Source: Methanomicrobiaceae archaeon
GTDB lineage: Archaea; Halobacteriota; Methanomicrobia; Methanomicrobiales; Methanomicrobiaceae
DNA: 64,000 nucleotides
Assembly: GCA_029762625.1 (NCBI GenBank)
Contig: JARVGI010000002.1
Coordinates: forward strand, 374,772 to 438,771
Direction of reading: 5' to 3'
In this document: in pieces, positions 1-64,000 of the stretch
How positions within the stretch are numbered: the stretch's first letter is position 1
How the letters are laid out: every line of letters starts with the position of its first letter
The notes under the pieces: generated by a model
Seen by the model: the letters and a program-made list of their open reading frames with translations, nothing else
The model's database searches: none
What the model was told of the DNA's origin: nothing
Position numbers and translations under genes: made by a program

Positions 1-113
1 GGATAGTTGGATACCACGGCGTTTGCCCCGGTGAGCCGGTTGAAAAGGGCGCTCTTCCCGACGTTGGGATTGCCCATCATCAGGATGGTAAGCCGGTCGT
101 GATGGTCGTGCAC
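1..113 (-). CDS. feoB: Ferrous iron transport protein B, N-terminal fragment
   Basis: This is the first 37 or so codons of FeoB, the GTPase-coupled membrane permease that imports Fe2+. The window edge cuts the gene. A GTG start at 113 gives a short His-rich lead and then the Walker A/G1 motif GNPNVGKSALFNRLTG, the diagnostic FeoB P-loop, followed by the start of the switch region (ANAVVSNYP). It lies 17 bases after the second feoA gene on the same strand, so the three genes look like one feoA-feoA-feoB operon. The GTG start is my choice. An internal ATG pair exists but would leave almost nothing before the P-loop. The rest of the protein cannot be judged from this window. Confidence 0.9.
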   Translation of the reverse strand, partial: MHDHHDRLTILMMGNPNVGKSALFNRLTGANAVVSNY

Positions 114-130
114 GATTGTTCCCTCCGGAT

Positions 131-352
131 TCAGTCGACCTCGACAGACACGCACCCGGCGGTCTCCAGCCCCATCGCCACCTCCATGCCGTCCACCGCC
201 ACGACCACCGGGCCCTTGATGGGCTGGCGGGTGATCATGGTCAGGTGCTTTCCCACCCGGACGCCCAGGCAGTTCAGCTCGTGGCGGGAGGCGAGGATGT
301 CCCGGACAGTGCCGGATTCCCCGAATGCAAGTTCTGATAATCGTTTGTGCAT
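131..352 (-). CDS. feoA: FeoA-family protein (second copy)
   Basis: A 73-residue SH3-like FeoA-domain protein. FeoA proteins are small cytoplasmic partners thought to modulate the FeoB GTPase. Visible family features are the 'L..L..G..G.V..I' opening, the central 'LGVRVGKHLTMI' segment and the closing 'GPVVVAVDGMEVAMGLETA' strand pair. It starts 2 bases after the stop of the first feoA and ends 17 bases before feoB, so translation is probably coupled. Two tandem separate feoA genes are common in archaea and in some bacteria. Confidence 0.88.
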   Translation of the reverse strand: MHKRLSELAFGESGTVRDILASRHELNCLGVRVGKHLTMITRQPIKGPVVVAVDGMEVAMGLETAGCVSVEVD

Positions 353-354
353 TG

Positions 355-573
355 CTATGTTCTTCCCACGCGTATTTTCTGTGCCATGCCGCGGCCGATG
401 ACGATCGTGTCATGGTTGACCCTGAGAACCACCGGGCCGAACGGTCCGGAGATTCTGGTGACCACTCGTCCTTCGGCGAGTCCCCGAAGCGCCAGCTGCT
501 GGCGAAGGCCCTGCCCGCCCTCGATGGCAATGATCCGGGCGGACTCTCCCGAAGATACCTCTGCAAGATGCAT
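355..573 (-). CDS. feoA: FeoA-family protein (first copy)
   Basis: A 72-residue FeoA-domain protein that opens the feo operon. It has the family pattern: an N-terminal 'L..V..GESARI' strand, the 'LRGLAEGRVVTRI' core and the 'PVVLRVNHDTIVIGRGMAQKI' C-terminal strands. Its role is inferred from the family and from feoB downstream: regulation of Fe2+ uptake. It is clearly diverged from the next feoA rather than being a recent duplicate. I did not find a convincing metal-regulator box in the roughly 150 bases upstream. Confidence 0.88.
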   Translation of the reverse strand: MHLAEVSSGESARIIAIEGGQGLRQQLALRGLAEGRVVTRISGPFGPVVLRVNHDTIVIGRGMAQKIRVGRT

Positions 574-723
574 GTTCTGTTCAATAGATTGGCAATTCGG
601 TGGTAATGAACCGACTCCGAATCTTTCTCGGATGCATTTGCCAGGCCCGAAGAAAATTCGGAAAAAAGAGGGAAACCGAAATGCGGAGCGCAGGCGGTCG
701 CCGCCCGGCAGGGTGCGCGTCCC

Positions 724-969
724 TCACTCCCGCCCGAGCAGTTTCCGGGTCACGGAGACCAGCCATTTCCTGTTCAGGGCGAGGTGCACCAGTGCGAAGA
801 GCCCCATCACCACGCCGCTGCCGTCGTGGAGCAGATCGATCCGCTCCCACGGGAGATCGATCGCCGCCCGCTCGAGGAGCATGACCGGCCCGGGGAGCTT
901 CAGCATCCCGGTGGTAAAGCAGACGAAAAACGAGATGCCCAGCCCCACGTCGACGAGGTATTTTTTCAT
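724..969 (-). CDS. Small DUF4405-like membrane protein
   Basis: An 81-residue protein starting MKKYLVDVG with two predicted membrane helices: one at about residues 7-28 (GISFFVCFTTGMLKLPGPV) and one near 50-65 (VVMGLFALVHLALN). The spaced histidines (LLHDGSG and LVHLALN) and the end 'HLALNRKWLV' resemble DUF4405/cytochrome-b-like mini-proteins, in which such histidines can bind haem. The ATG at 969 is chosen because it directly precedes the conserved-looking segment; an in-frame ATG at 993 would add eight residues. The function is unknown and the family assignment is by eye. Confidence 0.6.
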   Translation of the reverse strand: MKKYLVDVGLGISFFVCFTTGMLKLPGPVMLLERAAIDLPWERIDLLHDGSGVVMGLFALVHLALNRKWLVSVTRKLLGRE

Positions 970-1152
970 GACCGTGCGGGAAAGCGGTGCCATATGCATC
1001 AATTGCGGCGAATGCATGATTATTATTGCCACCCGGGGAATGTATCGCCCGCTCTGCCCCCCGCGCCCGGCTCAGGTGCCTGGGAACTCTTGGGCGTTGA
1101 CTGAGGGTAAATGGATAAAAGGCATGAACTCCATTCCCCGCATGTGGACATC

Positions 1153-1362
1153 ATGAAGATAAGTGCGCGAAATGTGTTGAAAGGAACCATCAAATCGATC
1201 AAGTATGGCCAGATCCTCGCCGAGCTCGTCATCGAACTGCCCGGCGGAACGCAGATCACCTCGCTCATCACCAGGACCTCGGCCGAGCAGATGCAGCTCG
1301 CCGAGGGCAAGGAGATCTCGGCGGTTATCAAGGCGTCGAACGTGATGGTGGCGCTGGAGTAG
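1153..1362 (+). CDS. Molbindin-type TOBE-domain protein
   Basis: A 69-residue single TOBE domain, the size of free-standing molbindins (Mop), which oligomerise and store or buffer molybdate/tungstate in the cytoplasm. The start MKISARNVLKGTI and the core 'G.....V.IELPGGTQITSLITRTSAEQMQLAEGKEISAVIKASNVMVA' match the family closely. The ATG at 1153 is preferred over 1111 because a TATA-like 'ggataaaagg' at about 1110-1119 would put the transcript start between the two. Methanogens need Mo/W for formylmethanofuran dehydrogenase, and an orphan tungstate-binding protein lies at 15 kb. Confidence 0.88.
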   Translation: MKISARNVLKGTIKSIKYGQILAELVIELPGGTQITSLITRTSAEQMQLAEGKEISAVIKASNVMVALE

Positions 1363-1663
1363 AACCAAGAGTATTGTTGGTGAAGGGTCACCTGTCTCCG
1401 GTGGTAGGGGACAGTTTCATCCTTGTGCCCGTGGTGGGAAGAACCCCGCGCGACGTTCCGGGCGGGTGCGTCGTCATGAGGCATACCAGAGCCGTGCCCA
1501 TACAGGCGCACGCACTCCGACAGCACCCGGATATGCCACTCTCCAAAATCCGCCCCTGCTCTTTGGGCAGCTCCCGCACGAGAGCAGCGACGAGCGGGTT
1601 GGTCAGTATGCCGAGGCGCTGACGGATGGATAGGTTTCTGCCCTTCTGCGACAGATATGGTGC
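1363..1663. other. Intergenic stretch with no recognised gene
   Basis: About 300 bases between the molbindin and the HD-domain gene. Open frames exist on both strands, but their translations have no pattern I recognise and no start signal supports them. I see no tRNA-like T-arm and no clear terminator. Confidence 0.5.
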
Positions 1664-2272
1664 ATGGATGAACAGACGGACGCCATGCGGGAGCATGTCC
1701 GGTCGGCGCTCCCCGGAGCAGGGGCCCACGGGTTCGACCATACCTGCAGGGTCGTGCGCCTCTGCGAGCTGCTCGGCGCCCGGGAAGGCGCGGACATGCG
1801 GGTCCTCATCCCGGCGGCGCTCTTCCACGACATCTCGCGGCCCCTCGAGGAAGCGACGGGCGTGCCCCACGAAGAAGAAGGGGCACGGATGGCGGAATCG
1901 TTCCTCCACTCGATCTGCTACCCCGGCGACTGCATTCCGGGTATCGTCCACGCCATCCGTGCGCACCGGTACAGCGGCAGCATAGCCCCCGGAACACAGG
2001 AGGCCCGGATCCTCTCGGACGCGGACAACCTTGATGCGATGGGTGCGGTCGGGATCGCCCGGACGTTCCTACAGGCGGGGGAACGGGGGGCTCGCCCGGC
2101 CGAAGGTCTTCGAGGCGGCATCCCCGATGCAACCGGCCACATCCGGGACAAACTGCTGAACCTGAAGGCCCTCATGTACACGGAGAGCGCACGGCGTATT
2201 GCCGAACGCAGGCATGCATTCCTCACCACCTTTCTGGAGGTGCTGGACGACGAGGTGCACGCCCGGTCCTGA
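1664..2272 (+). CDS. HD-domain phosphohydrolase
   Basis: A 202-residue cytoplasmic protein with the HD metal-dependent phosphohydrolase signature: His26 in GFDHTCRVVRLC, the His55-Asp56 pair in AALFHDISRP, and a distal 'LSDADNLDAMGAVGIAR' that supplies the last acidic ligand. This H...HD...D order and the DADxLDAxG motif are typical of YedJ/COG1418-type HD proteins of unknown substrate, probably a phosphate ester or nucleotide. The first ATG is followed directly by family-like sequence, so it is used as the start. It is transcribed alone, away from the remnant that follows. Confidence 0.85.
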   Translation: MDEQTDAMREHVRSALPGAGAHGFDHTCRVVRLCELLGAREGADMRVLIPAALFHDISRPLEEATGVPHEEEGARMAESFLHSICYPGDCIPGIVHAIRAHRYSGSIAPGTQEARILSDADNLDAMGAVGIARTFLQAGERGARPAEGLRGGIPDATGHIRDKLLNLKALMYTESARRIAERRHAFLTTFLEVLDDEVHARS

Positions 2273-2281
2273 TAGCCTCCC

Positions 2282-2560
2282 TCACCCGTGCGGCATCGCC
2301 ACATCGAGAAGCGCTTCCATCCCGTCCGCCCCGCTCTTTGGAATGACCGAGATGGTGCCGTTCGTCTCGAGGACGATTGCCGCCATCCTCGAGGAGCCGG
2401 CCCACTCGGATCGCACCGTCTGCCTGATCTCGCCCGCAGGGATGTGCTCCTGCCGCGCCGGCGTGCGGGCCGGTGACCACGCGAACGGCCTCGAGGACGG
2501 TGTGCCCTCTTTCAGGGGAAAGGATCGGCGCTGTCTGCGCGCCGGGCCGCCTGCGTCCAG
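2282..2560 (-). pseudogene. C-terminal remnant of a DUF421 (YetF-like) membrane protein
   Basis: A 92-codon open frame with no start codon, bounded upstream by TGA. Its second half reads like the cytoplasmic tail of DUF421/YetF proteins, with 'PAGEIRQTVRSEW' and then 'VLETNGTISVIPKS' before the stop. The N-terminal transmembrane part that such proteins have is absent; upstream is a stop and then the promoter of the next gene. I read it as the leftover 3' end of a deleted gene. The family call is by eye from the ExxGTISVI-type motif. Confidence 0.5.
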
Positions 2561-2583
2561 TCAGGGCTCGATGCGTCCCGGAT

Positions 2584-2594
2584 TAATATATAAA
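2584..2594 (+). promoter_or_regulatory. TATA box for the small ORF at 2637
   Basis: The sequence taatatataaa is a strong archaeal TATA element in otherwise GC-rich DNA. A transcript start about 25 bases downstream would leave a 5' leader of roughly 20 bases before the ATG at 2637. Confidence 0.5.
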
Positions 2595-2636
2595 CGAAGG
2601 AATAATTTTTAATGCACCTGTATCCCACCCGTATAC

Positions 2637-2768
2637 ATGCAACCGCAGCAGTACGAAAAAATCGCAATTGTCCTGCATGGAGTGCTCCTCGCGTGTGGAA
2701 TCGTGATGATGGGACTTGATTTCCTGCCCGTTGAAGCACCGGTTCACGAACTGCTGCTCCTGCTGTAA
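2637..2768 (+). CDS. 43-residue single-helix membrane peptide (hypothetical)
   Basis: A short open frame starting MQPQQYEKIAIVLHGVL and running into a hydrophobic stretch (IVLHGVLLACGIVMMGLDFL) long enough for one membrane helix, then a short acidic/His tail ending in a run of leucines. It is preceded by a strong TATA box at 2584-2594. No homologous family is recognised. Support is the promoter placement and the coherent membrane-peptide composition; there is no strong Shine-Dalgarno, so it could be spurious. Confidence 0.45.
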   Translation: MQPQQYEKIAIVLHGVLLACGIVMMGLDFLPVEAPVHELLLLL

Positions 2769-3085
2769 CGCCGTATACGGTGCATTATTGCAATTGTGGT
2801 CATGAATGTCCCGACGGTGCACTATGTACGAAGATTGATCGGGGGTGGTGCGGGGATATCGGGCGCGCGGCCCCCCCGGTCGCAGCGCGTGCAGGACGCA
2901 GTGCCATAACGATGTGTGATAATTCAGGCGCAAAAGCAGGTGCCTGCAGCGCCATATCGAGGATGTGGTGTGGGAATCTGTTCATTTCAGCGAATGGTAT
3001 GGTGGAGCAGGTATGCATGATCCAACAATTATAATGCAGGTTCTATCTAAACTCTACGGGGTGAAATCCCTCTGCGGAGGATACA
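2769..3085. other. Intergenic stretch ending in a kinase promoter
   Basis: About 315 bases without a recognisable gene. The right end holds a TATA-like aattataatg at 3027-3036 and a Shine-Dalgarno ggagg at 3076-3080, both serving the gene at 3086. The remaining open frames look like chance. Confidence 0.5.
3027..3036 (+). promoter_or_regulatory. TATA-like element of the receiver-GAF-kinase gene
   Basis: The element aattataatg lies about 55 bases before the ATG at 3086. With an archaeal start roughly 25 bases downstream, the leader would be about 25-30 bases and would contain the ggagg ribosome-binding site at 3076-3080. Confidence 0.4.
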
Positions 3086-4651
3086 ATGATTCGTGTTCTG
3101 ATGGTCGATGACGAACCCTCGATCCTGGATGTATCAAAAATTTTTCTCGAAAAGACCGGCGAGTTCGAAGTCGATACGGTTGAATCTGCCGAAGAAGCGC
3201 TGAAAAAACTCGCATCGGCGCGGTATGAAGCGGTTGTGTCCGACTACCGGATACCCGGGATGGACGGGATCGAGTTCCTCAAAGAGGTGCGCGCCCTCGA
3301 TCCCGCCTTCCCTTTCATTCTCTTCACCGGAAAAGGGCGGGAAGAGGTGGTGATCGAGGCGCTGGACAATGGCATTGATTATTATATCCGCAAGGGCACG
3401 GATACCGAATCGCAGTTTGCCGAACTCTCGTATAAGATCAGGCTTGCAGTAGAGCAGCGGAGGGCGCAGAAGGAAATCCTCGAACAGCATAAACAGCTGT
3501 CAATCATCAACGAGATCATCCGGGTTGCGAATTCATCCCTCATTCTCGATGAAATGCTGGAGATGGTCCTGAAAATCACCCTTAACCTGCTCGATTGCGA
3601 GATGGGATGGATTTACCTCAAAAGCCCCGATGGCAGGACGGCATCGATGAAGGCCCATTATGGCGTCCCGCAATCCTTTATTGAAGAAAAATCCACCGTT
3701 TTCATTCGTGACTGGCCGTACAACCTCGTGTTCTGCGCATGCCAGCCCCGGTATGTGGAACCCATGCCGGAAGGCTCACCGGGCTCCCTCGATACCCGCA
3801 TCATGGAAGAGGTCAGCGCGTCGTCCTTCGCCGGTATCCCCCTCATTTCGGATTCAGTCGTGGTGGGAGCACTCTACATCGGGCAGCGAACGGGGCATGA
3901 ATTCTCCGAGAGGGAAAAAACCGTCCTGGAATCGATCGGCAGGGAGATCGGCGGCACGATCCTCAGGGGAATGCTGCAGGAACAGCTCGAGGAGGCATAC
4001 CTTGAGGAGCAGTGCTATTTCGACCTTCTCGAGCAGCACCTGAAATCCCTCGAGCGCTCCATGATGGAGCACACAGGAATCGTCACCGAACTGATCCACG
4101 GCACCGGGCGGCACTACGCGGAAAAACTGAATGAGGATATCCATGAAGTGATCGGGATTACGAATGACATCTCCACCATCCGCAGGCTGGCCGATTCACC
4201 GGATGAATTTGACGAGGTCGAACTCGACAGTATACTCGCATCAATGCGGGAGCGGTTTCCCCATACCGCCATATCGGTGCACGAGACGGGCATGACCGTG
4301 CTTGCCGACGATCTGCTCGCGGAACTGTTTGCCAATCTTATCCGGAACCGGACACTGTCCAGAAAAGGGGATCTACAGATCAGCATCGGGATGGAGGAAG
4401 GCGAGGACGGGATGCTCAGGGTTTCCGTGGAGGATTCGGGCCCAGGCGTTCCCGATGAGGACAAACCCGGGCTGTTCGTCTGTCCCCGGTCCGTCTCGCA
4501 GAATGGTGGAAAAAGCAATCTTGGCCTGATAATCGCCCGCATGCTCGTCGAGCGCTACTGCGGCAGGATCTGGGCGGAGGATCGCATCGCCGGGCGGCCG
4601 GACGAAGGCCTTGCTATCCGGTTTACCCTCGTTCCGGCGCTGGATGACTGA
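3086..4651 (+). CDS. Receiver-GAF-ATPase signalling protein (atypical histidine kinase)
   Basis: A 521-residue cytoplasmic signalling protein. Residues 1-120 are a receiver domain with the acidic pair DDE (8-10), phospho-acceptor Asp53 (VVSDYRIPGMDG) and Lys103. Residues about 135-295 are a GAF sensor domain. Residues about 300-395 are a helical linker, and about 400-520 a HATPase_c domain with GLxxDSGPGVPDE and NLGLIIARMLVE. The phospho-acceptor helix seen in the neighbouring kinases (TRHDI..NQ) is missing, and the N-box reads LFANLIRNRTLS instead of the usual N...NA. It may therefore act without a classical His, or be a pseudokinase-like sensor. The start is supported by ggagg five bases upstream. 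It is monocistronic. Confidence 0.88.
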   Translation: MIRVLMVDDEPSILDVSKIFLEKTGEFEVDTVESAEEALKKLASARYEAVVSDYRIPGMDGIEFLKEVRALDPAFPFILFTGKGREEVVIEALDNGIDYYIRKGTDTESQFAELSYKIRLAVEQRRAQKEILEQHKQLSIINEIIRVANSSLILDEMLEMVLKITLNLLDCEMGWIYLKSPDGRTASMKAHYGVPQSFIEEKSTVFIRDWPYNLVFCACQPRYVEPMPEGSPGSLDTRIMEEVSASSFAGIPLISDSVVVGALYIGQRTGHEFSEREKTVLESIGREIGGTILRGMLQEQLEEAYLEEQCYFDLLEQHLKSLERSMMEHTGIVTELIHGTGRHYAEKLNEDIHEVIGITNDISTIRRLADSPDEFDEVELDSILASMRERFPHTAISVHETGMTVLADDLLAELFANLIRNRTLSRKGDLQISIGMEEGEDGMLRVSVEDSGPGVPDEDKPGLFVCPRSVSQNGGKSNLGLIIARMLVERYCGRIWAEDRIAGRPDEGLAIRFTLVPALDD

Positions 4652-4767
4652 TATATCCCTGTATTGTTCGGCTGCCTGCCGTTGGCCCACCTCCTTTCTC
4701 TCACCCACTCCTGCCGTCAGGGCGTGCATGCCCGAACCACCGGCGGCAGTATACAAAAAAAGTGAGA

Positions 4768-5478
4768 TTATTCTTTTTTCACTTCGCTCATGAGAGAGTC
4801 CATGATCTCGGGCGCCCGGTCCTTGAGGCCGAGCCCCACGATGATAGCGATGGCCGCACCGATGCCGATGCCGATACCCCATGCGATGGGGGTGATGAAG
4901 ATATAGATGATGGTCAGGTCGAGGAGCAGCTGCGTCAGGGCGAGCATGACCACGACGAAGTAGAAGAAGACCCGAAGGAGCATGGTGATGAGCCCGATGT
5001 ACTCGACCTTCTGGGCCTCGCCCCACCCCTTCATGAAGTCGGCGAAATAATCGATGAGGATGAATCCCACAATGAGGATGATCAGGAATGCGGCGATATT
5101 GGGCAGGTATGCCACGATAGAGGCGATGAGTGCGGTCAGGAATTCCAGCTGCAGGAGGTTTGCCGCAGCAAGAATGGCGATCAGGTAGATGAACCACCTG
5201 ACGATCAGGTCAAAGAACGCCACCACGTTCGTTCCCGATTGTTCGATTGCCTTTCCGATTGAAGTCTTGCGGAGTGCATCGTCGACGCCTATCCTGTCAA
5301 GAAATCGTGCCACGACCCCGCCGATGATCCGGCCGGCAACCCAGCCGATGAGCAGGATGATAATCGCGGCGATGATGTTTGGAAGAGAAAGGATGATTAC
5401 CGAAAACATCTGCATGATGGCATCGCCAATGCTGGTTACGGATTGCGTAACTGTTGATACGGACTGTTCAACTGCCAT
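4768..5478 (-). CDS. MscS-related membrane protein with TM-helix repeats
   Basis: A 236-residue, very hydrophobic protein with about four or five membrane helices. It holds two copies of the conserved TM-helix repeat of mechanosensitive channel relatives (PF05552 type), one around residues 30-70 ('LPNIIAAIIILLIGWVAGRI') and one around 125-160 ('LPNIAAFLIILIVGFILIDY'). The cytoplasmic beta and alpha/beta domains of true MscS channels are absent; the protein ends shortly after a Gly-rich helix (GIGIGIGAAIAI). A pore or turgor-sensing role is plausible but inferred. Its promoter region is extremely AT-rich. Confidence 0.8.
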   Translation of the reverse strand: MAVEQSVSTVTQSVTSIGDAIMQMFSVIILSLPNIIAAIIILLIGWVAGRIIGGVVARFLDRIGVDDALRKTSIGKAIEQSGTNVVAFFDLIVRWFIYLIAILAAANLLQLEFLTALIASIVAYLPNIAAFLIILIVGFILIDYFADFMKGWGEAQKVEYIGLITMLLRVFFYFVVVMLALTQLLLDLTIIYIFITPIAWGIGIGIGAAIAIIVGLGLKDRAPEIMDSLMSEVKKE

Positions 5479-5490
5479 AGAGCATCGAAC

Positions 5491-5520
5491 TTAAATATAT
5501 TATAAATTATATATAATTTA
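5491..5520 (-). promoter_or_regulatory. AT-rich promoter of the MscS-related gene
   Basis: Thirty bases consisting only of A and T lie 13-42 bases upstream of the ATG at 5478 and include several overlapping TATA-like runs. The contrast with the surrounding roughly 60% GC sequence marks it as the promoter. Confidence 0.6.
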
Positions 5521-5550
5521 CTATAATAATCTGGTGGGGGCATCGGCGGG

Positions 5551-7905
5551 TTAACGCAACGGGTATGCCCCACGCCAGTGCTCGGCCGGAACCACGATCT
5601 CGAACCGTGCGCCCTTTCCCTCCTCGCCTCTCTCGCGGATTGCTATCCCGGTGATAGCGAGTGCGGCGCGTGCCAGAAAAAGGCCATATCCCGTATTTTT
5701 CCCGAAACCCCTCTCGAAGATCGCCTCTTTCTCATCTGGGGGGATGCCGTCGCCGTCGTCCTCCACGATGATCCTGCACTGCCCGTTTTCATCGAAGGAC
5801 GAGACCCGTATGACGCTGATCTGCCCGCCGTGACGGACGGCATTGTCCAGCAGATTGAAAAAAACCCGTTCTACCATAGGGTCAGCGAAGATCTCCAGTG
5901 ATGCGGTCCGGTTGTCGAGTGAGATATCGACGGGAAGCGTTGTCTCGGCCGCTCGCTCGATCAACGCTGCAACCGGCTGCCACCCGGGCCGGTTCACCCC
6001 CATATGCTGGTAGTCGCGGGTGAATGATATCTGGCGGTTGATGGAAGTGAGCGCCTCCTGCATGCAGGTGAGGTACTCCTCTCCGTTCTGGTTGCCCTCG
6101 AGTTCGTCCCTGAGCAGGTGTATCATCGCCGATATCCCTGTCGTCTGGTTGATAATGTCGTGGCGCGTAATGCTGGAGAGCAGGTTCAGTTTGGTATTCG
6201 CCTCAAACAGTGCCGCTTCCGCCCGTGTACGCTCCCGCTCCGTCTCGTAGGCGTGCAGGGCGAATCCGATGTCCGAGGCAGCTTCCTCGAAGAGCGCCTG
6301 TTCCTCATCGTCGGTCGCCATCTCGGGGGGAATGGAGATGGAGAGCAGACCATAGACCCTGTCCTCCCATTCGAGCCGTCGCGTCATCGCTGCCAGACCG
6401 CAGTGACGGGAGGCAAGGGGGCAATCCCGGCAGTCGGATGCAGGTTCTTTTGTACTGATACAGGAGGGCGAATCAAGTGCTCTGCGGGCGCATGCGGGAA
6501 TCGAATCGCGGCTGAAACGCTCGTTGAGAAGGTGCCCCTGATCGCCGAGCCCCGCCGCAGCCCGTACGACAAGGCGCCGGTCATCATCGTAGAGGGCAAT
6601 CCACGCGTGGTGATAGCCTCCGGTTTCGGTGAGCGTGGTGCAGATCCTCGGCAGTAACCGTGCCGGATCGCGCTCTTCTACAATAATCTGGTTCACGGTG
6701 CGGATAGCGAGGAGCACGCGGTTGAGATGCTCGATCCTCTGCTCGTACTGTTTTCTCTCCGTTATATCACGTGAAATGCCGGAAAAACCAAGAAAATCCC
6801 CTTCGGCATCGATGAGCGTGGACAGCGTCAGCGCGATATGGATTTTCTGCCCGCCCTTTCGGTACCGGTATGTTTCGTATTGCTCGACGATGGCGCCATG
6901 TTTGACCTTCGCCATCAGTGTGATGCCCTCATTCTCCAGTTCGGGAGGCGCCACCACCGAGACATGTCTGCCGACGACCTCTTCGGCGGCATAGCCGTAG
7001 ATCCGCTCCGCACCCCTGTTCCAGGTTGCAATGATGCCCTCGGGCGTGATGGTATAGATCGCATCGCTGGTCGATTCGGCGATGGCCGCCAACCGCAGGT
7101 GCCCGCGTTCCGCCTCTTTTTCACGGGTAACGTCGCGAAAGACAAGCACCACTCCCAGGATCGCTCCCGTGTCGTCGCAGACAGGAGCGGCGCTATCGGC
7201 GATCGCGCGTTTCGAGCCATCGCGGCTGATGAGGGCGGTGTGGTTGGCGAGGCCGACAATTCCCCCGATGTCCAGCACCTTCTGCACCGGATTGGTGCAG
7301 GCCCTGCCGGTCTTTTCATTGATGATGCAGAACACCTCGGTGAGCGGTCTCCCGGCCGCTTCTTGTTCGTTCCAGCCACAGAGCTCCTCTGCCACGCGGT
7401 TGAGGGAGACCACCAGCCCGTGTGTGTCGGTGACGATGACACCATCGCCGATCGAGCGCAGTGTCACCTTCAACCGCTCTTTTCCTGCGCTCAGCTCCTG
7501 GTTGAGGCGCCGAAGCCGCCTGGCGCTCCGCGTCTTCTCTGCGGCACGTCGTATTTTGTGGGCAAGATCGGTGAATTGTGCACTGATATCCCCTCCCTTC
7601 TGGACGTAGTAGTCCGCACCGTGGTTGAGGGCTTCGATCGCCACCTCCTCCCGCCCTCGTCCCGTGAACAGGATGAATGGAAGGTCCGGATACCGTTCAC
7701 GGATTGCCTTTAACAGATCGATGCCGTTCATTCCCGGCATCTCAAAGTCGCTGATCACGGCAGCATAGGATGCGGCAGGTATCCGGTCGAGCGCCTCCGG
7801 TCCAGATGCACACGTGTCACACTGCAAATCCTCGTATTTTTCGAGAAATGCCTTCGCCACCGTGAGCAGGATCGGCTCGTCATCCACAAGAAGTATACTA
7901 TACAT
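5551..7905 (-). CDS. Receiver-PAS-PAS-GAF histidine kinase
   Basis: A 784-residue cytoplasmic hybrid kinase. The order is: receiver domain (1-120; DDE at 8-10, Asp53 in VISDFEMPGMNG, Lys103), a PAS domain from about 145 ('SIGDGVIVTDTHG'), a second PAS with PAC ('YGYAAEEVVGRHVSVV', 'FSGISRDITERK'), a GAF domain near 400-565, and the kinase core. The phospho-acceptor is His582 in LSSITRHDIINQ, followed by an N-box FFNLLDNAVRHG and the G1/G2 motifs VEDDGDGIPPDEK and GKNTGYGLFLAR. An N-terminal receiver suggests it is controlled by another kinase. The ATG at 7905 is chosen over a GTG one codon upstream. An AT-rich block at about 7960-8000 is the likely promoter. Confidence 0.9.
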   Translation of the reverse strand: MYSILLVDDEPILLTVAKAFLEKYEDLQCDTCASGPEALDRIPAASYAAVISDFEMPGMNGIDLLKAIRERYPDLPFILFTGRGREEVAIEALNHGADYYVQKGGDISAQFTDLAHKIRRAAEKTRSARRLRRLNQELSAGKERLKVTLRSIGDGVIVTDTHGLVVSLNRVAEELCGWNEQEAAGRPLTEVFCIINEKTGRACTNPVQKVLDIGGIVGLANHTALISRDGSKRAIADSAAPVCDDTGAILGVVLVFRDVTREKEAERGHLRLAAIAESTSDAIYTITPEGIIATWNRGAERIYGYAAEEVVGRHVSVVAPPELENEGITLMAKVKHGAIVEQYETYRYRKGGQKIHIALTLSTLIDAEGDFLGFSGISRDITERKQYEQRIEHLNRVLLAIRTVNQIIVEERDPARLLPRICTTLTETGGYHHAWIALYDDDRRLVVRAAAGLGDQGHLLNERFSRDSIPACARRALDSPSCISTKEPASDCRDCPLASRHCGLAAMTRRLEWEDRVYGLLSISIPPEMATDDEEQALFEEAASDIGFALHAYETERERTRAEAALFEANTKLNLLSSITRHDIINQTTGISAMIHLLRDELEGNQNGEEYLTCMQEALTSINRQISFTRDYQHMGVNRPGWQPVAALIERAAETTLPVDISLDNRTASLEIFADPMVERVFFNLLDNAVRHGGQISVIRVSSFDENGQCRIIVEDDGDGIPPDEKEAIFERGFGKNTGYGLFLARAALAITGIAIRERGEEGKGARFEIVVPAEHWRGAYPLR

Positions 7906-8332
7906 CACTCTGCACGCACCAGAACACTCAATCGCCTAGGCAATTCTTTACAAAAGGAGGAATAAAAAAATTTTTAATTTATTCTTATTTATTATTTGAA
8001 AAGAATCTGGCATGCAGTGGTGAACAGGTTATCAGGGGACACCGCCGCTCCTGTTTCGCCCCTCCCTACAGGTTTCCTGCCCGGTGCAGCGGATGGATGG
8101 CTGCCACGCGTCCATGGGCCATTTCCCTCGTTTCGCGCCCCTTCACCTGCGGGATCGGTGGCCCGATAATCCGGACGATCGTTCATTTTCCCATGCATCG
8201 TGCATCGGGTGCCCGGACGATCCGCACCATGCCGGTGTGAGGCAGGCGCTGTGTCGGTCCCCGCGATCACCGCCGGGGTATGGCATCGGGGGTATAGTAT
8301 ATAATGTATCAAATATCCTTCACTGATCTGTT
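7906..8332. other. Divergent intergenic region between a kinase and the 8333 gene
   Basis: About 425 bases. The left part (about 7955-8000) is an AT-rich block suited to the leftward kinase promoter. The middle is GC-rich and holds no translation I recognise. At 8293-8306 there is a TATA-like tatagtatataatg for the rightward gene. Confidence 0.5.
8293..8306 (+). promoter_or_regulatory. TATA box for the gene at 8333
   Basis: The element tatagtatataatg is centred about 33 bases before the ATG at 8333, so the expected transcript start falls at or just before that ATG. This would give a leaderless or very short-leader mRNA. Confidence 0.5.
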
Positions 8333-9019
8333 ATGTGTCCCTTTTCCCGGGGTCCGGGTGCCAGAACACTGGCAGAACAAATCCTCAGACAGCCCCATCC
8401 CATGGAGACGCTCTTCACTATCCTGAAGGAGTTGCAGCCGGGAATGCGACGATGGTTTGCAAAATCAGCATATGCTGACATCGCAGGGCGGCATTTTACC
8501 GGAGTGACCATCGCCGACACGCTCTGGGCAGATATCTATCTTCCGGGAGATATCCTGGTGTTTTCCACTCGCACCCCGTCCATCGGCGATGTCATCGAAT
8601 ACGGGCTTCGGATCGAACGGGATGAGTATGAGACGCTCTTCGGCCTGGTCACCGCTCTCGATTTCCGGAACGGTATCGTCAGTGTCGTCGATCTCTATGA
8701 AAAGAATTGGGAGATGAACATCTCCCCGCGGCACGTGATCGCGGTGCTCGACCGGGTAATTACCTTTGGGACTGAGGAATGGGAGAGAATGGTGGATTTT
8801 TTCAGCATCGATGTGAGCAGACAGGAACTCATTCACCAGACCCGGATGAACATCGAATGCCTGGAAACCATCGAGCGGTTCTATAATAAGGAGGAAAACC
8901 TGAACAAGCTGAAACGACGTCTTGAAGCGATTGAAGCGAAGCCTGAACGGCGCAGGACCGGTCGCCATCAGGAGTGCCGGGAGCGATCCACATCCGGGAA
9001 TACCACCGGTCGTTTCTGA
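8333..9019 (+). CDS. Hypothetical protein with a possible S24/S26-like beta fold
   Basis: A 228-residue soluble protein I cannot assign firmly. Residues about 60-135 contain 'IYLPGDILVFSTRTPSIGDVIEYGLR' and a following strand-rich segment, reminiscent of the beta-rich fold of signal-peptidase/LexA-like (S24/S26) domains; I do not see a clear Ser-Lys dyad. The C-terminal 60 residues are helical and charged (KLKRRLEAIEAKPERRR). The ATG at 8333 fits leaderless transcription from the TATA at 8293-8306. An internal ATG at 8402 (METLFTILKELQ) is an alternative start. It stands alone next to kinases. Confidence 0.65.
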   Translation: MCPFSRGPGARTLAEQILRQPHPMETLFTILKELQPGMRRWFAKSAYADIAGRHFTGVTIADTLWADIYLPGDILVFSTRTPSIGDVIEYGLRIERDEYETLFGLVTALDFRNGIVSVVDLYEKNWEMNISPRHVIAVLDRVITFGTEEWERMVDFFSIDVSRQELIHQTRMNIECLETIERFYNKEENLNKLKRRLEAIEAKPERRRTGRHQECRERSTSGNTTGRF

Positions 9020-9229
9020 GCGAACCGCAGAACGTGCCGGCCGGTGGGAGATCCCGGCCCCGGCATCCTCTCGCTGTCAGGGGATAGTGTGCCGGGAAAC
9101 CGGAGGAGGTGATCATCGATGACCGGGTTCCCCGGTGCGCCGCGGTCACGCGAGACGGCCGCATTGGTGCCCGGGATGCAGCCGGCCACGGCCTGTATCC
9201 CGGGAATCAAACGTCACCTGCGGGTGAAC

Positions 9230-9793
9230 TCAGGCATCCCCAGCGCTTTCGCTCGTTTCCTGCTGGATCCGCTGCATCCACGCAGGGATCCGCACGCCCT
9301 CCCGGGGGTAAAAGTCTGCAACGTAGGGTTTTATATCGATGACCGGGCTCCCGTCGACGGCATCGATGCCGGCAACCTCCAGCACGTTTCCGCACCGCCT
9401 GCGGAGAGAAACGACGGTCATAAGCACCGGGTTTGGTCTGGCAGGGCTGCAGGTTGAGTAAATCCCCACCAGCGGATAGTCTTTCCTGCCCATGGGATGG
9501 ACCCTGCTGAGCCGGCGTCCCTTGTCGGGCACCCGGTGAGCCCAGTAGAGTACTGTGATATGGGAATACTCCTCGATGCCATCGAGAATATCGCCCCACT
9601 CCTCCTCGATGATGATCCTGGACAGATCCTCGCGCGAGGTGCGAATCTGTGTCATTGTGGTGGCGAGTTCTCCGCGCATGGCAAGCCCGTCATCCCCCGC
9701 CACCAGAAAGGGTTCTGCAATCGCGTTGCGGATCACACCCACGGGGTGCAGGAGAATCTCGTGGGGATATGGCTGGTTCTCGTGTGTGTGCAT
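9230..9793 (-). CDS. trmO: tRNA threonylcarbamoyladenosine methyltransferase (TrmO family)
   Basis: A 187-residue protein of the TrmO/YaeB/UPF0066 family, which uses S-adenosylmethionine to N6-methylate t6A37 in tRNAs. Family marks are the opening 'HPVGVIRNA', 'SHITVLYWAHRVP', the conserved 'PLVGIYSTCSPARPNPVLMTVVSL' stretch, and 'VAGIDAVDGSPVIDIKPYV'. The usual 'FATRSPxRPNPIG' motif appears here as YSTCSPARPNPV, the form seen in several methanogen members. The ATG at 9793 is preceded by a CA-rich leader, and the N-terminus MHTHENQ is not conserved, so the start is slightly uncertain. It is not obviously part of an operon. Confidence 0.88.
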   Translation of the reverse strand: MHTHENQPYPHEILLHPVGVIRNAIAEPFLVAGDDGLAMRGELATTMTQIRTSREDLSRIIIEEEWGDILDGIEEYSHITVLYWAHRVPDKGRRLSRVHPMGRKDYPLVGIYSTCSPARPNPVLMTVVSLRRRCGNVLEVAGIDAVDGSPVIDIKPYVADFYPREGVRIPAWMQRIQQETSESAGDA

Positions 9794-9859
9794 GGTTGTA
9801 CTCCGTGTGGTGACTACAAATGAGGGAGTATGGGATTCATACAGAAATCAATGATTGTA

Positions 9860-12583
9860 TTATTCATCGGTCACCGGACGCCCGCCACGGATCCGGCCGG
9901 ATCGGGGATCGATGGCCGTGCACGCGCCTGTGCCCCGAGATTTGCCGGCACGCCACTTCCCCTCGGGAATATGCAGTTCAAACCGTGCCCCCTCCCCTTC
10001 CACGCCGGTCTCATACATGGCAATGCCGGTGATGGCAAGGATCTCTCTTGACAGGAACAGGCCTTTGCCGGTATTTTTCCCCACGCCTTTCCTGAAGATT
10101 TCCTCCTTCTGGTCAACAGGAACACCCGGCCCGTCATCCTCCACGACAATGACGGCATCGCTGCCGTTGGGGCGGAACGTGACGGTGATTTCGGATACAG
10201 CCTCCCCGTGGCGAACTGCATTATCGAAGAGATTGAAAAAGACCTTCTCCAGCAGTGGATCGGCGAATATCTCGAGATTGCCGGCATCCACGTGAATGGC
10301 TATCCGGCCCGCGTCGAACGCCACTGCCGCCTGCAGGCCGGTATATCCCACCTCCTGCCACCGGGGCTCCTTCACACCGATTTTTTCGTAGATGCGTGCG
10401 AACTCGACGATATCCTGGATATTGTAAATCGCGGTCCGGATCCTGGAGAGGGCGTGGTCACGATCCGCGGGCTCGAAGGAGGGATCGGTGAGCATTTCGT
10501 AGTACAGGCGGGCCGCAGTCACCTGGTTGAGGATGTCGTGGCGGGTGATGCTGGAGAGCAGACCGAGTTTCCTGTTCGCATCACGCAGTGCCTCCTCCGA
10601 CCGCATCCGTTCGGTCACGTCGTGGACGGTGGCGAGCAGCACCACCTCCCCATGAAGCATAATCGGTTTGAGCAGGGTCTCGGTATAGATGGGGGTTCCA
10701 TCCCGGTGCGTGAACCGCCACGGGAAGCTTTGCGCCTCACCAGCCATCGCGGCATGTATCAGTTCCCGAGCCGCATCGACAGATTCCCTTCCGTCAGGCT
10801 GCTTTTCCGGTGAGAAATCTATCGGTGAAATCCCGATGATCTCCTCCTTCGTGTACCCGAACAGGCGTTCGATCTGCTCGTTGCAGTCGATGACCCTTTC
10901 GGTGAGAAGGATAATGGCGTCGCTCGAACTCTCAAAGACGGTACGGTACTTTGCCTCGCTCTCCTGCAGGTCGTTTTCGGTGTATCTTCGCCGGAGGGCA
11001 ACCGTCGCCTGGTGGAGAAACGCCTCGACGAGATCACGGTGATCCAGATCGCTGCCTTCGGGGAGCATGAGGGTTGCACAGGCGAAGAGATTATTCTGCC
11101 AATTAAACCCTGTGCCGAACATCCTGCCGAGGGAGCATTCTTGCTCGATACGTCGGCATTGTTCGTCCGGGCTAAACCCGAAGCTGGCACCTCGCAGCCC
11201 CCCGGGAATTTCCACCAGTGTGCCCGCCTTCATCTGTTCCGCTACCTCGGGTGGCACGGTGAAGGAGAGTCCAACCATATCGCCCTCAAGATCCCTGGTG
11301 AAGACTTCACGCTGTGCATCGGAAAGGCAGCAGGCCTGCACTGTCACCTTTGCGTGCGACAGATCCACCTTTGAGATGAAGCTGATGGAACCGGGCACGA
11401 TTTCGGCGAGCCGATCGCAGATGTACTGGTAGAGATCCAGTTCGGCGGGAAAATCCACGAAGTCGGTGGCCGACCCGGAGAGAAACTCCAGGTTACGGAT
11501 ATTCTCCTGCTGCCGCGCCTCAGCGCGCTTGCGGTCAGTGATGTCGATGATGCTGCCCCGGATGCCGGCAATCTGGTTGTCGCGGATGATGGGCCGGGTG
11601 AAGACGAGGGCCGGAAAGACCGTTCCGTCCTTCCGGATGGCTGTGTACTCGGCAGGCTCCGAAGCGCCTTCCTGAAGCGCCCTCTTCAGGTAGAGACGGG
11701 CCTGTTCGCGCCACTCGGGAGCGACCGTCTCTTCCACCCCGATCCCCTCTGCAACATCTTCCAAGGTAAACAGGAAGGTTTCCCGCGCGGTCCGGTTGGC
11801 GTAGTTTACCCGGAACGATCTATCGAACTCGAACACCGGGTGGGGCAGTGAATCGGTCAGCTCGCGGAACCGCTGCTCTGTCCTGCGGAGCGAATCAAGC
11901 TCCTCCTTGCGACCCGTGATATCGGTAATGGTGAAGACAGCGCTATCCCCGGGCAAAACCCCTGCTGAGATGAGAAGATCCTGGTGGGTGCCGTCCGCCT
12001 GCATGGTGCGCAGTTCATAGTCGCGTATGGTGCCGCGATCCTCAAGCAGTGCAAAAAACTCACCACATTCGGCAGCATCCTGCCAGATCTCATCGATGAG
12101 ATGCCCGTCCCTATCATGCTGCATGGCAGGGGGGCACTGGGCGTTCGATTCCAGAATCCGGTGATTTTTCAGGTTCACCAGGCTGATGCCGCTGCCGCTG
12201 TTGGCAAAGATGTTGCGGTATTTCAGCTCGTTCATCTTCAGCTCGCTGGAGATGTACGATGCCGCCACCCCGATGCTCACATAGGCGTAGAACTGCATGG
12301 TGGCAGGGATGAGTTCCACCATTGCCGGGTAGAAGACCGCGTAGCTGAGGATGATATAGCTGAATCCGATCAGGGTGGAGAGCAGGACCCCGCGCCGGGG
12401 AAACGCGTAGGCAACAAAAAGGACAGGAAAGTAGAGCAGATGGGCGAGGACGAAACTTGCCCCTCCGGAAAGGATATAGACGCTGGCTTCGGCAAACAGG
12501 ATGGTGAAGAAGATGATCACGAGGATGAGGTGATCGATTACTGTGTGCCGATTAAATAAACCGAACCCTGATGCGACACCCAT
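9860..12583 (-). CDS. Membrane-anchored multi-PAS histidine kinase
   Basis: A 907-residue kinase. Residues about 15-120 form four hydrophobic helices (from DHLILVIIFFTILFAEASVY onward), an integral-membrane sensor or anchor. There follow PAS domains at about 125-235, 240-360 and 560-680, with a GAF-like segment between about 370 and 550 ('SGSATDFVDFPAELDLYQYICDRL'). The kinase core has His682 in LSSITRHDILNQ, the N-box FFNLFDNAVRHG, VVEDDGPGVPVDQK and GKNTGKGLFLSR. Unlike its two relatives in the window it has no receiver domain. The last 30 residues are basic and low-complexity and not family-like. No output regulator adjoins it. Confidence 0.9.
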   Translation of the reverse strand: MGVASGFGLFNRHTVIDHLILVIIFFTILFAEASVYILSGGASFVLAHLLYFPVLFVAYAFPRRGVLLSTLIGFSYIILSYAVFYPAMVELIPATMQFYAYVSIGVAASYISSELKMNELKYRNIFANSGSGISLVNLKNHRILESNAQCPPAMQHDRDGHLIDEIWQDAAECGEFFALLEDRGTIRDYELRTMQADGTHQDLLISAGVLPGDSAVFTITDITGRKEELDSLRRTEQRFRELTDSLPHPVFEFDRSFRVNYANRTARETFLFTLEDVAEGIGVEETVAPEWREQARLYLKRALQEGASEPAEYTAIRKDGTVFPALVFTRPIIRDNQIAGIRGSIIDITDRKRAEARQQENIRNLEFLSGSATDFVDFPAELDLYQYICDRLAEIVPGSISFISKVDLSHAKVTVQACCLSDAQREVFTRDLEGDMVGLSFTVPPEVAEQMKAGTLVEIPGGLRGASFGFSPDEQCRRIEQECSLGRMFGTGFNWQNNLFACATLMLPEGSDLDHRDLVEAFLHQATVALRRRYTENDLQESEAKYRTVFESSSDAIILLTERVIDCNEQIERLFGYTKEEIIGISPIDFSPEKQPDGRESVDAARELIHAAMAGEAQSFPWRFTHRDGTPIYTETLLKPIMLHGEVVLLATVHDVTERMRSEEALRDANRKLGLLSSITRHDILNQVTAARLYYEMLTDPSFEPADRDHALSRIRTAIYNIQDIVEFARIYEKIGVKEPRWQEVGYTGLQAAVAFDAGRIAIHVDAGNLEIFADPLLEKVFFNLFDNAVRHGEAVSEITVTFRPNGSDAVIVVEDDGPGVPVDQKEEIFRKGVGKNTGKGLFLSREILAITGIAMYETGVEGEGARFELHIPEGKWRAGKSRGTGACTAIDPRSGRIRGGRPVTDE

Positions 12584-13109
12584 TCGTACTGATCTCTGCG
12601 CTGGAGCAGGATAATTACCTTATGATTCGTGTTTTGCACCATTCCTTCACGGATAGGGCAGGACAGGAGCGGAAATGTTCGGCATATCGGTGAGAGATAC
12701 CCTTTTATTCCCTTGCCGGCACTCCCTTTCCTTCGATTGGCGATACATGATCCCTGGTGCGCAGAGAGGGGACTACCAGATGATCCCTGCAGGTGAACAG
12801 GCGAGAGAAACTGCTCATATCCGGTGCAAATCGAGTCTTCATCCCCCAAATACAAGGTGTTGATGACGATTGCAAAGAGCTGTTCCTCCCGGGCGTATCG
12901 AAAATCGGACAATTCCCGGGGGCTGCTGCCCGGATACCCGCGCACCCCGGCAGCGTCTGGTGGACGGGCAGCAACGGTTCTTGCGCCACCAATCGCGGAA
13001 CGTCCGCGCCGATATGATCATTCAAAACCGCATTGTCACGGACACGAGAGTAGTTCGACAGGAGGGGCACAGGTAGCGTCAGGAGCAGGGGAATCGGCTT
13101 GCCGGCATA
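12584..13109. other. Intergenic region, about 525 bases, no recognised gene
   Basis: The stretch between the membrane kinase and the 13110 gene is less GC-rich than its flanks. Several overlapping frames of 60-135 codons are open on both strands, but no translation shows family motifs or a ribosome-binding site. I see no RNA gene. It may hold decayed coding sequence too degraded to name. Confidence 0.4.
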
Positions 13110-14717
13110 TCAGGACAATTCCCAGATTGATTGCCCTTTCTCTCCCAAATCGAGGCGGATATAGCCTTTTGCCGGGTTTGCATCCTCCGGGATGGAGTAA
13201 ATCAGGAATCCTTCGTACACCTCTTTTCTCTCGAGGGTGACGGATTCATAGGGCTGGCCGAGTTCCCTGACGTAGTGGTCCGGGTTGGAGTGGGTATAAT
13301 CCCCACCCTCGAGGATGAGAGTGAACTCTTCTGGCGGGGGGGTGGTGATGGTATCGGTTCCGTTGCCCCGAAATCCGAGGTGGGTGACATGCAGGACCAC
13401 GAACAGGAATTTTTCGGTGTATCCGGCATTGACACGTTCTGCAGTGCCATTTTTTTCGATGCTGTATCCCGACATGTTCTTGGAGTAGTCGATGATGACC
13501 GAGACGTCATTGGCACCGGATTCGTCACGGTAGGAAAAGGGCTCGCGGAGGGAGAGGGCCGAAGGATAGGGATCGGGCGGGGGAACGGTGCGGTCATGCT
13601 CCTCTATCTGTTCGGTATCGAGCATATGGTGTGCTGCGTTGATATGCTGCTCTCCCGACTTGAGGGAGGTTTCTGCTGCCTGAAAGTCGTCAGGATCCAG
13701 CGCCACCGCGCCCCGCCAGAGATATGAGCCGGCATCGCGGAAATTCTGCACCCCCTGCAGATACTCCTGCCTGGCCGGGTCGAGCGCTGGGTCCACCGGA
13801 AGCTCTTGCACGTGGGAAATCACGGCATCGGATTTTTTGATGAGTTCGTCGGCAAGGATCGCCGTCTCCTCGAAGTGCTCGTGGTGTATGCTTTCTGCAA
13901 TGCGGTCCTCGCTGGCGATCAGAAGCATCGTGGATTGGTGGAGATCGCCCTGCAGGGCTTCCCTGCCGAGGAGAAGAATCTCCTCCTCTTCTTCCGCCGT
14001 TGTTTTGGGTTTTTTGGGGGCGAGGGCACAGCCGGGATCTTCAAACCAGGCGATATCATCGGAGTGAATGTTCATCTCCGACCAGTCACCCGCACGGATA
14101 TAGCACCCCGCGTCCCCGACCTCTGGAAAACGTTCTGCATCTGCCGCATCGAGAGCCAGTTTCAGCCGCGGTTCCGCCTCCTCTGCTGTTTTATAGATGA
14201 TGGCCACGGTGCCGATGCGGTTTTCGAACTCGCGTGCGTACAGGGATTGTGCGATTCTGGTTGCGTCTGTTTCATGCCCCCAGAGGGTATTTTCCAGCGG
14301 TTCAAGGTCGTGGTCGTTGATGACGGTGACCTTGATCCCCCGGTCCCTCCCAAGGTGGGCGGGATTGGCAAGGTCTTCATCGGTGATGAGATCAAAGACC
14401 CCGATCTCGTAGCCGGTCATCTTCGTGACAGCCCCGTGAAATTCAGGCATGATCTCCAGAAACGCGGTGTGCACGGACTCATTGAGCGCGGCATCCTCGC
14501 GGCTTTCATTCTCCACGGGCGCTGTCTCCGACGCATTCCCGGTCAAATTGTTGAACTGTGTTATGAGGTCCGGGGAATCGAACGATACCTTCCGGGAAGA
14601 CCAGTGGGAATCGTTCACTGCACCAGGGATGCTCTGATTATCCACATGCGGCTGAAAATCTATGTTCCATGCGATCGGGACGAGGAAAAGGCATATGAAG
14701 AGCAGGGAGGCGGCCAT
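13110..14717 (-). CDS. Membrane-anchored hypothetical protein with C-terminal beta domain
   Basis: A 535-residue protein starting MAASLLFICLFLVPIAWN, a signal anchor, with the rest probably outside the cytoplasm. The middle (about 180-400) is acidic and helical, with a run of glutamates (TTAEEEEEILLL) and 'EEAEPRLKLALDAADAERFPEV'. The last roughly 120 residues look like a secreted beta-sandwich of DUF4352/telokin type ('KFLFVVLHVTHLGF', 'YEGFLIYSIPEDANPAKGYIRLD'). The ATG at 14717 is preferred over an in-frame start 24 codons upstream because the signal anchor then sits at the N-terminus. The function is unknown. N-glycosylation-type NxT/S sites are frequent near the N-terminus. Confidence 0.7.
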   Translation of the reverse strand: MAASLLFICLFLVPIAWNIDFQPHVDNQSIPGAVNDSHWSSRKVSFDSPDLITQFNNLTGNASETAPVENESREDAALNESVHTAFLEIMPEFHGAVTKMTGYEIGVFDLITDEDLANPAHLGRDRGIKVTVINDHDLEPLENTLWGHETDATRIAQSLYAREFENRIGTVAIIYKTAEEAEPRLKLALDAADAERFPEVGDAGCYIRAGDWSEMNIHSDDIAWFEDPGCALAPKKPKTTAEEEEEILLLGREALQGDLHQSTMLLIASEDRIAESIHHEHFEETAILADELIKKSDAVISHVQELPVDPALDPARQEYLQGVQNFRDAGSYLWRGAVALDPDDFQAAETSLKSGEQHINAAHHMLDTEQIEEHDRTVPPPDPYPSALSLREPFSYRDESGANDVSVIIDYSKNMSGYSIEKNGTAERVNAGYTEKFLFVVLHVTHLGFRGNGTDTITTPPPEEFTLILEGGDYTHSNPDHYVRELGQPYESVTLERKEVYEGFLIYSIPEDANPAKGYIRLDLGEKGQSIWELS

Positions 14718-14947
14718 ATCCTGCGATGCATGTGCTGTGGCGGTATGCGCACGGTGAGGGTGCGATTCCCTCTCTGTCCCACGTGTCATGGCGTATTGCG
14801 GGTGAACATCCCATCATCCATACCTACCCCGGGGAGCAAAACGCTGCCGGGAGTGCACCGATGAGAACATTCGCGCACACGATCAAATGCCAGTAGTTGC
14901 GCCGGAGAAAAGGTGGAGCATCCGGGATGCGGACGGTGCCCGGGTAT

Positions 14948-14968
14948 GGGTCCCCCTATGGGGGACCC
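14948..14968 (-). terminator. Perfect 9-bp hairpin downstream of tupA
   Basis: The inverted repeat gggtccccc-tat-gggggaccc lies 23 bases beyond the stop of the tungstate-binding protein gene. No U-run follows on the leftward strand, so termination activity is inferred only from the position and the stem strength; it could equally stabilise the 3' end. Confidence 0.4.
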
Positions 14969-14990
14969 CGCACTCGGGGTGTTGTTCGGC

Positions 14991-15944
14991 CTACATTGCG
15001 CTTTCGTTGGCAGGAGTGGCTGCCCCTTCGCTGGTACAGGTGCAGTTGAAAGGCGCTTCGCTGCATTCCGGCGGATAGAGCGGGGTGAAGAGTGCCTCAC
15101 CATACTGTTCCACGCCGAAATTGCCGATGAACTCCTTGGTATCATCCGAGATCAGCCATTCGATGAAGGCGTTTGCCTCCTCGAAGTTCACGCCCGGCAC
15201 GGTGTCCGGGTTCACGGCAATCGCGCTGTAGCGGTTGAGCAGGACGTCACCTTCGGTCACCAGCGGGACGAGATCGAGGTTTGCCTGGAAAGCAAGGAAA
15301 GTCCCCTTGTCGGTGAGCGTATAGGCGTTCTGCTCGTTGGCAAACGTCAGGGTCTCGCCCATACCGCTGCCGGTCTCAAGGTACCATGGACCGACGTCCC
15401 GGACATCCTCGGTGTAGTTGTAGCCTGCGGCTTCCCATAGTGTGATCTCGGCGTTGTGGGTCCCTGAGTTGTCACCGCGGGATGCGAAGGCCACGCCTTC
15501 GGTACCTGCCTGCCCTTCGTTATAGATCGTGGCAAGGGCCTCTTCGGGGCTCATGCCCTCGATCCCTGCAGGATCATCTGCAGGCCCGACAATCTCGAAG
15601 TAATTGTAGGCGAAACAGCGTGCATTGGTCCCGTAGCCGTCCGCAATGAACTGCTCTTCAAGTGGCGGTGAGTGGACCATCACCATGTCCGCATCCCCTC
15701 GTGATGCCGTCTCCAGGGCCTGCCCTGTTCCCTGTGCGGTGACGCGTACATCGATGTCGGTGATGTTCTCATACTGCATCTCAAGTTCTGCAAGCAAGCC
15801 TGTATCTTCCAGGCTTGTCGTGGTCGCTATAATGAGGACATTCTCATCTTCTGTCGGCAGGATCGCGGATACGGATACGATCCCTGCTGCCAGCAGAACC
15901 ATGACCAATGCCCCCACACACAAGATACTGTGCCTTCTGGTCAT
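14991..15944 (-). CDS. tupA: Tungstate ABC transporter substrate-binding protein
   Basis: A 317-residue exported binding protein. After an N-terminal signal (residues about 8-30) comes the TupA signature IIATTTSLEDTGLL, then 'TAQGTGQALETASRGDADMVMVHSP', 'FVSRGDNSGT'-like AFASRGDNSGTHNAE, and a C-terminal 'FGVEQYGEALFTPLYP'. These are hallmarks of the TupA/COG2998 family that binds tungstate (sometimes molybdate) for import. The ATG at 15944 is chosen because it immediately precedes the signal peptide and sits after a ggtggg ribosome-binding site. No tupB or tupC adjoins it, so the permease and ATPase must be elsewhere. The Cys-rich tail (ECSEAPFNCTCTSEG) is unusual. Confidence 0.88.
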   Translation of the reverse strand: MTRRHSILCVGALVMVLLAAGIVSVSAILPTEDENVLIIATTTSLEDTGLLAELEMQYENITDIDVRVTAQGTGQALETASRGDADMVMVHSPPLEEQFIADGYGTNARCFAYNYFEIVGPADDPAGIEGMSPEEALATIYNEGQAGTEGVAFASRGDNSGTHNAEITLWEAAGYNYTEDVRDVGPWYLETGSGMGETLTFANEQNAYTLTDKGTFLAFQANLDLVPLVTEGDVLLNRYSAIAVNPDTVPGVNFEEANAFIEWLISDDTKEFIGNFGVEQYGEALFTPLYPPECSEAPFNCTCTSEGAATPANESAM

Positions 15945-15970
15945 AGTATCCCACCAAAATATATTCAATA

Positions 15971-15980
15971 TTATAAAATG
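15971..15980 (-). promoter_or_regulatory. TATA box of tupA
   Basis: On the leftward strand this reads cattttataa, about 27-36 bases upstream of the tupA ATG at 15944, so a short-leader transcript is expected. The surrounding 40 bases are AT-rich. Confidence 0.5.
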
Positions 15981-16216
15981 CTTTTTATTAATGAAAGTTG
16001 TTTGATTGCCGCCGTGTATGCCTGTATCCGGCCGAATCGTTCGCGGGAACAGGGCAGCAGGCGCGCACCCGCGCACGGAACGAACAGATGAATCAGGTAG
16101 AGATGGTCCCTTGGATTTGAGATCCCTGGTGCACACGGGCGCCGGGATACTTCGAAGATTTTCGAAGTTTCCCACAGGTATTTTTGCTCACGTTCCCATG
16201 GTTCACTGGTGACAGA

Positions 16217-18508
16217 ATGAATGCACGGACCCTACTCTTTCTGGCTGCGATCTTCGCCGCGGTCATCACTGCTGCCTGCGTGCAGACGGCGCAGCCGGGA
16301 GCCCTCCAGCCCCTCGCCGCAGAAGCGGTGAACCTCTCCGGGGCAAACACCACGGTGACGGGCTTCGCCCAGTACTATGCGAGCCCGGAGCTTGCGATCG
16401 ACGCCGGTGTTCCGGCCTACGACCTCCCGCTGGCGCTGCAATCAGTCGCCAATTATGGCGATGTGGCCTCGGAGATCCCCCTCGGTGCAGATGCCGAGTC
16501 CCTGCTTGCGCAGCACGGCTTCGTGGTGATCGCCAACCCCTTCAACCCGCAGGAGGAGGACATCATCCGGCCCTATACGATCGTACAGGAGCGCCAGCTG
16601 CCCGTCTTCATCACGAGCGACTCGCTCCTCCACCTCTACCACATCCAGTTCGACGAGACCCTCCGCCGGATCGAGGAGCGGGAGTTCTACGACGCCATCT
16701 GGCAGGTGAGCGACCACCTTCTTCAGGAGTCGCTTGCCGTATACGCCGGTGCCGAGGGAGACGCGAAGGAAGCGGCCCGGAGGAACGCCGCCTTCTGTGC
16801 CGTGGGGCTGAGCCTGCTCACGCCGCAGCCCGACCAGATCATCCCGGAGGAAGATGCGTGGGCGTACGAAGCGACCCATTTCTCCCGTGAGGAGGCGGAC
16901 CGCTATCGTGTCAGCGTCCCCGCGGCGGTGCGCGGCGAGGTGGAGGCGGAGCTCGCCCTGATCGAGGCGCACGGGGGATTCGCGCCTTCTCCCCTCCTCC
17001 ACTACGATGAAGACTACTCCCAGTACATCCCCCGCGGCCACTACACCCGCTCCGAGAAGCTCAAAAACTACTTCCGGGCGATGATGTGGTACGGCAGGAT
17101 GACCTTCCTGTTGAAAGGGGGCACCCCCGATGCCCTCGTCTCCGCAGAGGACGCCCGGATCCAGACCGCCGGTGCGACGCAGATCACGGCGGCAATGGCG
17201 GCGGACCCGGCAACGCAGGCGCTCTGGGACCGGGTGTATACGGTGACGGCCTTCTACGTGGGCTTCTCCGACGATCTCGGCGTTTACGAGTACCTCGAGG
17301 CCATGAACCGGGTGTTCGGCGGGACGTTCGATCCGGCAGCAGTGAGGGAGGATGAGGTGGCGGCGCTCAAAGCGGAACTTGCCGCCTACCGTTCACCGCA
17401 GATCTACGGCGGCACGGGCAACTGCCAGATCCCGCCCCCCTACTCGCCCGAACAGGCCGACCGGTGCCTGGAAAGCACGAGGGGGTTCCGGCTGATGGGC
17501 CAGCGGTTCATCCCCGACTCGTACCTGTTCTCCCGCCTGGTGGGGCCGTACACCGGCGCCTATTCGGGCACCGGGCAGCCCTTCACGCTGGTGGGATCGA
17601 CACGGGGCTTTCCCATGGGCCTCGACGTGATGGCGCTGCTCGGATCGGAGCGCGCCCGGGCGATCCTTGACGAGACTGGCAATGATGACTACGCCCTCTA
17701 CGACGCCCGGTACGCTGAGCTGGAGGCGGAGTTTGCGAACTTCACGGTCGCAGACTGGAACCGGAACCTCTACTGGAGCTGGCTCTACTCCCTTAAACCG
17801 CTCCTCGCCGACGTCGGGCCCGGGTATCCCGCGTTCATGCAGGGCGAGGCATGGCAGGACAAGCAGCTGAACTGCGCTCTTGCGTCGTGGACGGAGCTGC
17901 GCCACGACACCATCCTCTATTCCAAGCAGAGCTACACCATGGAGGCAACCGCCATGCCGCCCGAAGAGCAACAGCAACCGGTGGTGGGCTATGTCGAGCC
18001 GGTCCCCGAGTTCTACCACCGCCTGCTCGCCCTCACCCGGATGACCAGCGCCGGGCTCGAGGAGATGGAGGTGCTGGACGAAGCCTCGAAGGCAAGGCTC
18101 AATCGGCTTGAAGCGGTCCTCAAGCGCCTCGAGGAGATCTCGGTACGCGAACTGGAGAACGAGAGGCTCGCCGAAGATGATTACGCATTCATCCGCAATT
18201 TCGGTGACGAGCTCGAAGGGGTCATCGCGGACGTGGACGATCAGGCGAAGAAGACCACCATCGTCGCCGACGTCCACACCGACGCCAACAGCAGGATGGT
18301 GCTCGAGGAGGGCGTGGGCTATGTGGACATGATAATCGTCGCCTACCCCCTGCCCGACGGCCGGATCCTCTGCGGCGCCGGGCCGGTGATGACCTACCAC
18401 GAATTCACGCACCCGATGGCCGAACGCCTGAACGACGAGCAGTGGCGCGCAATGCTCGAGACCGATCCTCCCGCACGGCCCGGGTGGACGGCGTCGTTTG
18501 CGGCATAG
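16217..18508 (+). CDS. DUF3160 lipoprotein
   Basis: A 763-residue exported protein. The start MNARTLLFLAAIFAAVITAAC is a lipoprotein signal peptide with the acceptor cysteine in ITAAC. The rest is a full-length DUF3160 protein, with the family's 'PVFITSDSLLHLYHIQFDETLRRIE', 'PRGHYTRSEKLKNYFRAMMWYGRM' and, near the end, 'VADVHTDANS' plus 'GAGPVMTYHEFTHPMAERLNDEQW'. DUF3160 proteins are extracellular, of unknown biochemical role; the conserved HEFTHP suggests metal binding or peptidase-like chemistry, but that is inference. The ATG at 16217 follows 'ggtgacag'. It is divergent from tupA and monocistronic, closing with a strong hairpin. Confidence 0.88.
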   Translation: MNARTLLFLAAIFAAVITAACVQTAQPGALQPLAAEAVNLSGANTTVTGFAQYYASPELAIDAGVPAYDLPLALQSVANYGDVASEIPLGADAESLLAQHGFVVIANPFNPQEEDIIRPYTIVQERQLPVFITSDSLLHLYHIQFDETLRRIEEREFYDAIWQVSDHLLQESLAVYAGAEGDAKEAARRNAAFCAVGLSLLTPQPDQIIPEEDAWAYEATHFSREEADRYRVSVPAAVRGEVEAELALIEAHGGFAPSPLLHYDEDYSQYIPRGHYTRSEKLKNYFRAMMWYGRMTFLLKGGTPDALVSAEDARIQTAGATQITAAMAADPATQALWDRVYTVTAFYVGFSDDLGVYEYLEAMNRVFGGTFDPAAVREDEVAALKAELAAYRSPQIYGGTGNCQIPPPYSPEQADRCLESTRGFRLMGQRFIPDSYLFSRLVGPYTGAYSGTGQPFTLVGSTRGFPMGLDVMALLGSERARAILDETGNDDYALYDARYAELEAEFANFTVADWNRNLYWSWLYSLKPLLADVGPGYPAFMQGEAWQDKQLNCALASWTELRHDTILYSKQSYTMEATAMPPEEQQQPVVGYVEPVPEFYHRLLALTRMTSAGLEEMEVLDEASKARLNRLEAVLKRLEEISVRELENERLAEDDYAFIRNFGDELEGVIADVDDQAKKTTIVADVHTDANSRMVLEEGVGYVDMIIVAYPLPDGRILCGAGPVMTYHEFTHPMAERLNDEQWRAMLETDPPARPGWTASFAA

Positions 18509-18519
18509 ATGACACCATG

Positions 18520-18550
18520 GCGGAGGGGTGGCGCCCCTCACCCCCTCCGC
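18520..18550 (+). terminator. GC-rich hairpin after the DUF3160 gene
   Basis: A near-perfect stem (gcggaggggtg pairing with caccccctccgc) begins 12 bases after the stop codon at 18508. A U-rich run (ctctttttt) follows about 20 bases later. This makes it a plausible transcription end. Confidence 0.5.
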
Positions 18551-18628
18551 GTCAATTCCAGAAACCTCTCAGATCTCTTTTTTGCATGATTGCATACGTT
18601 TAATTTTGCAAAAATTGGATATCATCGT

Positions 18629-18958
18629 ATGAAAGTCGGCATTATTCGCTGCCTCATGACCGAAGACATCTGTCCCGCAACGACGGACTTTGTTGTCACA
18701 AGAGAGGGGAAGGGTGCGTTTCAGGAAACTGGTCCGGTTGATATCGTGGGATTCGTGACCTGTGGCGGCTGTCCGGGAAAGAGGGCCATCCCGCGTGCGA
18801 AAATGCTTGTAAACCGGGGTGCGGAAGCAATTGTCTTTGCATCCTGCATCAGCAAAGGAAATCCCATCGGGTATCCGTGCCCGCATTACGCCGACATGCG
18901 GGATTGCGTGATAAAGGCTGTCGGCCCGGATATCCGCATCATCGAATGGACGCATTGA
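18629..18958 (+). CDS. CGGC-domain protein
   Basis: A 109-residue soluble protein with the CGGC motif that names its family (PF08821): 'VGFVTCGGCPGKRAIPRAKMLV', with further conserved cysteines at the N-terminus (IIRCLMTEDICPATTDF) and in 'FASCISKGNPIGYPCPHYADM'. The cysteine pattern suggests metal or Fe-S binding; the function is unknown, and the family is common in methanogens and anaerobes. The ATG at 18629 sits about 25 bases after an AT-rich TATA-like run (18597-18607), compatible with leaderless expression. No operon partner. Confidence 0.85.
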   Translation: MKVGIIRCLMTEDICPATTDFVVTREGKGAFQETGPVDIVGFVTCGGCPGKRAIPRAKMLVNRGAEAIVFASCISKGNPIGYPCPHYADMRDCVIKAVGPDIRIIEWTH

Positions 18959-19088
18959 ACAAAAACGACGTTTTGTGCAGGACATCCCCTGCACTATCCC
19001 TTTCCATGCGTTGCACTCAGGGAGGGTTGCGGGTGGATGTCGTCGTTCGCCGCGTGATCCGTGCGGGAGAGGGTGGGCCCCTTCCTTG

Positions 19089-19532
19089 TTACACCAAAAA
19101 AATCCTCTCGATCCAGCTGGATGCCGATACCGGGGGGTAGTACCGCTCATCCACCCCGTACTCGCCCCTGATGCAGTGAAGGATCTCGACAAGATCATCG
19201 CAGAAGAGATCCATATCGTCGGATTTGTGGAGCATGATCCTGGTCCCGTTGAGGGAGAACCCGTCCGTGATATCCCTGCGGCTCTGCCTGCTGCAAAAGA
19301 TCACCGGCACGTCACGGTGCGCCTCCTGTACTATGTCGGGAAACTGCATGCGCTCCTTGGCCGTGCGTGCATGGTCGACCACGATGACATCGAATGCCCG
19401 GGATTTCAGCTGTGCCTGTGCGGCGGCCGCCGACAGGACGGTGGTGACATGGATCCCGCAGTCCTGTTCGAGACGGGCTTTCGCATACGCCAGCAGAAAG
19501 ACATCATCACCAACCATGAGCACGTGAGTCAT
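19089..19532 (-). CDS. Stand-alone receiver-domain protein
   Basis: A 147-residue single receiver domain. The acidic pair is Asp9-Asp10 (MVGDD), the putative phospho-acceptor Asp53 (VIVVDHARTA), the switch Ser81 (FCSRQ) and the conserved Lys103 (LHKSDD). The loop after Asp53 lacks the usual 'MP..G', so it is diverged. There is no DNA-binding output domain; such single receivers shuttle phosphate or act by protein contact. It lies downstream of a receiver-PAS kinase on the same strand but has its own TATA box, so a functional pairing is suggestive only. The ATG at 19532 follows a gggggtg run; an upstream ATG at 19583 would add 17 residues. Confidence 0.75.
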   Translation of the reverse strand: MTHVLMVGDDVFLLAYAKARLEQDCGIHVTTVLSAAAAQAQLKSRAFDVIVVDHARTAKERMQFPDIVQEAHRDVPVIFCSRQSRRDITDGFSLNGTRIMLHKSDDMDLFCDDLVEILHCIRGEYGVDERYYPPVSASSWIERIFLV

Positions 19533-19593
19533 CAGCAGCACCCCCAAATCCACGAAAGAGGCAGTAATATACTGGGAAAGCATTATTCTCCCC

Positions 19594-19602
19594 CATATAA
19601 AT
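19594..19602 (-). promoter_or_regulatory. TATA box of the stand-alone receiver gene
   Basis: On the leftward strand the element reads catttatatg, located to start transcription near 19570, which is upstream of the ATG at 19532 and downstream of the alternative ATG at 19583. This supports the shorter protein. Confidence 0.45.
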
Positions 19603-19708
19603 GCCTTCCTATATATCTCTCAGGATTTTGTCGTATTCGCTCAAATACGGGCCGATGGATTACCTTTTGCACTCCCATGCCCGCGGACCTCCGCCAATGA
19701 AGCCCTGC

Positions 19709-22018
19709 CTACGGGGATGCGGATCTCGTGCGCCATCTCCCCTCGGGGAGGCAAATTTCAAACCGCGCACCCGCACCTTCCCCGCCTGCCTCACGGATCG
19801 CCAGCCCGGTGATCTCGAGGATCTCCCTGACCAGAAACAGGCCGTACCCGGTATGCGTCCCCACGCCCTTTTCGAAGATATGCTGCTTCATACTCTCCGG
19901 TACGCCAACCCCGTCGTCCTCGACGACCAGAAGACTGCACCCATCATCCTCGCAGAACGAGACCGAGATTCTCGATGTACACTGCCCGTGGATAACAGCA
20001 TTCTCGAGGAGATTACAAAATGCCTTTTCCAGCATGGGATCTGCATAGATCTCCAGCGGCCCTGTGGCGATGTCCAGCTGCATGCCGTTTAATCTGATAG
20101 TATCTGCCGCCCGTTTCACCAACCATTCCACATGCTGCCATTCCGGGTCCTTCTCTCCCATGTGCTGGTAATCGCCGGTGAACGTGATCTGGCGGCGGAT
20201 GGTGTCGGTAATTTCCTTCATCCGTCCGCAGAACTCCCGTGCGCTGGAGTTTTCGAGCCGTTCCTCCTCGAGAAGGGCGAGATACGCCTGCAGGGCACCC
20301 ACCTGGTTGAGGATGTCGTGTCTCGTGACGCTGGAGAGGAGATTAAGGACATGGTTTGCCGATTTCAGGGATTCGTTGCTCTTCTTCAACGCCTCCCGCG
20401 CATGGATGCGGGCGATTGCGCTCCCCATCTCCGCAACCATGGCCTCCAGTGGTTTGCGGCACCCGTCCGGGATAGCGTCCTGCGTGCGGGAGGCGATAGT
20501 AATGAGCCCGATGGGCATGCCTTCGAAGAGGATGGGGAGGATCGCCACGGCGGAGATCCCCTCCTCCTCGAGCAGCAGCTGGAGACAGTCGCCGAGGTCC
20601 GCCAGTGCTGGAAACCAGGCACCGCCACGCAGGGTCTGTTGAATCAGTTCCGGGCATGGTTTGTTGCGGGTTTCCTTTTGAACAAACGCATCCGATACCC
20701 CAATGGCATGGGCGAGCTTCACATCGCCCGACTCCTCGTTGTAGAGGAACAGACTTCCGCAGTCCATGCCGGAGACGTCCATCGCATAGGCGATGCAGAG
20801 GCCAAATGCCTCATCAAGGGATGATGCCCCGGCAAGGCCGAAGGCGAGATCCCTCGATGCAACAATCTGCGCTTCCGGTATCTTGCGCCCGGAGATATCC
20901 TGGTGCGCCCCCACCATGCGCACCGGAGCGCCATCCTCGTCACGCTCGACCACCCTGCCGCAGGCATAGATCCACTTCCATGTCCCGTCCCTGCAGCGCA
21001 TGCGGAATTCTGCCTTTGCATACGGCTTTTTTCCCTCGAAATGTTCGTGGATGGCGCGCTGTGCTGGCGGGAGATCCTCGGGGTGGACCATGTGGGCGAA
21101 TGTGCCGTCGCGCAGCTCGAGTTCATCGGGCGCATAGCCGAGCATCGATGCATAGGCATCATCGTAGAATACCCGTCGTTCCGCAGGATACCAGTCCCAG
21201 ACGGCCAGATTGGCCGCTTCAATGGCGAGATCCAGCCGTTCTTTGCTTTGCAGGCGTTCGGATTCGATGGCTTTCAACGCGGTCAGTTCCAGTCCTGTTT
21301 TCACCGCACCGATGATGGTTCCCTGCGCATCCCGCACCGGGGTAGCCCGCATGATCCATTCCCCCCCTCCGGGCACGCGGGTGAGCGCGGCACGCGGCTC
21401 GCCGGTTTCGATCGCCTCCAGCACCGGGCAGGCTTCACACGGCTGTGAGCGCTTCTGCCAGACCTCGTAGCAATACTGGCCGGTGAGATCCTCGCCCAAT
21501 CCGCCTGCAGAATAGTGCGCAGCCTTATTTGCCCAGACAATCCTGCAATCGGCGTCCTGGAAGACCACGTTTTCCGTCACGTTGTCGAGGATGATCCTCT
21601 TTAAGGATTCCGACGCTGCAAGCGCCTCTTCCGATCGCCGCCGCTTGACGGCGTGCCGGATTTTGTGGGCGAGTTCGGCAAACTGGGATTCGGGATCGAC
21701 TCCTTTCTGCAGGTAGAAATCGGCGCCGTTGTTCAGCGCTTCGATGATCACTTCCTCCCTGCCGCGGCCGGTGAAGAGAATGAAGGGAATGTATTCGGGG
21801 CGCGCTCGCACCGCTTTTAAGAATGCGATCCCGTCCATGCCGGGCATCTGGTAATCGGAGACGATGATGTCGAAGGTGGTGGATTCCAGTACGTTCAAGG
21901 CCTCCTGTGCAGACGTGCATACCTCGCATGCGCAGCCGCCCCGTTCCTCGAGGTAGAGCGTGGTGACCGTGGCCATTATCGGCTCGTCATCGACGACCAG
22001 TACGCGGATGGGATCCAT
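19709..22018 (-). CDS. Receiver-PAS-PAS-GAF histidine kinase
   Basis: A 769-residue cytoplasmic kinase with the same plan as the one ending at 5551. The receiver domain covers 1-125 (DDE at 10-12, Asp55 in VSDYQMPGMDG, Lys105). A PAS domain at about 140-250 carries an unusual cysteine set (QYCYEVWQKRSQPCEACPV), and a PAS/PAC is at about 265-385 ('RMVGAHQDISGRK'). A GAF domain is at about 400-545. The kinase core has His567 in LSSVTRHDILNQ, the N-box FCNLLENAVIHG, VVEDDGVGVPESMK and GTHTGYGLFLVR. The PAS cysteines could bind a metal or sense redox, which is inference. A TATA at 22044-22053 implies a leaderless transcript. Confidence 0.9.
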   Translation of the reverse strand: MDPIRVLVVDDEPIMATVTTLYLEERGGCACEVCTSAQEALNVLESTTFDIIVSDYQMPGMDGIAFLKAVRARPEYIPFILFTGRGREEVIIEALNNGADFYLQKGVDPESQFAELAHKIRHAVKRRRSEEALAASESLKRIILDNVTENVVFQDADCRIVWANKAAHYSAGGLGEDLTGQYCYEVWQKRSQPCEACPVLEAIETGEPRAALTRVPGGGEWIMRATPVRDAQGTIIGAVKTGLELTALKAIESERLQSKERLDLAIEAANLAVWDWYPAERRVFYDDAYASMLGYAPDELELRDGTFAHMVHPEDLPPAQRAIHEHFEGKKPYAKAEFRMRCRDGTWKWIYACGRVVERDEDGAPVRMVGAHQDISGRKIPEAQIVASRDLAFGLAGASSLDEAFGLCIAYAMDVSGMDCGSLFLYNEESGDVKLAHAIGVSDAFVQKETRNKPCPELIQQTLRGGAWFPALADLGDCLQLLLEEEGISAVAILPILFEGMPIGLITIASRTQDAIPDGCRKPLEAMVAEMGSAIARIHAREALKKSNESLKSANHVLNLLSSVTRHDILNQVGALQAYLALLEEERLENSSAREFCGRMKEITDTIRRQITFTGDYQHMGEKDPEWQHVEWLVKRAADTIRLNGMQLDIATGPLEIYADPMLEKAFCNLLENAVIHGQCTSRISVSFCEDDGCSLLVVEDDGVGVPESMKQHIFEKGVGTHTGYGLFLVREILEITGLAIREAGGEGAGARFEICLPEGRWRTRSASP

Positions 22019-22043
22019 GAATCAGTGCAAATATTATTGTACG

Positions 22044-22053
22044 CTTATAAAAG
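22044..22053 (-). promoter_or_regulatory. TATA box of the 19709-22018 kinase
   Basis: On the leftward strand this reads cttttataag, centred about 30 bases before the ATG at 22018. Transcription would begin within a few bases of the start codon, suggesting a leaderless mRNA. Confidence 0.55.
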
Positions 22054-22183
22054 GGCTGTGATTTGATTTTACGTGATTCGGGCCCCATTAAGGGCATTTA
22101 TCCAGACACACACTCTCCTATGAGCTGTGTGCATATATCGGGAGGGCCCGGTGTCTCTGCCGTCGCCCGCGGGGTTCGGAAAT

Positions 22184-22450
22184 TCACCTGTATATCTCAG
22201 GCAACGGAGGGGCGTTTGTTTTAATAGCGCCCCCGAGATAGACGTTTGTGATGGCTTCGTCTTTGGGGATCTCCGAACCCCTTCGAGCGCGATCCTGCCG
22301 TCTTCGAGCAGGTATGTGCGGTCGACGACCTCGATTGCTTTTTTGGTATTCTGCACGAGCCCGATGAGGATGCCGGCGATCCCGGCGCGTGGCCCGCGTG
22401 GAGGGAGCCGTCGAGAAGAAGGGTGTCGCCGGTGACCGCGTGTACCTCAG
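22184..22450 (-). pseudogene. Remnant of a LivF-type ABC transporter ATPase
   Basis: Three short translations in different frames line up with one branched-chain amino-acid ABC ATPase. Near 22420-22445 one frame reads 'EVHAVTGDTLLL', like the Walker A lead-in. Another reads 'GLVQNTKKAIEVVDRTYLLE' and 'DGRIALEG', the typical C-terminal region. A third reads 'EIPKDEAITNVYLGGA', the usual LivF end. The body between the first and second pieces is missing, so this is a deleted and frameshifted relic. No other liv gene is nearby. Confidence 0.6.
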
Positions 22451-22655
22451 CGGGCGTGCGGCAACAGTGCTGGAAGGGCGCCTGCGGCAGTCCGCGGCGT
22501 ACCCGCCCTCCTCCTGACAGGCGTTTCTCCCTTCTTTCCCCGGCGGCGAGAAGATACTTGTCGAGAGCAAAATGGAACCATCGACACTACTCTCAAACAC
22601 CCTTGCCTCCTTGTTTTCGTATCCCTTTCAGCATACCCTTCGCCGGGGCGCTGCG

Positions 22656-22664
22656 CGTATATCA
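22656..22664 (+). promoter_or_regulatory. TATA-like element before the PEP-utilising gene
   Basis: The element cgtatatca is centred 30 bases before the ATG at 22690, so a leaderless or near-leaderless start is expected. It is modest in quality. Confidence 0.35.
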
Positions 22665-22689
22665 ATGCACATAACTTCTCGCGGCACGA

Positions 22690-25374
22690 ATGCCTCTTCC
22701 AAAGCAGCGTTTCGTGAGCGACATGGGTGGATCCAGCAGTTCTGTCGTACTCCTCGGGGAGATGGATACCGGTGCCGGCATGGCCATGGGAGGAAAGGCT
22801 GCATCGCTCCACCGGCTTGCCGGTGCCGGCCTTCCCGTCCCGCCGGCGGTTGTCCTGACAGTGGACTTCTTTGCAGAATGGACGGCGATTCTCCGGAAGA
22901 CGGATGCCTGGCAGGATCTCTTCTCCGGTGACGAGGGGGTGCGGGACGACGCGCTCAGGCATATCGCTGCAGTGTGCGGCACGCTCGAACTCTCGGAGTC
23001 CCGGCGGGAGGCGCTGTGGTGTGCACTGGATCGGCTGCCGGGGGAAGGAGGGCTGTATGCCGTCCGTTCGTCTGCAGGCGATGAAGACATGAGCGATGAC
23101 GCATTCGCAGGCATATACCGGACAGTCCTCGGCGTCAGGAAAGACCAGCTGGAGGAAGCCGTACGGGAGGTGTTTACCTCCCGGTTTGCGCCGAAGGCCT
23201 TTGCGTACCGCGATGCGAAGGGCGTACCCTCCCGTGACACGGGTATGGCGGTCATCGTCCAGCAACTGGTTCCGAGCGAGGTCTCGGGGGTCGCCTTCTC
23301 GGCAAACCCGGACAACAACTCGCGCCATGAAGTTGTCATCAACGCGAACTGGGGGATCGGCGAAAGCATCGTGTCGGGGCGTGCCACGCCGGACTTCTAC
23401 GTCGTCGAGAAGTACGGGGACAGAGTCCTCGGGAAGCGGCAGGGCGGCAAAGAGTGCTCGGTATATGCCTCCCCCGACGGGGGCCTTGCGGAGCGTACCG
23501 GCCACCGCACCGGTGAATGGTCGCTCTCCGAAGACGGGATCTTCCGGGTGCGCGACCTGGCGCGAGAGGGGGAGGCACTCTTCGGCTATCCGGTCGATAT
23601 CGAATGGACATTTTCGGGCACTGATTGCTATCTCCTGCAGGCACGGCCGATCACCACGCTCGTCCCGTTCGATAGGAGGCTCCTGACCCTGCCCGGAGAA
23701 CCCCGGCGCCTCTACATGGACCTCACCCTGATCGAGCACGGCATGCAGGGGTCTCTCTCGCCATTCGGGTCGTCGTGGCTCGACCGCATCCTTTCCTGCA
23801 CGCTGGAAGAGCTGACCGGCGTTGCAGGAACCGGCAGCGACATCGCACGCGGCCTCGGGCAGACGCTCGACGGGAGAATATACCTCACCATCTCGAATCT
23901 CCTCTGGCTGGAGAAGCCATGGCTCATCGCCCTGCAGTTCGAGGGCATTGATACATCGACGGCGGCGGTGGTGCGGGGCCTTGACACCCGGGCGTGGCGG
24001 AACCCGAAGAAGCCGGAATGCCTGAGGTGGGTCGTCCCCCGCTCGCTCTGGCATTCAAAGGATTTAATCGGGGGAGCAGTACTGGGCTTTTTCTTCCCCG
24101 CCCGCCTGCGTGGCCGGTATGCAGAACAGGTTGCCCGATTCCAAACCGCCATCGCAGACCTCGAAGGGACCACCGCGGACCTGCGGGAGTTCTGCGACGA
24201 GTCCGGACGGATGGTCGTCCGGCTCGTCAAGGAATCGACCGGGGCCACGCTGATCGCCTCAGAAGCCGCCCGCCTGCTCCTGCGCAGGATGTTCGCGGCC
24301 GATCTTCCGGCGATCCGGTCAAAGGCCGACATACTGGACCGGGCGCATCCCGGGAATATCACGATCGCAATGGGCCGCTCCATGCACCGCCTTGCAGCGC
24401 AGATCGATCCCGCGCTCCTGTCGGATCTTCCCGCCCTTGCCGAACGCATACGGCGCGGGCAGATGCCTGATGCGTTCATGGAGGCGTGGGAGGAGTATCT
24501 GGGGGTCTACGGGTGCCGGGGGCCGCGTGAGATCGATCCCGCCGCAAAGGGGTATGCGGGCGACTGGCCTCTGCTCCTTGCCCAGATCAAAAGCCTGCAC
24601 CCGTCTTTCTGCGGGAGGATGAACCCCGAGGAGCGGTTCTTGGAGATGCGGCGGGACCGGGAGCAGGCATACGCGGAGCTCCACGACCATTGCAGGCGGC
24701 AGGGCCGCCTGAGAGCCCTGTACTTCAGGCACCTCTGCAGGGTGCTCGACACCTTCGGAGGCCTTCGCGAGGATCACAAGTACTATCTGGTCGTGGCAAC
24801 CTCCCTCGTGCGCGGTAGGGTGCTGGAGATAGGCCGGCACCTGGTCTCTGAAGGCCGGATTGGAGCTGCAGAGGAGGTGTTCCTGCTCAGCATCGACGAT
24901 GTCCGGCACGCCCTCGCACATCCCGGGGCGGAGCTGCGGGGCAGGGTTGCGCGAAACAGGGCCGCATACGAGCGGATCGACAGGTGCAACCGGTTCCCGG
25001 CGCTTTTCGATTCATGGGGGCGTACCTGGAAGCAGCCGTCCAGAGGTGCGGGTCCCGGCGAACTCGCGGGGTACGGCGTCTCCGGGGGAACAGCCCGCGG
25101 CCCGGTGAAAGTGCTGCGCTATCCCGGAGAAAAAGAGATCTCACCGGGGGATATCCTCGTGATCGGCGCTGCGGACCCCGGGTGGACGCCGTCGTTTATC
25201 AGCGCAGGCGGCATCATCCTCGAGGTGGGCGGGCTCCTGCAGCACGGCTCGATTATCGCTCGTGAATACGGGAAGCCCTGTGTGGTGGGAATTGAGAACG
25301 CGACCGTGATGTTTTCGGACGGACAGGTGGTCGTGGTGGACGGCACCCTCGGGACGGTGAGCGTGGAGCATTGA
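22690..25374 (+). CDS. Rifampicin-phosphotransferase/PEP-synthase-like protein
   Basis: An 894-residue soluble protein with three parts. The N-terminal PEP/pyruvate-binding ATP-grasp domain (about 20-325) shows 'MGGKAASLHRLAGAGLPVPP', 'YAVRSSAGDEDMSDDAFAGI', 'VSGVAFSANPDNN' and 'YLLQARPITT'. The middle (about 340-790) is a variable, helix-rich domain. The C-terminal swivelling phosphohistidine domain carries His852 in EVGGLLQHGSIIAREYGKP. The GGLLxHG form is the one in rifampicin phosphotransferases (Rph), whereas PEP synthases have GGxxCHAAI, and the PEP-synthase TIM barrel is absent. The likely chemistry is ATP-driven phosphotransfer through the swivelling His to an unknown substrate bound by the middle domain. 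It lies upstream of the prenyl synthase fusion with 170 bases between them. Confidence 0.85.
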   Translation: MPLPKQRFVSDMGGSSSSVVLLGEMDTGAGMAMGGKAASLHRLAGAGLPVPPAVVLTVDFFAEWTAILRKTDAWQDLFSGDEGVRDDALRHIAAVCGTLELSESRREALWCALDRLPGEGGLYAVRSSAGDEDMSDDAFAGIYRTVLGVRKDQLEEAVREVFTSRFAPKAFAYRDAKGVPSRDTGMAVIVQQLVPSEVSGVAFSANPDNNSRHEVVINANWGIGESIVSGRATPDFYVVEKYGDRVLGKRQGGKECSVYASPDGGLAERTGHRTGEWSLSEDGIFRVRDLAREGEALFGYPVDIEWTFSGTDCYLLQARPITTLVPFDRRLLTLPGEPRRLYMDLTLIEHGMQGSLSPFGSSWLDRILSCTLEELTGVAGTGSDIARGLGQTLDGRIYLTISNLLWLEKPWLIALQFEGIDTSTAAVVRGLDTRAWRNPKKPECLRWVVPRSLWHSKDLIGGAVLGFFFPARLRGRYAEQVARFQTAIADLEGTTADLREFCDESGRMVVRLVKESTGATLIASEAARLLLRRMFAADLPAIRSKADILDRAHPGNITIAMGRSMHRLAAQIDPALLSDLPALAERIRRGQMPDAFMEAWEEYLGVYGCRGPREIDPAAKGYAGDWPLLLAQIKSLHPSFCGRMNPEERFLEMRRDREQAYAELHDHCRRQGRLRALYFRHLCRVLDTFGGLREDHKYYLVVATSLVRGRVLEIGRHLVSEGRIGAAEEVFLLSIDDVRHALAHPGAELRGRVARNRAAYERIDRCNRFPALFDSWGRTWKQPSRGAGPGELAGYGVSGGTARGPVKVLRYPGEKEISPGDILVIGAADPGWTPSFISAGGIILEVGGLLQHGSIIAREYGKPCVVGIENATVMFSDGQVVVVDGTLGTVSVEH

Positions 25375-25544
25375 GTGCCGCGCGGGTCGGAGGGGTATCA
25401 CGTCCGCGATTGGTTTCGGCCGGGGAATTCGCCACTCCCTGCCAAACCTTATAGTGGTGCACGAGAAGATCTGATCATAGATCCTGGGAGGAGGAAGACG
25501 TTACCGGATCCGACAGCAATCAGACCTTTTTCATCCCCCCGTCA

Positions 25545-27713
25545 GTGCACCCCCACCCCGATGACGAGAGCCCATTTGTGAAGTGGTGGTATCTCCAGGG
25601 CACGTTTCAAGGTGAGGACTGCCGGACGAGAAATTTTGTCGCCTGCTTCTTTTCTTTGCGGCTGCCCGAGGAGGGCACGCCGGGTTCGATGTACCTCTGC
25701 TCGGTCATCGACCCGGCAACAGGAGAGCACGGCAAAGAGATCCTCATTGACGAGCGCTCGCGTGCCTGGTACCTTGAGAGGCTCGCCGTTCTCCCGGGAC
25801 ACTTCGGCATCAGCCGGTGCATCGCGGAGACAATCCAGCGAGAAATCGCCGATTATGGCCTGTATCCACCGTTTTCCTGTCCGGAGAGCCCGATGCGGAT
25901 CTCCTCGCAGGCGATCGCATGGGACACTGCATCTCTCTCGTTTGCCCCATCCGCCATATCGGTGTCATTCACCGACCCCGGAACCGGCCGGCCGGTTTTC
26001 CTTCTTCTCGAACCGGAGGTGCCGTTCGTCGACATCCCCGGCCTGCTCCCCGACGGCGAGGAGATCGGGATGGAGTACGTGAGCTGCCCCCGGCTCTCGG
26101 TGCAAGGAAGGTACGGCGACGAAGCGATCAGGGGGGAGGCATGGTTCGACTGCCAGGCAGGCGGAGATGCATGGTTTGTGAAACCACATGCCGGTGCCCA
26201 CCGTCCGGAGGAAGCAGCCTGCGATCCCCTCGGCTGGGACTGGTGCGGTGTCAACCTCGACGACTGCCGGAGCCTGCTCTTCATGCACCGCAAGAATATA
26301 GGCTCCGGCGAGACGGAGGCGAAGTTCTGCGTTCTCTTTGAGGGATACGATGCAAGGTATTTCCCGGATTTCGAGCTCGATCCGCTGCGGTCCTGGGAGA
26401 GCCCGATCACCCACATCCACTATCCTATCGAGTGGGCGTTCTCCGTGCCCGAAATCGGGTGCCGGCTCACCTTCTCGCCCGAAATCGATGCGCAGGAGAT
26501 CGAGCTGATAGGGATATCCGGCGGCATATGGGAGGGATCGGGAACGGTCTCCGGCGAAATCGGGGGCGCCGCGGTCTCGGGACGAGGCCAGCTGGAGCTC
26601 TACGGCTGCGGGTACATACAGGACCTCTCCGACTTCCTCGCCCGGTTCCATGCAAAGATCGATGCGGGACTGGCCGGCATGTTCCCGCCGGCGATCGATG
26701 GTGCATGGTGCGACGCCATATTCGGCAGGCACCAGCCGATACTGGACTGCACGCCAATGACGGAGACGATCGCAAAACCGGTGTGGGACCTTCTCTCGCG
26801 CAACGGGAAGCACTGGAGGCCCATATTCGGGTTCCTGATCGCCGAGGCGATGGGCGTTCCGGTACGAGAGGATATCGAGCGGTTGTTCATCCTCACCGAG
26901 CTCCTGCACACCTCGGCACTGATCATCGACGACATCGAGGACCAGTCGCTTCTCCGGCGGGGCGAGGAGTCTATTCATATTCGCTACGGCATCGATGTGG
27001 CCATCAACGCGGCAAGCACCCTGTACTTCTTCCCGCAGAGCGTCGTGGCCCGCGCCGGGTGGCTGACCGAAAGCCAACGCTACGAAATTCTGACGCTGAT
27101 GACCGAGACCTCGCTCAAGGCACACCTCGGCCAGGCCCAGGACATCTACTGGTCCGGAACAATCTCGCGCGAGAACCTCGATCGCTGGCTCTCCAACAGC
27201 CTCGATGCACAGCTCCTGCAGATGTATGCGTTCAAGACCGCGTCGGCCACCGAGGGCGTCGCTGCGCTCTCGGCGATATTCCTCGACCTTGCCGAGGAGA
27301 AGAAAGAGGCATGTCTTGCATTCGGCAGGGGGATGGGTATTGTCTTCCAGATCATCGACGACGTCCTCAACTTCAGCGACTCGCCGGAGTGGCGGAAGGT
27401 GCAGGGCGAGGATCTGAAGGCGGGGAAACCGACCTATGCGATAATCCGGGCGATCGGGATGCTTGAAGATGCGGAATCCGAGCGGCTGAAGGACATCCTC
27501 TGCACGCCGGCGTTACGGGAGGACGAGTCCGTTCTTGCCGAGGGGATCGCACTCGTCAGGAAATCGGGAGCGGTGGAGAGTTGCGTGCAGGAGGCGGTGG
27601 ACATGATCGAGGATGCATGGAAGCAGTTTTCCCGGTATATCCCCCCCTCGCCTGCAAAGCTCATGCTCCGGGTGGTCTGCGCAAACCTGATCCAGATGGC
27701 ATACGACACCTGA
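25545..27713 (+). CDS. Fusion: CrtC/lipocalin-like domain plus polyprenyl diphosphate synthase
   Basis: A 722-residue two-part protein. Residues 1 to about 370 resemble the CrtC/AttH hydratase-like lipocalin superfamily: 'PFVKWWYLQGTFQ' near the start, 'SFTDPGTGRPVFLLLEPE', 'WFDCQAGGDAWF', 'DWCGVNLDD' and paired beta strands. Residues about 400-720 are a trans-isoprenyl diphosphate synthase, with 'GKHWRPIFGFLIAEA', the first Asp-rich motif in LIIDDIEDQSLLRRG and the second in FQIIDDVLNFSD. The synthase condenses IPP with allylic diphosphates. The start is uncertain: GTG at 25545 lacks a clear Shine-Dalgarno, while an in-frame extension upstream (FFIPPS, no ATG) looks protein-like and sits just behind gggaggagg at about 25486-25494. 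It follows the Rph-like gene. Confidence 0.85.
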   Translation: MHPHPDDESPFVKWWYLQGTFQGEDCRTRNFVACFFSLRLPEEGTPGSMYLCSVIDPATGEHGKEILIDERSRAWYLERLAVLPGHFGISRCIAETIQREIADYGLYPPFSCPESPMRISSQAIAWDTASLSFAPSAISVSFTDPGTGRPVFLLLEPEVPFVDIPGLLPDGEEIGMEYVSCPRLSVQGRYGDEAIRGEAWFDCQAGGDAWFVKPHAGAHRPEEAACDPLGWDWCGVNLDDCRSLLFMHRKNIGSGETEAKFCVLFEGYDARYFPDFELDPLRSWESPITHIHYPIEWAFSVPEIGCRLTFSPEIDAQEIELIGISGGIWEGSGTVSGEIGGAAVSGRGQLELYGCGYIQDLSDFLARFHAKIDAGLAGMFPPAIDGAWCDAIFGRHQPILDCTPMTETIAKPVWDLLSRNGKHWRPIFGFLIAEAMGVPVREDIERLFILTELLHTSALIIDDIEDQSLLRRGEESIHIRYGIDVAINAASTLYFFPQSVVARAGWLTESQRYEILTLMTETSLKAHLGQAQDIYWSGTISRENLDRWLSNSLDAQLLQMYAFKTASATEGVAALSAIFLDLAEEKKEACLAFGRGMGIVFQIIDDVLNFSDSPEWRKVQGEDLKAGKPTYAIIRAIGMLEDAESERLKDILCTPALREDESVLAEGIALVRKSGAVESCVQEAVDMIEDAWKQFSRYIPPSPAKLMLRVVCANLIQMAYDT

Positions 27714-28243
27714 ACGGCGGTCTCTGTGTGACGGTGATTCTCGGATACACCTGAGGGGGGGCACTTTCGGTCATATTGGATGGTGTGCAGGGATGCGTTG
27801 CAGATGCGAATGCCATCCCCCGTCGGTCCGCTCTTTTAATGGAAGCGGTGATTCTCATTCCCGTGAGCCCGGCAGCAAGGAAAAACGGTTGGGAATAATC
27901 GCTATTTAAACTCAAGGTGGCGGAATGCCTGATTGCGCATGCATCCACATCATTTATATGGCAGTGTCTGCATCTTCTCTCCGGAGTTTTTTACTCCATG
28001 GTGCGGGGCCGAACGGATACCATCACACTCTATAGAAAATGAAAAACTGGCATAATCCTCTAAAATACCCAAACTTTGCTTTTTTCGGGCGTCATGCTTG
28101 CGGCCGTGCGCCTGCAGTGCATTCCCGGTCAGGACGCCGGCGGCTGTCAATGCAATTCTTTTTCCTATTACAGAATGTTAAATTCATACTGTCAACTTCA
28201 GACGCATCCTCATCTCCATCGAATTTACGCGAAGGTCACACCC
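27714..28243. other. Intergenic region, about 530 bases, no recognised gene
   Basis: The stretch contains a TATA-like tttatat at 27954-27960 but no convincing gene in the right position on either strand. The right half is AT-richer and probably carries the promoter of the methyltransferase at 28244. Open frames here are short and family-less. Confidence 0.4.
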
Positions 28244-28903
28244 ATGGCAGAGAACAGGAAAAAATTCGATAAAAAAGGCGCAGGAAATATGGACGAGATC
28301 GCAAAGACCCTCTTTGCCCCGATATACCCGATGATCGCACAAAACATCATCGATCGGTTCGGGATCACCGAAGGCATCTGCATCGACCTCGGGAGCGGGC
28401 CCGCATCACTGGCAATCGCCGTGGCGGCGCAATCCGACCTCGAAGTCATCGCGCTTGATTTTTCAGACCACATGCACGAAGCCGCCTCGCGAAATATCGC
28501 AGATGCAGGACTGAGCGGCCGGATTCGCCTCCTGCGCGGTGATGTGCATGACATTCCCCTTGCCGACGACACCGCAGACCTGATCATCAGCAGGGGCTCG
28601 ATGTTCTTCTGGGACGACGTCCATCGCGCCTTCCGGGAGATCTACCGGGTCCTCAAACCGGATGGCAGAACCTACATCGGCGGGGGGTTCGGAAACCGGG
28701 AACTGCGAGACTCGATTTCGGCCGAGATGATCCGCAGAAACCCCGATTGGAAGGAATTCAACCGCAAAAACATCTCCCCGGAGAACGTTGCGCGGTTCCG
28801 AACCGTGCTGGAGGAGATCGGCGTTCCCTCGTTTGACATCATCCACGGGGACGAGGGGTTCTGGATCGTGATTGCCAAGACCACCGGCGGAGCGCTCCCA
28901 TGA
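28244..28903 (+). CDS. Class I SAM-dependent methyltransferase
   Basis: A 219-residue methyltransferase. Motif I is 'CIDLGSGPASLAIAVA', motif II 'VIALDFSDHMHEAASRN', then 'LLRGDVHDIPLADDTADLIISRG' and 'FREIYRVLKPDGRTYIGGG'. This is the UbiE/Methyltransf_11 pattern. The ATG at 28244 (MAENRKKFDKKG) is chosen because the long upstream in-frame extension is Cys/His-rich junk and a gaagg lies just before it. Its stop overlaps the start of the radical SAM gene (ATGA at 28900-28903), so the two are translationally coupled and probably act in one pathway. The substrate is unknown. Confidence 0.88.
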   Translation: MAENRKKFDKKGAGNMDEIAKTLFAPIYPMIAQNIIDRFGITEGICIDLGSGPASLAIAVAAQSDLEVIALDFSDHMHEAASRNIADAGLSGRIRLLRGDVHDIPLADDTADLIISRGSMFFWDDVHRAFREIYRVLKPDGRTYIGGGFGNRELRDSISAEMIRRNPDWKEFNRKNISPENVARFRTVLEEIGVPSFDIIHGDEGFWIVIAKTTGGALP

Positions 28904-30646
28904 AATGTCCGGTCTGTGAAATCGGGTGCGATATCGCCGAGGGACGATCCGGCCGGTGCAGGATGTACGCCAACCGCGACGGCGAGATCGTCGAGCGGTT
29001 TCCCGAATCCTACCTGACCATGCTCCCCATCACCATCGAGACGATGCCGGTGGTCCATTTTGCCCCGAAAAACAAGTTCTTCCAGGTCAGCACCGTGGGG
29101 TGCACCTTCACCTGCCCGGGGTGCATCTCGGAGACACTGACAGTGCACGCCGATGCGGTGGCGGGCAATGCAGGAAGACTGCACCGGCATCGTCTTCTGC
29201 CTCAATGACCCCGCCGCCTCGTACTTCACTTTTCTCGCCCTCGCACGGGAGACGCACGCGGCCGGTCTCCGGGTAGGGTGCTCGACGAACGGGTACTTCA
29301 CCGAATCCGCCCTCGCCTCCCTCATCCCCTCCCTCGACTTCGTCAACATCGGCCTGAAGGGGTCATCCGATGAGCGCTACCGAGAGTGCGGGGCGAAGTC
29401 GGCGGACCCGGTGTTTCGGAACATCCGCACGCTGCATGAGGGAGGGGTGCACGTGGAGGTCTCGGCAATGTACATCAACGGCGCCGATGAGGAGATCCTC
29501 GAGGCGGCACGGCGGGTGGCGGAGGTATCCCCCGACATTCCGTTGCAGGTGATGCAGTTCGTGCCCTTCGGTGACGCGGCGCCGGGCCTCGAGCCGACGA
29601 TCCGGGAATCGGAACACATCACGGACCGCCTGCGCACGATCCTCCGCTTCGTCTACCTCTTCAACTCGCCCGGCACCGAATACCTCACCACCATCTGCCC
29701 GGTCTGCGGCACTGCAGTCATCGAACGTGAATTCTACGGGCCCATGGGCTGTCGCACCACCGCCTCCCTCGCAGGCGGCAGGTGCCCCTGCGGCTGGCAG
29801 GCTCCGGTGCGGGGCTCCATCAACGATCAGCAGTATACCGAATACGGCATGCTCGGCGGCTACCGGACCACGCGGGCCATTGAAATGGCCCATGCCATCC
29901 TGGTCACCCTGGGGATCCGTGACGACCAGGAGCTCGGCTCCGTCCTCGGCGACATCATCAGGGAAGACTTGATCCGGGGCATGCACGACCGCATCCAGCA
30001 GATCGATTCATGGCTCGGGCTGATCGAAGACCTCGCCGCCCGTGCGGGACGGGAGGGGGAAGGCAGGGGACTGATTGCCTTTATCCGGGAGCGGGTCGAC
30101 CGGATCGCCGCCGGCAGCGCCCTCGCCAAAACCCGACCTCGCGTCTACTACTCGATGGGCTACCCGCTCTTCGCACTGAATGCGGAGCGATTCGAGACCA
30201 ACCTGGTGGAAGCGGCGGGAGGGACCTGCGTCAACAAGCGCATCGAGCGGAAGGGCAAGCCCGGGGTCAATATCTCCGCAACAGAACTCAACGACCTCAA
30301 TCCCGAATACATGTTCATTTCAGGATTTCTCTCCTCGCCCGCGTCGGACTACCTCCACTACTGCACCACGCACGGCATCGAGACCGACGCGGTCAGGGCG
30401 GGCAGGCTCTTCAATATCCCTGCGGGATGGGATTTCGGCAGCCCGAGGTGGATCCTGAGGTTCATGTGCATCGCGAACACCATTCACCCCGAGATCTTCT
30501 CCTTCGATCTTGAACACGAGCAGCGGGAATTCTACCGGAGATTCTACGGTATTACGTCGGGAACCATCGTCACAAACCGCGATTTTCCCCGGCCGATGGT
30601 TGGCACGTCGAAAAATCTGTCCGGGGAACGGGTTCGGCAACAATAA
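28900..30646 (+). pseudogene. Radical SAM protein with binding-protein-like tail, interrupted by a frameshift
   Basis: Two frames together make one protein. Frame one (28900 to about 29165) has an N-terminal Cys set (CPVCEIGC...GRCRMY) and the radical SAM cluster motif GCTFTCPGC (Cys68, Cys72, Cys75). The next frame (from about 29168 to 30646) continues with 'CTGIVFCLNDPAASYF', 'VGCSTNGYF', 'VNIGLKGSSDERYR' and 'EVSAMYINGADEEI', all radical-SAM barrel strands. After about residue 300 comes a segment like an Fe/cobalamin periplasmic binding protein ('VYYSMGYPLFALN', 'SATELNDLNPEYMFISGF'). The junction at about 29168 is not a homopolymer, and a short loop may be lost. The overlap with the upstream methyltransferase suggests a two-step modification pathway. 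As written, the gene would not make one intact protein. Confidence 0.8.
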
Positions 30647-30675
30647 TGCAATGTTCACCGACCGTCCCGGGTGTT

Positions 30676-31515
30676 TCAGCCGTAGCTGAGGTGCAGGCCG
30701 ACGCCGACCTCCTGCAGGGGGGCGACCTCCGCCAGCGCACAGGTGGCCCGAAACCCGGTGCAGTGGCAGGCATGGACCTTCGTCGGCTGCAGCCTCTCGA
30801 AGTAGCGGCATGTTTCCCGGATCTGTTCTTCCGGGGAGACCAGAAGGTGGAAGCCCCCGATGACGTCGACCACGCGCCGCTCCCCGGTCACCTCACGCGC
30901 CTGCTCGATGATGTTGCAGATCCCCGAATGGGCGCACCCGGCGATGACCACCAGCCCCCGTTCGGTCACGCACGCGATCCCCGTATCGTCGGTGAGCATA
31001 TCCGGCACCCAGCGTCCGTTTTGCATGACCTCCCCCACCGCCTGCCTCCCCTCGAAATCGTGCCGTCGTTCGATCCCGCCGAGGAACACGATGCGGTCGG
31101 TAATCCAGACGGGATCCGCACTCAGCCGGACCTCGCCGAGAGAGGCAAGGGTGTCTTGAGCCACAAAGCACCCGATATTCCTCCCCTCCTCGTCCCGTTT
31201 CGGGTCAAAAACGGATGGATGAGCCAGGAACACAGGCGATGCCAGCTCCCTGCCCTCGATCGCGGCCTCGATGATGCGCTTGGCCAGCGGCTCCAGCCCG
31301 CCGGTATGGTCGAGATGGCCGTGGGAGAGCACGACCCGGTCCGCTTCGAGGGGGTCGAGGCCCATTTTGTGGGCGTTGTCGAGGAAGAGGTCGGAATACC
31401 CGGTATCGAAGAGGATGCCCGTGTCCCCGTCCCTGAGGAGGAGGGAGAGCGCGGGCTCACCCCGGAAATAGCGGTCGATGAGGGTGGCGTTGTCCACCAG
31501 CACGAAGATATCCAT
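30676..31515 (-). CDS. Metallo-beta-lactamase-fold hydrolase (COG1237 type)
   Basis: A 279-residue MBL-fold protein with the metal motif LSHGHLDHTGG, downstream histidines in 'VIAGCAHSGICNIIEQA' and 'VIGGFHLL', and a C-terminal 'HACHCTGFRA'. The opening 'FRGEPALSLLLRDGDTGILFDTG' and the CAHSG/GGFHL pair fit COG1237, a family that includes enzymes annotated as dihydropterin synthases of methanopterin biosynthesis; the exact substrate cannot be told. The ATG at 31515 (MDIFVLVDN) is favoured over a start four codons upstream. It converges on the radical SAM gene. Confidence 0.85.
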   Translation of the reverse strand: MDIFVLVDNATLIDRYFRGEPALSLLLRDGDTGILFDTGYSDLFLDNAHKMGLDPLEADRVVLSHGHLDHTGGLEPLAKRIIEAAIEGRELASPVFLAHPSVFDPKRDEEGRNIGCFVAQDTLASLGEVRLSADPVWITDRIVFLGGIERRHDFEGRQAVGEVMQNGRWVPDMLTDDTGIACVTERGLVVIAGCAHSGICNIIEQAREVTGERRVVDVIGGFHLLVSPEEQIRETCRYFERLQPTKVHACHCTGFRATCALAEVAPLQEVGVGLHLSYG

Positions 31516-31572
31516 GCAAGATCGCACAGGGATCGGCGGGAGAGCAGAAAAATCTGGGCTTTGTGACGTACT

Positions 31573-31956
31573 TCATCCCGCAACGCCCGCTCCCTCCATC
31601 CTTTGCTTGGCGGAAACAAACGCCAGCAGCGCCAGCACCTGCATGACCACTTCGATCGCGAGAATCAGCGATAGCGAAATGCCGTCGATCCAGCCGAGCG
31701 CCACGCTTCCAGCAAACCACGCTGCCCCGTACACTGTATTCAAGATCCCGTAGGCGCGCCTCCCGCGTCGAGAGGTGGGGGTAGTCGGCCACCGCAACCC
31801 GCTGGAAGAAGGCGGCGGAGAAGATGAGCGGTCGGTGACGCTCCGGGCCCTTTCGTAGATACCCTCCCCGAAGAGGCTCACGATGCTGAAAAGGGCGATG
31901 GCGGCGTCGGCCATGGTACTATTGAGTAATTGCCGGGTGCGGGGGAATCGAGCCAT
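31573..31956 (-). pseudogene. C-terminal remnant of an MFS transporter
   Basis: Frameshifted fragments of a major facilitator protein. One frame holds 'ALFSIVSLFGEGIYERARSV', like an inner MFS helix with its cytoplasmic loop. Further on the same frame recovers 'AYGILNTVYGAAWFAGSVAL' and 'GWIDGISLSLILAIEVVMQV', two more helices, and stops. The section between reads as Ser/Pro/Arg-rich nonsense, indicating compensating indels. The N-terminal half of the transporter is missing. Confidence 0.6.
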
Positions 31957-32040
31957 TGGTTTTTCCGGATGGCACCACCCCCGTCATCCGGGAGCACCGG
32001 GCGACCCTCTTTTCGTGTGGGGAAACCAGAGGGTACATGC

Positions 32041-32724
32041 ATGAGCTGCAAAGCGCAGATCCTCGACGACCTCCTGAACACAGCACACGATCGGGGGGCG
32101 AGCGTGGCGGGGTACCTCCCCGCGGCAGCCCTCAGGGACTGCCCGTCGGCGCGGGCGGCCGGTCCACAGGGTTTTTCGACCTTTTCCGGGACCATCGTCG
32201 TCCTCGGGCTCTACCATGACCCGGCGAAGCCGGAGATGGACTGGTGGGAGCCGGGGCAGAGCACCCCGGGGGACCGCATGCTCCGGGAAATCACCCGGGA
32301 ACTTGCTGCATGGCTGCGGGAAACCCACGGCATCGAAGCAAAAGATATCCCCTACCAGGTCTATGACGGCGGGATCTACCTCAAGGATGCCGCGGTACTG
32401 GCGGGCCTCGGCTGCATCGGGAGAAACAACCTTGTGATCACCCCCGAATTCGGCCCGCGGGTGCGGTTCCGGGCGCTATGGGTCGACATGGAATCGGAAC
32501 TGCCCGCACCCGGTACCATGGCACCCCCCTGCGAGGCCTGCAATCACCCCTGCGAGACACAATGCCCTCAGAATGCGCTCGAAGAGGGGAGGTATTCACG
32601 CGCCCGCTGCATAGCCCGGATGGAGGCTGACAAAGCCGCTCCCGTGGAAAAAACCGGAACAAAAGGCCCGGTGGACCATTGCCGGGTCTGCGAGCTCGCC
32701 TGTCCCGCCCACCGCATCCCATGA
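32041..32724 (+). CDS. Epoxyqueuosine-reductase-like Fe-S protein (COG1600)
   Basis: A 227-residue Fe-S protein related to QueG. It has 'IPYQVYDGGIYLKDAAVLAGLGCIGRNNLVITPEFGPRVRF', the family's signature stretch, followed by a ferredoxin-type cluster region 'CEACNHPCETQCPQNAL' and 'CRVCELACP'. Some spacings differ from a canonical CxxCxxCxxxCP, as is usual in archaeal COG1600 members. These lack a proven queuosine role in methanogens, so reductive activity towards a corrinoid or other cofactor is only a possibility. The ATG at 32041 is preferred over an earlier in-frame start that would add a Pro/Ser-rich non-conserved lead. Confidence 0.8.
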   Translation: MSCKAQILDDLLNTAHDRGASVAGYLPAAALRDCPSARAAGPQGFSTFSGTIVVLGLYHDPAKPEMDWWEPGQSTPGDRMLREITRELAAWLRETHGIEAKDIPYQVYDGGIYLKDAAVLAGLGCIGRNNLVITPEFGPRVRFRALWVDMESELPAPGTMAPPCEACNHPCETQCPQNALEEGRYSRARCIARMEADKAAPVEKTGTKGPVDHCRVCELACPAHRIP

Positions 32725-32733
32725 TCCTTCACC

Positions 32734-33180
32734 CTATCCTATCGGAGCGTAGACCTCGGTGAGGATCTCCTCTACCGGAACCTCTCTCGGGTCGTTGAGG
32801 TAACCCTCGCGCAGGGCCCCGACAATGCTTGTATGGTTACTCTCCAGCCACGCGAAGAGTTTTTCGTAGGTGGCTGTGGCGTTCCCGTATGCGCCCCTGT
32901 GCACGATCTCTGCCATGGTCCCGCCGGGAAGCTCGTAGACACGGATCTCGCCACTCTCCCCGCTCCTGCCCGTGATGGGGAAGGCAACCTCGATGTCCAC
33001 ATTTCCCGCTGCATCGGCCGCAAACGCCTCATCGGAGGACATTTCATGGCAGACAAAGACCGGGGGCCTGCGAGCTGTACCCCGTGGGCCATTGCGAATT
33101 CCACCAGCTCCCCGATCATCGTGGCGATCTGCGGATACGGGCCCCTGCGGCGCCATCTCGATGACCTCCACCTCTTCCAT
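32734..33180 (-). pseudogene. GyrI-like effector-binding protein with two compensating frameshifts
   Basis: The ends read in one frame (MEEVEVIEMAPQ at the start; 'PPVFVCHEMSSDEAFAADAA', 'DIEVAFPITG', 'YELPGGTMAEIVHRGAYG' later), while the segment between about 33140 and 33066 only makes sense in another frame ('GPYPQIATMIGELVEFAMAH', 'GVQLAG'). Joined, they give a typical GyrI/AraC effector-binding domain of about 150 residues. The uninterrupted frame as written replaces 25 residues with nonsense (GPVSADRHDDRGAGG). This is either a mildly decayed gene or a pair of sequence errors. It converges on the Fe-S protein gene. Confidence 0.65.
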
Positions 33181-33272
33181 TGCTTCGTCGTCATAGGATC
33201 ACACCGTGCCGGACGCAATAACGGTAACGCTCAGGGGGGTGAACCTGAAGGGTGACCGTGACCATATCCACC

Positions 33273-33289
33273 CCGGGTATCGAACCCGG
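33273..33289 (-). other. Perfect hairpin resembling a tRNA T-arm
   Basis: On the leftward strand ccgggttcgatacccgg begins 13 bases after the stop of the P-type ATPase gene. It folds as a 5-bp stem with a TTCGATA loop, exactly the geometry of a tRNA T-arm, or as a 6-bp stem. No matching D-arm, anticodon arm or acceptor stem surrounds it, so it is not a tRNA gene. It could be a 3' hairpin of the ATPase mRNA or a tRNA fragment left by integration. Confidence 0.4.
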
Positions 33290-33301
33290 TGCGGACGGTG
33301 C

Positions 33302-36001
33302 TCACTCGGCAAAGTGCGTCTCCACCGATTCTCTCCGCTGCCTGATCCGGTACTTGTAGAGTTCGTGGCTTGCAAACAGCAGCAGGGGGAACGGAACCAG
33401 CAGGAGCAGGTAGTATGCCGGGATGTGCGCCGTATTGAAGATGACCTGTACGAGCCCGACGTTGAGGAGGGTATAGATCCAGACGAGCTCGAGGATGATC
33501 GCCAGGATCAGCAACCTGTTCTTCAGCAGGCCTTTGCTGAACGCGGAGTACTCCCACGACCGCAACGTCCACGCATTGAAGAGCTGGCAGGTGATCGCCC
33601 CGAGCAGCGTCATGGTCATCGCCTGGCGGTGCAGCTCCGTGCCCGTGATGGAGAGATCGCCGTACACCCACCCGTTGAGGAAGAGGAAACCGAGGAATGC
33701 AGACATCGCTGCGGCCGCCTCGATTACGCCGAGAAATGCGTACCCGCGCTTGAATACCTCCCTGTCCAGAATTCGTTCCTGTTTTCCCACCGGGGGTCGC
33801 CGCATGATGTCCTCCTCGGGTGCCTCGGTCCCGAGGGCGAGGCCGGGCAGCAGGTCGGACCCGAGATCGATGGTCAGGATCTGGATGACCGAGAGGGGGA
33901 GTGGAATGCGGAGGAAGAAAAACAGGATGTAGGGGACGATTTCCGGGACGTTGGACGAGAGGATGTAGGTGACGAATTTCTTGATATTGAAGTACACCGT
34001 CCGGCCCTCCTCGATTGCCGCGACAATGGAGGCGAAGTTGTCGTCGAGCAGTATCATGTCCGCCGCCTCCTTCGCCACCTCCGTTCCCTTGATCCCCATC
34101 GATATCCCGATATCGGATTTCCGCAGCGCAGGCGCGTCATTCACCCCGTCACCGGTCATGGCCACCACCTCCCCGGCATTCTGCAGGAGCGTGGCGATCC
34201 GCAGCTTCTGCTCGGAGCGCATGCGCGCGAAGAGCACGTTTTTTGCAGTAAGGAGGTCCTGCAGCTCTTCATCAGGCAGGTTTCGCGTATCGTCGCCGGT
34301 GAGCACTACGTCCACGTCAAGTCCGATCGTCCGTGCGATCGCCTCCGCGGTGAGGGGGTTGTCCCCGGTGAGCATGAGCACGCGGATGCCCGCCCTGTGG
34401 CATTTTTTCACCGCATCGCTGACCTCCGCCCTCGGGAGGTCCATGATGGCAATCAGGCCCAGCATGGTCAGGGCGCGTTCTGCGTCCTCCGACCCGCAGG
34501 CGACCGCGAGGACGCGATAGGCCTGCCGCTCGAACACTTCGGCCCGGGCCACGAACGCCTCCCGCTCCTTCTCGCCAAAGGGCCTGATGGCTCCCTCTTC
34601 ATCGACATAAGAGTCCGAGAGCGGGACCAGCACCTCCACCGCTCCTTTGGAGAAAATGAAGGTTCTTCCGCCTTTCTCGTAGACGGTGGACATCATTTTG
34701 CGTTCGCTGGAAAACGGGATCTCTCTGCATTTGGTATAGCCGCTCGTATCGATGCCCGCTTTCCGTGCCGCCGCAACGATGGCGAGCTCCGTCGGATCGC
34801 CGAACACCTGGTGGTCGCGGATGGCGGCGCGGCAGTTCGCCATACCCGCGGTGAGGAAAAAATGTAGCTGTTCCTTTGATTCCGGGTTTTCGTTCCGGAT
34901 GGTGAATTCTCCGCTCTGGTAGTACCCCTCGCCGGACACGGAGATCTCCTCCCCGCTCGTAAGATAGATCTCTTTGAGGGTCATCTCGTTGCGGGTGATC
35001 GTCCCCGTCTTGTCGGTGCAGATGACCGTGGCACTGCCGAGGGTCTGGACCGAGTCAAGGTTTTTTATCAGGGCGTTTCTTCGCGCCATATTGCGGCTCG
35101 CGAGAGAGAGCGAGAGGGTGATGGTGGGCAGCAGTCCTTCGGGCACGTTTGCCACGATCAGGGAGAGCGCAAAAATTGCCGCGACGAGGAACCCTTCGCC
35201 CGCAAAAAATCCGAGCACGAAAAATACCGCCCCCATCAGGAGGGCGGCAATGGTCAGGACGCGGGTGATGCGGATGATCTCCTTCTGCATGGGAGTGAGC
35301 CGTTTTTCCACTTCCCTGGTGAGCGAAGCGATCTTCCCGAACTCCGTCTCTGCGCCTGTGGCAAACACCACCGCCATGCCGTTGCCCGAGGTGACTGTGG
35401 TCCCCGCGAAGATGACATTTCGTGCATCGAGGATAGAATCACTCATATCCTGCTCATCCGTGCGCCTGGTCGGCCGGGACTCGCCGGTGAGAGTCGCATT
35501 GTTCACGTAGAGTGAATTTGCCTCCAGAACCACCGCATCAGCGGCAATCCTGTCCCCTTCTTCGATGATGAGAATATCACCCGGAACAATTACCCTGACG
35601 TTCACCTCCCGGATCTCGCCACCCCGGCGCACCTTGACGAGGGTCGGGATCAGTTTGAGGAGGGCTTCCACCGTTTTGTCCGCCTTATACTCCTGCCAGA
35701 ACGCAAATGTGGCATTGACGATGACCGCGCCGAGGATGGCGAACCCGAGGATGTCGTATCCCTCCCCCGGTGCGTAATAATCGGCAATAAACGATAGTAC
35801 TGCAGCTACTTCGAGAAGGATCGCGAAAAACTGGGTGAACTGCAGCATGAATTCTTTGAAATAGTTTTTCTTTTTCCGCTTCTCTATCTCGTTGGGGCCG
35901 ACCTCAGCCAGTCTTCGTGCGACCTCCTGCTCTTCAAGTCCCGATTCGGAGGTCTTGAGATGTGAGAGGATCTCCTCTTTCTGGAGCGGATATAGACTCA
36001 T
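33302..36001 (-). CDS. P-type cation ATPase, P2 type with IIC-like motifs
   Basis: An 899-residue P-type ATPase. Landmarks are the actuator motif TLTGESRPT, the phosphorylation site CTDKTGTITRNEMT, the hinge 'TGDGVNDAPAL' and about ten membrane helices. M4 reads NVPEGLLPTITLSLS and M6 'DLGSDLLPGLALGTE'; these match Na+/K+-ATPase-like (P2C) pumps more than SERCA-type calcium pumps, whose M4 has PEGLP. Transport of Na+, K+ or Ca2+ cannot be settled by eye. The N-terminus (LKTSESGLEEQEVARRLAEVGPNEIEKRKKKN) is a standard cation-ATPase N domain. It is divergent from the UspA gene, with about 145 bases between them that include both promoters. Confidence 0.88.
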   Translation of the reverse strand: MSLYPLQKEEILSHLKTSESGLEEQEVARRLAEVGPNEIEKRKKKNYFKEFMLQFTQFFAILLEVAAVLSFIADYYAPGEGYDILGFAILGAVIVNATFAFWQEYKADKTVEALLKLIPTLVKVRRGGEIREVNVRVIVPGDILIIEEGDRIAADAVVLEANSLYVNNATLTGESRPTRRTDEQDMSDSILDARNVIFAGTTVTSGNGMAVVFATGAETEFGKIASLTREVEKRLTPMQKEIIRITRVLTIAALLMGAVFFVLGFFAGEGFLVAAIFALSLIVANVPEGLLPTITLSLSLASRNMARRNALIKNLDSVQTLGSATVICTDKTGTITRNEMTLKEIYLTSGEEISVSGEGYYQSGEFTIRNENPESKEQLHFFLTAGMANCRAAIRDHQVFGDPTELAIVAAARKAGIDTSGYTKCREIPFSSERKMMSTVYEKGGRTFIFSKGAVEVLVPLSDSYVDEEGAIRPFGEKEREAFVARAEVFERQAYRVLAVACGSEDAERALTMLGLIAIMDLPRAEVSDAVKKCHRAGIRVLMLTGDNPLTAEAIARTIGLDVDVVLTGDDTRNLPDEELQDLLTAKNVLFARMRSEQKLRIATLLQNAGEVVAMTGDGVNDAPALRKSDIGISMGIKGTEVAKEAADMILLDDNFASIVAAIEEGRTVYFNIKKFVTYILSSNVPEIVPYILFFFLRIPLPLSVIQILTIDLGSDLLPGLALGTEAPEEDIMRRPPVGKQERILDREVFKRGYAFLGVIEAAAAMSAFLGFLFLNGWVYGDLSITGTELHRQAMTMTLLGAITCQLFNAWTLRSWEYSAFSKGLLKNRLLILAIILELVWIYTLLNVGLVQVIFNTAHIPAYYLLLLVPFPLLLFASHELYKYRIRQRRESVETHFAE

Positions 36002-36146
36002 GCGATCTCGGGCACTTCAGAGCTTTACACCGGCGATGTGATAGAAAAAGCTATCGGAGTGCCGACACGGCGCAGGATTGGGTTCCCGGGGGCATTCCGG
36101 GGGAACTTTTAATGTGCCTCCTCCCTATCTTCAGTGCCGAAGAGTT

Positions 36147-36599
36147 ATGGTGTCCAAAATTCTCGCCGCGTTCGACGGATCGGAACCCTCGGAGCGCGCC
36201 CTGCAATGCGCCCTCGAGATCGGCAAAGCGCTGGGTGCGGAGATCCATGCGATATACGTCTTTAAGCCTGGCGAATTCCCTGCGATCCCCTCGAACATCA
36301 CGCGCCTGGGCGGCAGGGGTGATCCTGCACTGGAGGTATTTGCCCGCACCATCAGGGAGGAGAGTGCAAGAATCGAGAAACGGATCGCTGACATCGCCGA
36401 GGAATATTCCACGCCGGTACGCACTCATAAGACGATTGGCGATCCCCGGGAAGAGATTCTGCGATTTGCAGCGATTATCGACGCCGATCTCATTGTCATG
36501 GGGTCACGTGGCAGGGGTATGGTCAAGCAGCTGCTGCTCGGGAGCGTGAGTTCCTATGTGGCAGAGCACAGCACGGTTCCGACCCTGCTGGTCCCGTGA
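36147..36599 (+). CDS. Universal stress protein (UspA family)
   Basis: A 150-residue UspA-fold protein. It opens MVSKILAAFDGSEPSERAL, with the acidic nucleotide-binding Asp at the end of the first strand, and closes with the ATP-binding signature GSRGRGMVKQLLLGSVS and 'TVPTLLVP'. This marks the ATP-binding subgroup. The ATG at 36147 directly precedes strand 1; an in-frame start at 36078 would add a non-conserved Gly/Pro-rich lead. It is divergent from the P2-type ATPase and ends 9 bases before the CopB stop on the opposite strand. A stress link with the ion pumps is only suggested by position. Confidence 0.9.
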   Translation: MVSKILAAFDGSEPSERALQCALEIGKALGAEIHAIYVFKPGEFPAIPSNITRLGGRGDPALEVFARTIREESARIEKRIADIAEEYSTPVRTHKTIGDPREEILRFAAIIDADLIVMGSRGRGMVKQLLLGSVSSYVAEHSTVPTLLVP

Positions 36600-36608
36600 T
36601 CCCGCGGA

Positions 36609-38603
36609 TCAGTATTTGAGGAGCTGTGCGTTCACGGCCACGATGATCGTGGACAGAGACATCAAAAACGCCCCCACCGCAGGCGAGAGGAGGATACCCG
36701 CTCCGTAGAGCACACCCGCGGCAAGCGGGATTGCAACCGCGTTGTACCCGGTCGCCCAGAGCAGGTTCTGCACCATTTTTTTGTACGTCGCCCTCCCCAG
36801 CCCGATCACCGAGGCCACGTCGTTGGGGTTGTTCTTTACGAGGATGATGTCGGCCGCCTCGAGCGCCACGTCGGTCCCCGCCCCGATGGCAATCCCCACA
36901 TCCGCCTGCGCCAGCGCGGGGGCATCGTTCACCCCGTCACCCACCATGGCCACCACAAAGTCCCGCGACTGGATCTCTTTGATCTTCGCCGCCTTCTCCT
37001 GGGGGAGGACCTCGGCGAAGACCTCGTCAAGCCCGAGCTCTTCCGCGACCCATGCCGCCACCTCCTGCTTGTCGCCGGTGAGCATCATGCAGCGGATACC
37101 GTGTTCCTTCAGGGTCTCGATCGCCTGCCGCGATTCCTCGCGGATCACATCGGCAAGGGCTATCGCCCCGCAGACCTCCCCGTCGAGGATCACGTAGACC
37201 ACCGTCTTGCCCTGCGACGAGAGGCGGGAGATCTCCCCGTTCCCCGCATCGAGCCCCTGCTCCCGGAGGTAGCCCGGGCTCACCACGAGCACCTCCCTCT
37301 CCTCGATTCTCCCCCGTACCCCTTTGCCGGGGATCGACTCGAACCCCTCGACCGCGAGGTGGTCGGATGCCGCCTCGGCGATGGCCTTTGCGATCGGGTG
37401 CTCCGAGAACCGCTCCAGCGATCCCGCAATCCTGAGCAGCCGCGCCTCGTCGCACTCGCCCGCAAGTATCACCGTATCGGTCACGCCGAACTGCCCTTCG
37501 GTAAGTGTCCCGGTCTTGTCGAAGACCACCGCCTGGAGGTTCCGGGCGTTCTCGAACGAGGTGCGGTTGCGGATTAAAAATCCCTGCTGTGCGGCGAGTG
37601 CGGTGGAGACGGTGACCACGAGCGGGATGGCGAGGCCCAGTGCGTGGGGGCAGGTGATGACCATCACCGTCACGCTGCGCTCCAGTGCGAAGACGAACTC
37701 GCTGCCCGCCGCCGCATACCACACGATAAGCGTGATCGCTCCAGCGCTGAGGGCGATGATGGTGAGCCAGAACGCGGCCCGGTCCGCCAGGTTCTGGGTC
37801 TGCGATTTCGCCGCCTGGGCTTCGTCCACGAGCTCGATCACCTGCGAGATAAATGAGTCTTTCCCGGTCTTTTGCACCTCCACGGTGAGCGACCCTTCCC
37901 CATTCAGCGACCCGCCGATCACCTCGTCCTCCGGTTCCCGCTCGACGGGGCGCGACTCGCCGGTCACCATCGACTCGTCCACCGATGAGGCGCCTTCCAC
38001 GACCACGCCGTCCGCAGGGATACGCTCGCCCGGTTTGACGACAACGCGGTCTCCGCCCTGGATTTCATTGAGCGGGACGTCTTCGAGATCGCCGTCCGGT
38101 TTCACCCTGTGGGCGACGGAGGGCATCAGCTGTGCCAGCTCCTCCAGCGCCTTCGAGGCTCCCATGACCGACCGCATCTCCATCCAGTGACCGAACAGCA
38201 TCACGTCGATCAGGGTGGCGAGCTCCCAGTAGAAGATCTTGCCCGTGATCCCGAACAATGCGAAGACCACGACGGTCGAGTATGCGTAGGCGTTGATGAT
38301 GGCAATGCCGATCAGGGTCATCATCCCCGGGCGGCGCGCCTTCAGCTCGTCGTAGAGCCCCCGGTAAAACGGGTACCCGCCATAGAAGAACACCACCGAG
38401 GAGAGGAGAAACAGCAGGACGAGGTCACCGGAAAACCGGAGGGTATCCCCGAGCCCCGCCCATTCCTGGATCATCGGCGAGAGGATCAGGATGGGGACGG
38501 TCAGGACAAGGGAGACGAAAAAGCGCCGCTTGAAATCCGCGATCATCATCTCGTGGTGGGATGCATGCTTTCGGTCCCCATGCTCTCCCTGATGCTCGTC
38601 CAT
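36609..38603 (-). CDS. copB: Copper-translocating P1B-type ATPase, CopB-like
   Basis: A 664-residue heavy-metal ATPase. The N-terminus is His-rich (MDEHQGEHGDRKHASHHEMM) instead of carrying CxxC domains, and the transmembrane metal-site motif is CPH (VITCPHALGLAIP). Together these define the P1B-3/CopB type, which exports copper or silver. The actuator TGESRPVE, the phosphorylation site FDKTGTLTEGQFG, and 'MVGDGVNDAPALAQADVGIAIG' are intact. The ATG at 38603 is chosen so that the His-rich segment forms the N-terminus. A Zn-ribbon peptide gene lies 60 bases upstream on the same strand and may be co-transcribed. Confidence 0.9.
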   Translation of the reverse strand: MDEHQGEHGDRKHASHHEMMIADFKRRFFVSLVLTVPILILSPMIQEWAGLGDTLRFSGDLVLLFLLSSVVFFYGGYPFYRGLYDELKARRPGMMTLIGIAIINAYAYSTVVVFALFGITGKIFYWELATLIDVMLFGHWMEMRSVMGASKALEELAQLMPSVAHRVKPDGDLEDVPLNEIQGGDRVVVKPGERIPADGVVVEGASSVDESMVTGESRPVEREPEDEVIGGSLNGEGSLTVEVQKTGKDSFISQVIELVDEAQAAKSQTQNLADRAAFWLTIIALSAGAITLIVWYAAAGSEFVFALERSVTVMVITCPHALGLAIPLVVTVSTALAAQQGFLIRNRTSFENARNLQAVVFDKTGTLTEGQFGVTDTVILAGECDEARLLRIAGSLERFSEHPIAKAIAEAASDHLAVEGFESIPGKGVRGRIEEREVLVVSPGYLREQGLDAGNGEISRLSSQGKTVVYVILDGEVCGAIALADVIREESRQAIETLKEHGIRCMMLTGDKQEVAAWVAEELGLDEVFAEVLPQEKAAKIKEIQSRDFVVAMVGDGVNDAPALAQADVGIAIGAGTDVALEAADIILVKNNPNDVASVIGLGRATYKKMVQNLLWATGYNAVAIPLAAGVLYGAGILLSPAVGAFLMSLSTIIVAVNAQLLKY

Positions 38604-38662
38604 ATCAGCAGTTCTCCTCCTGCTCACCACCAATCAGACATCGTCTCCATTCCTCGCCCGCA

Positions 38663-38821
38663 TCACTCCCCGACCAGGTACATGCCGCACTGGGTGCACC
38701 TCAGGCTCCGGCAGGGCATTGCGGCGGTCTTCTGCACGGTGTACCCGCACTGGGGGCAGACACACCGCATCGGCGGATATCCCCGCCGCCGTCTTCCTTC
38801 TCCATAACGAATGCCGCGCAT
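38663..38821 (-). CDS. Small zinc-ribbon protein upstream of copB
   Basis: A 52-residue peptide whose second half is a zinc ribbon: CVCPQCGYTVQKTAAMPCRSLRCTQCG, with CxxCG...CxxCG knuckles plus an extra Cys in AMPC. The basic N-terminus (RYGEGRRRRGYPP) suits nucleic acid or acidic-partner binding. The ATG at 38821 is chosen; an in-frame start 12 codons upstream adds nothing family-like. Such small ribbons next to copper pumps may bind the metal, but that is inferred from position. It is followed on the same strand by copB. Confidence 0.7.
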   Translation of the reverse strand: MRGIRYGEGRRRRGYPPMRCVCPQCGYTVQKTAAMPCRSLRCTQCGMYLVGE

Positions 38822-39065
38822 GGTGTTCACAGCCGGAGTATTCCCTCTCTCCGGCATAAGTGTTTGTGCGGGGAGCCTTGCGGGCCTGCAGGGGAGCGAT
38901 AGGGGCCGGATCCGGCACTTTTCTATTCATAGAGGAGTGCAGTGCGGTATTCGCCGCATCATGAGCTGCAGATACACGGCCCTCGCCGGCGTACCGGTGC
39001 GAAACCTGCGGAACGCGCCAACGCATAAATATCCCGAGGTCGTCTCTTGACGCGGAGAGTGCCCC

Positions 39066-40829
39066 ATGAAGTTTTCCTCACTCGTCTCGTTCTTTGAACG
39101 CCTGGAGGAGACCGCATCGCAGATCGAGATGACGGAGATTCTCGCAGACCTCTTCGAGAAAGCTTCTGAGGAGGATATCGATATCGTCTGTTATTTCGTG
39201 CTCGGGAATATTGCGCCCGGGTACTCTGAGGCTGACCTGGGGCTCGGCGACAAGACGGTGATCTCTGCACTTGCGCTTGGCTCGGGGCGTGACGAGGAGG
39301 AGGTATCCAGGTGGGTGCGGGATAAGGGGACACTGAGTGCTCTGGCCGCGGATCTCGAGATCCCGTGGAAAGAGGGGTTCAGAGACTATATCGCCGTGGA
39401 GGACGGACTGCGTGTGGAGGACGTCCACGATGCCCTCATGCAGATCGCGACCGCCTCCGGATCGGGTTCCATGAAGAAAAAAAAGATCATCCTTGGTGCC
39501 ATGCTGGCTGCGGCGGATGCGAAGGAGCGCTATTATATCACGCGACTTGCCACCGGAACGATGCGGCTCGGTGCGGGGGACCGGACACTCCTTGACGGCA
39601 TGTCGTATTCGATATCCGGCACAAAAGAGCACCGGCCGGTGCTCGAACACGCCTACTACACCTGCTCGGACATCGGCCACGTGGCGAAAGTTCTCAAACG
39701 GAGCGGTATTTCCGGCGTAAAAAAGATCCGGGTCTCCCTCAACCGGCCCATCCGCCCCATGCTCACCCAGCGTGTGGGTGAACGTGCGGAGATCCCCGAA
39801 AAGATCACGTCTGCGCGTATTGCGGCGGAGGAGAAATACGACGGCGAGCGGATCGAGGCGCACAAAGACGGCGACGATATCCACCTCTTCTCCCGCCGAC
39901 TCACCGATATCACCGGCCAATTTCCCGATGTGGTCGAAGAGGTGCGATCCGGCATTGATGCAACGACCGCCATCATCGACGGCGAGGTGGTGGCCTATGA
40001 TGCCGGGGAAGGGACCTACCAGCCGTTCCAGCAGCTGATGCACCGGCGGAGAAAGTACCACGTGAAGGAGTATGCGGAGAAGGTCCCGGCACGCTACGTC
40101 GTATTCGACCTCCTCTACCTGAACGGGAATTCGAAGATGAGCCTCTCCTATCCCGAACGGCGGGCGCAGCTCAAGAAGATCCTGACCCCCTCCGATTTCC
40201 TGAGCGTGTCGGGAATGAAGGTCTGCGCCTCGGCCGAGGAGATCCATGACGCGTTCTCGTCGAACCTGAAGCGGGGGCTGGAGGGCGTGATCTGCAAATC
40301 CTGTGCGAGCGATTCGGTCTATGAGCCGGGCAACCGGTCATGGCAGTGGATCAAGTGGAAGAAAGAGTACGAGACCGAACTCACCGACACCCTCGATCTC
40401 GTGATCATCGGTGCTGCTGCCGGAAAGGGAAAGCGGAGCGGTAGGTACGGCTCGGTGCTCTGCGCCGCCTACAACGAGGAGGAGGACGTATTCCAGACGG
40501 TGTGCAGCGTGGGTACGGGGTTCTCGGATGAAGAGCTGGAAGCGCTTCCCGGGAAGCTTGAGGATTGCAAACGAGAGAAAAAGCCCTCCCGGTGCCAGGT
40601 GCGGAACCAATCGGAACCGGACTTCTGGTTCTCGCCGGAGTTCGTGATCGAGGTGCTCGGATCGGAGATCACGCGGAGCCCCGCCCATACCTGCAACTGG
40701 GACGACGATGAAAAACGGGGATTCGCCCTCCGCTTCCCCCGTTTCATCCGCTGGAGGCCGGAAAAAAGCCCCGAGCAGGCGACCAGCGCAGAGGAGATCG
40801 CCCAGATGTACGGCCAGCAGGGGAGCTGA
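39066..40829 (+). CDS. lig: ATP-dependent DNA ligase
   Basis: A 587-residue archaeal/eukaryal-type DNA ligase that seals nicks in replication and repair. The N-terminal DNA-binding domain covers about 1-225. The adenylation domain begins at motif I, EEKYDGERIEAHKD, with catalytic Lys257, followed by 'FSRRLTDIT' and 'IIDGEVVAYD' (motif III region). The OB fold is at about 440-560, with motifs IV/V in 'LEGVICKSC' and 'WIKWKKEY'. The length is normal for the family. It is followed 8 bases later by the PolX gene on the same strand, so ligation and gap filling appear to be co-expressed. Confidence 0.95.
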   Translation: MKFSSLVSFFERLEETASQIEMTEILADLFEKASEEDIDIVCYFVLGNIAPGYSEADLGLGDKTVISALALGSGRDEEEVSRWVRDKGTLSALAADLEIPWKEGFRDYIAVEDGLRVEDVHDALMQIATASGSGSMKKKKIILGAMLAAADAKERYYITRLATGTMRLGAGDRTLLDGMSYSISGTKEHRPVLEHAYYTCSDIGHVAKVLKRSGISGVKKIRVSLNRPIRPMLTQRVGERAEIPEKITSARIAAEEKYDGERIEAHKDGDDIHLFSRRLTDITGQFPDVVEEVRSGIDATTAIIDGEVVAYDAGEGTYQPFQQLMHRRRKYHVKEYAEKVPARYVVFDLLYLNGNSKMSLSYPERRAQLKKILTPSDFLSVSGMKVCASAEEIHDAFSSNLKRGLEGVICKSCASDSVYEPGNRSWQWIKWKKEYETELTDTLDLVIIGAAAGKGKRSGRYGSVLCAAYNEEEDVFQTVCSVGTGFSDEELEALPGKLEDCKREKKPSRCQVRNQSEPDFWFSPEFVIEVLGSEITRSPAHTCNWDDDEKRGFALRFPRFIRWRPEKSPEQATSAEEIAQMYGQQGS

Positions 40830-40837
40830 GAAACCGG

Positions 40838-42565
40838 ATGGCTGAAAAGAAGGTGAGCAACGCGGAAATCGCCAGTATCCTGTTCGAGATCGCCGATCTC
40901 CTCGAGCTCAAAGGTGTGGCGTTCAAACCGCGCGCCTACCACAGCGCGGCCCAGACCATCGAGTCTCTCGGCGAGGATATCACCGAGATTGCCGGGCGGG
41001 GCGAACTCGAGGAGATCTCCGGGGTGGGAGAGAGCATTGCGGAGAAGATCCGCACGGTGATCGAGAAGGGGAATCTCCCCTATCTTGACCGTCTTCGGGA
41101 GGATATGCCCGAGGGCGTGCGGGAACTGATGGAGCTCGAGGGGATCGGCCCCAAAAAAGCACTCTTTCTCCACACAAAACTGGGAGTTTCCGGCATCGAA
41201 GACCTGGAGGCCGCCGCGAAGAAGGAGAAGGTGCGGGAGCTGGAGGGGTTCGGGGAGACGTCGGAGCAGAACATTATCGATGCCATCGCGGTCTGGAGAG
41301 AGCGCCACGAGCGTTTCCTGCTCGGGTACATCCTCCATGATGCGGAAGAGATCGAGCGCAAACTAAGGGAACACGACGCGGTCAAAAAGGTCTGCCTCGC
41401 CGGTTCCATCCGCCGGCGCAGGGAGACGGTGGGGGATGTGGACATCCTCGTCTCCACCGGTGATCCTGAGGCGGTTTCGAAATTTTTCTGCTCCCTGCCC
41501 GAGGCCAGAAGGGTGGTGATGGAGGGGCCCAAACGGAGCAGCATCGTGGTGGGGGAAAACCTCCACGTGGACCTGCGGGTGATCGATGGAGAGCAGTTCG
41601 GGGCGGCCCTCCAGTACTTCACCGGCTCCAGGGCCCACAACATCAAACTGCGCAAAATCGCCCTCGACCATGACTGGAAACTGAGCGAGTACGGCCTGGT
41701 CGCGCGGGAAGGAGGCGACATCGTTGCCCGCGAGCACGAGGAGGAGATCTACGAGGCGCTCGGTCTCGCTTTCATCCCCCCCGAACTGCGGGAAAACCGC
41801 GGGGAGATCGAGGCGGCCGATGAGGGAACCCTTCCCGATCTCATCGGGTACGGGGAGATGCGGGGAGACCTGCACGCCCATACCAGGTGGAGCGACGGAT
41901 CGCATACCGTCAAAGAGATGGCGGAGGCTGCACGCGATCGCGGCTGGGAGTACCTCATCATCAGCGACCATTCGGCGGGTCTCGCCATTGCCCACGGCCT
42001 TTCCGGCGATGAGATCAGGAAACAGGCAAACGAGATCGAAAAGGTGAATAACAAGATCGAGGACATCACGGTGCTCCACGGAATCGAGGCGAATATTGAT
42101 AAAGACGGCACAATAGACGTGAAGAAATCCGTCCTTCGGGATCTCGACTTTGTGGTTGGGAGCGTCCACTCGGCCTTCAAAATGACGGAGAAGGAGATGA
42201 CCGAACGGGTGGTTACCGCCATCCACCACGAGCACCTGGACATGATCGGGCACCCTACCGGCCGTCTCATCCAGAAGCGGGAACCCCATGCCCTTGATCT
42301 GGACACGGTCTTCGAAGAGGCGGCATCCGCACACGTACTGCTGGAGATCAACGCCTTTCCCACCCGGTTTGACCTCTCCGATGTTAACTGCCGCAGGGCG
42401 CGTGACGCGGGGGTCATGCTCGGGATCAGCACCGATGCCCACGACACCGATCACCTCCGGTTTCTTGACCTCGGGGTGGCGGTAGCCCGCCGGGGGTGGC
42501 TGGAGGCCGGCACCGTGATCAACACCCGCTCGCTCGAAGACCTGCGGGCGTGGCTGGAGAAATGA
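40838..42565 (+). CDS. polX: DNA polymerase X family protein with PHP domain
   Basis: A 575-residue PolX. Helix-hairpin-helix motifs are at about 55-70 (ISGVGESIAEKI) and 100-110 (LEGIGPKKALFL). The polymerase palm has the carboxylates Asp200 and Asp202 in VGDVDILVSTGD and Asp245 in LHVDLRV. The C-terminal PHP exonuclease/phosphoesterase domain starts at about 340 with GDLHAHTRWSDG (His345, His347) and has 'IISDHS', 'GIEANI' and 'GSVHS', all intact. This class fills short gaps and trims 3' ends in base excision repair. It shares an operon with the DNA ligase (gap of 8 bases). Confidence 0.95.
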   Translation: MAEKKVSNAEIASILFEIADLLELKGVAFKPRAYHSAAQTIESLGEDITEIAGRGELEEISGVGESIAEKIRTVIEKGNLPYLDRLREDMPEGVRELMELEGIGPKKALFLHTKLGVSGIEDLEAAAKKEKVRELEGFGETSEQNIIDAIAVWRERHERFLLGYILHDAEEIERKLREHDAVKKVCLAGSIRRRRETVGDVDILVSTGDPEAVSKFFCSLPEARRVVMEGPKRSSIVVGENLHVDLRVIDGEQFGAALQYFTGSRAHNIKLRKIALDHDWKLSEYGLVAREGGDIVAREHEEEIYEALGLAFIPPELRENRGEIEAADEGTLPDLIGYGEMRGDLHAHTRWSDGSHTVKEMAEAARDRGWEYLIISDHSAGLAIAHGLSGDEIRKQANEIEKVNNKIEDITVLHGIEANIDKDGTIDVKKSVLRDLDFVVGSVHSAFKMTEKEMTERVVTAIHHEHLDMIGHPTGRLIQKREPHALDLDTVFEEAASAHVLLEINAFPTRFDLSDVNCRRARDAGVMLGISTDAHDTDHLRFLDLGVAVARRGWLEAGTVINTRSLEDLRAWLEK

Positions 42566-42592
42566 GGGCCTTGTTCTTTCCATTCCCGCCCG

Positions 42593-43429
42593 TCAGAGCC
42601 GTTTGTACCACACGTTCATGCTCTCGAACGCGCCACAGATGTTGGTATTGTTGCGCAGGGTTCCCCCGAACTCGTAGCCTGCACGGGCGAAGGTGATATT
42701 GATGGGGTACATTGCCGCCCGGGCGATAGTGTAGGCCGTGTGCATGCCTGCATCCTGCATATCATCCTCCATTGCCGCAAGCAGGGCCGAACACAGGCCC
42801 ATGCCGCGGTAGGAGGGATGCGTGGCAAAATCGGTCATTTCCACGTTCTGCCCATCCCGGTCGATCTCTGCCGACGAAGCGGCGACGATGCGCCCTTCAC
42901 GGACTGCACAGTAGTAGCGAATATGCGTCTGCATCGTCTCGCGGATGTACCCGGGATCGTAGATGGGAAACGGGTAGGTCTCAAAGACCGTATCGTACAG
43001 GGTTGCGAGGGCTTCGGCGTCCTCGGGGCCCGCGGGGCGGATGGCGAACCCGGGCGGGAGCGCACAGGGCCGGGCCGCCTCGCCGCGGGCGAGAGCGGTG
43101 GCGAGCACATCCTCGATGACGTCCGCATCGGCGGGCTCCCTTCGTTGCGGGTCGAGGTATTTTGCATACAAGTAGCCGTCTTCCCTGCCATTGAAGAACC
43201 CGGGCACGACCGCTTCCACCTCGTACCCCCGCTCACGAAACGCCTCGCTTGCCGATGCGGGCACTTTTGCGAAGATCTTGGAATACCCGTGCTCCCGTGC
43301 CAGCGCCTCCGCCTGTTCGAGGGTGAACTGCACGATCCCCGGCCCCAGTTTCATCAGGTAGACCCGGTCGTTCAGCGGCCCGTGCTGGATGACGGTCCCC
43401 TCGCGGGCGATGATCGTATCAGTCGTCAT
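42593..43429 (-). CDS. ablB: Beta-lysine N6-acetyltransferase
   Basis: A 278-residue GNAT-fold enzyme that acetylates beta-lysine to N-epsilon-acetyl-beta-lysine, the compatible solute of methanogens. Family features are the opening '[19 protein letters not shown]', '[10 protein letters not shown]', '[14 protein letters not shown]', and the C-terminal acetyl-CoA fold with '[23 protein letters not shown]' followed by '[15 protein letters not shown]'. Its first 11 bases overlap the 3' end of ablA, so the two are translationally coupled. Expression is expected to rise with salinity, as known for abl operons. It converges on polX. Confidence 0.93.
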
Positions 43430-44732
43430 TCCTGCGATCGATCCTGTCGGTATCCTGCGGCACCAGCGTGATCGTCTCGTCGTAATCGGAGAGCAGTTTC
43501 TCGATACCCACCGCTTTGGACTCGTCCGCGTCTTCCAGTTTGAGTTGCAGCGAGCACTCCTCGCAGTTGCGGTCGCAGTAGACTGGCAGGTAGCAGTCCG
43601 GCTCCCGGTAGGTGGAGATCACGCCCTCGTAGTTCCTGAGCACCACCTTGTTCGTGGACCACGAGATGAGGTAGTTGGGCATGATGGGGATTTTGCCTGC
43701 GCCTCCGGGTGCGTCGATGACGTAGGTGGGGACCGCAAACCCGCTGGTATGCCCGATGAGGCTCTCGATGATCTCGATGCCCTTGCCCACCGGCGTCCGG
43801 AAATGGGCGAGGCCTTCGGAGAGGTCGCACTGGTACATGTAGTACGGCCGCACCCGGTTCTGGACAAGTTTGTGCATCAGGCTCCTCATGATCCGGGGGC
43901 AGTCGTTCACCCCGGCGAGGAGAACCGTCTGGTTGCCGAGGGGTATGCCCGCGTCGGCAAGCCGCGCCAGCGCCTGCTTCGACGAGGTGGTGATCTCACG
44001 GGGGTGGTTGAAGTGGGTGTTGATCCAGAGGGGGTGGTGGCGGGCGAGTATTGCCGCCAGTTCCTCGGTGATCCGGTAGGGGAGGACGACGGGGGCCCGT
44101 GTCCCGATGCGTATCACCTCTACGTGGGGAATGGCCTGCAGCTCGGTGAGGATCCAGTCGAGGCGGTCGTCCGGGAGCATGAGCGGGTCGCCCCCCGATA
44201 AGAGGACGTCGCGGATCCGGGGGTGGTCCGCAATGTACGCGATCGCCTCCCTGATCTCCCGGTCGTCGGGGATCGAGTCGACATCCCCGACTTTCCGTTT
44301 TCTGGTGCAGTGACGGCAGTACATGGCGCAGACGTTGCTGACCAGGAAGAGCACGCGGTCCGGGTAGCGGTGCGTGATGCAGGCCGCGGGGCTGTCGGTA
44401 TCCTCGGCGAGGGGGTCTGCCATGTCATAGCTCTCCACGATGAGCTCTTTTTCCGAGGGGAAGGCCTGCATGAAGACCGGGTCGTTTTCATAGTCGTCGG
44501 CCTGGATCAGCGAGAGGTAGTACGGGGTGATGCGGAGCGGAAACCGCTCCACGGTCTCCTCCAGCTGCTTCCTCTTCTTCTCGGGAAATTCGATTCCCAG
44601 CAATCGCTCGACGGTGCCGATGTCCTGGATGGTGTGGCGGATATGCCACCGCCAGTCTTCCCAATGGGATATCTCTGACCCGTGTTCGATCTTTTCTGCA
44701 ATTTCCTGCTGTGTGGTTGAATAAATGGGCAT
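43419..44732 (-). CDS. ablA: Lysine 2,3-aminomutase
   Basis: A 437-residue radical SAM, PLP-dependent enzyme that converts L-alpha-lysine to L-beta-lysine, the first step of N-epsilon-acetyl-beta-lysine synthesis. The 4Fe-4S motif is [15 protein letters not shown] (Cys135, Cys139, Cys142), with '[19 protein letters not shown]' and the PLP/Lys-substrate region '[20 protein letters not shown]'. Zn-type cysteines near the C-terminus ([12 protein letters not shown]) are as in the KamA family. The ATG at 44732 is used; a TTG three codons upstream is in frame. A TATA element lies at 44771-44778. Confidence 0.95.
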
Positions 44733-44770
44733 CGGGAACAAACCTTTGGTGCTACACTATCGAGTTCACC

Positions 44771-44778
44771 CTATATAT
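44771..44778 (-). promoter_or_regulatory. TATA box of the ablA-ablB operon
   Basis: On the leftward strand the run catatata lies about 40-46 bases upstream of the ablA ATG. The expected transcript start near 44748 leaves a short leader containing aaaggt. Salt-responsive elements cannot be recognised by eye. Confidence 0.5.
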
Positions 44779-45188
44779 GTGTTCGTAAAAAACGAAAATT
44801 AAAGGTCAATTGGTAAAATGGGCCTCAAATTGGGTTTATACATTCTATCTTGCGGTGAATGCCCACATTGGAGGAATGGCATGGGCTGATTCCAATTTTC
44901 AGTTCATATTGTCATTTGATCCGGATTGTATGCTCATAGGGGAGTGCCCGCAACCCCGCGTTCGGGGAATTCCCCGGCAAGGCAGGTCTCCGCCACGTAC
45001 CGGAGATCGGCCCCTGCACCACGTTCCAGGAAGTCCTCGCGGGAATGGGAGGAGACGCCCCGCTCGATCCGCTCCCCGCCCGCCTCATGGGTGCGGGCGG
45101 CAGGGGATAAGGATTACATGTATGCCGCCTATCTGCATCCACCGGTCCTGTGCCGGATCCGGAAAGACCGGGGGTTTCGTGAGGAGCC
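44779..45188. other. Intergenic region with a possible coding relic
   Basis: About 400 bases. The left part is AT-rich, the shared upstream zone of ablA. From about 44942 to 45110 one rightward frame reads a protein-like stretch ('EFPGKAGLRHVPEIGPCTTF', 'QEVLAGMGGDAPLDPL') without a start codon. I cannot name it; it may be the end of a deleted gene. Confidence 0.3.
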
Positions 45189-46193
45189 ATGAAAGGCTGG
45201 ATGGCCGTCCTTCTCATCGTGGCGATGGTGTCCGCCGCCTCGGGCCATGTGCCGCTCCCGGGCGGGGGGAACGATCACCTCGAGCATGCGCTCGCCGTGG
45301 ACGATCCGACCAAATCATGGGTCGTCTACGACCGCCTCGATGCGGGGGGGACGGCGAAGTACTACCGGTTCGAGATGAACGAAGGCGAAGAGCTCCGGCT
45401 CAGCGTCTTCACCCCGGAACAGTCTGCGTTTTCCCCCGGAATGGTGGTGATGGGCCCCGGGATCGCACCCTCCGGGATGGTGCCGCCCTTCGTCGAGGTG
45501 CCGGACAGTGCGGGAGCGGCGGTGGTCCCCGGACAGGCACCGGAACAGGCCGAGTTCGAGCCCTTCACGCCCGCAGCCATCTATCCGGGAGCCGCATACT
45601 CGGTGATAGTCCCTGCCGCCGGAATCTACTATGCGGCAGTCTTCGAGCCGGACGAGGGCGGCGCGTTCGGGCTCGTGGTCGGGTTCCGCGAGGAGTTTTC
45701 CACGACCGAGTTTCTGCTCGTCCCCGTCGCCGTACTGGGCATCCACCAGTGGGAGGGCCAGCCACTCGCCGTAATCCTCGTTCCCGTAGCCCTCACCCTC
45801 ATCGCGGGAGCAGGGCTGCTCGCCATCGGGCTGCGGAGGGAAGAGATCGTCCTCTGCTGTCTCTTCGGCTGGCTTGCCATCGGTGCGGCCCTCCTCTATC
45901 TCGGGACCGCCATGATGCTGCTTGTTCAGACCGCAATCGCCCTCGAAAAGACCGGGGCGGATCCCGCCGCCGTGCTCCCTCTCGTTTACGTGCTCGTCTC
46001 GGCCATCCTGGGAACGTTCGCCATCAGGACAGGAATTGCCCGGAATGGGCGCGCCTCCCGGAGAGGCGGTGTATTCATGGTCGTCATCGGCCTTCTCGGC
46101 CTTCTTTCGTGGTCAGGTCTTCTCCTCGGCCCAGTGCTTGCGCTCGCTGCCGGGGTGCTGGGGCTGGTCCGACCGGACGGTGCCGCACCCTGA
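45189..46193 (+). CDS. Exported/membrane hypothetical protein
   Basis: A 334-residue protein. It starts with a signal peptide (MKGWMAVLLIVAMVSAASGH). Residues about 30-165 form an extracytoplasmic beta-rich domain ('WVVYDRLDAGGTAKYYRFEM', 'GEELRLSVFTPE') reminiscent of pre-peptidase/beta-sandwich modules. Residues about 175-330 contain four membrane helices with short charged loops. The start is supported by gaggag at positions -8 to -3. No family is recognised. It is followed by the EFR1-type ferredoxin gene about 95 bases on, possibly one transcript. The ectodomain resembles sensor or surface modules, but no signalling motif is visible. Confidence 0.7.
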   Translation: MKGWMAVLLIVAMVSAASGHVPLPGGGNDHLEHALAVDDPTKSWVVYDRLDAGGTAKYYRFEMNEGEELRLSVFTPEQSAFSPGMVVMGPGIAPSGMVPPFVEVPDSAGAAVVPGQAPEQAEFEPFTPAAIYPGAAYSVIVPAAGIYYAAVFEPDEGGAFGLVVGFREEFSTTEFLLVPVAVLGIHQWEGQPLAVILVPVALTLIAGAGLLAIGLRREEIVLCCLFGWLAIGAALLYLGTAMMLLVQTAIALEKTGADPAAVLPLVYVLVSAILGTFAIRTGIARNGRASRRGGVFMVVIGLLGLLSWSGLLLGPVLALAAGVLGLVRPDGAAP

Positions 46194-46289
46194 TGCCGGG
46201 CAGGGTTTGGAGGCACGGCATACGCTTTGATACGGCATGGATGCCAACCCCCTGTTCATGAGGCTCTGGTGGCAGGGGAGGGCTCGAGG

Positions 46290-47078
46290 GTGAAGACCTG
46301 CATCTACTATTTCAGTGGCACGGGAAACTCGCTCGCCGCAGCGAAGCAGATCTGCGAGGCACTCGGAGACTGCGAGCTCGTCTCCATCGCTTCCCTCGGT
46401 GGCGTCGAAGGGGCGATCGTACCCGAGGCCGAACGGGTGGGCATCGTCTGCCCGATCTACGATTTCGGGCTTCCTGCGATCGTAGCAGCTTTTGCCCGGC
46501 GGCTGCACGCCCCCGACGACTGCTACCTCTTCGCCGTCATCACCTTCGGCGGGGCCGGAAAGTCGGCCCTCACCCAGCTCGACGGCATCCTTCGGGAACG
46601 GGGGAGGGGCCTTGACGCTGCATGGGCCGTGGCCATGCCCGGCAACTTTCCCCCCATCGCACGCCCACCCGAGGGCAGGAAACGGGAGGAAATTCTCGCA
46701 AAGGCGGACACGGCGATTGCGAAGGTCACCGAGAAGATCCGCCGCCGGGAGCATGCACCGCCTGAATTCACCCCTGTGACCTCCCTGCTGCGCAGTCTCA
46801 CCTATCCCCCCTTCATCCGCAATGTGCACGGCGCCGACGGGAAGTTCTGGCTCACGGGCGCCTGCACCTCGTGCGGGACCTGCGAGAAGGTCTGCCCGGT
46901 CGGGAATATCGAGATCGTCGACGGCAGGCCCGTTTGGCAGCACCGCTGCCAGCTCTGCATGGCATGTCTCCACTTCTGCCCGGTCGAGGCCATCCAGTGG
47001 GGGAAAAGGACGGAGCACCGGGGGCGCTACCGCCACCACCGGCTCACCGTGCAGGACATGGAAACGCAGCAGGGGTGA
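46290..47078 (+). CDS. EFR1-family flavodoxin-ferredoxin fusion protein
   Basis: A 262-residue redox protein. Residues 1 to about 150 are a flavodoxin-like FMN-binding domain with the phosphate loop YFSGTGNSLAAAK and 'GIVCPIYDFGLPAIVAAF'. Residues about 195-245 carry two 4Fe-4S clusters, CTSCGTCEKVCPVGNI and CQLCMACLHFCPVEAI. This EFR1 architecture is common in strict anaerobes and moves electrons between ferredoxin and flavin partners; the partner is unknown. The GTG at 46290 is selected because it directly precedes the flavodoxin strand 1 (VKTCIYYFSGTGNS) and follows a gggagggctcgagg ribosome-binding region. Confidence 0.9.
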   Translation: MKTCIYYFSGTGNSLAAAKQICEALGDCELVSIASLGGVEGAIVPEAERVGIVCPIYDFGLPAIVAAFARRLHAPDDCYLFAVITFGGAGKSALTQLDGILRERGRGLDAAWAVAMPGNFPPIARPPEGRKREEILAKADTAIAKVTEKIRRREHAPPEFTPVTSLLRSLTYPPFIRNVHGADGKFWLTGACTSCGTCEKVCPVGNIEIVDGRPVWQHRCQLCMACLHFCPVEAIQWGKRTEHRGRYRHHRLTVQDMETQQG

Positions 47079-47216
47079 GGGGGGCACGGTCCTGCCCCAC
47101 TCTTTCCCGGTGCCGGTCGGTGCGGAGGAGCGATGACCGACCCGAAGAACGAAGCCTCATCATGCGGAACATCCACTAGTGTAACGGTATTCCGGTCCTC
47201 TCCCGGAGTGACTCCC

Positions 47217-47774
47217 ATGACGTCCATACACATTCGCACCGCCCGGCTGGACCTGATCCCGGCCACGATTGCTTTCCTGCACAGCGATCGAGAGGATAGA
47301 CAAACGCTCGCCCGGCTCCTGCATGCCGCCATTCCCTCAGCATGGCCGCCGGCGCTGCTCGATGACGAGACGCTCGGGGAATTTATCCGGATGATGGCGG
47401 ACCATTCTGATCCGAACTTCATCTCCTGGTACTGGGTACGGGACGATCCGGCATGCGGCGAGCGGGTGCTTATCGGGAGCGGGGGGACCGCCTCGTCACC
47501 CGCCGCAGAGGACACGGTGCTTATCGGGTATTCGGTGCTCGAGGAATTCCAGGGACAGGGCTATGCCACCGAGGCGGTGCAGCACCTGATCCCGGCGATC
47601 TTCACTCTTCCCGGCATCCAGCGGATTGTAGCGACGACCTACCCGCATCTTCCGGCATCCATCCAGGTGCTTCAGAAATGCGGGTTTGTGTATTCCGGCG
47701 AGACCTCCTCTGGCGAAGGGATCGAGGAGGGCACGCTCGTTTACGTGCTGGAAAACCCCGATGACCGGGCCTGA
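47217..47774 (+). CDS. GNAT-family acetyltransferase (RimJ/RimL-like)
   Basis: A 185-residue GNAT protein. It begins 'SIHIRTARLDLIPATIAFL', like RimJ/RimL acetyltransferases. The acetyl-CoA loop region is 'IGYSVLEEFQGQGYATEAVQ', followed by 'PGIQRIVATTYPHLPASIQV' and the closing 'LQKCGFVYSGE'. The substrate may be a protein N-terminus or a small amine; the sequence does not say which. The ATG at 47217 is chosen over an in-frame start 28 codons upstream that lacks family sequence. It appears monocistronic. Confidence 0.85.
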   Translation: MTSIHIRTARLDLIPATIAFLHSDREDRQTLARLLHAAIPSAWPPALLDDETLGEFIRMMADHSDPNFISWYWVRDDPACGERVLIGSGGTASSPAAEDTVLIGYSVLEEFQGQGYATEAVQHLIPAIFTLPGIQRIVATTYPHLPASIQVLQKCGFVYSGETSSGEGIEEGTLVYVLENPDDRA

Positions 47775-47839
47775 TCCTGACGATCAGTTTCTTCTGCAAT
47801 TGCGGGAATTCGCCAGTTCGGGCAAAAAAGAAGAGACTG

Positions 47840-48892
47840 CTATCTCTTTTTGTGGGCTCTCCCCATCCAAGCGGTGAAGACCAGGGACGCCAGTACCACC
47901 CCGATGCTCAGCGGCGTGGCGGCTGCCGGCGTCTGTGTCTGCTCCGGTACCAGCGTCGCCCCCGTCAGCTGGCTGACCGTGACGCGTTCGGACGCAGCGA
48001 CGAGCGATCCGTCGACGTACACGGCCGTCGGCTGCAGGGCGAAATCATGCACCTGCACCGTCTCGCCGACATAGCGGATACGGTATTCGATTGTCGTTGT
48101 CTGGCCGGCCGGCAGGGAGGTGATGGTCCTCTCCCAGATGAGGCGCGGTTCGCTCTCGTTTCCTGCCATCACATGGAACTCTTCCTCGGGACTGACGGCC
48201 TCAAAGTCTGAGGTGGGGAAGGTGTCCCGCAGGAGGATGTTCTGCACCGCGGCACCCCCCCGGTTGGCGACGGTGAGGGTCACCGCGCATTCCTGGTTCG
48301 GTTCCGTAATCTCACGGGGAGTGATGGCTTTTTCAACGGCGAGGTTCGCTCCCAGTGTGCTCCATTTTGCCGTGATCGTCGTCGGGTAGACATCCTCCGC
48401 CGTCCAGTAGTACACCGTCCGCCCGTTCCTGCCGTTCTCGTCGATGACGAAGGCCTTGTTCGACGAGATGAGCGAAGGAACCCCCGTCGGGAGTGCCAGC
48501 ACGACCGCAATGCTCCCCGCCCGTGTTGCGGGTGGTTTTCCGTTGATGAGGAGTGTCGGATCGAGCGAGAGCGTCCTGACGGAATCCCCGGCAACATCAA
48601 CGGTGTACTCCAGGAGCACCCCCGTCTTCGTGCCGGGCTCTATGATGGCGGTCTGCGGCGATCCCTTGCCCTCGACGGCCTGAAGGGTCACCTGCTCCTG
48701 CGTCCCGCCCATGTTGCCGAGCGTGTAGGAGATGACCACATCGGCCTTGCGGTCAATATCCACGTCCGCCCGAATGCCATCCACGACCACATTTCCCTCG
48801 TAGAAGAGGGTGCTTGCGGCAGCGCCTTGGCAGAGGAGCGCCGCGCACAGCATCAGTCCGATCAAACCTTTCATCATCGATATTCTCCTCAT
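47840..48892 (-). CDS. Exported protein with C-terminal membrane anchor
   Basis: A 350-residue protein that starts MRRISMMKGLIGLMLCAALL, a signal peptide, and ends in a Thr/Pro linker (PEQTQTPAAATPLS), one membrane helix and a basic tail (GRAHKKR). This is the layout of archaeal surface proteins anchored at the C-terminus. The ectodomain has two or more CARDB/DUF11-like beta modules ('VANRGGAAVQNILLRDTFPTSDF'). The ATG at 48892 overlaps the stop of the upstream gene (ATGA), so it is co-translated with the large Cys-rich protein and may form part of the same surface structure. No enzyme motif is visible. Confidence 0.75.
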   Translation of the reverse strand: MRRISMMKGLIGLMLCAALLCQGAAASTLFYEGNVVVDGIRADVDIDRKADVVISYTLGNMGGTQEQVTLQAVEGKGSPQTAIIEPGTKTGVLLEYTVDVAGDSVRTLSLDPTLLINGKPPATRAGSIAVVLALPTGVPSLISSNKAFVIDENGRNGRTVYYWTAEDVYPTTITAKWSTLGANLAVEKAITPREITEPNQECAVTLTVANRGGAAVQNILLRDTFPTSDFEAVSPEEEFHVMAGNESEPRLIWERTITSLPAGQTTTIEYRIRYVGETVQVHDFALQPTAVYVDGSLVAASERVTVSQLTGATLVPEQTQTPAAATPLSIGVVLASLVFTAWMGRAHKKR

Positions 48893-51639
48893 GGGCACAC
48901 CCCCGGATGGTAGGTATCTTCGCCCGACCAGGTTGCCGGGCAGGTGTCCCCGTCGACGTAGTTCCAGGTGTACCTGCTCGGGCTGACCTTATCGCAGCCT
49001 CCCGGGCCGGCGACGTTGTCCTTCCAGTCCGCACACCAGTACTCTCCGGTGCGATCGTTCCAGAGGCTGTGCGGCACGTGGGCGAACCATGTTTCGTCGA
49101 AATAGTGCCCGAGCGGCCCGTAATCCATGATCCGGTATTTGTTCCGGTAGTTCACGATGTTGAACGTATGGCCACCGTCGCCCCAGTAGCCCTCCATGTA
49201 GTCGGCAAGGTAGGCGCAGTACGAGGACACGCCGAGCTTGCGCATCAGGGCATGGCGGAGGATGGCATAGTCCTCGCAGTCGCCGCAGTAGTCCATCGAA
49301 CACCTGGTGTGGCTGTCCTCGATGGTCCAGCGAGCGCTCTGGATGTTCGGGGCGCCGGAGCCCCACAGGTCGTCGTACACATATTCCATGTGCTGGTCGA
49401 CGTAGTAGCCGACCGCCTCCATGATCGCATCGGTGCTCGTCTCAAGGTCGGTGGCGGTGACCGTGGAGTAGTCGGTCAGGATGACGGCGGTTGGCAGGCC
49501 ACCTCGGCAGGTGTCGTCACGCAGGCAATCGGCATATTCCATCAGGGCCTGGGTGGCGGTCCGATCCACCGCCGAGCTCCCCAGGGAGAACCGGTCCGAT
49601 TCGGGCCCCGAGCCGAATGCCGCATCCGCAAAGCAGTCGGTGCAGGATGCGGGGCATACGCCGCCGCAATCGATGTCCCTCTCGTCCTGGTTCTGCAGCC
49701 CGTCGGCGCAGGTTGCTGTGCACACACCGTCCGTGCACCCGCCCAGGCAGGTGATGTCGATCGAATACACCTCGCAGGTCCCCTCGCCGGGCCGGATGAA
49801 GTACTCCCTGAGGGTGACGCCGTCGATGCAGGTGTCATCGTGCCCCGCGGCATTGCCGCGCCGGTAGTAGTCCACCCCGCCATCGGTGTCCTCGCAGAGG
49901 ATGCAGGCTCCATGGCTGCACCCGTGCGGGCAGCGGTAGTAATCGGTCATGACCCTGAACCCGGTCGTCTCGTCCCACCCGCAGTAGCGCTCGACCACGT
50001 TTCCGTAGTCGCAGTAATCGTTATCGCCGCCGACGCTTCCCGCGGTGTAGTAGTCCAGTCCGCCATCGGTGTCCGGGCAGGTGCATGCACCGCCGCTGCA
50101 TCCGTAGGGACAGGTGACCGCCTCCTGCTCCACACCGTTCTCGCCGCAGGTGAACTCTACCAGGTTGGTGGAAGATAGGCAGTAGTCCTCCGGTCCGGAT
50201 ACGGAGGTGCTCGATGCGCTCCTTCCCACTCTCGAAGACGCGCCGGGAGCGGGCGAGGTCCAGCCGTGACCGGTTTCGATCTCAAACTCTTCGGTGGCGA
50301 TCTGCCCCTGCACGAAGTAATTGCGTCCGCCGTCCGAATCGTAGCAACCGCACCCGTCCGACGTGATCCGGTCATAGAAATCCTCCCAGTAAAAGATCTC
50401 GCCGAAGAGGGCGTCCCACCGCGATACGCGGGTGTAGCAGGGTGTGTAGTACCGATCGCAGCAGTACACCTCGCTGTCGTAGATGAGCCGGCCATCGACC
50501 GAGCAGGCATCGCAGACATCCCCGATGCCGTCCCCGTCGTGGTCGTTCTGGTCCGGGTTGTCGGTATCGATGCAGTTGTCCCAGAGATCGCTCACCCCAT
50601 CGCCATCGGTATCCGTACCGAAGGCCTGGATGCTTACCGCCGCATCCATGGGGGCCGACCCGGTGTCCCGGAAGTTGCCGAACCGGTCCACGGCGATCGC
50701 ACCGAATACCGGCTCTTCCTCAAGGGGAGGGGTGACAAAGTCGCACACATCGTCGTAGCAGACCCGTGCCTTCTCCCCGTTCATCCAGATCCCGATTACG
50801 GCAATGCCGCTCGCATCCTCTGCCTCCACACTATACCGGACCCGTCCGTCGGGCGAGAGCCCGAAGGGCGAGGCGGCGGCCCTGAGGGAGGGGGGATTGC
50901 TCTCCCGCTTCTGGGGGATTGGTGTGGGTGCGGTGGTCTGGGTTGGTGTCGGCGTTTCAGCCGGGGCTGCGGTTGCAGTGGGGGACGGCGTCTGTGTCGA
51001 TGTCGGTGTTTGCGTCAGCGTCTCGGTGGGCGTCGGTGCGGGCAGCTGCTCGTAGCAGTACAGGGGCTCCTGATACTGGTCATAGGCGCAGAGAACCTGA
51101 TTTCCGCCGCAGACGTCGTATCCGAGCTGGTTGGCCTGATCAGGGCTGAGACATACGCAGTCCCCGGTGCACTGCTGGGGAGCGTGTGTCTGCGTCGGTG
51201 CAGGTGTCGCCGTGGGTGTCGGAGACGCCTGGTAGCAGTACATGGGCTCCTGGTACTGGTCGTAGGCGCAGATCACCTGGTTCCCACCACAGACATCGTA
51301 TCCGAGCTGGTTGGCCTGATCAGGGCTGAGACATACGCAGTCCCCGGTGCACTGATGGGGAGCGGGCGTCTGGGTCGGGGTGGGTGCCGGTGTTTTCGTC
51401 GGCGTCGCCGTGGGTGTCGGAGGGGGCTGGTAGCAGTAGAGCGGGTTCTGCGCTTTATCGTAGCCGCAGAGTACCAGTTTCCCGCCGCACGGCAAATACC
51501 CCATTTTTTCCGCCTGCGCTTCCGAGAGGCACGTGCAACCCTTCGGGCAGGTCTCCTCCGCAGCGACGAGGGCGACATGGCTGAACATGATCAGGAGAAT
51601 GCAGATTGTTGCGTGACGGAATCGGTGGATAACGATCAC
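48889..51639 (-). CDS. Secreted Cys-rich protein with thrombospondin-3 and transglutaminase-like domains
   Basis: A 916-residue exported protein. A signal peptide (residues about 1-27) is followed by three Cys-rich repeats ending in YCY (CVCLSPDQANQLGYDVCGGN in two of them), each followed by a Thr/Pro linker. Then come a beta domain, a thrombospondin type-3 calcium-binding region (DTDGDGVSDLWDNC, DHDGDGIGDVCDAC) and several CxxGC/DTDGGxDYY repeats. A C-terminal transglutaminase-like domain has a likely Cys-His-Asp triad in YCGDCEDYAILRH, 'DGGHTFNIV' and 'YRIMDYGPLG'. It may crosslink or cleave amide bonds at the cell surface. The start is GTG at 51639 after ccagag. Its end overlaps the start of the anchored protein downstream. 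Confidence 0.85.
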   Translation of the reverse strand: MIVIHRFRHATICILLIMFSHVALVAAEETCPKGCTCLSEAQAEKMGYLPCGGKLVLCGYDKAQNPLYCYQPPPTPTATPTKTPAPTPTQTPAPHQCTGDCVCLSPDQANQLGYDVCGGNQVICAYDQYQEPMYCYQASPTPTATPAPTQTHAPQQCTGDCVCLSPDQANQLGYDVCGGNQVLCAYDQYQEPLYCYEQLPAPTPTETLTQTPTSTQTPSPTATAAPAETPTPTQTTAPTPIPQKRESNPPSLRAAASPFGLSPDGRVRYSVEAEDASGIAVIGIWMNGEKARVCYDDVCDFVTPPLEEEPVFGAIAVDRFGNFRDTGSAPMDAAVSIQAFGTDTDGDGVSDLWDNCIDTDNPDQNDHDGDGIGDVCDACSVDGRLIYDSEVYCCDRYYTPCYTRVSRWDALFGEIFYWEDFYDRITSDGCGCYDSDGGRNYFVQGQIATEEFEIETGHGWTSPAPGASSRVGRSASSTSVSGPEDYCLSSTNLVEFTCGENGVEQEAVTCPYGCSGGACTCPDTDGGLDYYTAGSVGGDNDYCDYGNVVERYCGWDETTGFRVMTDYYRCPHGCSHGACILCEDTDGGVDYYRRGNAAGHDDTCIDGVTLREYFIRPGEGTCEVYSIDITCLGGCTDGVCTATCADGLQNQDERDIDCGGVCPASCTDCFADAAFGSGPESDRFSLGSSAVDRTATQALMEYADCLRDDTCRGGLPTAVILTDYSTVTATDLETSTDAIMEAVGYYVDQHMEYVYDDLWGSGAPNIQSARWTIEDSHTRCSMDYCGDCEDYAILRHALMRKLGVSSYCAYLADYMEGYWGDGGHTFNIVNYRNKYRIMDYGPLGHYFDETWFAHVPHSLWNDRTGEYWCADWKDNVAGPGGCDKVSPSRYTWNYVDGDTCPATWSGEDTYHPGVCP
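51053..51180 (-). repeat. Coding direct repeat, copy 3 in protein order
   Basis: This 128-base unit encodes one Cys-rich module of the 48889-51639 protein and matches the unit at 51233-51360 with about 11 mismatches by my count, an offset of exactly 180 bases. The 60 bases at 51121-51180 differ at only one position. Confidence 0.85.
51233..51360 (-). repeat. Coding direct repeat, copy 2 in protein order
   Basis: Partner of 51053-51180. A third, strongly diverged module of the same protein lies at about 51431-51550. The near-identity of two copies implies recent duplication or gene conversion. Confidence 0.85.
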
Positions 51640-51876
51640 CTCTGGAATGGCTCAATACTAATCAGGGGTTGGTATGTGGGTATTTAAAAAGGAGGAAATG
51701 TTCATTGCGGGGTTTTTTGCAAATGCAAGCGAGGGAAGGGACAGATCCCCTTGCGGCTCGATCCCGCCGGCCCGGTTTCTGCCGCACCGGGGCCAAAGAG
51801 CCCAACGTCATGGCCCGAACATCCGCCGCGGGGGATGCGGGTATGGCAGAGGGGGTCGAGGGAGGCCTCCTGCCGG

Positions 51877-52683
51877 TTACTTTCTCCCTGTCGCCTTGAA
51901 AAACGTGTAGCAGAAGACCCCGTCCGGCTCGCAGGTGCGGTAGAGATCGTCTATCCCCTGCTCCCAGTCCTCCCTGCTCATCATGCCCCGGCTCACCGCA
52001 TCGTCCCCGATGCCCTCGACCATGGCGGTGAAGGTCTGTTTCGTGAACCCCTCCACAAGATCCGGCCTGGATGCATCCACGTACACCATCCGCGGGGAGA
52101 CGCGGACATCATGGAACCCGGCACCGGTGACGAGGGGATAGAGTTCCCTTCCGATCAGGGCATTGCCGCCCATCTCCCGCTGGAGGTCGACGAGGCACCC
52201 GATGGCCTGTCGGGCGCATCTGCTGTCCGGATGGAAGAACGCCGAGCCATGATCGCCCTCGATCACCGTGATCGTGCCGCCTTTTTTCAGCAACGGGCGG
52301 AGGCCTTCGAGCGCACGGCGGGGCTCAGCAAGGTGCTCGAGGACGAAGCAGACAAAGATGTGGTCAAAGCTCTCCGGGTCGTATCGCAGGTTGAACAGAT
52401 CGCCTATCTCGAAGGTGACATTCGTGATGCTCTCGTTGCCCACGCGTTGTCGTGCCTGCTCCAGCGAGGCTTCGGATATATCGACCGATGTGATGGACGC
52501 TTCCGGACTGTTCCGTGCCAGAATCACTGTCTGGGCGCCGGTGCCGCAACCCGCCTCAAGCACCCGCGATCCCGCCGGATACCTGGTGTCATGGTGAAGG
52601 AGCCCGGTCAGGGTCTCTGCCTGGTCGCTGAGTCGTTCGGATTCCCGTTTCGAATACCCATGTACATACCTCCTGTCGCTCAC
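51877..52683 (-). CDS. Class I SAM-dependent methyltransferase
   Basis: A 268-residue methyltransferase with motif I VLEAGCGTGAQTVILARN, 'ITSVDISEASLEQARQR' for motif II, 'DLFNLRYDPESFDHIFVCFV' and 'LLKKGGTITVIEGDHGSAFF'. The C-terminal roughly 100 residues ('RELYPLVTGAGFHDVRVSPR', 'EDWEQGIDDLYRTCEPDGVF') are an accessory region seen in small-molecule methyltransferases. The GTG at 52683 is chosen because a gaggaa ribosome-binding site sits about 5 bases before it; an in-frame ATG nine codons upstream has none. No neighbour hints at the substrate. Confidence 0.88.
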   Translation of the reverse strand: MSDRRYVHGYSKRESERLSDQAETLTGLLHHDTRYPAGSRVLEAGCGTGAQTVILARNSPEASITSVDISEASLEQARQRVGNESITNVTFEIGDLFNLRYDPESFDHIFVCFVLEHLAEPRRALEGLRPLLKKGGTITVIEGDHGSAFFHPDSRCARQAIGCLVDLQREMGGNALIGRELYPLVTGAGFHDVRVSPRMVYVDASRPDLVEGFTKQTFTAMVEGIGDDAVSRGMMSREDWEQGIDDLYRTCEPDGVFCYTFFKATGRK

Positions 52684-52881
52684 CGTATTCCTCCTCGAAC
52701 ATGCCCGCATGCATGTATAGAATGAGCCCGCAATTTAAACGGCGATGCAGGAGGGGGTGCGGGGCAGGCCTCCCCCTCAAGTCGGGGATATCCCCTCTGC
52801 CTCCAGAGATGCTCACACCAGGGTTCGAGGAATCACTGGAAGCGCTACCGCCCCCCGCCACACGCCGTAAAGGATGCTCCC

Positions 52882-53676
52882 TCATCGCTCGACCTGCGCC
52901 ACTTCGTCGCCATGTTCGCCGCCGAGATCCAGCGCAGGGAAGTCCCCTTCGAGGGGCAGGTTGAGAAGGAAGTTCGGGGTGGTGTCGATCTCCACCACGC
53001 CGTGCTCGATCTCGCAGCCGAGAAGGTGGCCCCCTTTCGTGCGGTCGTCCGAGATCACGTGGAAGTGGTACCCCGGCACATTGATCCCCTCCACGAACTC
53101 CGGTGACCAGAACCCGACAATCGTGCCCTGCATATCGGTATACTCGAAGACAGACTGGTTTCTCACCACTTCAACGAGCGGCGGGTAGGGTTTTTCCTGC
53201 GCCGGCACGCTCCGGGCGGTCACCGAGGAGAAGAATCCGTCGATGCGTATGGCGTAGAAGAGGTTGTGCGAAGGGAACGTGGCGTCGAGCTGTGCCTGGA
53301 GCCCGGTGAGGTTCACCGGTCGTGCGATCTCGCGGGTGATATCGGCTTCGAACCACGTGACCGCCACGAAGGGCGTGGTCATGGTATCGGGCACGACGAC
53401 GACCGACCCGTTGTCCTTCACCTGGTAGACGACCCCGTCCAGCACGATCATCTCCCCGTCGAGCGCATCGAGGGTGCCAAGCCCGAGATCGCCGTGCTGC
53501 CTGACCTCCGCGATGGTATGGCTCCCCTCGTACACGCCCGCGAGCAGTGCGTCGATCGTCGAGACCTGGTACACGGTCTCTGTCTCGGCATGCACCGGTG
53601 CCGTGGTGACCAGCGCAATACCGAGGAGGGCGGCTACCAGAATGAACCCTGCGATCGCAAATGTACTCCGGCTCAT
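52882..53676 (-). CDS. budA: Exported alpha-acetolactate decarboxylase
   Basis: A 264-residue protein that is a full acetolactate decarboxylase after a signal peptide (MSRSTFAIAGFILVAALLGI to about residue 30). The zinc ligands His204, His206 and His217 in GYHFHVISDDRTKGGH have the same spacing as the characterised Bacillus enzyme, and 'GDLGLGTLDALDGEMIVLDG' and 'RIDGFFSSVTARSVP' are conserved. The enzyme converts 2-acetolactate to acetoin. An extracytoplasmic location is odd, since acetolactate is made inside for branched-chain amino acids, but secreted forms are known in bacteria. A lipoprotein gene lies 108 bases upstream on the same strand. Confidence 0.9.
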   Translation of the reverse strand: MSRSTFAIAGFILVAALLGIALVTTAPVHAETETVYQVSTIDALLAGVYEGSHTIAEVRQHGDLGLGTLDALDGEMIVLDGVVYQVKDNGSVVVVPDTMTTPFVAVTWFEADITREIARPVNLTGLQAQLDATFPSHNLFYAIRIDGFFSSVTARSVPAQEKPYPPLVEVVRNQSVFEYTDMQGTIVGFWSPEFVEGINVPGYHFHVISDDRTKGGHLLGCEIEHGVVEIDTTPNFLLNLPLEGDFPALDLGGEHGDEVAQVER

Positions 53677-53784
53677 GGTATCAGGAGATCATAGCGTCGC
53701 GGTATGGAAATACCCATCGAATGCATGCGGAACCGGATCTCTCGACGAAGGCCTCGGTATACCGAACCACAGGGTGATCACTGC

Positions 53785-54246
53785 CTACCCGCCGGCTGCG
53801 CCCGTGGCCGGAGCAAGTGGGGTTCCCTCGCTTGCGGGGACCTGGCGGGCGGGGCCGACGACCGTGGTGCTGGTGTGCAGGACGTCGCCATCGGTGTTCC
53901 GCACCTCGATTTCGAGCGATATGCGGTCGTCCGGCGTTCGGGGCACCTCAAACACGATTGGAGTGTCTTGGGAGATGCTTTCAAACACCGCGTCGGTTCG
54001 CGCCTCAACGGTGGTGCCGTTTCGCAGGATCTCGCAGTCAACCACGTACGTGGCGCGTGTATCGCTATAGGGAATGACAGAAAAGACGACCCGGTCGTCG
54101 TAGCCTTCCGTGTGCTGGTGGAATGTGGGGGCAGGTGCAGGGTCTTCGGGCGGTCGGTCGGCTGAAAAGCACCCGGCACCGCAGGCGACAGCGAGGACGC
54201 CGATGATGCAGAGAATTGCAGGGGTGGAACCAATTTTCTTCGTCAT
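53785..54246 (-). CDS. Small lipoprotein, hypothetical
   Basis: A 153-residue lipoprotein with signal MTKKIGSTPAILCIIGVLAVAC; the lipid-attachment Cys is either in VAC or in GAGC a few residues later. The mature part is one beta-sandwich-like domain ('DDRVVFSVIPYSDTRATYVV', 'VFEVPRTPDDRISLEIEV') with a Pro/Ala/Gly tail. No family is recognised with confidence. It lies upstream of budA on the same strand, so the two could be co-transcribed. Confidence 0.7.
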   Translation of the reverse strand: MTKKIGSTPAILCIIGVLAVACGAGCFSADRPPEDPAPAPTFHQHTEGYDDRVVFSVIPYSDTRATYVVDCEILRNGTTVEARTDAVFESISQDTPIVFEVPRTPDDRISLEIEVRNTDGDVLHTSTTVVGPARQVPASEGTPLAPATGAAGG

Positions 54247-54370
54247 CGTGAGTTTCTCCGGGGTTTTTGCAGGCCCGTGACGGGGCGATGCGTGACAGGT
54301 GTCGTTGATGCATCTTTCATCTACATCGATGTATGACAGCCTGTAGAGGAATTATTCGGCAGAGAGCTAC

Positions 54371-54398
54371 AAAAATATATGTCGTCAGACTTACGACA
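54371..54398 (+). promoter_or_regulatory. TATA box and palindromic operator of the TrmB-family gene
   Basis: A TATA element (aaaaatatat, 54371-54380) abuts a perfect inverted repeat TGTCGT-N7-ACGACA at 54380-54398. The palindrome covers the zone between TATA and transcript start, a classical repressor position in archaea. The gene driven is a TrmB-type regulator with its start at 54441, so autoregulation is likely. Confidence 0.6.
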
Positions 54399-54440
54399 CA
54401 ATCGCAACCCTTACCTGCCCGCGGGCCCCGCATATGTACG

Positions 54441-55190
54441 ATGGATCTTGGAGCACTCAGGGAGATCGGTCTCAACGAGGCGGAGATCCGTGTGTATGCG
54501 ACCCTTATCAGGCACCGGCCGCTGAGCCCCCGGGAGATCGCTGAGAAATCCGGGCTCTACCGCCCGTATGTCTACGATACGCTGGCGAAACTGGTAAAGA
54601 AGGGCCTTGTCACCCGGGTCGAAGACCCGACAGTGCACCGGTACCTGGCCGTCCACCCCGACCGCATCGTCACCATCATCGAGGATCGGCGCAGGCGGGT
54701 GCTTGACGCGGTCGACCGGCTCCGGGACAGCTATCTCGCGACGGGTGCGGAGGACTCCGTCCGGATCTTCGAGGGATCCGAGGGGCTCACATCCTTCTAC
54801 GAAGAGCTCTATGCCTCGATCCGCGACGGGTGCAGCCGCCGCCTCTACGTCATGGGGGGCACGGGGGAGGCGACACGCCACGTCGAGGACTATTTCCCCA
54901 AGCTTCTGCGGCGGGGACGGGAAGAGCGCCTCCACCGGCAGGTGGAGATCCGGATGATCTATAACGCTTCGGCCCGGGCTTCAGAGATGGTGCAATCCCA
55001 TGCCGATGCCGTTGCCCTGAAATTCGCCCCGCCCGGCTGTGATGCAGCGGCGACGACCATTATCACCGATACCATGCTCGCCCTCATGGTGCTCAAGGAA
55101 CGGCCTTTCGTTATCGCCATCGCCAACCCCCACATCATCAATACCTACATGACGCTGTTTTCGCAGGTCTGGGAGGGAACGGCAGGGTGA
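54441..55190 (+). CDS. TrmB-family transcriptional regulator
   Basis: A 249-residue regulator. The N-terminal winged helix ('LREIGLNEAEIRVYATLIRH', 'PREIAEKSGLYRPYVYDTLA', 'KLVKKGLVTRVED') is the TrmB helix-turn-helix. A short coiled coil (about 80-100) leads to an effector-binding domain of the phospholipase-D-like/TrmB type (about 110-245; 'VRIFEGSEGLTSFYEELYAS', 'LYVMGGTGEATRHVEDYF'). Such regulators usually sense sugars or metabolites. The ATG at 54441 begins the domain exactly; an in-frame start 36 codons upstream would run through the promoter palindrome. A membrane protein gene follows after 65 bases. Confidence 0.88.
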   Translation: MDLGALREIGLNEAEIRVYATLIRHRPLSPREIAEKSGLYRPYVYDTLAKLVKKGLVTRVEDPTVHRYLAVHPDRIVTIIEDRRRRVLDAVDRLRDSYLATGAEDSVRIFEGSEGLTSFYEELYASIRDGCSRRLYVMGGTGEATRHVEDYFPKLLRRGREERLHRQVEIRMIYNASARASEMVQSHADAVALKFAPPGCDAAATTIITDTMLALMVLKERPFVIAIANPHIINTYMTLFSQVWEGTAG

Positions 55191-55255
55191 CGCAGGTATC
55201 CCGGCCCCGGAAAAACCGTCGGGTATAATACCCCGGATCTCCAGACTGAGTACAT

Positions 55256-56098
55256 ATGGGAAAGATCCTGCGCATTCTCACCGTCGTGGTCTTCGCGGCG
55301 GTCATCATGACTGCCCTCCTGCTGGCAGGAATCGCTTTGTTCATGGTGCACATGGAGAGGAGCGCGGCCGAGAGCGCCGAGTCGGTCTATCTCTACGAAC
55401 TGCGGCTTTCCACGACGGAGCCCATCGAGAACGTGGCACTCCTGATCCCCGTCCCTTCCCGGTACAACCCTGATTCCGGGAAAAACGAGACGATACTCGA
55501 CATATCCCGCGCCAATCTTCGCAATTTCGACAATGTATCAACGTCGATCGAGTATGTCGGCGGCACCCCCATGCTGAACATCTCCGCCGACCGGATCGAG
55601 CCCCTCTACAAAAACCGCATCGAGCCGATTGCCATTCGGCCGGGACAGAACGAGTCTGAACTCCCGCAGCCGACCCACGTGTATTCCGCCCGCTCTTCGG
55701 AAGCGACGCCAGTGCTCGTCGATATGGAGCTGCATATGCAGGTCACTGGTGCCGGCCGCGAGATCGATACCCGGATGCCGGTTTGCAACGAGCCCCTTTT
55801 TGCGCCGTACCGGATCGTGGAATCGTTCAATGGTTCCCAGGGATTGATTGAAGAAGACTACTACGTGAGTCCCGGCTCTTCCGGCTCTATCGTCGAGGTG
55901 CCGCTGATCCTCTCCTACGATGCCGCCGACGACACCGTCCTCACCATCTCCTCCGAACTACAGGGGATCAACCAGTGGTGGGTGCTGGGATGGCGGTCGA
56001 ACTCGTACCACGAGCGGCTGCGTCATGCGTTTTCCGGTGCATGCAACGGCACCTACCCGGTGAAGGCCGTCCTCGTCACCGGCGAGGGTGTGTACTGA
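55256..56098 (+). CDS. Membrane-anchored hypothetical protein
   Basis: A 280-residue protein with an N-terminal signal anchor (residues about 7-31, 'LTVVVFAAVIMTALLLAGIA') and the rest an extracytoplasmic beta-rich domain. 'ENVALLIPVPSRYN' and 'TEPIENVALLIP' suggest an adhesion-like fold, and NxS/T sites are frequent. The end 'YHERLRHAFSGACNGTYPVK' has a lone cysteine. I do not recognise the family. It follows the TrmB regulator on the same strand, and AT-poor spacing makes read-through possible, so it may be a target of that regulator. Confidence 0.65.
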   Translation: MGKILRILTVVVFAAVIMTALLLAGIALFMVHMERSAAESAESVYLYELRLSTTEPIENVALLIPVPSRYNPDSGKNETILDISRANLRNFDNVSTSIEYVGGTPMLNISADRIEPLYKNRIEPIAIRPGQNESELPQPTHVYSARSSEATPVLVDMELHMQVTGAGREIDTRMPVCNEPLFAPYRIVESFNGSQGLIEEDYYVSPGSSGSIVEVPLILSYDAADDTVLTISSELQGINQWWVLGWRSNSYHERLRHAFSGACNGTYPVKAVLVTGEGVY

Positions 56099-56130
56099 CT
56101 CTCCGCCTCCCCGTTTTCACATGCGATCCT

Positions 56131-57033
56131 TTATGCCGATTCAAGCCACTCGGGGTGCATCGCCGTGGTGTCGTGGTGCTGCGTGGTCTTGTAGCGCTCG
56201 AATATACCGTTCTGGGCCTTCGGGGCCGTGCGTGCCAGAATGGAGGAAACCTCCTCCTCGGCTAATGGTCGAAACGACATCGCCGCCTGGATTGCCTGGG
56301 CAAGGTCGGCTCGCGACTCCATCCCTGTCACCACCACATCGGTCGGCAGGTTCATCGCGTAGTGGAGTGCTTCGATGGCCGTGACCGTGTTGGTATCGAA
56401 CACCGTACCGGCGGAAAACGGCTTCATCCCGATGACGCCGATGCCGCGCTCGACCAGTACCGGCAGCACCTCGTGCTCGAAACTGCGAAAGTGCGCGTCC
56501 AGGACGTTGAGGGGCATCTGCACGGTGTCCCATGCGAAATCCTGTTCGAGCATCGTGCGGTGAATGCCAGGGTCTTTGTGGCCGGTAAATCCGATATAGC
56601 GGACCCTACCCTCGTCACGGGCCTCGATCATCGCCTCAATCGCACCGTCGTGCGCAAACGCACGGTCGATATCACCGAACCGGATCACCTCATGCAGCTG
56701 CCAGAGATCGACGTGGTCCACCTGCAGGCGCTCGAGGCTCTGGTCGAGCTGTGCGCGCGCCGCCTCTCTCGTCCGGCCGTCGACTTTGGTCATGAGGAAT
56801 GCACGATCCCGGTAGCCGTCTTTCAGCGCCTCGCCAAGACGGCGCTCGCTCTCGCCGTTATGGTAATCCCAGCTGTTGTCAAAGAAGTTGATGCCTTGCT
56901 CGATGGCTTCACGCACGAGGTCCACGACATCGGCAGGATTGCGCGGCAATCCGAGATGAAACCCTCCGACCCCGATAATCGATACCTTCTCCCCTGTACT
57001 GCCCAGTTCACGGTACGGCATCTCATACTTCAT
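56131..57033 (-). CDS. Aldo/keto reductase
   Basis: A 300-residue AKR-superfamily oxidoreductase. The catalytic tetrad is visible as Asp/Tyr in FFDNSWDYHNGESERRLGEA, Lys in FLMTKVDGR and His in LWQLHEVIR. 'GVIGMKPFSAG' and 'TDVVVTGMESRADLAQAI' are in the NADP-binding half. The likely activity is reduction of an aldehyde or ketone with NAD(P)H, with the substrate unknown. The ATG at 57033 follows a gaggtgg ribosome-binding site; a GTG three codons upstream is less likely. Its promoter carries a perfect palindrome at 57066-57090, suggesting regulated expression. Confidence 0.9.
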   Translation of the reverse strand: MKYEMPYRELGSTGEKVSIIGVGGFHLGLPRNPADVVDLVREAIEQGINFFDNSWDYHNGESERRLGEALKDGYRDRAFLMTKVDGRTREAARAQLDQSLERLQVDHVDLWQLHEVIRFGDIDRAFAHDGAIEAMIEARDEGRVRYIGFTGHKDPGIHRTMLEQDFAWDTVQMPLNVLDAHFRSFEHEVLPVLVERGIGVIGMKPFSAGTVFDTNTVTAIEALHYAMNLPTDVVVTGMESRADLAQAIQAAMSFRPLAEEEVSSILARTAPKAQNGIFERYKTTQHHDTTAMHPEWLESA

Positions 57034-57065
57034 CAGTACCACCTCACCTCGAATTCGATCGTGGG

Positions 57066-57096
57066 GTACCTTAGGCGGACCTCAAGGTACTTAAAC
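57066..57096 (-). promoter_or_regulatory. Palindromic operator at the aldo/keto reductase promoter
   Basis: A perfect inverted repeat GTACCTT-N11-AAGGTAC (57066-57090) sits next to a TATA-like tttaagta (about 57089-57096, leftward strand). The symmetric element lies between TATA and start codon, where a dimeric repressor would block transcription. Confidence 0.6.
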
Positions 57097-57181
57097 CTCC
57101 CTGTGAGGCAGTTCCCCTCCGGCATGCTCCGGGCCAGCGGAGAACTGCCGATGAGCCCGTTTTTCGGAGGGGTTGCTTCGT

Positions 57182-57477
57182 TCACTTCCGAAGCTTCGTG
57201 CGAAGCTCCTCGAAATCGTCGTCGCCGGCATCCAGTTCGAGGAGCATCGGGCCGCAGCAGGGTTTCACGAAGGGGGGCAGGACTTTTTTTTCCGGATCTT
57301 GAAGCCCAGGAGCATGGGCGTATGTAAGAGAATGGTAACGTCCCTGAGCACAAAATTCGGGGGGATCTCGTAGTAATCCTTGCAGTTCTCCCTCACGTAT
57401 GTGTTGATCGCCTCCTCGCTGGTGTCCCTGAGGAGGACGTTCGGGCCGAGGCGGTTGACGCACCGGGATGGAACCAT
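57182..57477 (-). pseudogene. DUF1894-like methanogen protein with a homopolymer frameshift
   Basis: Frame one begins MVPSRCVNRLGPNVLLRDTS and runs through 'TYVRENCKDYYEIPPNFVLR' and 'LHTPMLLGFKIRKKK'. In a run of eight A (leftward strand, about 57285-57292) the frame breaks to a stop, while the next frame continues 'VLPPFVKPCCGPMLLELDAG' and 'DDDFEELRTKLRK'. Adding one A restores a roughly 98-residue protein resembling DUF1894, a methanogen-specific family. The break may be a sequencing error or slippage. The family call rests on the NTYVRENCKDYYEIPP-like and KPCCG-like segments. Confidence 0.6.
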
Positions 57478-57594
57478 CGGGTGTGTATTGCACCTTCGAT
57501 CACAAAAATCTGTCTGCGGAGAGATTGTGGGCCGGCACGGGGCAGGTGCAACTCCGCACCGGTATTCGTTTCACGGCCCTCCTCCTCCACAACG

Positions 57595-58032
57595 CTACCG
57601 GCGCACTCGGTACCCGGATTCAGTGAGAAGCCGGATCACCGTGTCATCCCATTCCGTGGCGCTCAGTCCTTCCAGTGTCGGTTTCACCCGCTCCCAGAGC
57701 TGGCCGATGGCGTCATTGTCCGGGACGAACATCGTCTGGTACATCACACGTCCGGCCCGTTTCCCGTTTGCGTCAAGGACGAGGAGGCGCCAGCAGCAGT
57801 ACATACGGCAGATTTCGGGGCGCGTCAGGTGGACCGTACACCACGCTTTCCCGGTCTCATCAAATCTCAGGAAACGGCATGCGTCCGGCAGTCCCTCGAG
57901 ACTGCTTTTGTCTTCGAAGAGGGCGATCTTGTCCGGGTCGACCCGCACGGTATCCTTCTCCCCGGTGTAGTAGTTGTGGACGACAAACGTAGCGTTGCCA
58001 CATTCTTCGATGATCCTGTGGACGTCCTGCAT
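57595..58032 (-). CDS. Cysteine-cluster (YkgJ-like) protein, start uncertain
   Basis: A 145-residue protein with 'DACRFLRFDETGKAWCTVHL' and 'TRPEICRMYCCWRLLVLDA', the spaced-cysteine pattern of YkgJ-type CxxC cluster proteins, which bind zinc or an Fe-S cluster. The ATG at 58032 probably does not mark the true N-terminus. The same frame stays open upstream to 58119 and encodes a very Cys-rich segment (IAIACKCCQCGSCCCQ) that looks like the first half of the cluster, yet it contains no ATG, GTG or TTG before a TGA. A frameshift near 58115 or a non-standard start would explain this. The function is unknown. Confidence 0.65.
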   Translation of the reverse strand: MQDVHRIIEECGNATFVVHNYYTGEKDTVRVDPDKIALFEDKSSLEGLPDACRFLRFDETGKAWCTVHLTRPEICRMYCCWRLLVLDANGKRAGRVMYQTMFVPDNDAIGQLWERVKPTLEGLSATEWDDTVIRLLTESGYRVRR

Positions 58033-58119
58033 CTGGCAGCAGCAGCTGCCGCACTGGCAGCATTTACAGGCGATGGCGATCCTCTCCCCGAACGGGTGGT
58101 GTATCGTGCACTGGCATCC

Positions 58120-58520
58120 TCAGTATCCGGTAGTGGTCGCGGCACGAATAAGATATCTGCCGGAGATCCGCGTGCTGAAATGATCTCGGGGGGGAAAGGA
58201 TGGGGTGACGGCCCGAAACGACCCGCAGGCGACGGGGCATCCGATGGATCCGGACACGCGGGCGGCTATAGTGGTGGTGTTCGTGCGCGCACCCCCCGGT
58301 TCCGGGGAAAATACCGGCTATCTGCCGCCCGATTCCGCGGCCTCCCCATCCTGTGCATTATGGGCCCCTATTCCTTCTCTGAACAATCCTGAACAACCGT
58401 TTGCACACCTGAACAATCCCGGCGGGTCAGGGTGTGCGTGAACAGTCGCCGGGCTTATATCGCCTGGATTCCACCATTCTTTCAGCGTAAATGCGCTGAA
58501 ATTAACAGGAATGAATCACC
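58120..58520. other. Intergenic region, about 400 bases
   Basis: I see no recognisable gene between the cysteine-cluster gene and the secreted coiled-coil gene. The segment around 58380-58430 has near-repeats of ctgaacaatcc, too short to call an element. The right end contains the promoter and leader of the gene at 58521. Confidence 0.4.
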
Positions 58521-59273
58521 ATGGCAAAAAAAATCGGATGGATGGCCTGCCTCTGCGCCCTCGCCCTGATCTGCATGGCGGGTGCGGCTGCGGCGCAGGA
58601 GCAGAACGAGACCGTGATTCTCGATGATGTACAGCCCTATAAAGGGCCGATCGGGCCGGGCAACCCGCTGTACGGCCTCAAGATTGCGTTCGAAGGCCTC
58701 GACCTCACCTTCACGGCAGATGAGACGGAGTATATCACCAAGCAGCTGAAACACAGTCGGCTCCGGCTCTCCGAGGTGCGCAGCGAGCTGCAGCAGAACA
58801 ATACGGAAGCGGCGGAACGCGCCCTTGCCCTCTACCTGCAGTCGACAAACGCCACCCGGCTGCGCCTGCAGGCTACGAACGAAACCGGCCTTCTGCATGC
58901 GCAGGAGATGGTGCTCAAGCACCAGCTCGTACTGCAGAACCTTCTCGAGGCCAACCCCAACAGTACCGGCCTCCAGCGGGCGTACAACAACAGCCTTGCT
59001 CTCGAGCAGAAGTTCCAGGAGAAGACGCAGATGCGTTTCGAGCGCCTTGCGGAGAAGAATCACGCAACCTTCATGAAGGCGGTCAGGCTCGAAATCAAGC
59101 AGCAGGAGAGAGAGGAAGCGAAAGAGAACCGCACTGCCCAGGTGCAGGGTCCCAGAACCGTTCCGGTGAAAGCGGGCGCAGATACGGCCAACACCACAGG
59201 GCAGGAGAAGGCTGCGGCGGTAAAAGAGGCCCAGGGGTCTTCAAATAATGGGAAAGGTGGAAATGCCAAATAA
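58521..59273 (+). CDS. Secreted coiled-coil protein (DUF5667-like)
   Basis: A 250-residue exported protein. After a signal peptide (MAKKIGWMACLCALALICMA to about residue 25) it has 'PIGPGNPLYGLKIAFEGLDL', the opening of the DUF5667 family, and then long Gln/Glu/Leu-rich helices ('KQLKHSRLRLSEVRSELQQN', 'QEKTQMRFERLAEKNHATF') ending in a charged, Gly/Ala-rich disordered tail. DUF5667 proteins are extracytoplasmic helical bundles of unknown function. The start codon is the first ATG. The gene next to it encodes a membrane-bound winged-helix protein, so this could be the sensed or regulated partner. Confidence 0.75.
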   Translation: MAKKIGWMACLCALALICMAGAAAAQEQNETVILDDVQPYKGPIGPGNPLYGLKIAFEGLDLTFTADETEYITKQLKHSRLRLSEVRSELQQNNTEAAERALALYLQSTNATRLRLQATNETGLLHAQEMVLKHQLVLQNLLEANPNSTGLQRAYNNSLALEQKFQEKTQMRFERLAEKNHATFMKAVRLEIKQQEREEAKENRTAQVQGPRTVPVKAGADTANTTGQEKAAAVKEAQGSSNNGKGGNAK

Positions 59274-59381
59274 TCCTGCCACCGGGAAGACAATCAGCGG
59301 CAATTCCGCATGCGAGACCATTTCCTAACTTTTTTCTTCTCGGACCGGGAAAAATTCAGTATATCCAACGGAGGCGAACGA

Positions 59382-60332
59382 TTGAGACGTGTGCTGCGGT
59401 GGGCACTACTGGTGCTTCTCATGCTCCTGCTGCCTGCCGCCCTCACCGGCACGGCAGCGGCGGCAGAAGTCCCGGACTACTCGATCACGTACACGGTCAC
59501 GGTCGCGGATGACGGGTCGGCGCTCTGGCACGTCGAGTACCGCACGCTCCTCCTTACCGCTGGGGACGTGGCGGATTTCGAGGCATACACCGCCGACCTC
59601 GCAGAGGTCTACCTTCCTGAGTTCCGGGGGCTGATGGAGCGGTCGGCGGCACAGGCCGCGGCTGCGACCGGGCGGTCCATGGAGATCGGAAGCATCACCG
59701 GCAATGCGATCATCCAGGAATCACCGACCGGGCGGTACGGGATCGTGCTGTATACGGCTCTCTGGGAAGGGTTTGTCCGGCCCGCTGCCACCATCACCAT
59801 CGGCGATGCGTTCACCGGTGGGATGTACCTCGACCGGGGCAACACGCTGGTCATCCGCATCCCCGACGGGTATACAGTCGCGCAGGTCCTGCCCGAACCC
59901 GATGTGACACGCGACGGCCTGGTCTGGTCCGGGCCGCGGCTGTTCGGTGCCGGCGAGCCGCGGGTGGTACTCGAACCGCAGGCGTTTCCGCTTTTCTATG
60001 CCGCATCAGGCCTGATACTGCTGTTCGTCATCGTCATCGCCGGTGCAGTGGTGTTCCGCAGGCGAAGCATTGCCCCCACCCCATCCCCCGACCCTGCGCC
60101 CGGCGCCGCGGCCGGGACCGCGAGCCTCGAGGACCGTATCGTGCACCTGCTCAAATCGCAGGGCGGCGAACTCTTCCAGTCAGACATCGTGAGGATGACT
60201 GCCCTTCCCCGGTCCACGGTGAGCACCGTGCTCAACGACATTCATGCACGAGGCCTCATTGTCAAGGTCAAGAAAGGACGGGAGAACCTGATCCGTCTCT
60301 CAACCGATGTGCCGTCGGATGAGGGATACTGA
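59382..60332 (+). CDS. Membrane-bound winged-helix regulator with extracytoplasmic domain
   Basis: A 316-residue protein. An N-terminal signal anchor ('VLRWALLVLLMLLLPAALTG') is followed by an extracytoplasmic domain (about 30-210; 'YSITYTVTVADDGSALWHVE', 'EEFRGLMERSAAQAAA'-like), a membrane helix (about 215-240; 'LFYAASGLILLFVIVIAGAV') and a cytoplasmic winged helix (about 255-310; 'GGELFQSDIVRMTALPRSTV', 'VLNDIHARGLIVKVKKGREN'). This matches archaeal one-component membrane transcription factors (DUF7343/7345 type). The TTG at 59382 is chosen because ggagg lies at 59370-59374, seven bases before it. An in-frame ATG at 59310 lacks this. Confidence 0.8.
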   Translation: MRRVLRWALLVLLMLLLPAALTGTAAAAEVPDYSITYTVTVADDGSALWHVEYRTLLLTAGDVADFEAYTADLAEVYLPEFRGLMERSAAQAAAATGRSMEIGSITGNAIIQESPTGRYGIVLYTALWEGFVRPAATITIGDAFTGGMYLDRGNTLVIRIPDGYTVAQVLPEPDVTRDGLVWSGPRLFGAGEPRVVLEPQAFPLFYAASGLILLFVIVIAGAVVFRRRSIAPTPSPDPAPGAAAGTASLEDRIVHLLKSQGGELFQSDIVRMTALPRSTVSTVLNDIHARGLIVKVKKGRENLIRLSTDVPSDEGY

Positions 60333-60498
60333 TCCGCAGGACTATCTTCCTCCACCATTCTCTGTGCGGCCCGTGGCGGGAAGGTGGAGTCATCCGTGAA
60401 ACACGGCCATATCAGACACAATAATCCGGAATAACAAGTCGGAATTTTTTATCCCGAGCAATACATCATTCCCCAGTATCATCTATCGGCACCTTGCG

Positions 60499-61152
60499 TT
60501 GCCTGTCCGGATGCTCCTTCCCGTGCGTGCCTCCGGCTGCATCACATCGAGTGAGCGGTATCCCGCGGAGCCCACAACCGGATCCCTTTCGGTCTCCTCG
60601 ACCCCGCGGGGATCCGAGATCTATCTGGACGGGATGTATCGCGGGACATCCCCTTCAATCATTCCCAATGTCTCCGAGGGCTCCGCACGCTGCAACTTCG
60701 TCATCGTGGCCATGCGGCATGGTCCGTGGCGATTACGATCCAGGCAGGCACGGAAGCATGCATAAACGCACCCCTCCCCCCTCATGGTGCCCACCATCCT
60801 CCCCACGCCTGTGCCCACGACCGTCCCGACCACCGCACCCACACCGACACCAGAGCCAAACACCGTGATTGGCTGCTGGAAGACTGATGTTTCTGTGGGA
60901 GACGCCAAATACGGGTATATAGTCGAGTTACAGCCCGGGAGAGAGGGGTGGGCACATTTTCCCCTTGCATCCCCCACGGAATCAAAGTCCAGGCCGGAGC
61001 GAATGACAGGGGTTGAAGATCCGACCTCAGCGAAGGTGTACAGTACGCTGGAGGCGAACCGCGAGGCGCAATATGTGCTGGACTACGACGAACACACTGA
61101 CACGTTCATGAATTCAAGGTTCCCGCACCCATTTGTGCGGGTGACCTGTTAG
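60499..61152 (+). pseudogene. Decayed PEGA-domain surface protein
   Basis: Three frames are needed to read one protein. The first (60499 to about 60720) holds a PEGA domain ('GSLSVSSTPRGSEIYLDGMY', 'RGTSPSIIPNVSEG'). The second gives 'WSVAITIQAGTEACINAPLP'. The third (about 60784-61152) has a Thr/Pro linker ('PTPVPTTVPTTAPTPTPEPN') and a C-terminal domain ('CWKTDVSVGDAKYGYIVELQ') ending at 61152. A PEGA module followed by a Thr/Pro-rich stalk is typical of Methanomicrobiales surface proteins. At least two indels are required, so the gene is broken as written. Confidence 0.6.
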
Positions 61153-61322
61153 GGGGGATCAATGGAAGGCGGGGCGCCGGGATGGCCCCTGTATCTTTTT
61201 TTGGTGTGTTTTTATCCCTCATCGCGGGTTCGTTTGAGGGGAGCGCAGGGGGTGTTCTGCTGCAGACATCCCCCGGTGAAGGCCGGGCTGTCACGATGTT
61301 CGAGTGCTTCCCCGCGGATCGA

Positions 61323-62381
61323 TCAGATCTCCTCGTGCTCCACCCATCGGGTGAGACTGCCCATCCGTCGAAACGCCTCCCGCATGGGGAGCCTGATGCC
61401 CGATCGTCGCGCATTGCAAAAAAATCTCCAGCGATCCCGTAGTCTCGGTCCGTTCAATCCCGCAGGCGAGAGAAGGTAATCGAGCGTTTCCCGCTCTTTT
61501 TTCATCCAGGCGAACCGGGCCAGCACCGATCTGGCATACTTCTCCGGGTCCAGCCAGGAATCTTTTAGCATTTTGGCGCATTCCAGGGAATACATGATAC
61601 CCTCTCCCGTGAAGGGTGCGACGGTCCCGATCGATTCACCCACCCCAACGATCACCTGGGGCGCGCCGTCCTCTCTCCTCCTCCTGCAGAAGAAAGGCGT
61701 AGAGTAGTACGGGGAGGCGACGCGGACGGCACCGTGGCAGGCGCATTGCCGGGCGAAGGAGAACTGTCCGGCTGAATCCCGGTAGAATTGCTCTAACAGG
61801 TTCTTGTGCTGGATGTTGCCGATACCTCCGATGCCGACATGATACTCGTTGGTGCCGACAGGAAATATCCACAGGTACCCGAGTCCGGGTATCTGGTTCC
61901 CATACACCCCGGCGCCGAGGCGCTCGCTCCCGCGGCAGTCCACGGCGACCCTGTGCTGCAGGGTGGGGAGTGTCAGATCCGACCTGCAGGGAGGGAGGAA
62001 CGCCCGGACGATCCCGGTCGCGTCCACCACGATGTCATAGTCCTCCGCTCTCTCCTGCCCCAGGTTCTGCTCCGTCAACCTGACGGACCTGCTGAGATCC
62101 CGGACAAGCCGGGGTTTATCCACCGTGCAGAGGGGGGTGGTGGCCACCAGACCATCGAACTGCATCGGGGACATGGGTTCGAGGAGGTAGTCGTCCAGGT
62201 CAAGGCCGACCTCATGGAGGTACGTGCTGATACCCTTCGGCGCACCCCACCCGCACGATCGGCAGGTGCAGTGGGCGGCATGGTCTCTTCCGTCATAGAC
62301 ATCCGCGCTGATCCCTCGCGTCTCGAAAAGCGCCGCAAGATATCCCCCGGCGATTCCTGCACCTGCAATCGCAACCTTCAT
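61323..62381 (-). CDS. Geranylgeranyl-reductase-family FAD protein
   Basis: A 352-residue flavoprotein. The dinucleotide loop is IAGAGIAGGYLAALFETRG, with the GGR family's later 'DIVVDATG' and 'GVGESIGTVAPFTGEGIMYS' motifs, the latter binding the FAD ribityl chain. The 'HCTCRSCGWGAPKGI' region replaces the usual C..E segment of archaeal reductases. Its likely role is hydrogenation of isoprenoid double bonds or a related reduction. The ATG at 62381 overlaps the stop of the upstream UbiA gene by four bases (ATGA at 62378-62381), so the two enzymes are coupled and probably act on the same prenylated product. Confidence 0.88.
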   Translation of the reverse strand: MKVAIAGAGIAGGYLAALFETRGISADVYDGRDHAAHCTCRSCGWGAPKGISTYLHEVGLDLDDYLLEPMSPMQFDGLVATTPLCTVDKPRLVRDLSRSVRLTEQNLGQERAEDYDIVVDATGIVRAFLPPCRSDLTLPTLQHRVAVDCRGSERLGAGVYGNQIPGLGYLWIFPVGTNEYHVGIGGIGNIQHKNLLEQFYRDSAGQFSFARQCACHGAVRVASPYYSTPFFCRRRREDGAPQVIVGVGESIGTVAPFTGEGIMYSLECAKMLKDSWLDPEKYARSVLARFAWMKKERETLDYLLSPAGLNGPRLRDRWRFFCNARRSGIRLPMREAFRRMGSLTRWVEHEEI

Positions 62382-63388
62382 GCAACCTTCCCAAACGCCA
62401 GTACCGTGATGGTCATCGCCACGACATGCACCATGGATGCTCCCACCTGCTGCACCATGAATTTGTTGGCTTTCAGCTCGAACTCGGGAAAGATGGAGTA
62501 CAGCGCACGGGTGCAGAGCTGATCGATCCGTGCCCCGAACACCGTATTGATCCCGGCGATCACAGCCGTGGTCAGGATCAGGAGATATGCAAGGTCCATA
62601 CTTCCCAGAATGAACGCGAGGGGGTAGAGCATCAGAACCGACACGAGCAGCGTTATGATACCATATATCGTCGAGTGAGGGATCTCGGGGTGCAGCACAG
62701 CTGAGGTGTTCTTTCCCCCCCTCCGGTCCGAATTTACATCGCGGCGCATCATCGATACCGCGAAACAGGTCACCGTCAGGCCGTGCAGGAGCGAGAGGAT
62801 GAGAGCCAGGAGCGACAGGATTCCGGTCGCGGCATACACCACCGTCACCGTGACGGCTACGACCAGCCAGGGGAAAATGTACCATTCGGCATATGGCTGA
62901 TGGCCCAGGGCAATGCGGGGGTGGTTATAGCCATAATCGAATGAAAAGCCGATGATAAACAGGATGGGCATCAATGGCCGCTGTATGGTGAGATATGCGG
63001 CAAGGACCACCGCCAGGACCGTGATGATCGCCGAGAGCTTTCTGTAATCGCCGACGGTCGCCCATCCATAGACCAGGGGCCGATCTCGCTTCGTCTCCCT
63101 GCTCTTCTCGTGGCGGTCGATCTCCAGGTCCATGATGTCGTTCCAGATGTGGGCATCGAAGTGGACGAGAAGGGTGGCGACCACGGCCATCACGCACAGG
63201 CGCCAGTCAGCGCCCCACCTCCCCACCTCCCAGAGCGTCACCACAAACCCGATCAGGATGGCGCATCCGGTAAACGGGATGAGACCCTCGATCCGCGCAA
63301 TGCGCCAGAATGTGCGCGGGTTGAAGCCATCCCCGGCGGCAGGGGGTTTTGTCACGCAACGCTCAGAGACCTGATAGGAAGGCTTCAT
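62378..63388 (-). CDS. UbiA-family prenyltransferase
   Basis: A 336-residue integral membrane prenyltransferase with eight or nine predicted helices. The first Asp-rich motif is NDIMDLEIDRHEK and the second is in 'RRDVNSDRRGGKNTSAVLHP'; both bind the Mg-diphosphate of the prenyl donor. The acceptor is unknown. Archaeal UbiA relatives make archaeal lipids, haem or quinone precursors. It lies directly upstream of, and overlaps, a geranylgeranyl-reductase-like gene, so the product may be prenylated and then reduced. The ATG at 63388 precedes a short cytoplasmic lead (MKPSYQVSERC). Confidence 0.9.
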   Translation of the reverse strand: MKPSYQVSERCVTKPPAAGDGFNPRTFWRIARIEGLIPFTGCAILIGFVVTLWEVGRWGADWRLCVMAVVATLLVHFDAHIWNDIMDLEIDRHEKSRETKRDRPLVYGWATVGDYRKLSAIITVLAVVLAAYLTIQRPLMPILFIIGFSFDYGYNHPRIALGHQPYAEWYIFPWLVVAVTVTVVYAATGILSLLALILSLLHGLTVTCFAVSMMRRDVNSDRRGGKNTSAVLHPEIPHSTIYGIITLLVSVLMLYPLAFILGSMDLAYLLILTTAVIAGINTVFGARIDQLCTRALYSIFPEFELKANKFMVQQVGASMVHVVAMTITVLAFGKVA

Positions 63389-63715
63389 TTGTTCGGGGAT
63401 AGCAGCGAGGAATTATCTTTATCACACGATTCAAATCCACAGATGGTTCCCTTCTCGGCATGTGGCGAGGATCCATTTCTCTCGCCGTTTCTCTCACACG
63501 TCTTGAGCAGTCCGGGTGGCATTAATAGTTTCGCTCCTGCGATGTTGATCCCTGACCTGACAGCATTCCTTCGTGCCCGGTCATGGAAACAGCAACGACA
63601 GGGTCGCGATATCGTTCCCCCATGCGAGAAACTGCAATGCAGCTCCTTCTTCGTGACGTGAAACCGTAGGGATTGGTGACGAGAAGGAGGATGGCAGCCC
63701 CCCTCCTCACGCGGT
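63389..63715. other. Intergenic region, about 325 bases
   Basis: I see no supported gene. The left end must contain the promoter of the UbiA-reductase operon (AT-richer around 63405-63440). Open frames within it are shadows or chance. Confidence 0.4.
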
Positions 63716-64000
63716 TTACTCTTCACCTGACATTGAAGAGAGATTCTCCTCCGGGAGGTTTTCCTGGCAGGTCGCTGTGAGATTCATCAGGGTGAAGTTA
63801 TTCCCGGTCACCTTGAACGGCAAAATCACCAGTTGACCGTCCGCCATCTGCTCTGTGTCGGGAGCAGGATACTCGAAGACACCCTCTTCGCCTGCGTCCA
63901 TGTGCAGGACCGCAAACAGTGAGTCGGTGGCGACGAACGTGTGTATCGTTACCGTCACATTTTCGGTCGTCCCGTTTTCGACCTGGGCGTATCCGATGAT
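63716..64000 (-). CDS. DUF7282-type exported protein, C-terminal part
   Basis: The last 94 codons of a gene cut by the right edge of the window. The reading is IIGYAQVENGTTENVTVTIH, then 'ATDSLFAVLHMDAGEEGVFE' and 'YPAPDTEQMADGQLVILPFK'. This 'GYxxV..G..ENVTV... LxAxLHxDAGEEGVFEYP' pattern matches the DUF7282 domain of archaeal surface or lipoproteins. The end is Glu/Ser-rich (ENLPEENLSSMSGEE). The start, signal peptide and upstream domains lie outside the window. Confidence 0.75.
   Translation of the reverse strand: MIGYAQVENGTTENVTVTIHTFVATDSLFAVLHMDAGEEGVFEYPAPDTEQMADGQLVILPFKVTGNNFTLMNLTATCQENLPEENLSSMSGEE

Follow-up and report, generated by a model that had tools for sequence, protein, structure and literature searches.

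Gene fusions often join consecutive steps. In fungal chimeric terpene synthases, an N-terminal modifying domain, which is an alpha-helical cyclase, precedes a C-terminal prenyltransferase that builds the chain. Kievitone hydratase of Nectria haematococca (7a0q/7a0t) adds water to a prenyl double bond, and is a secreted, stand-alone fungal enzyme that acts on an isoflavonoid and has no synthase domain. AttH/NE1406 (PF09410/PF17186, 2ich) has a duplicated lipocalin fold, is stand-alone and transporter-linked rather than fused, and has been proposed to work in lipid transport (PMC2954199). CrtC (PF07143) belongs to the same superfamily and acts on an isoprenoid, with an Asp and two Trp residues needed for terminal prenyl hydration. 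Replacing its His239, Trp241, Tyr266 or Asp268 with alanine abolishes activity, and three tryptophans, Trp110, Trp283 and Trp285, are also critical (PMC4717167, PMC12402844). In addition, 25-phosphosteroid lyase (25-PSL; 9g2i) acts on the end of the isoprenoid side chain of a steroid and works together with a kinase. For chain building, the type III GGPP synthase of yeast (BTS1, 2dh4) is a stand-alone eukaryotic enzyme in which Tyr107, Phe108 and His139 stop elongation at C20, as cited in PMC9729869.

A fused gene in methanogens and one bacterium

Our window, the whole 64,000-nucleotide stretch of Methanomicrobiaceae DNA that was analysed, contains a gene in which a CrtC/AttH-fold domain is joined to a trans-prenyl diphosphate synthase. 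A sequence-only reading had placed both in one polypeptide, and this proved correct. A single open frame runs on the plus strand from GTG 25545 to 27713 (722 aa), and Pfam places in it, in order, the CrtC N-terminal lipocalin (aa 13-203, E 2.5e-5, 25.4 bits against a cut-off of 22.5), Lipocalin_9 (aa 229-354, E 1.5e-16) and polyprenyl_synt (PF00348, aa 407-654, E 1.9e-49). The features of the locus are given below, with residues such as D217 and Y509 counted from codon 25500.

22690..25374, plus strand: rifampin-phosphotransferase/PEP-synthase-like ATP-dependent phosphotransferase, PPDK_N and C-terminal phosphohistidine domain (Pfam, structure matches, motif)
25442..25454, plus strand: CCAAACCTTATAG, TATA-box-like element between the phosphotransferase gene and the fusion, conserved in clade A, the clade of this genome (alignment)
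25486..25494, plus strand: GGGAGGAGG, ribosome-binding-site-like, before GTT 25500 (upstream alignment)
25500..27713, plus strand: fusion gene, CrtC/AttH-fold domain and trans-prenyl diphosphate synthase; listed open reading frame from GTG 25545, probable start GTT 25500
25500..26618, plus strand: N-terminal double lipocalin (CrtC/AttH fold), about 373 aa (aa ~20-370; Pfam, AlphaFold2 model, structural matches to 2ich and 7a0q)
26142..26156, plus strand: W215-F-D217-C-Q219, the counterpart of WYDRQ in kievitone hydratase by alignment; its Asp (codon 26148-26150) is a candidate proton donor
26619..27710, plus strand: C-terminal trans-prenyl diphosphate synthase, 364 aa (aa ~375-737; Pfam, structural match to 1wy0)
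26928..26942, plus strand: first aspartate-rich motif, DDIED (sequence; invariant in a 12-sequence alignment)
27024..27029, plus strand: Tyr509-Phe510, putative chain-length floor (alignment to Tyr107/Phe108 of yeast GGPP synthase)
27123..27125, plus strand: His542, matching His139 of yeast GGPP synthase (alignment)
27357..27371, plus strand: second aspartate-rich motif, DDVLN (sequence)

The gene probably starts near 25500, at a non-canonical codon. The frame stays open 5′ of GTG 25545 and homology begins before that codon. The upstream region is kept in five clade A relatives (L004, L005, L006, L007 and L011) as a TATA-like element, a GGGAGG-type ribosome-binding site and then a GTT, ATT or ATC codon, and a non-canonical start is seemingly used across the clade. 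In L004 and L005, none of ATG, GTG and TTG occurs from the preceding in-frame stop up to codon +63, a position already deep in the domain, and the fusion gene therefore probably starts at 25500. Elsewhere in the window, a radical SAM (AmmeMemoRadiSam-like) gene appears to be divided between two overlapping frames, 28900-29208 and 29153-30646, through either a frameshift or a true split, and the C-terminal part of this gene weakly matches a periplasmic-binding-protein domain. The genome has one further PF00348 gene, an IdsA-like synthase by eye.

The fusion is real, beyond chance and no sequencing artefact. A domain-architecture search recovered it from other Methanomicrobiales: 14 of the 232 genomes of the order carry the domain. 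In 12 of them the domain and the synthase share a single unbroken frame, whereas the two broken carriers are disrupted by a run of Ns (G190) and by an internal deletion (G141). When 84,980 species genomes were scanned for a sequence pattern, an approach that may miss divergent copies, one further carrier emerged, an Omnitrophota bacterium (L068:5956-8175, 38% identity over the full length). Thus the halves are not separate genes in all close relatives, and a fusion by sequencing error is excluded, as both 12 of the 14 archaeal carriers and the Omnitrophota bacterium have the halves joined. Across the order and the Omnitrophota contig, identities to the window protein range from 35 to 82%. The archaeal copies form three clades: A (this genome and Methanoculleus-type MAGs) at about 82%, B at about 56%, and C (mostly Methanoregula-type MAGs) at 35-39%, with nine carriers in clades A and B together and five in clade C. 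The fusion is absent from two congeners of this genome. Among 393 sampled genomes from the phylum it occurs only in members of this order, while two others have distant stand-alone AttH-like proteins. Among 284 other Omnitrophota genomes no fusion was found, two having distant matches in shorter frames. No viral relatives were found, nor any description of such a fusion in open-access papers. Both halves are under purifying selection, as judged by dN/dS (~0.2 for the N-terminal half and ~0.12 for the synthase half, in pairs with unsaturated dS), and the trees of the two halves agree in their main clades.

In one genome, G043, the block of phosphotransferase and fusion is present in three copies (G043:C1 at 11621, 2249777 and 2268441; L039, L040 and L049). 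One copy reads as a single 1,814-aa frame, which is probably due to an indel because the other two have separate frames, and a three-part fusion was therefore set aside.

The synthase half and the N-terminal barrels

The C-terminal half was expected from its sequence to be a trans-prenyl synthase with both aspartate-rich motifs intact, and it is. It also contains GK..RP, K-T, FQ..DD and a GK after the second motif, and these motifs vary little or not at all across the 12 aligned sequences, L014 (clade C) having ND in the second aspartate-rich motif. Its model matches the Pyrococcus GGPP synthase 1wy0 (VIA Z 34.0). By sequence, its best match is yeast GGPP synthase, with about a quarter of residues identical, a shared GQxxDIYW and small residues before the first aspartate-rich motif, here S472 and A473 at positions -5 and -4. 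These small residues had raised a long-chain product, which was dropped given Y509, F510 and H542. The latter three align with yeast Y107, F108 and H139, are invariant in the 12-sequence alignment and are present in Omnitrophota. Since they match the type III residues, the predicted product of the synthase half is C20, all-trans GGPP.

AlphaFold2 models based on 12 sequences were obtained for the whole protein (pLDDT 85.6, pTM 0.79) and for the N-terminal domain alone (pLDDT 85.0, pTM 0.86). The closest structure to the N-terminal model is AttH 2ich (Z 31.5 over 291 residues, rmsd 3.2), followed by kievitone hydratase 7a0q (Z 28.4 over 283 residues, rmsd 3.0, 15% structural identity), the Diels-Alderases CghA/Fsa2/Phm7 (Z 21-22) and 25-PSL (Z 20-20.7 over 267 residues, rmsd 3.8, with 9g2i at 20.7). 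The next matches are unrelated barrels with Z < 10. A sequence profile of the domain significantly matched only AttH (7e-31) and kievitone hydratase (3.2e-8) by hmmsearch, with no match to 25-PSL at E<=5. In the match to kievitone hydratase, W-x-D-x-Q and a later W-x-W align with WYDRQWGN...NWTW, and AttH has W-x-D and GWDW. The five residues concerned (W215, D217, Q219, W246, W248) do not vary among the fused proteins. Ahead of the prenyltransferase, the models have a pair of beta-barrels in place of the alpha-helical class I/II cyclase domain, which is absent.

Comparison with CrtC is less close. The Asp and W-x-W of CrtC have counterparts in D217 and W246/W248, matched by motif spacing. However, His239 and Trp241, which lie ~29 and ~27 residues before the Asp, have no shared His or Trp at that spacing in 13 fused proteins, a comparison that relies on spacing, and residues 170-214 of the window protein include neither His nor Trp. 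The Pfam score for CrtC is weak, the clade B copy in L037 has no CrtC match at E 1e-3, and the fusion gene lies outside the carotenoid cluster. Of the initial assignment to a CrtC/lipocalin-like domain, the fold is therefore upheld, whereas nearness to CrtC is not: by sequence profile and modelled fold, the N-terminal domain is nearer to AttH and kievitone hydratase.

Possible chemistry and the neighbouring phosphotransferase

In clades A and B, the phosphotransferase encoded upstream is an obligate partner of the fusion. Its gene is found in 9/9 carriers of these clades compared with 1/189 others (198 genomes), and adjoins the fusion wherever looked at. It is absent beside clade C fusions and from clade C genomes, and is not beside the Omnitrophota fusion. 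The protein has an N-terminal ATP-grasp and a C-terminal phosphohistidine domain with an intact phosphohistidine motif, LQHGSIIAREYG. Its closest structures, 5fbs and 5hv1, are named phosphoenolpyruvate synthase in the PDB, and we take them to be rifampin phosphotransferases. Rifamycin phosphotransferase is among its NCBIfam matches below the cut-off, and no NCBIfam cut-off was reached. Clade C fusions have 340-385 aa proteins as neighbours, which were rejected as specific partners, being a paralogous family with several copies per region.

Beyond the computed fusion, folds, synthase motifs, type III residues, Asp/Trp residues and neighbour linkage, we infer a substrate, a product length, a hydration and an order of steps. 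Our preferred reading, held tentatively, is a bifunctional isoprenoid enzyme that makes GGPP and hydrates its distal end. The C-terminal half would convert IPP and an allylic diphosphate to all-trans GGPP (C20), and the N-terminal half would bind the hydrophobic chain between its two barrels. Asp217 would then protonate the distal isopropylidene double bond, and water would quench the tertiary cation to give an omega-hydroxylated C20 chain. The phosphotransferase next to the fusions of clades A and B may add a phosphate to the resulting tertiary alcohol or to a different isoprenoid alcohol. With a GGPP synthase fused to it, the N-terminal half is likely to have a prenyl chain as its ligand, and the fusion persists in copies as little as 35% identical and in both archaea and a bacterium, consistent with a bifunctional enzyme. 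Hydration is favoured because kievitone hydratase, the closest relative of characterised activity and second to AttH among the fold matches, is known to carry it out. Across the superfamily, hydration (CrtC, kievitone hydratase) and phosphate elimination (25-PSL) both act on or produce an isopropylidene end, whereas the Diels-Alder reaction does not. Several observations argue against hydration, including the same fold in Diels-Alderases and a phosphosteroid lyase, the missing counterparts of CrtC His239/Trp241, and the clade C and Omnitrophota fusions that have no phosphotransferase neighbour. RgCrtC did not hydrate geraniol. Moreover, AttH, for which lipid transport is proposed, carries the same Asp/Trp motif, so the motif is no proof of hydration.

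The proposal for AttH/DUF2006 leads to a less probable alternative, in which the N-terminal domain performs no chemistry and is a carrier or sensor that holds a hydrophobic product or passes it to a membrane or transporter. This would fit AttH as the best structural match and the association of AttH relatives with ABC transporters (PMC2954199). The Omnitrophota fusion is in an apparent operon, whose other genes encode an overlapping MacB/FtsX permease, an ABC ATPase and a flavoprotein of the HI0933 type. Omnitrophota AttH proteins that stand alone likewise adjoin FtsX-like permeases. However, no transporter is found next to the archaeal genes in the annotated stretches, the sequence profile reaches a characterised hydratase as well, across its catalytic motif, and no signal peptide is visible in the fusion, whereas two of the stand-alone Omnitrophota proteins next to an FtsX-like permease, L082 and L083, appear to have one. 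AttH-like proteins were also seen in two other archaea. One, from the same phylum (L057:871-2070, G292), has a possible N-terminal signal sequence. The other is a stand-alone gene (L056:3-2052, G375) divergent from a flavoprotein gene that looks geranylgeranyl-reductase-like by eye, an arrangement that hints at an isoprenoid role.

The obligate partner, with its phosphohistidine motif intact, also brings to mind the cascade of 25-hydroxysteroid kinase and 25-phosphosteroid lyase on cholesterol side chains (PMC8449060, PMC11061730). By analogy, the neighbour would phosphorylate an isoprenoid that bears a tertiary alcohol, and elimination of the phosphate by the N-terminal domain would leave an isopropylidene end. 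Although 25-PSL shares the fold, this is unlikely: the kinase of the steroid cascade, at 40 kDa, belongs to a different phosphotransferase family (PMC8449060), the lyase has no detectable sequence similarity to the N-terminal domain, and the partner is missing from clade C and Omnitrophota.

An unusual bifunctional terpene synthase, in which protonation of the chain end starts cyclisation ahead of a C-terminal prenyltransferase, appears improbable. Its domain order would be that of the fungal chimeric enzymes, the superfamily includes the ring-forming CghA/Fsa2/Phm7, and CrtC chemistry has been likened to that of terpenoid cyclases. However, no tailoring enzymes are seen conserved around the gene across clades, and we know of no cyclase of this fold that acts on a prenyl diphosphate by protonation.

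Phytoene/squalene synthase occurs in 35/232 genomes of the order, and elsewhere in the genome of 7/9 clade A/B carriers, this one included, compared with 27/189 others (Fisher 7e-5, relatedness ignored). In the three archaeal clusters examined (this genome, G043 and G080), it lies with CrtI-type, UbiA and CruF genes, with family names taken from G043 and applied to the other two by similarity. A bacterioruberin-type carotenoid cluster (CrtID, phytoene synthase, UbiA prenyltransferase and CruF) is seen in methanogens at L108 (C25 of this genome), L109, in which the families are named, and L110. Even so, a dedicated carotenoid enzyme, supplying GGPP and carrying out 1,2-hydration of an acyclic carotenoid, is very improbable, and is excluded as the general role because all five clade C carriers lack phytoene/squalene synthase, which is moreover not near the fusion in the genomes examined and occurs without it in 27 genomes of the sample, CruF already being there for hydration.

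Returning to the preferred hydration, a GGPP synthase is here tied to a family whose best-characterised members act on isoprenoid tips. If hydration is true, the N-terminal half would be a cofactor-free hydratase working on a prenyl diphosphate. It is conceivable, though we regard it as doubtful, that the protein represents a new bifunctional terpenoid architecture, built on a beta-barrel and not a helical cyclase. In methanogens it would yield an undescribed omega-functionalised C20 isoprenoid, whether hydroxylated, phosphorylated or cyclised, and in two clades it would work alongside a dedicated ATP-dependent phosphotransferase. AttH-type proteins have had a published structure since 2009 but no known function, and the fusion gives them a testable substrate. 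In a few methanogenic archaea and one bacterium, this protein may build an unusual lipid or terpenoid and cap it, and it points to undescribed isoprenoid products in methanogens.
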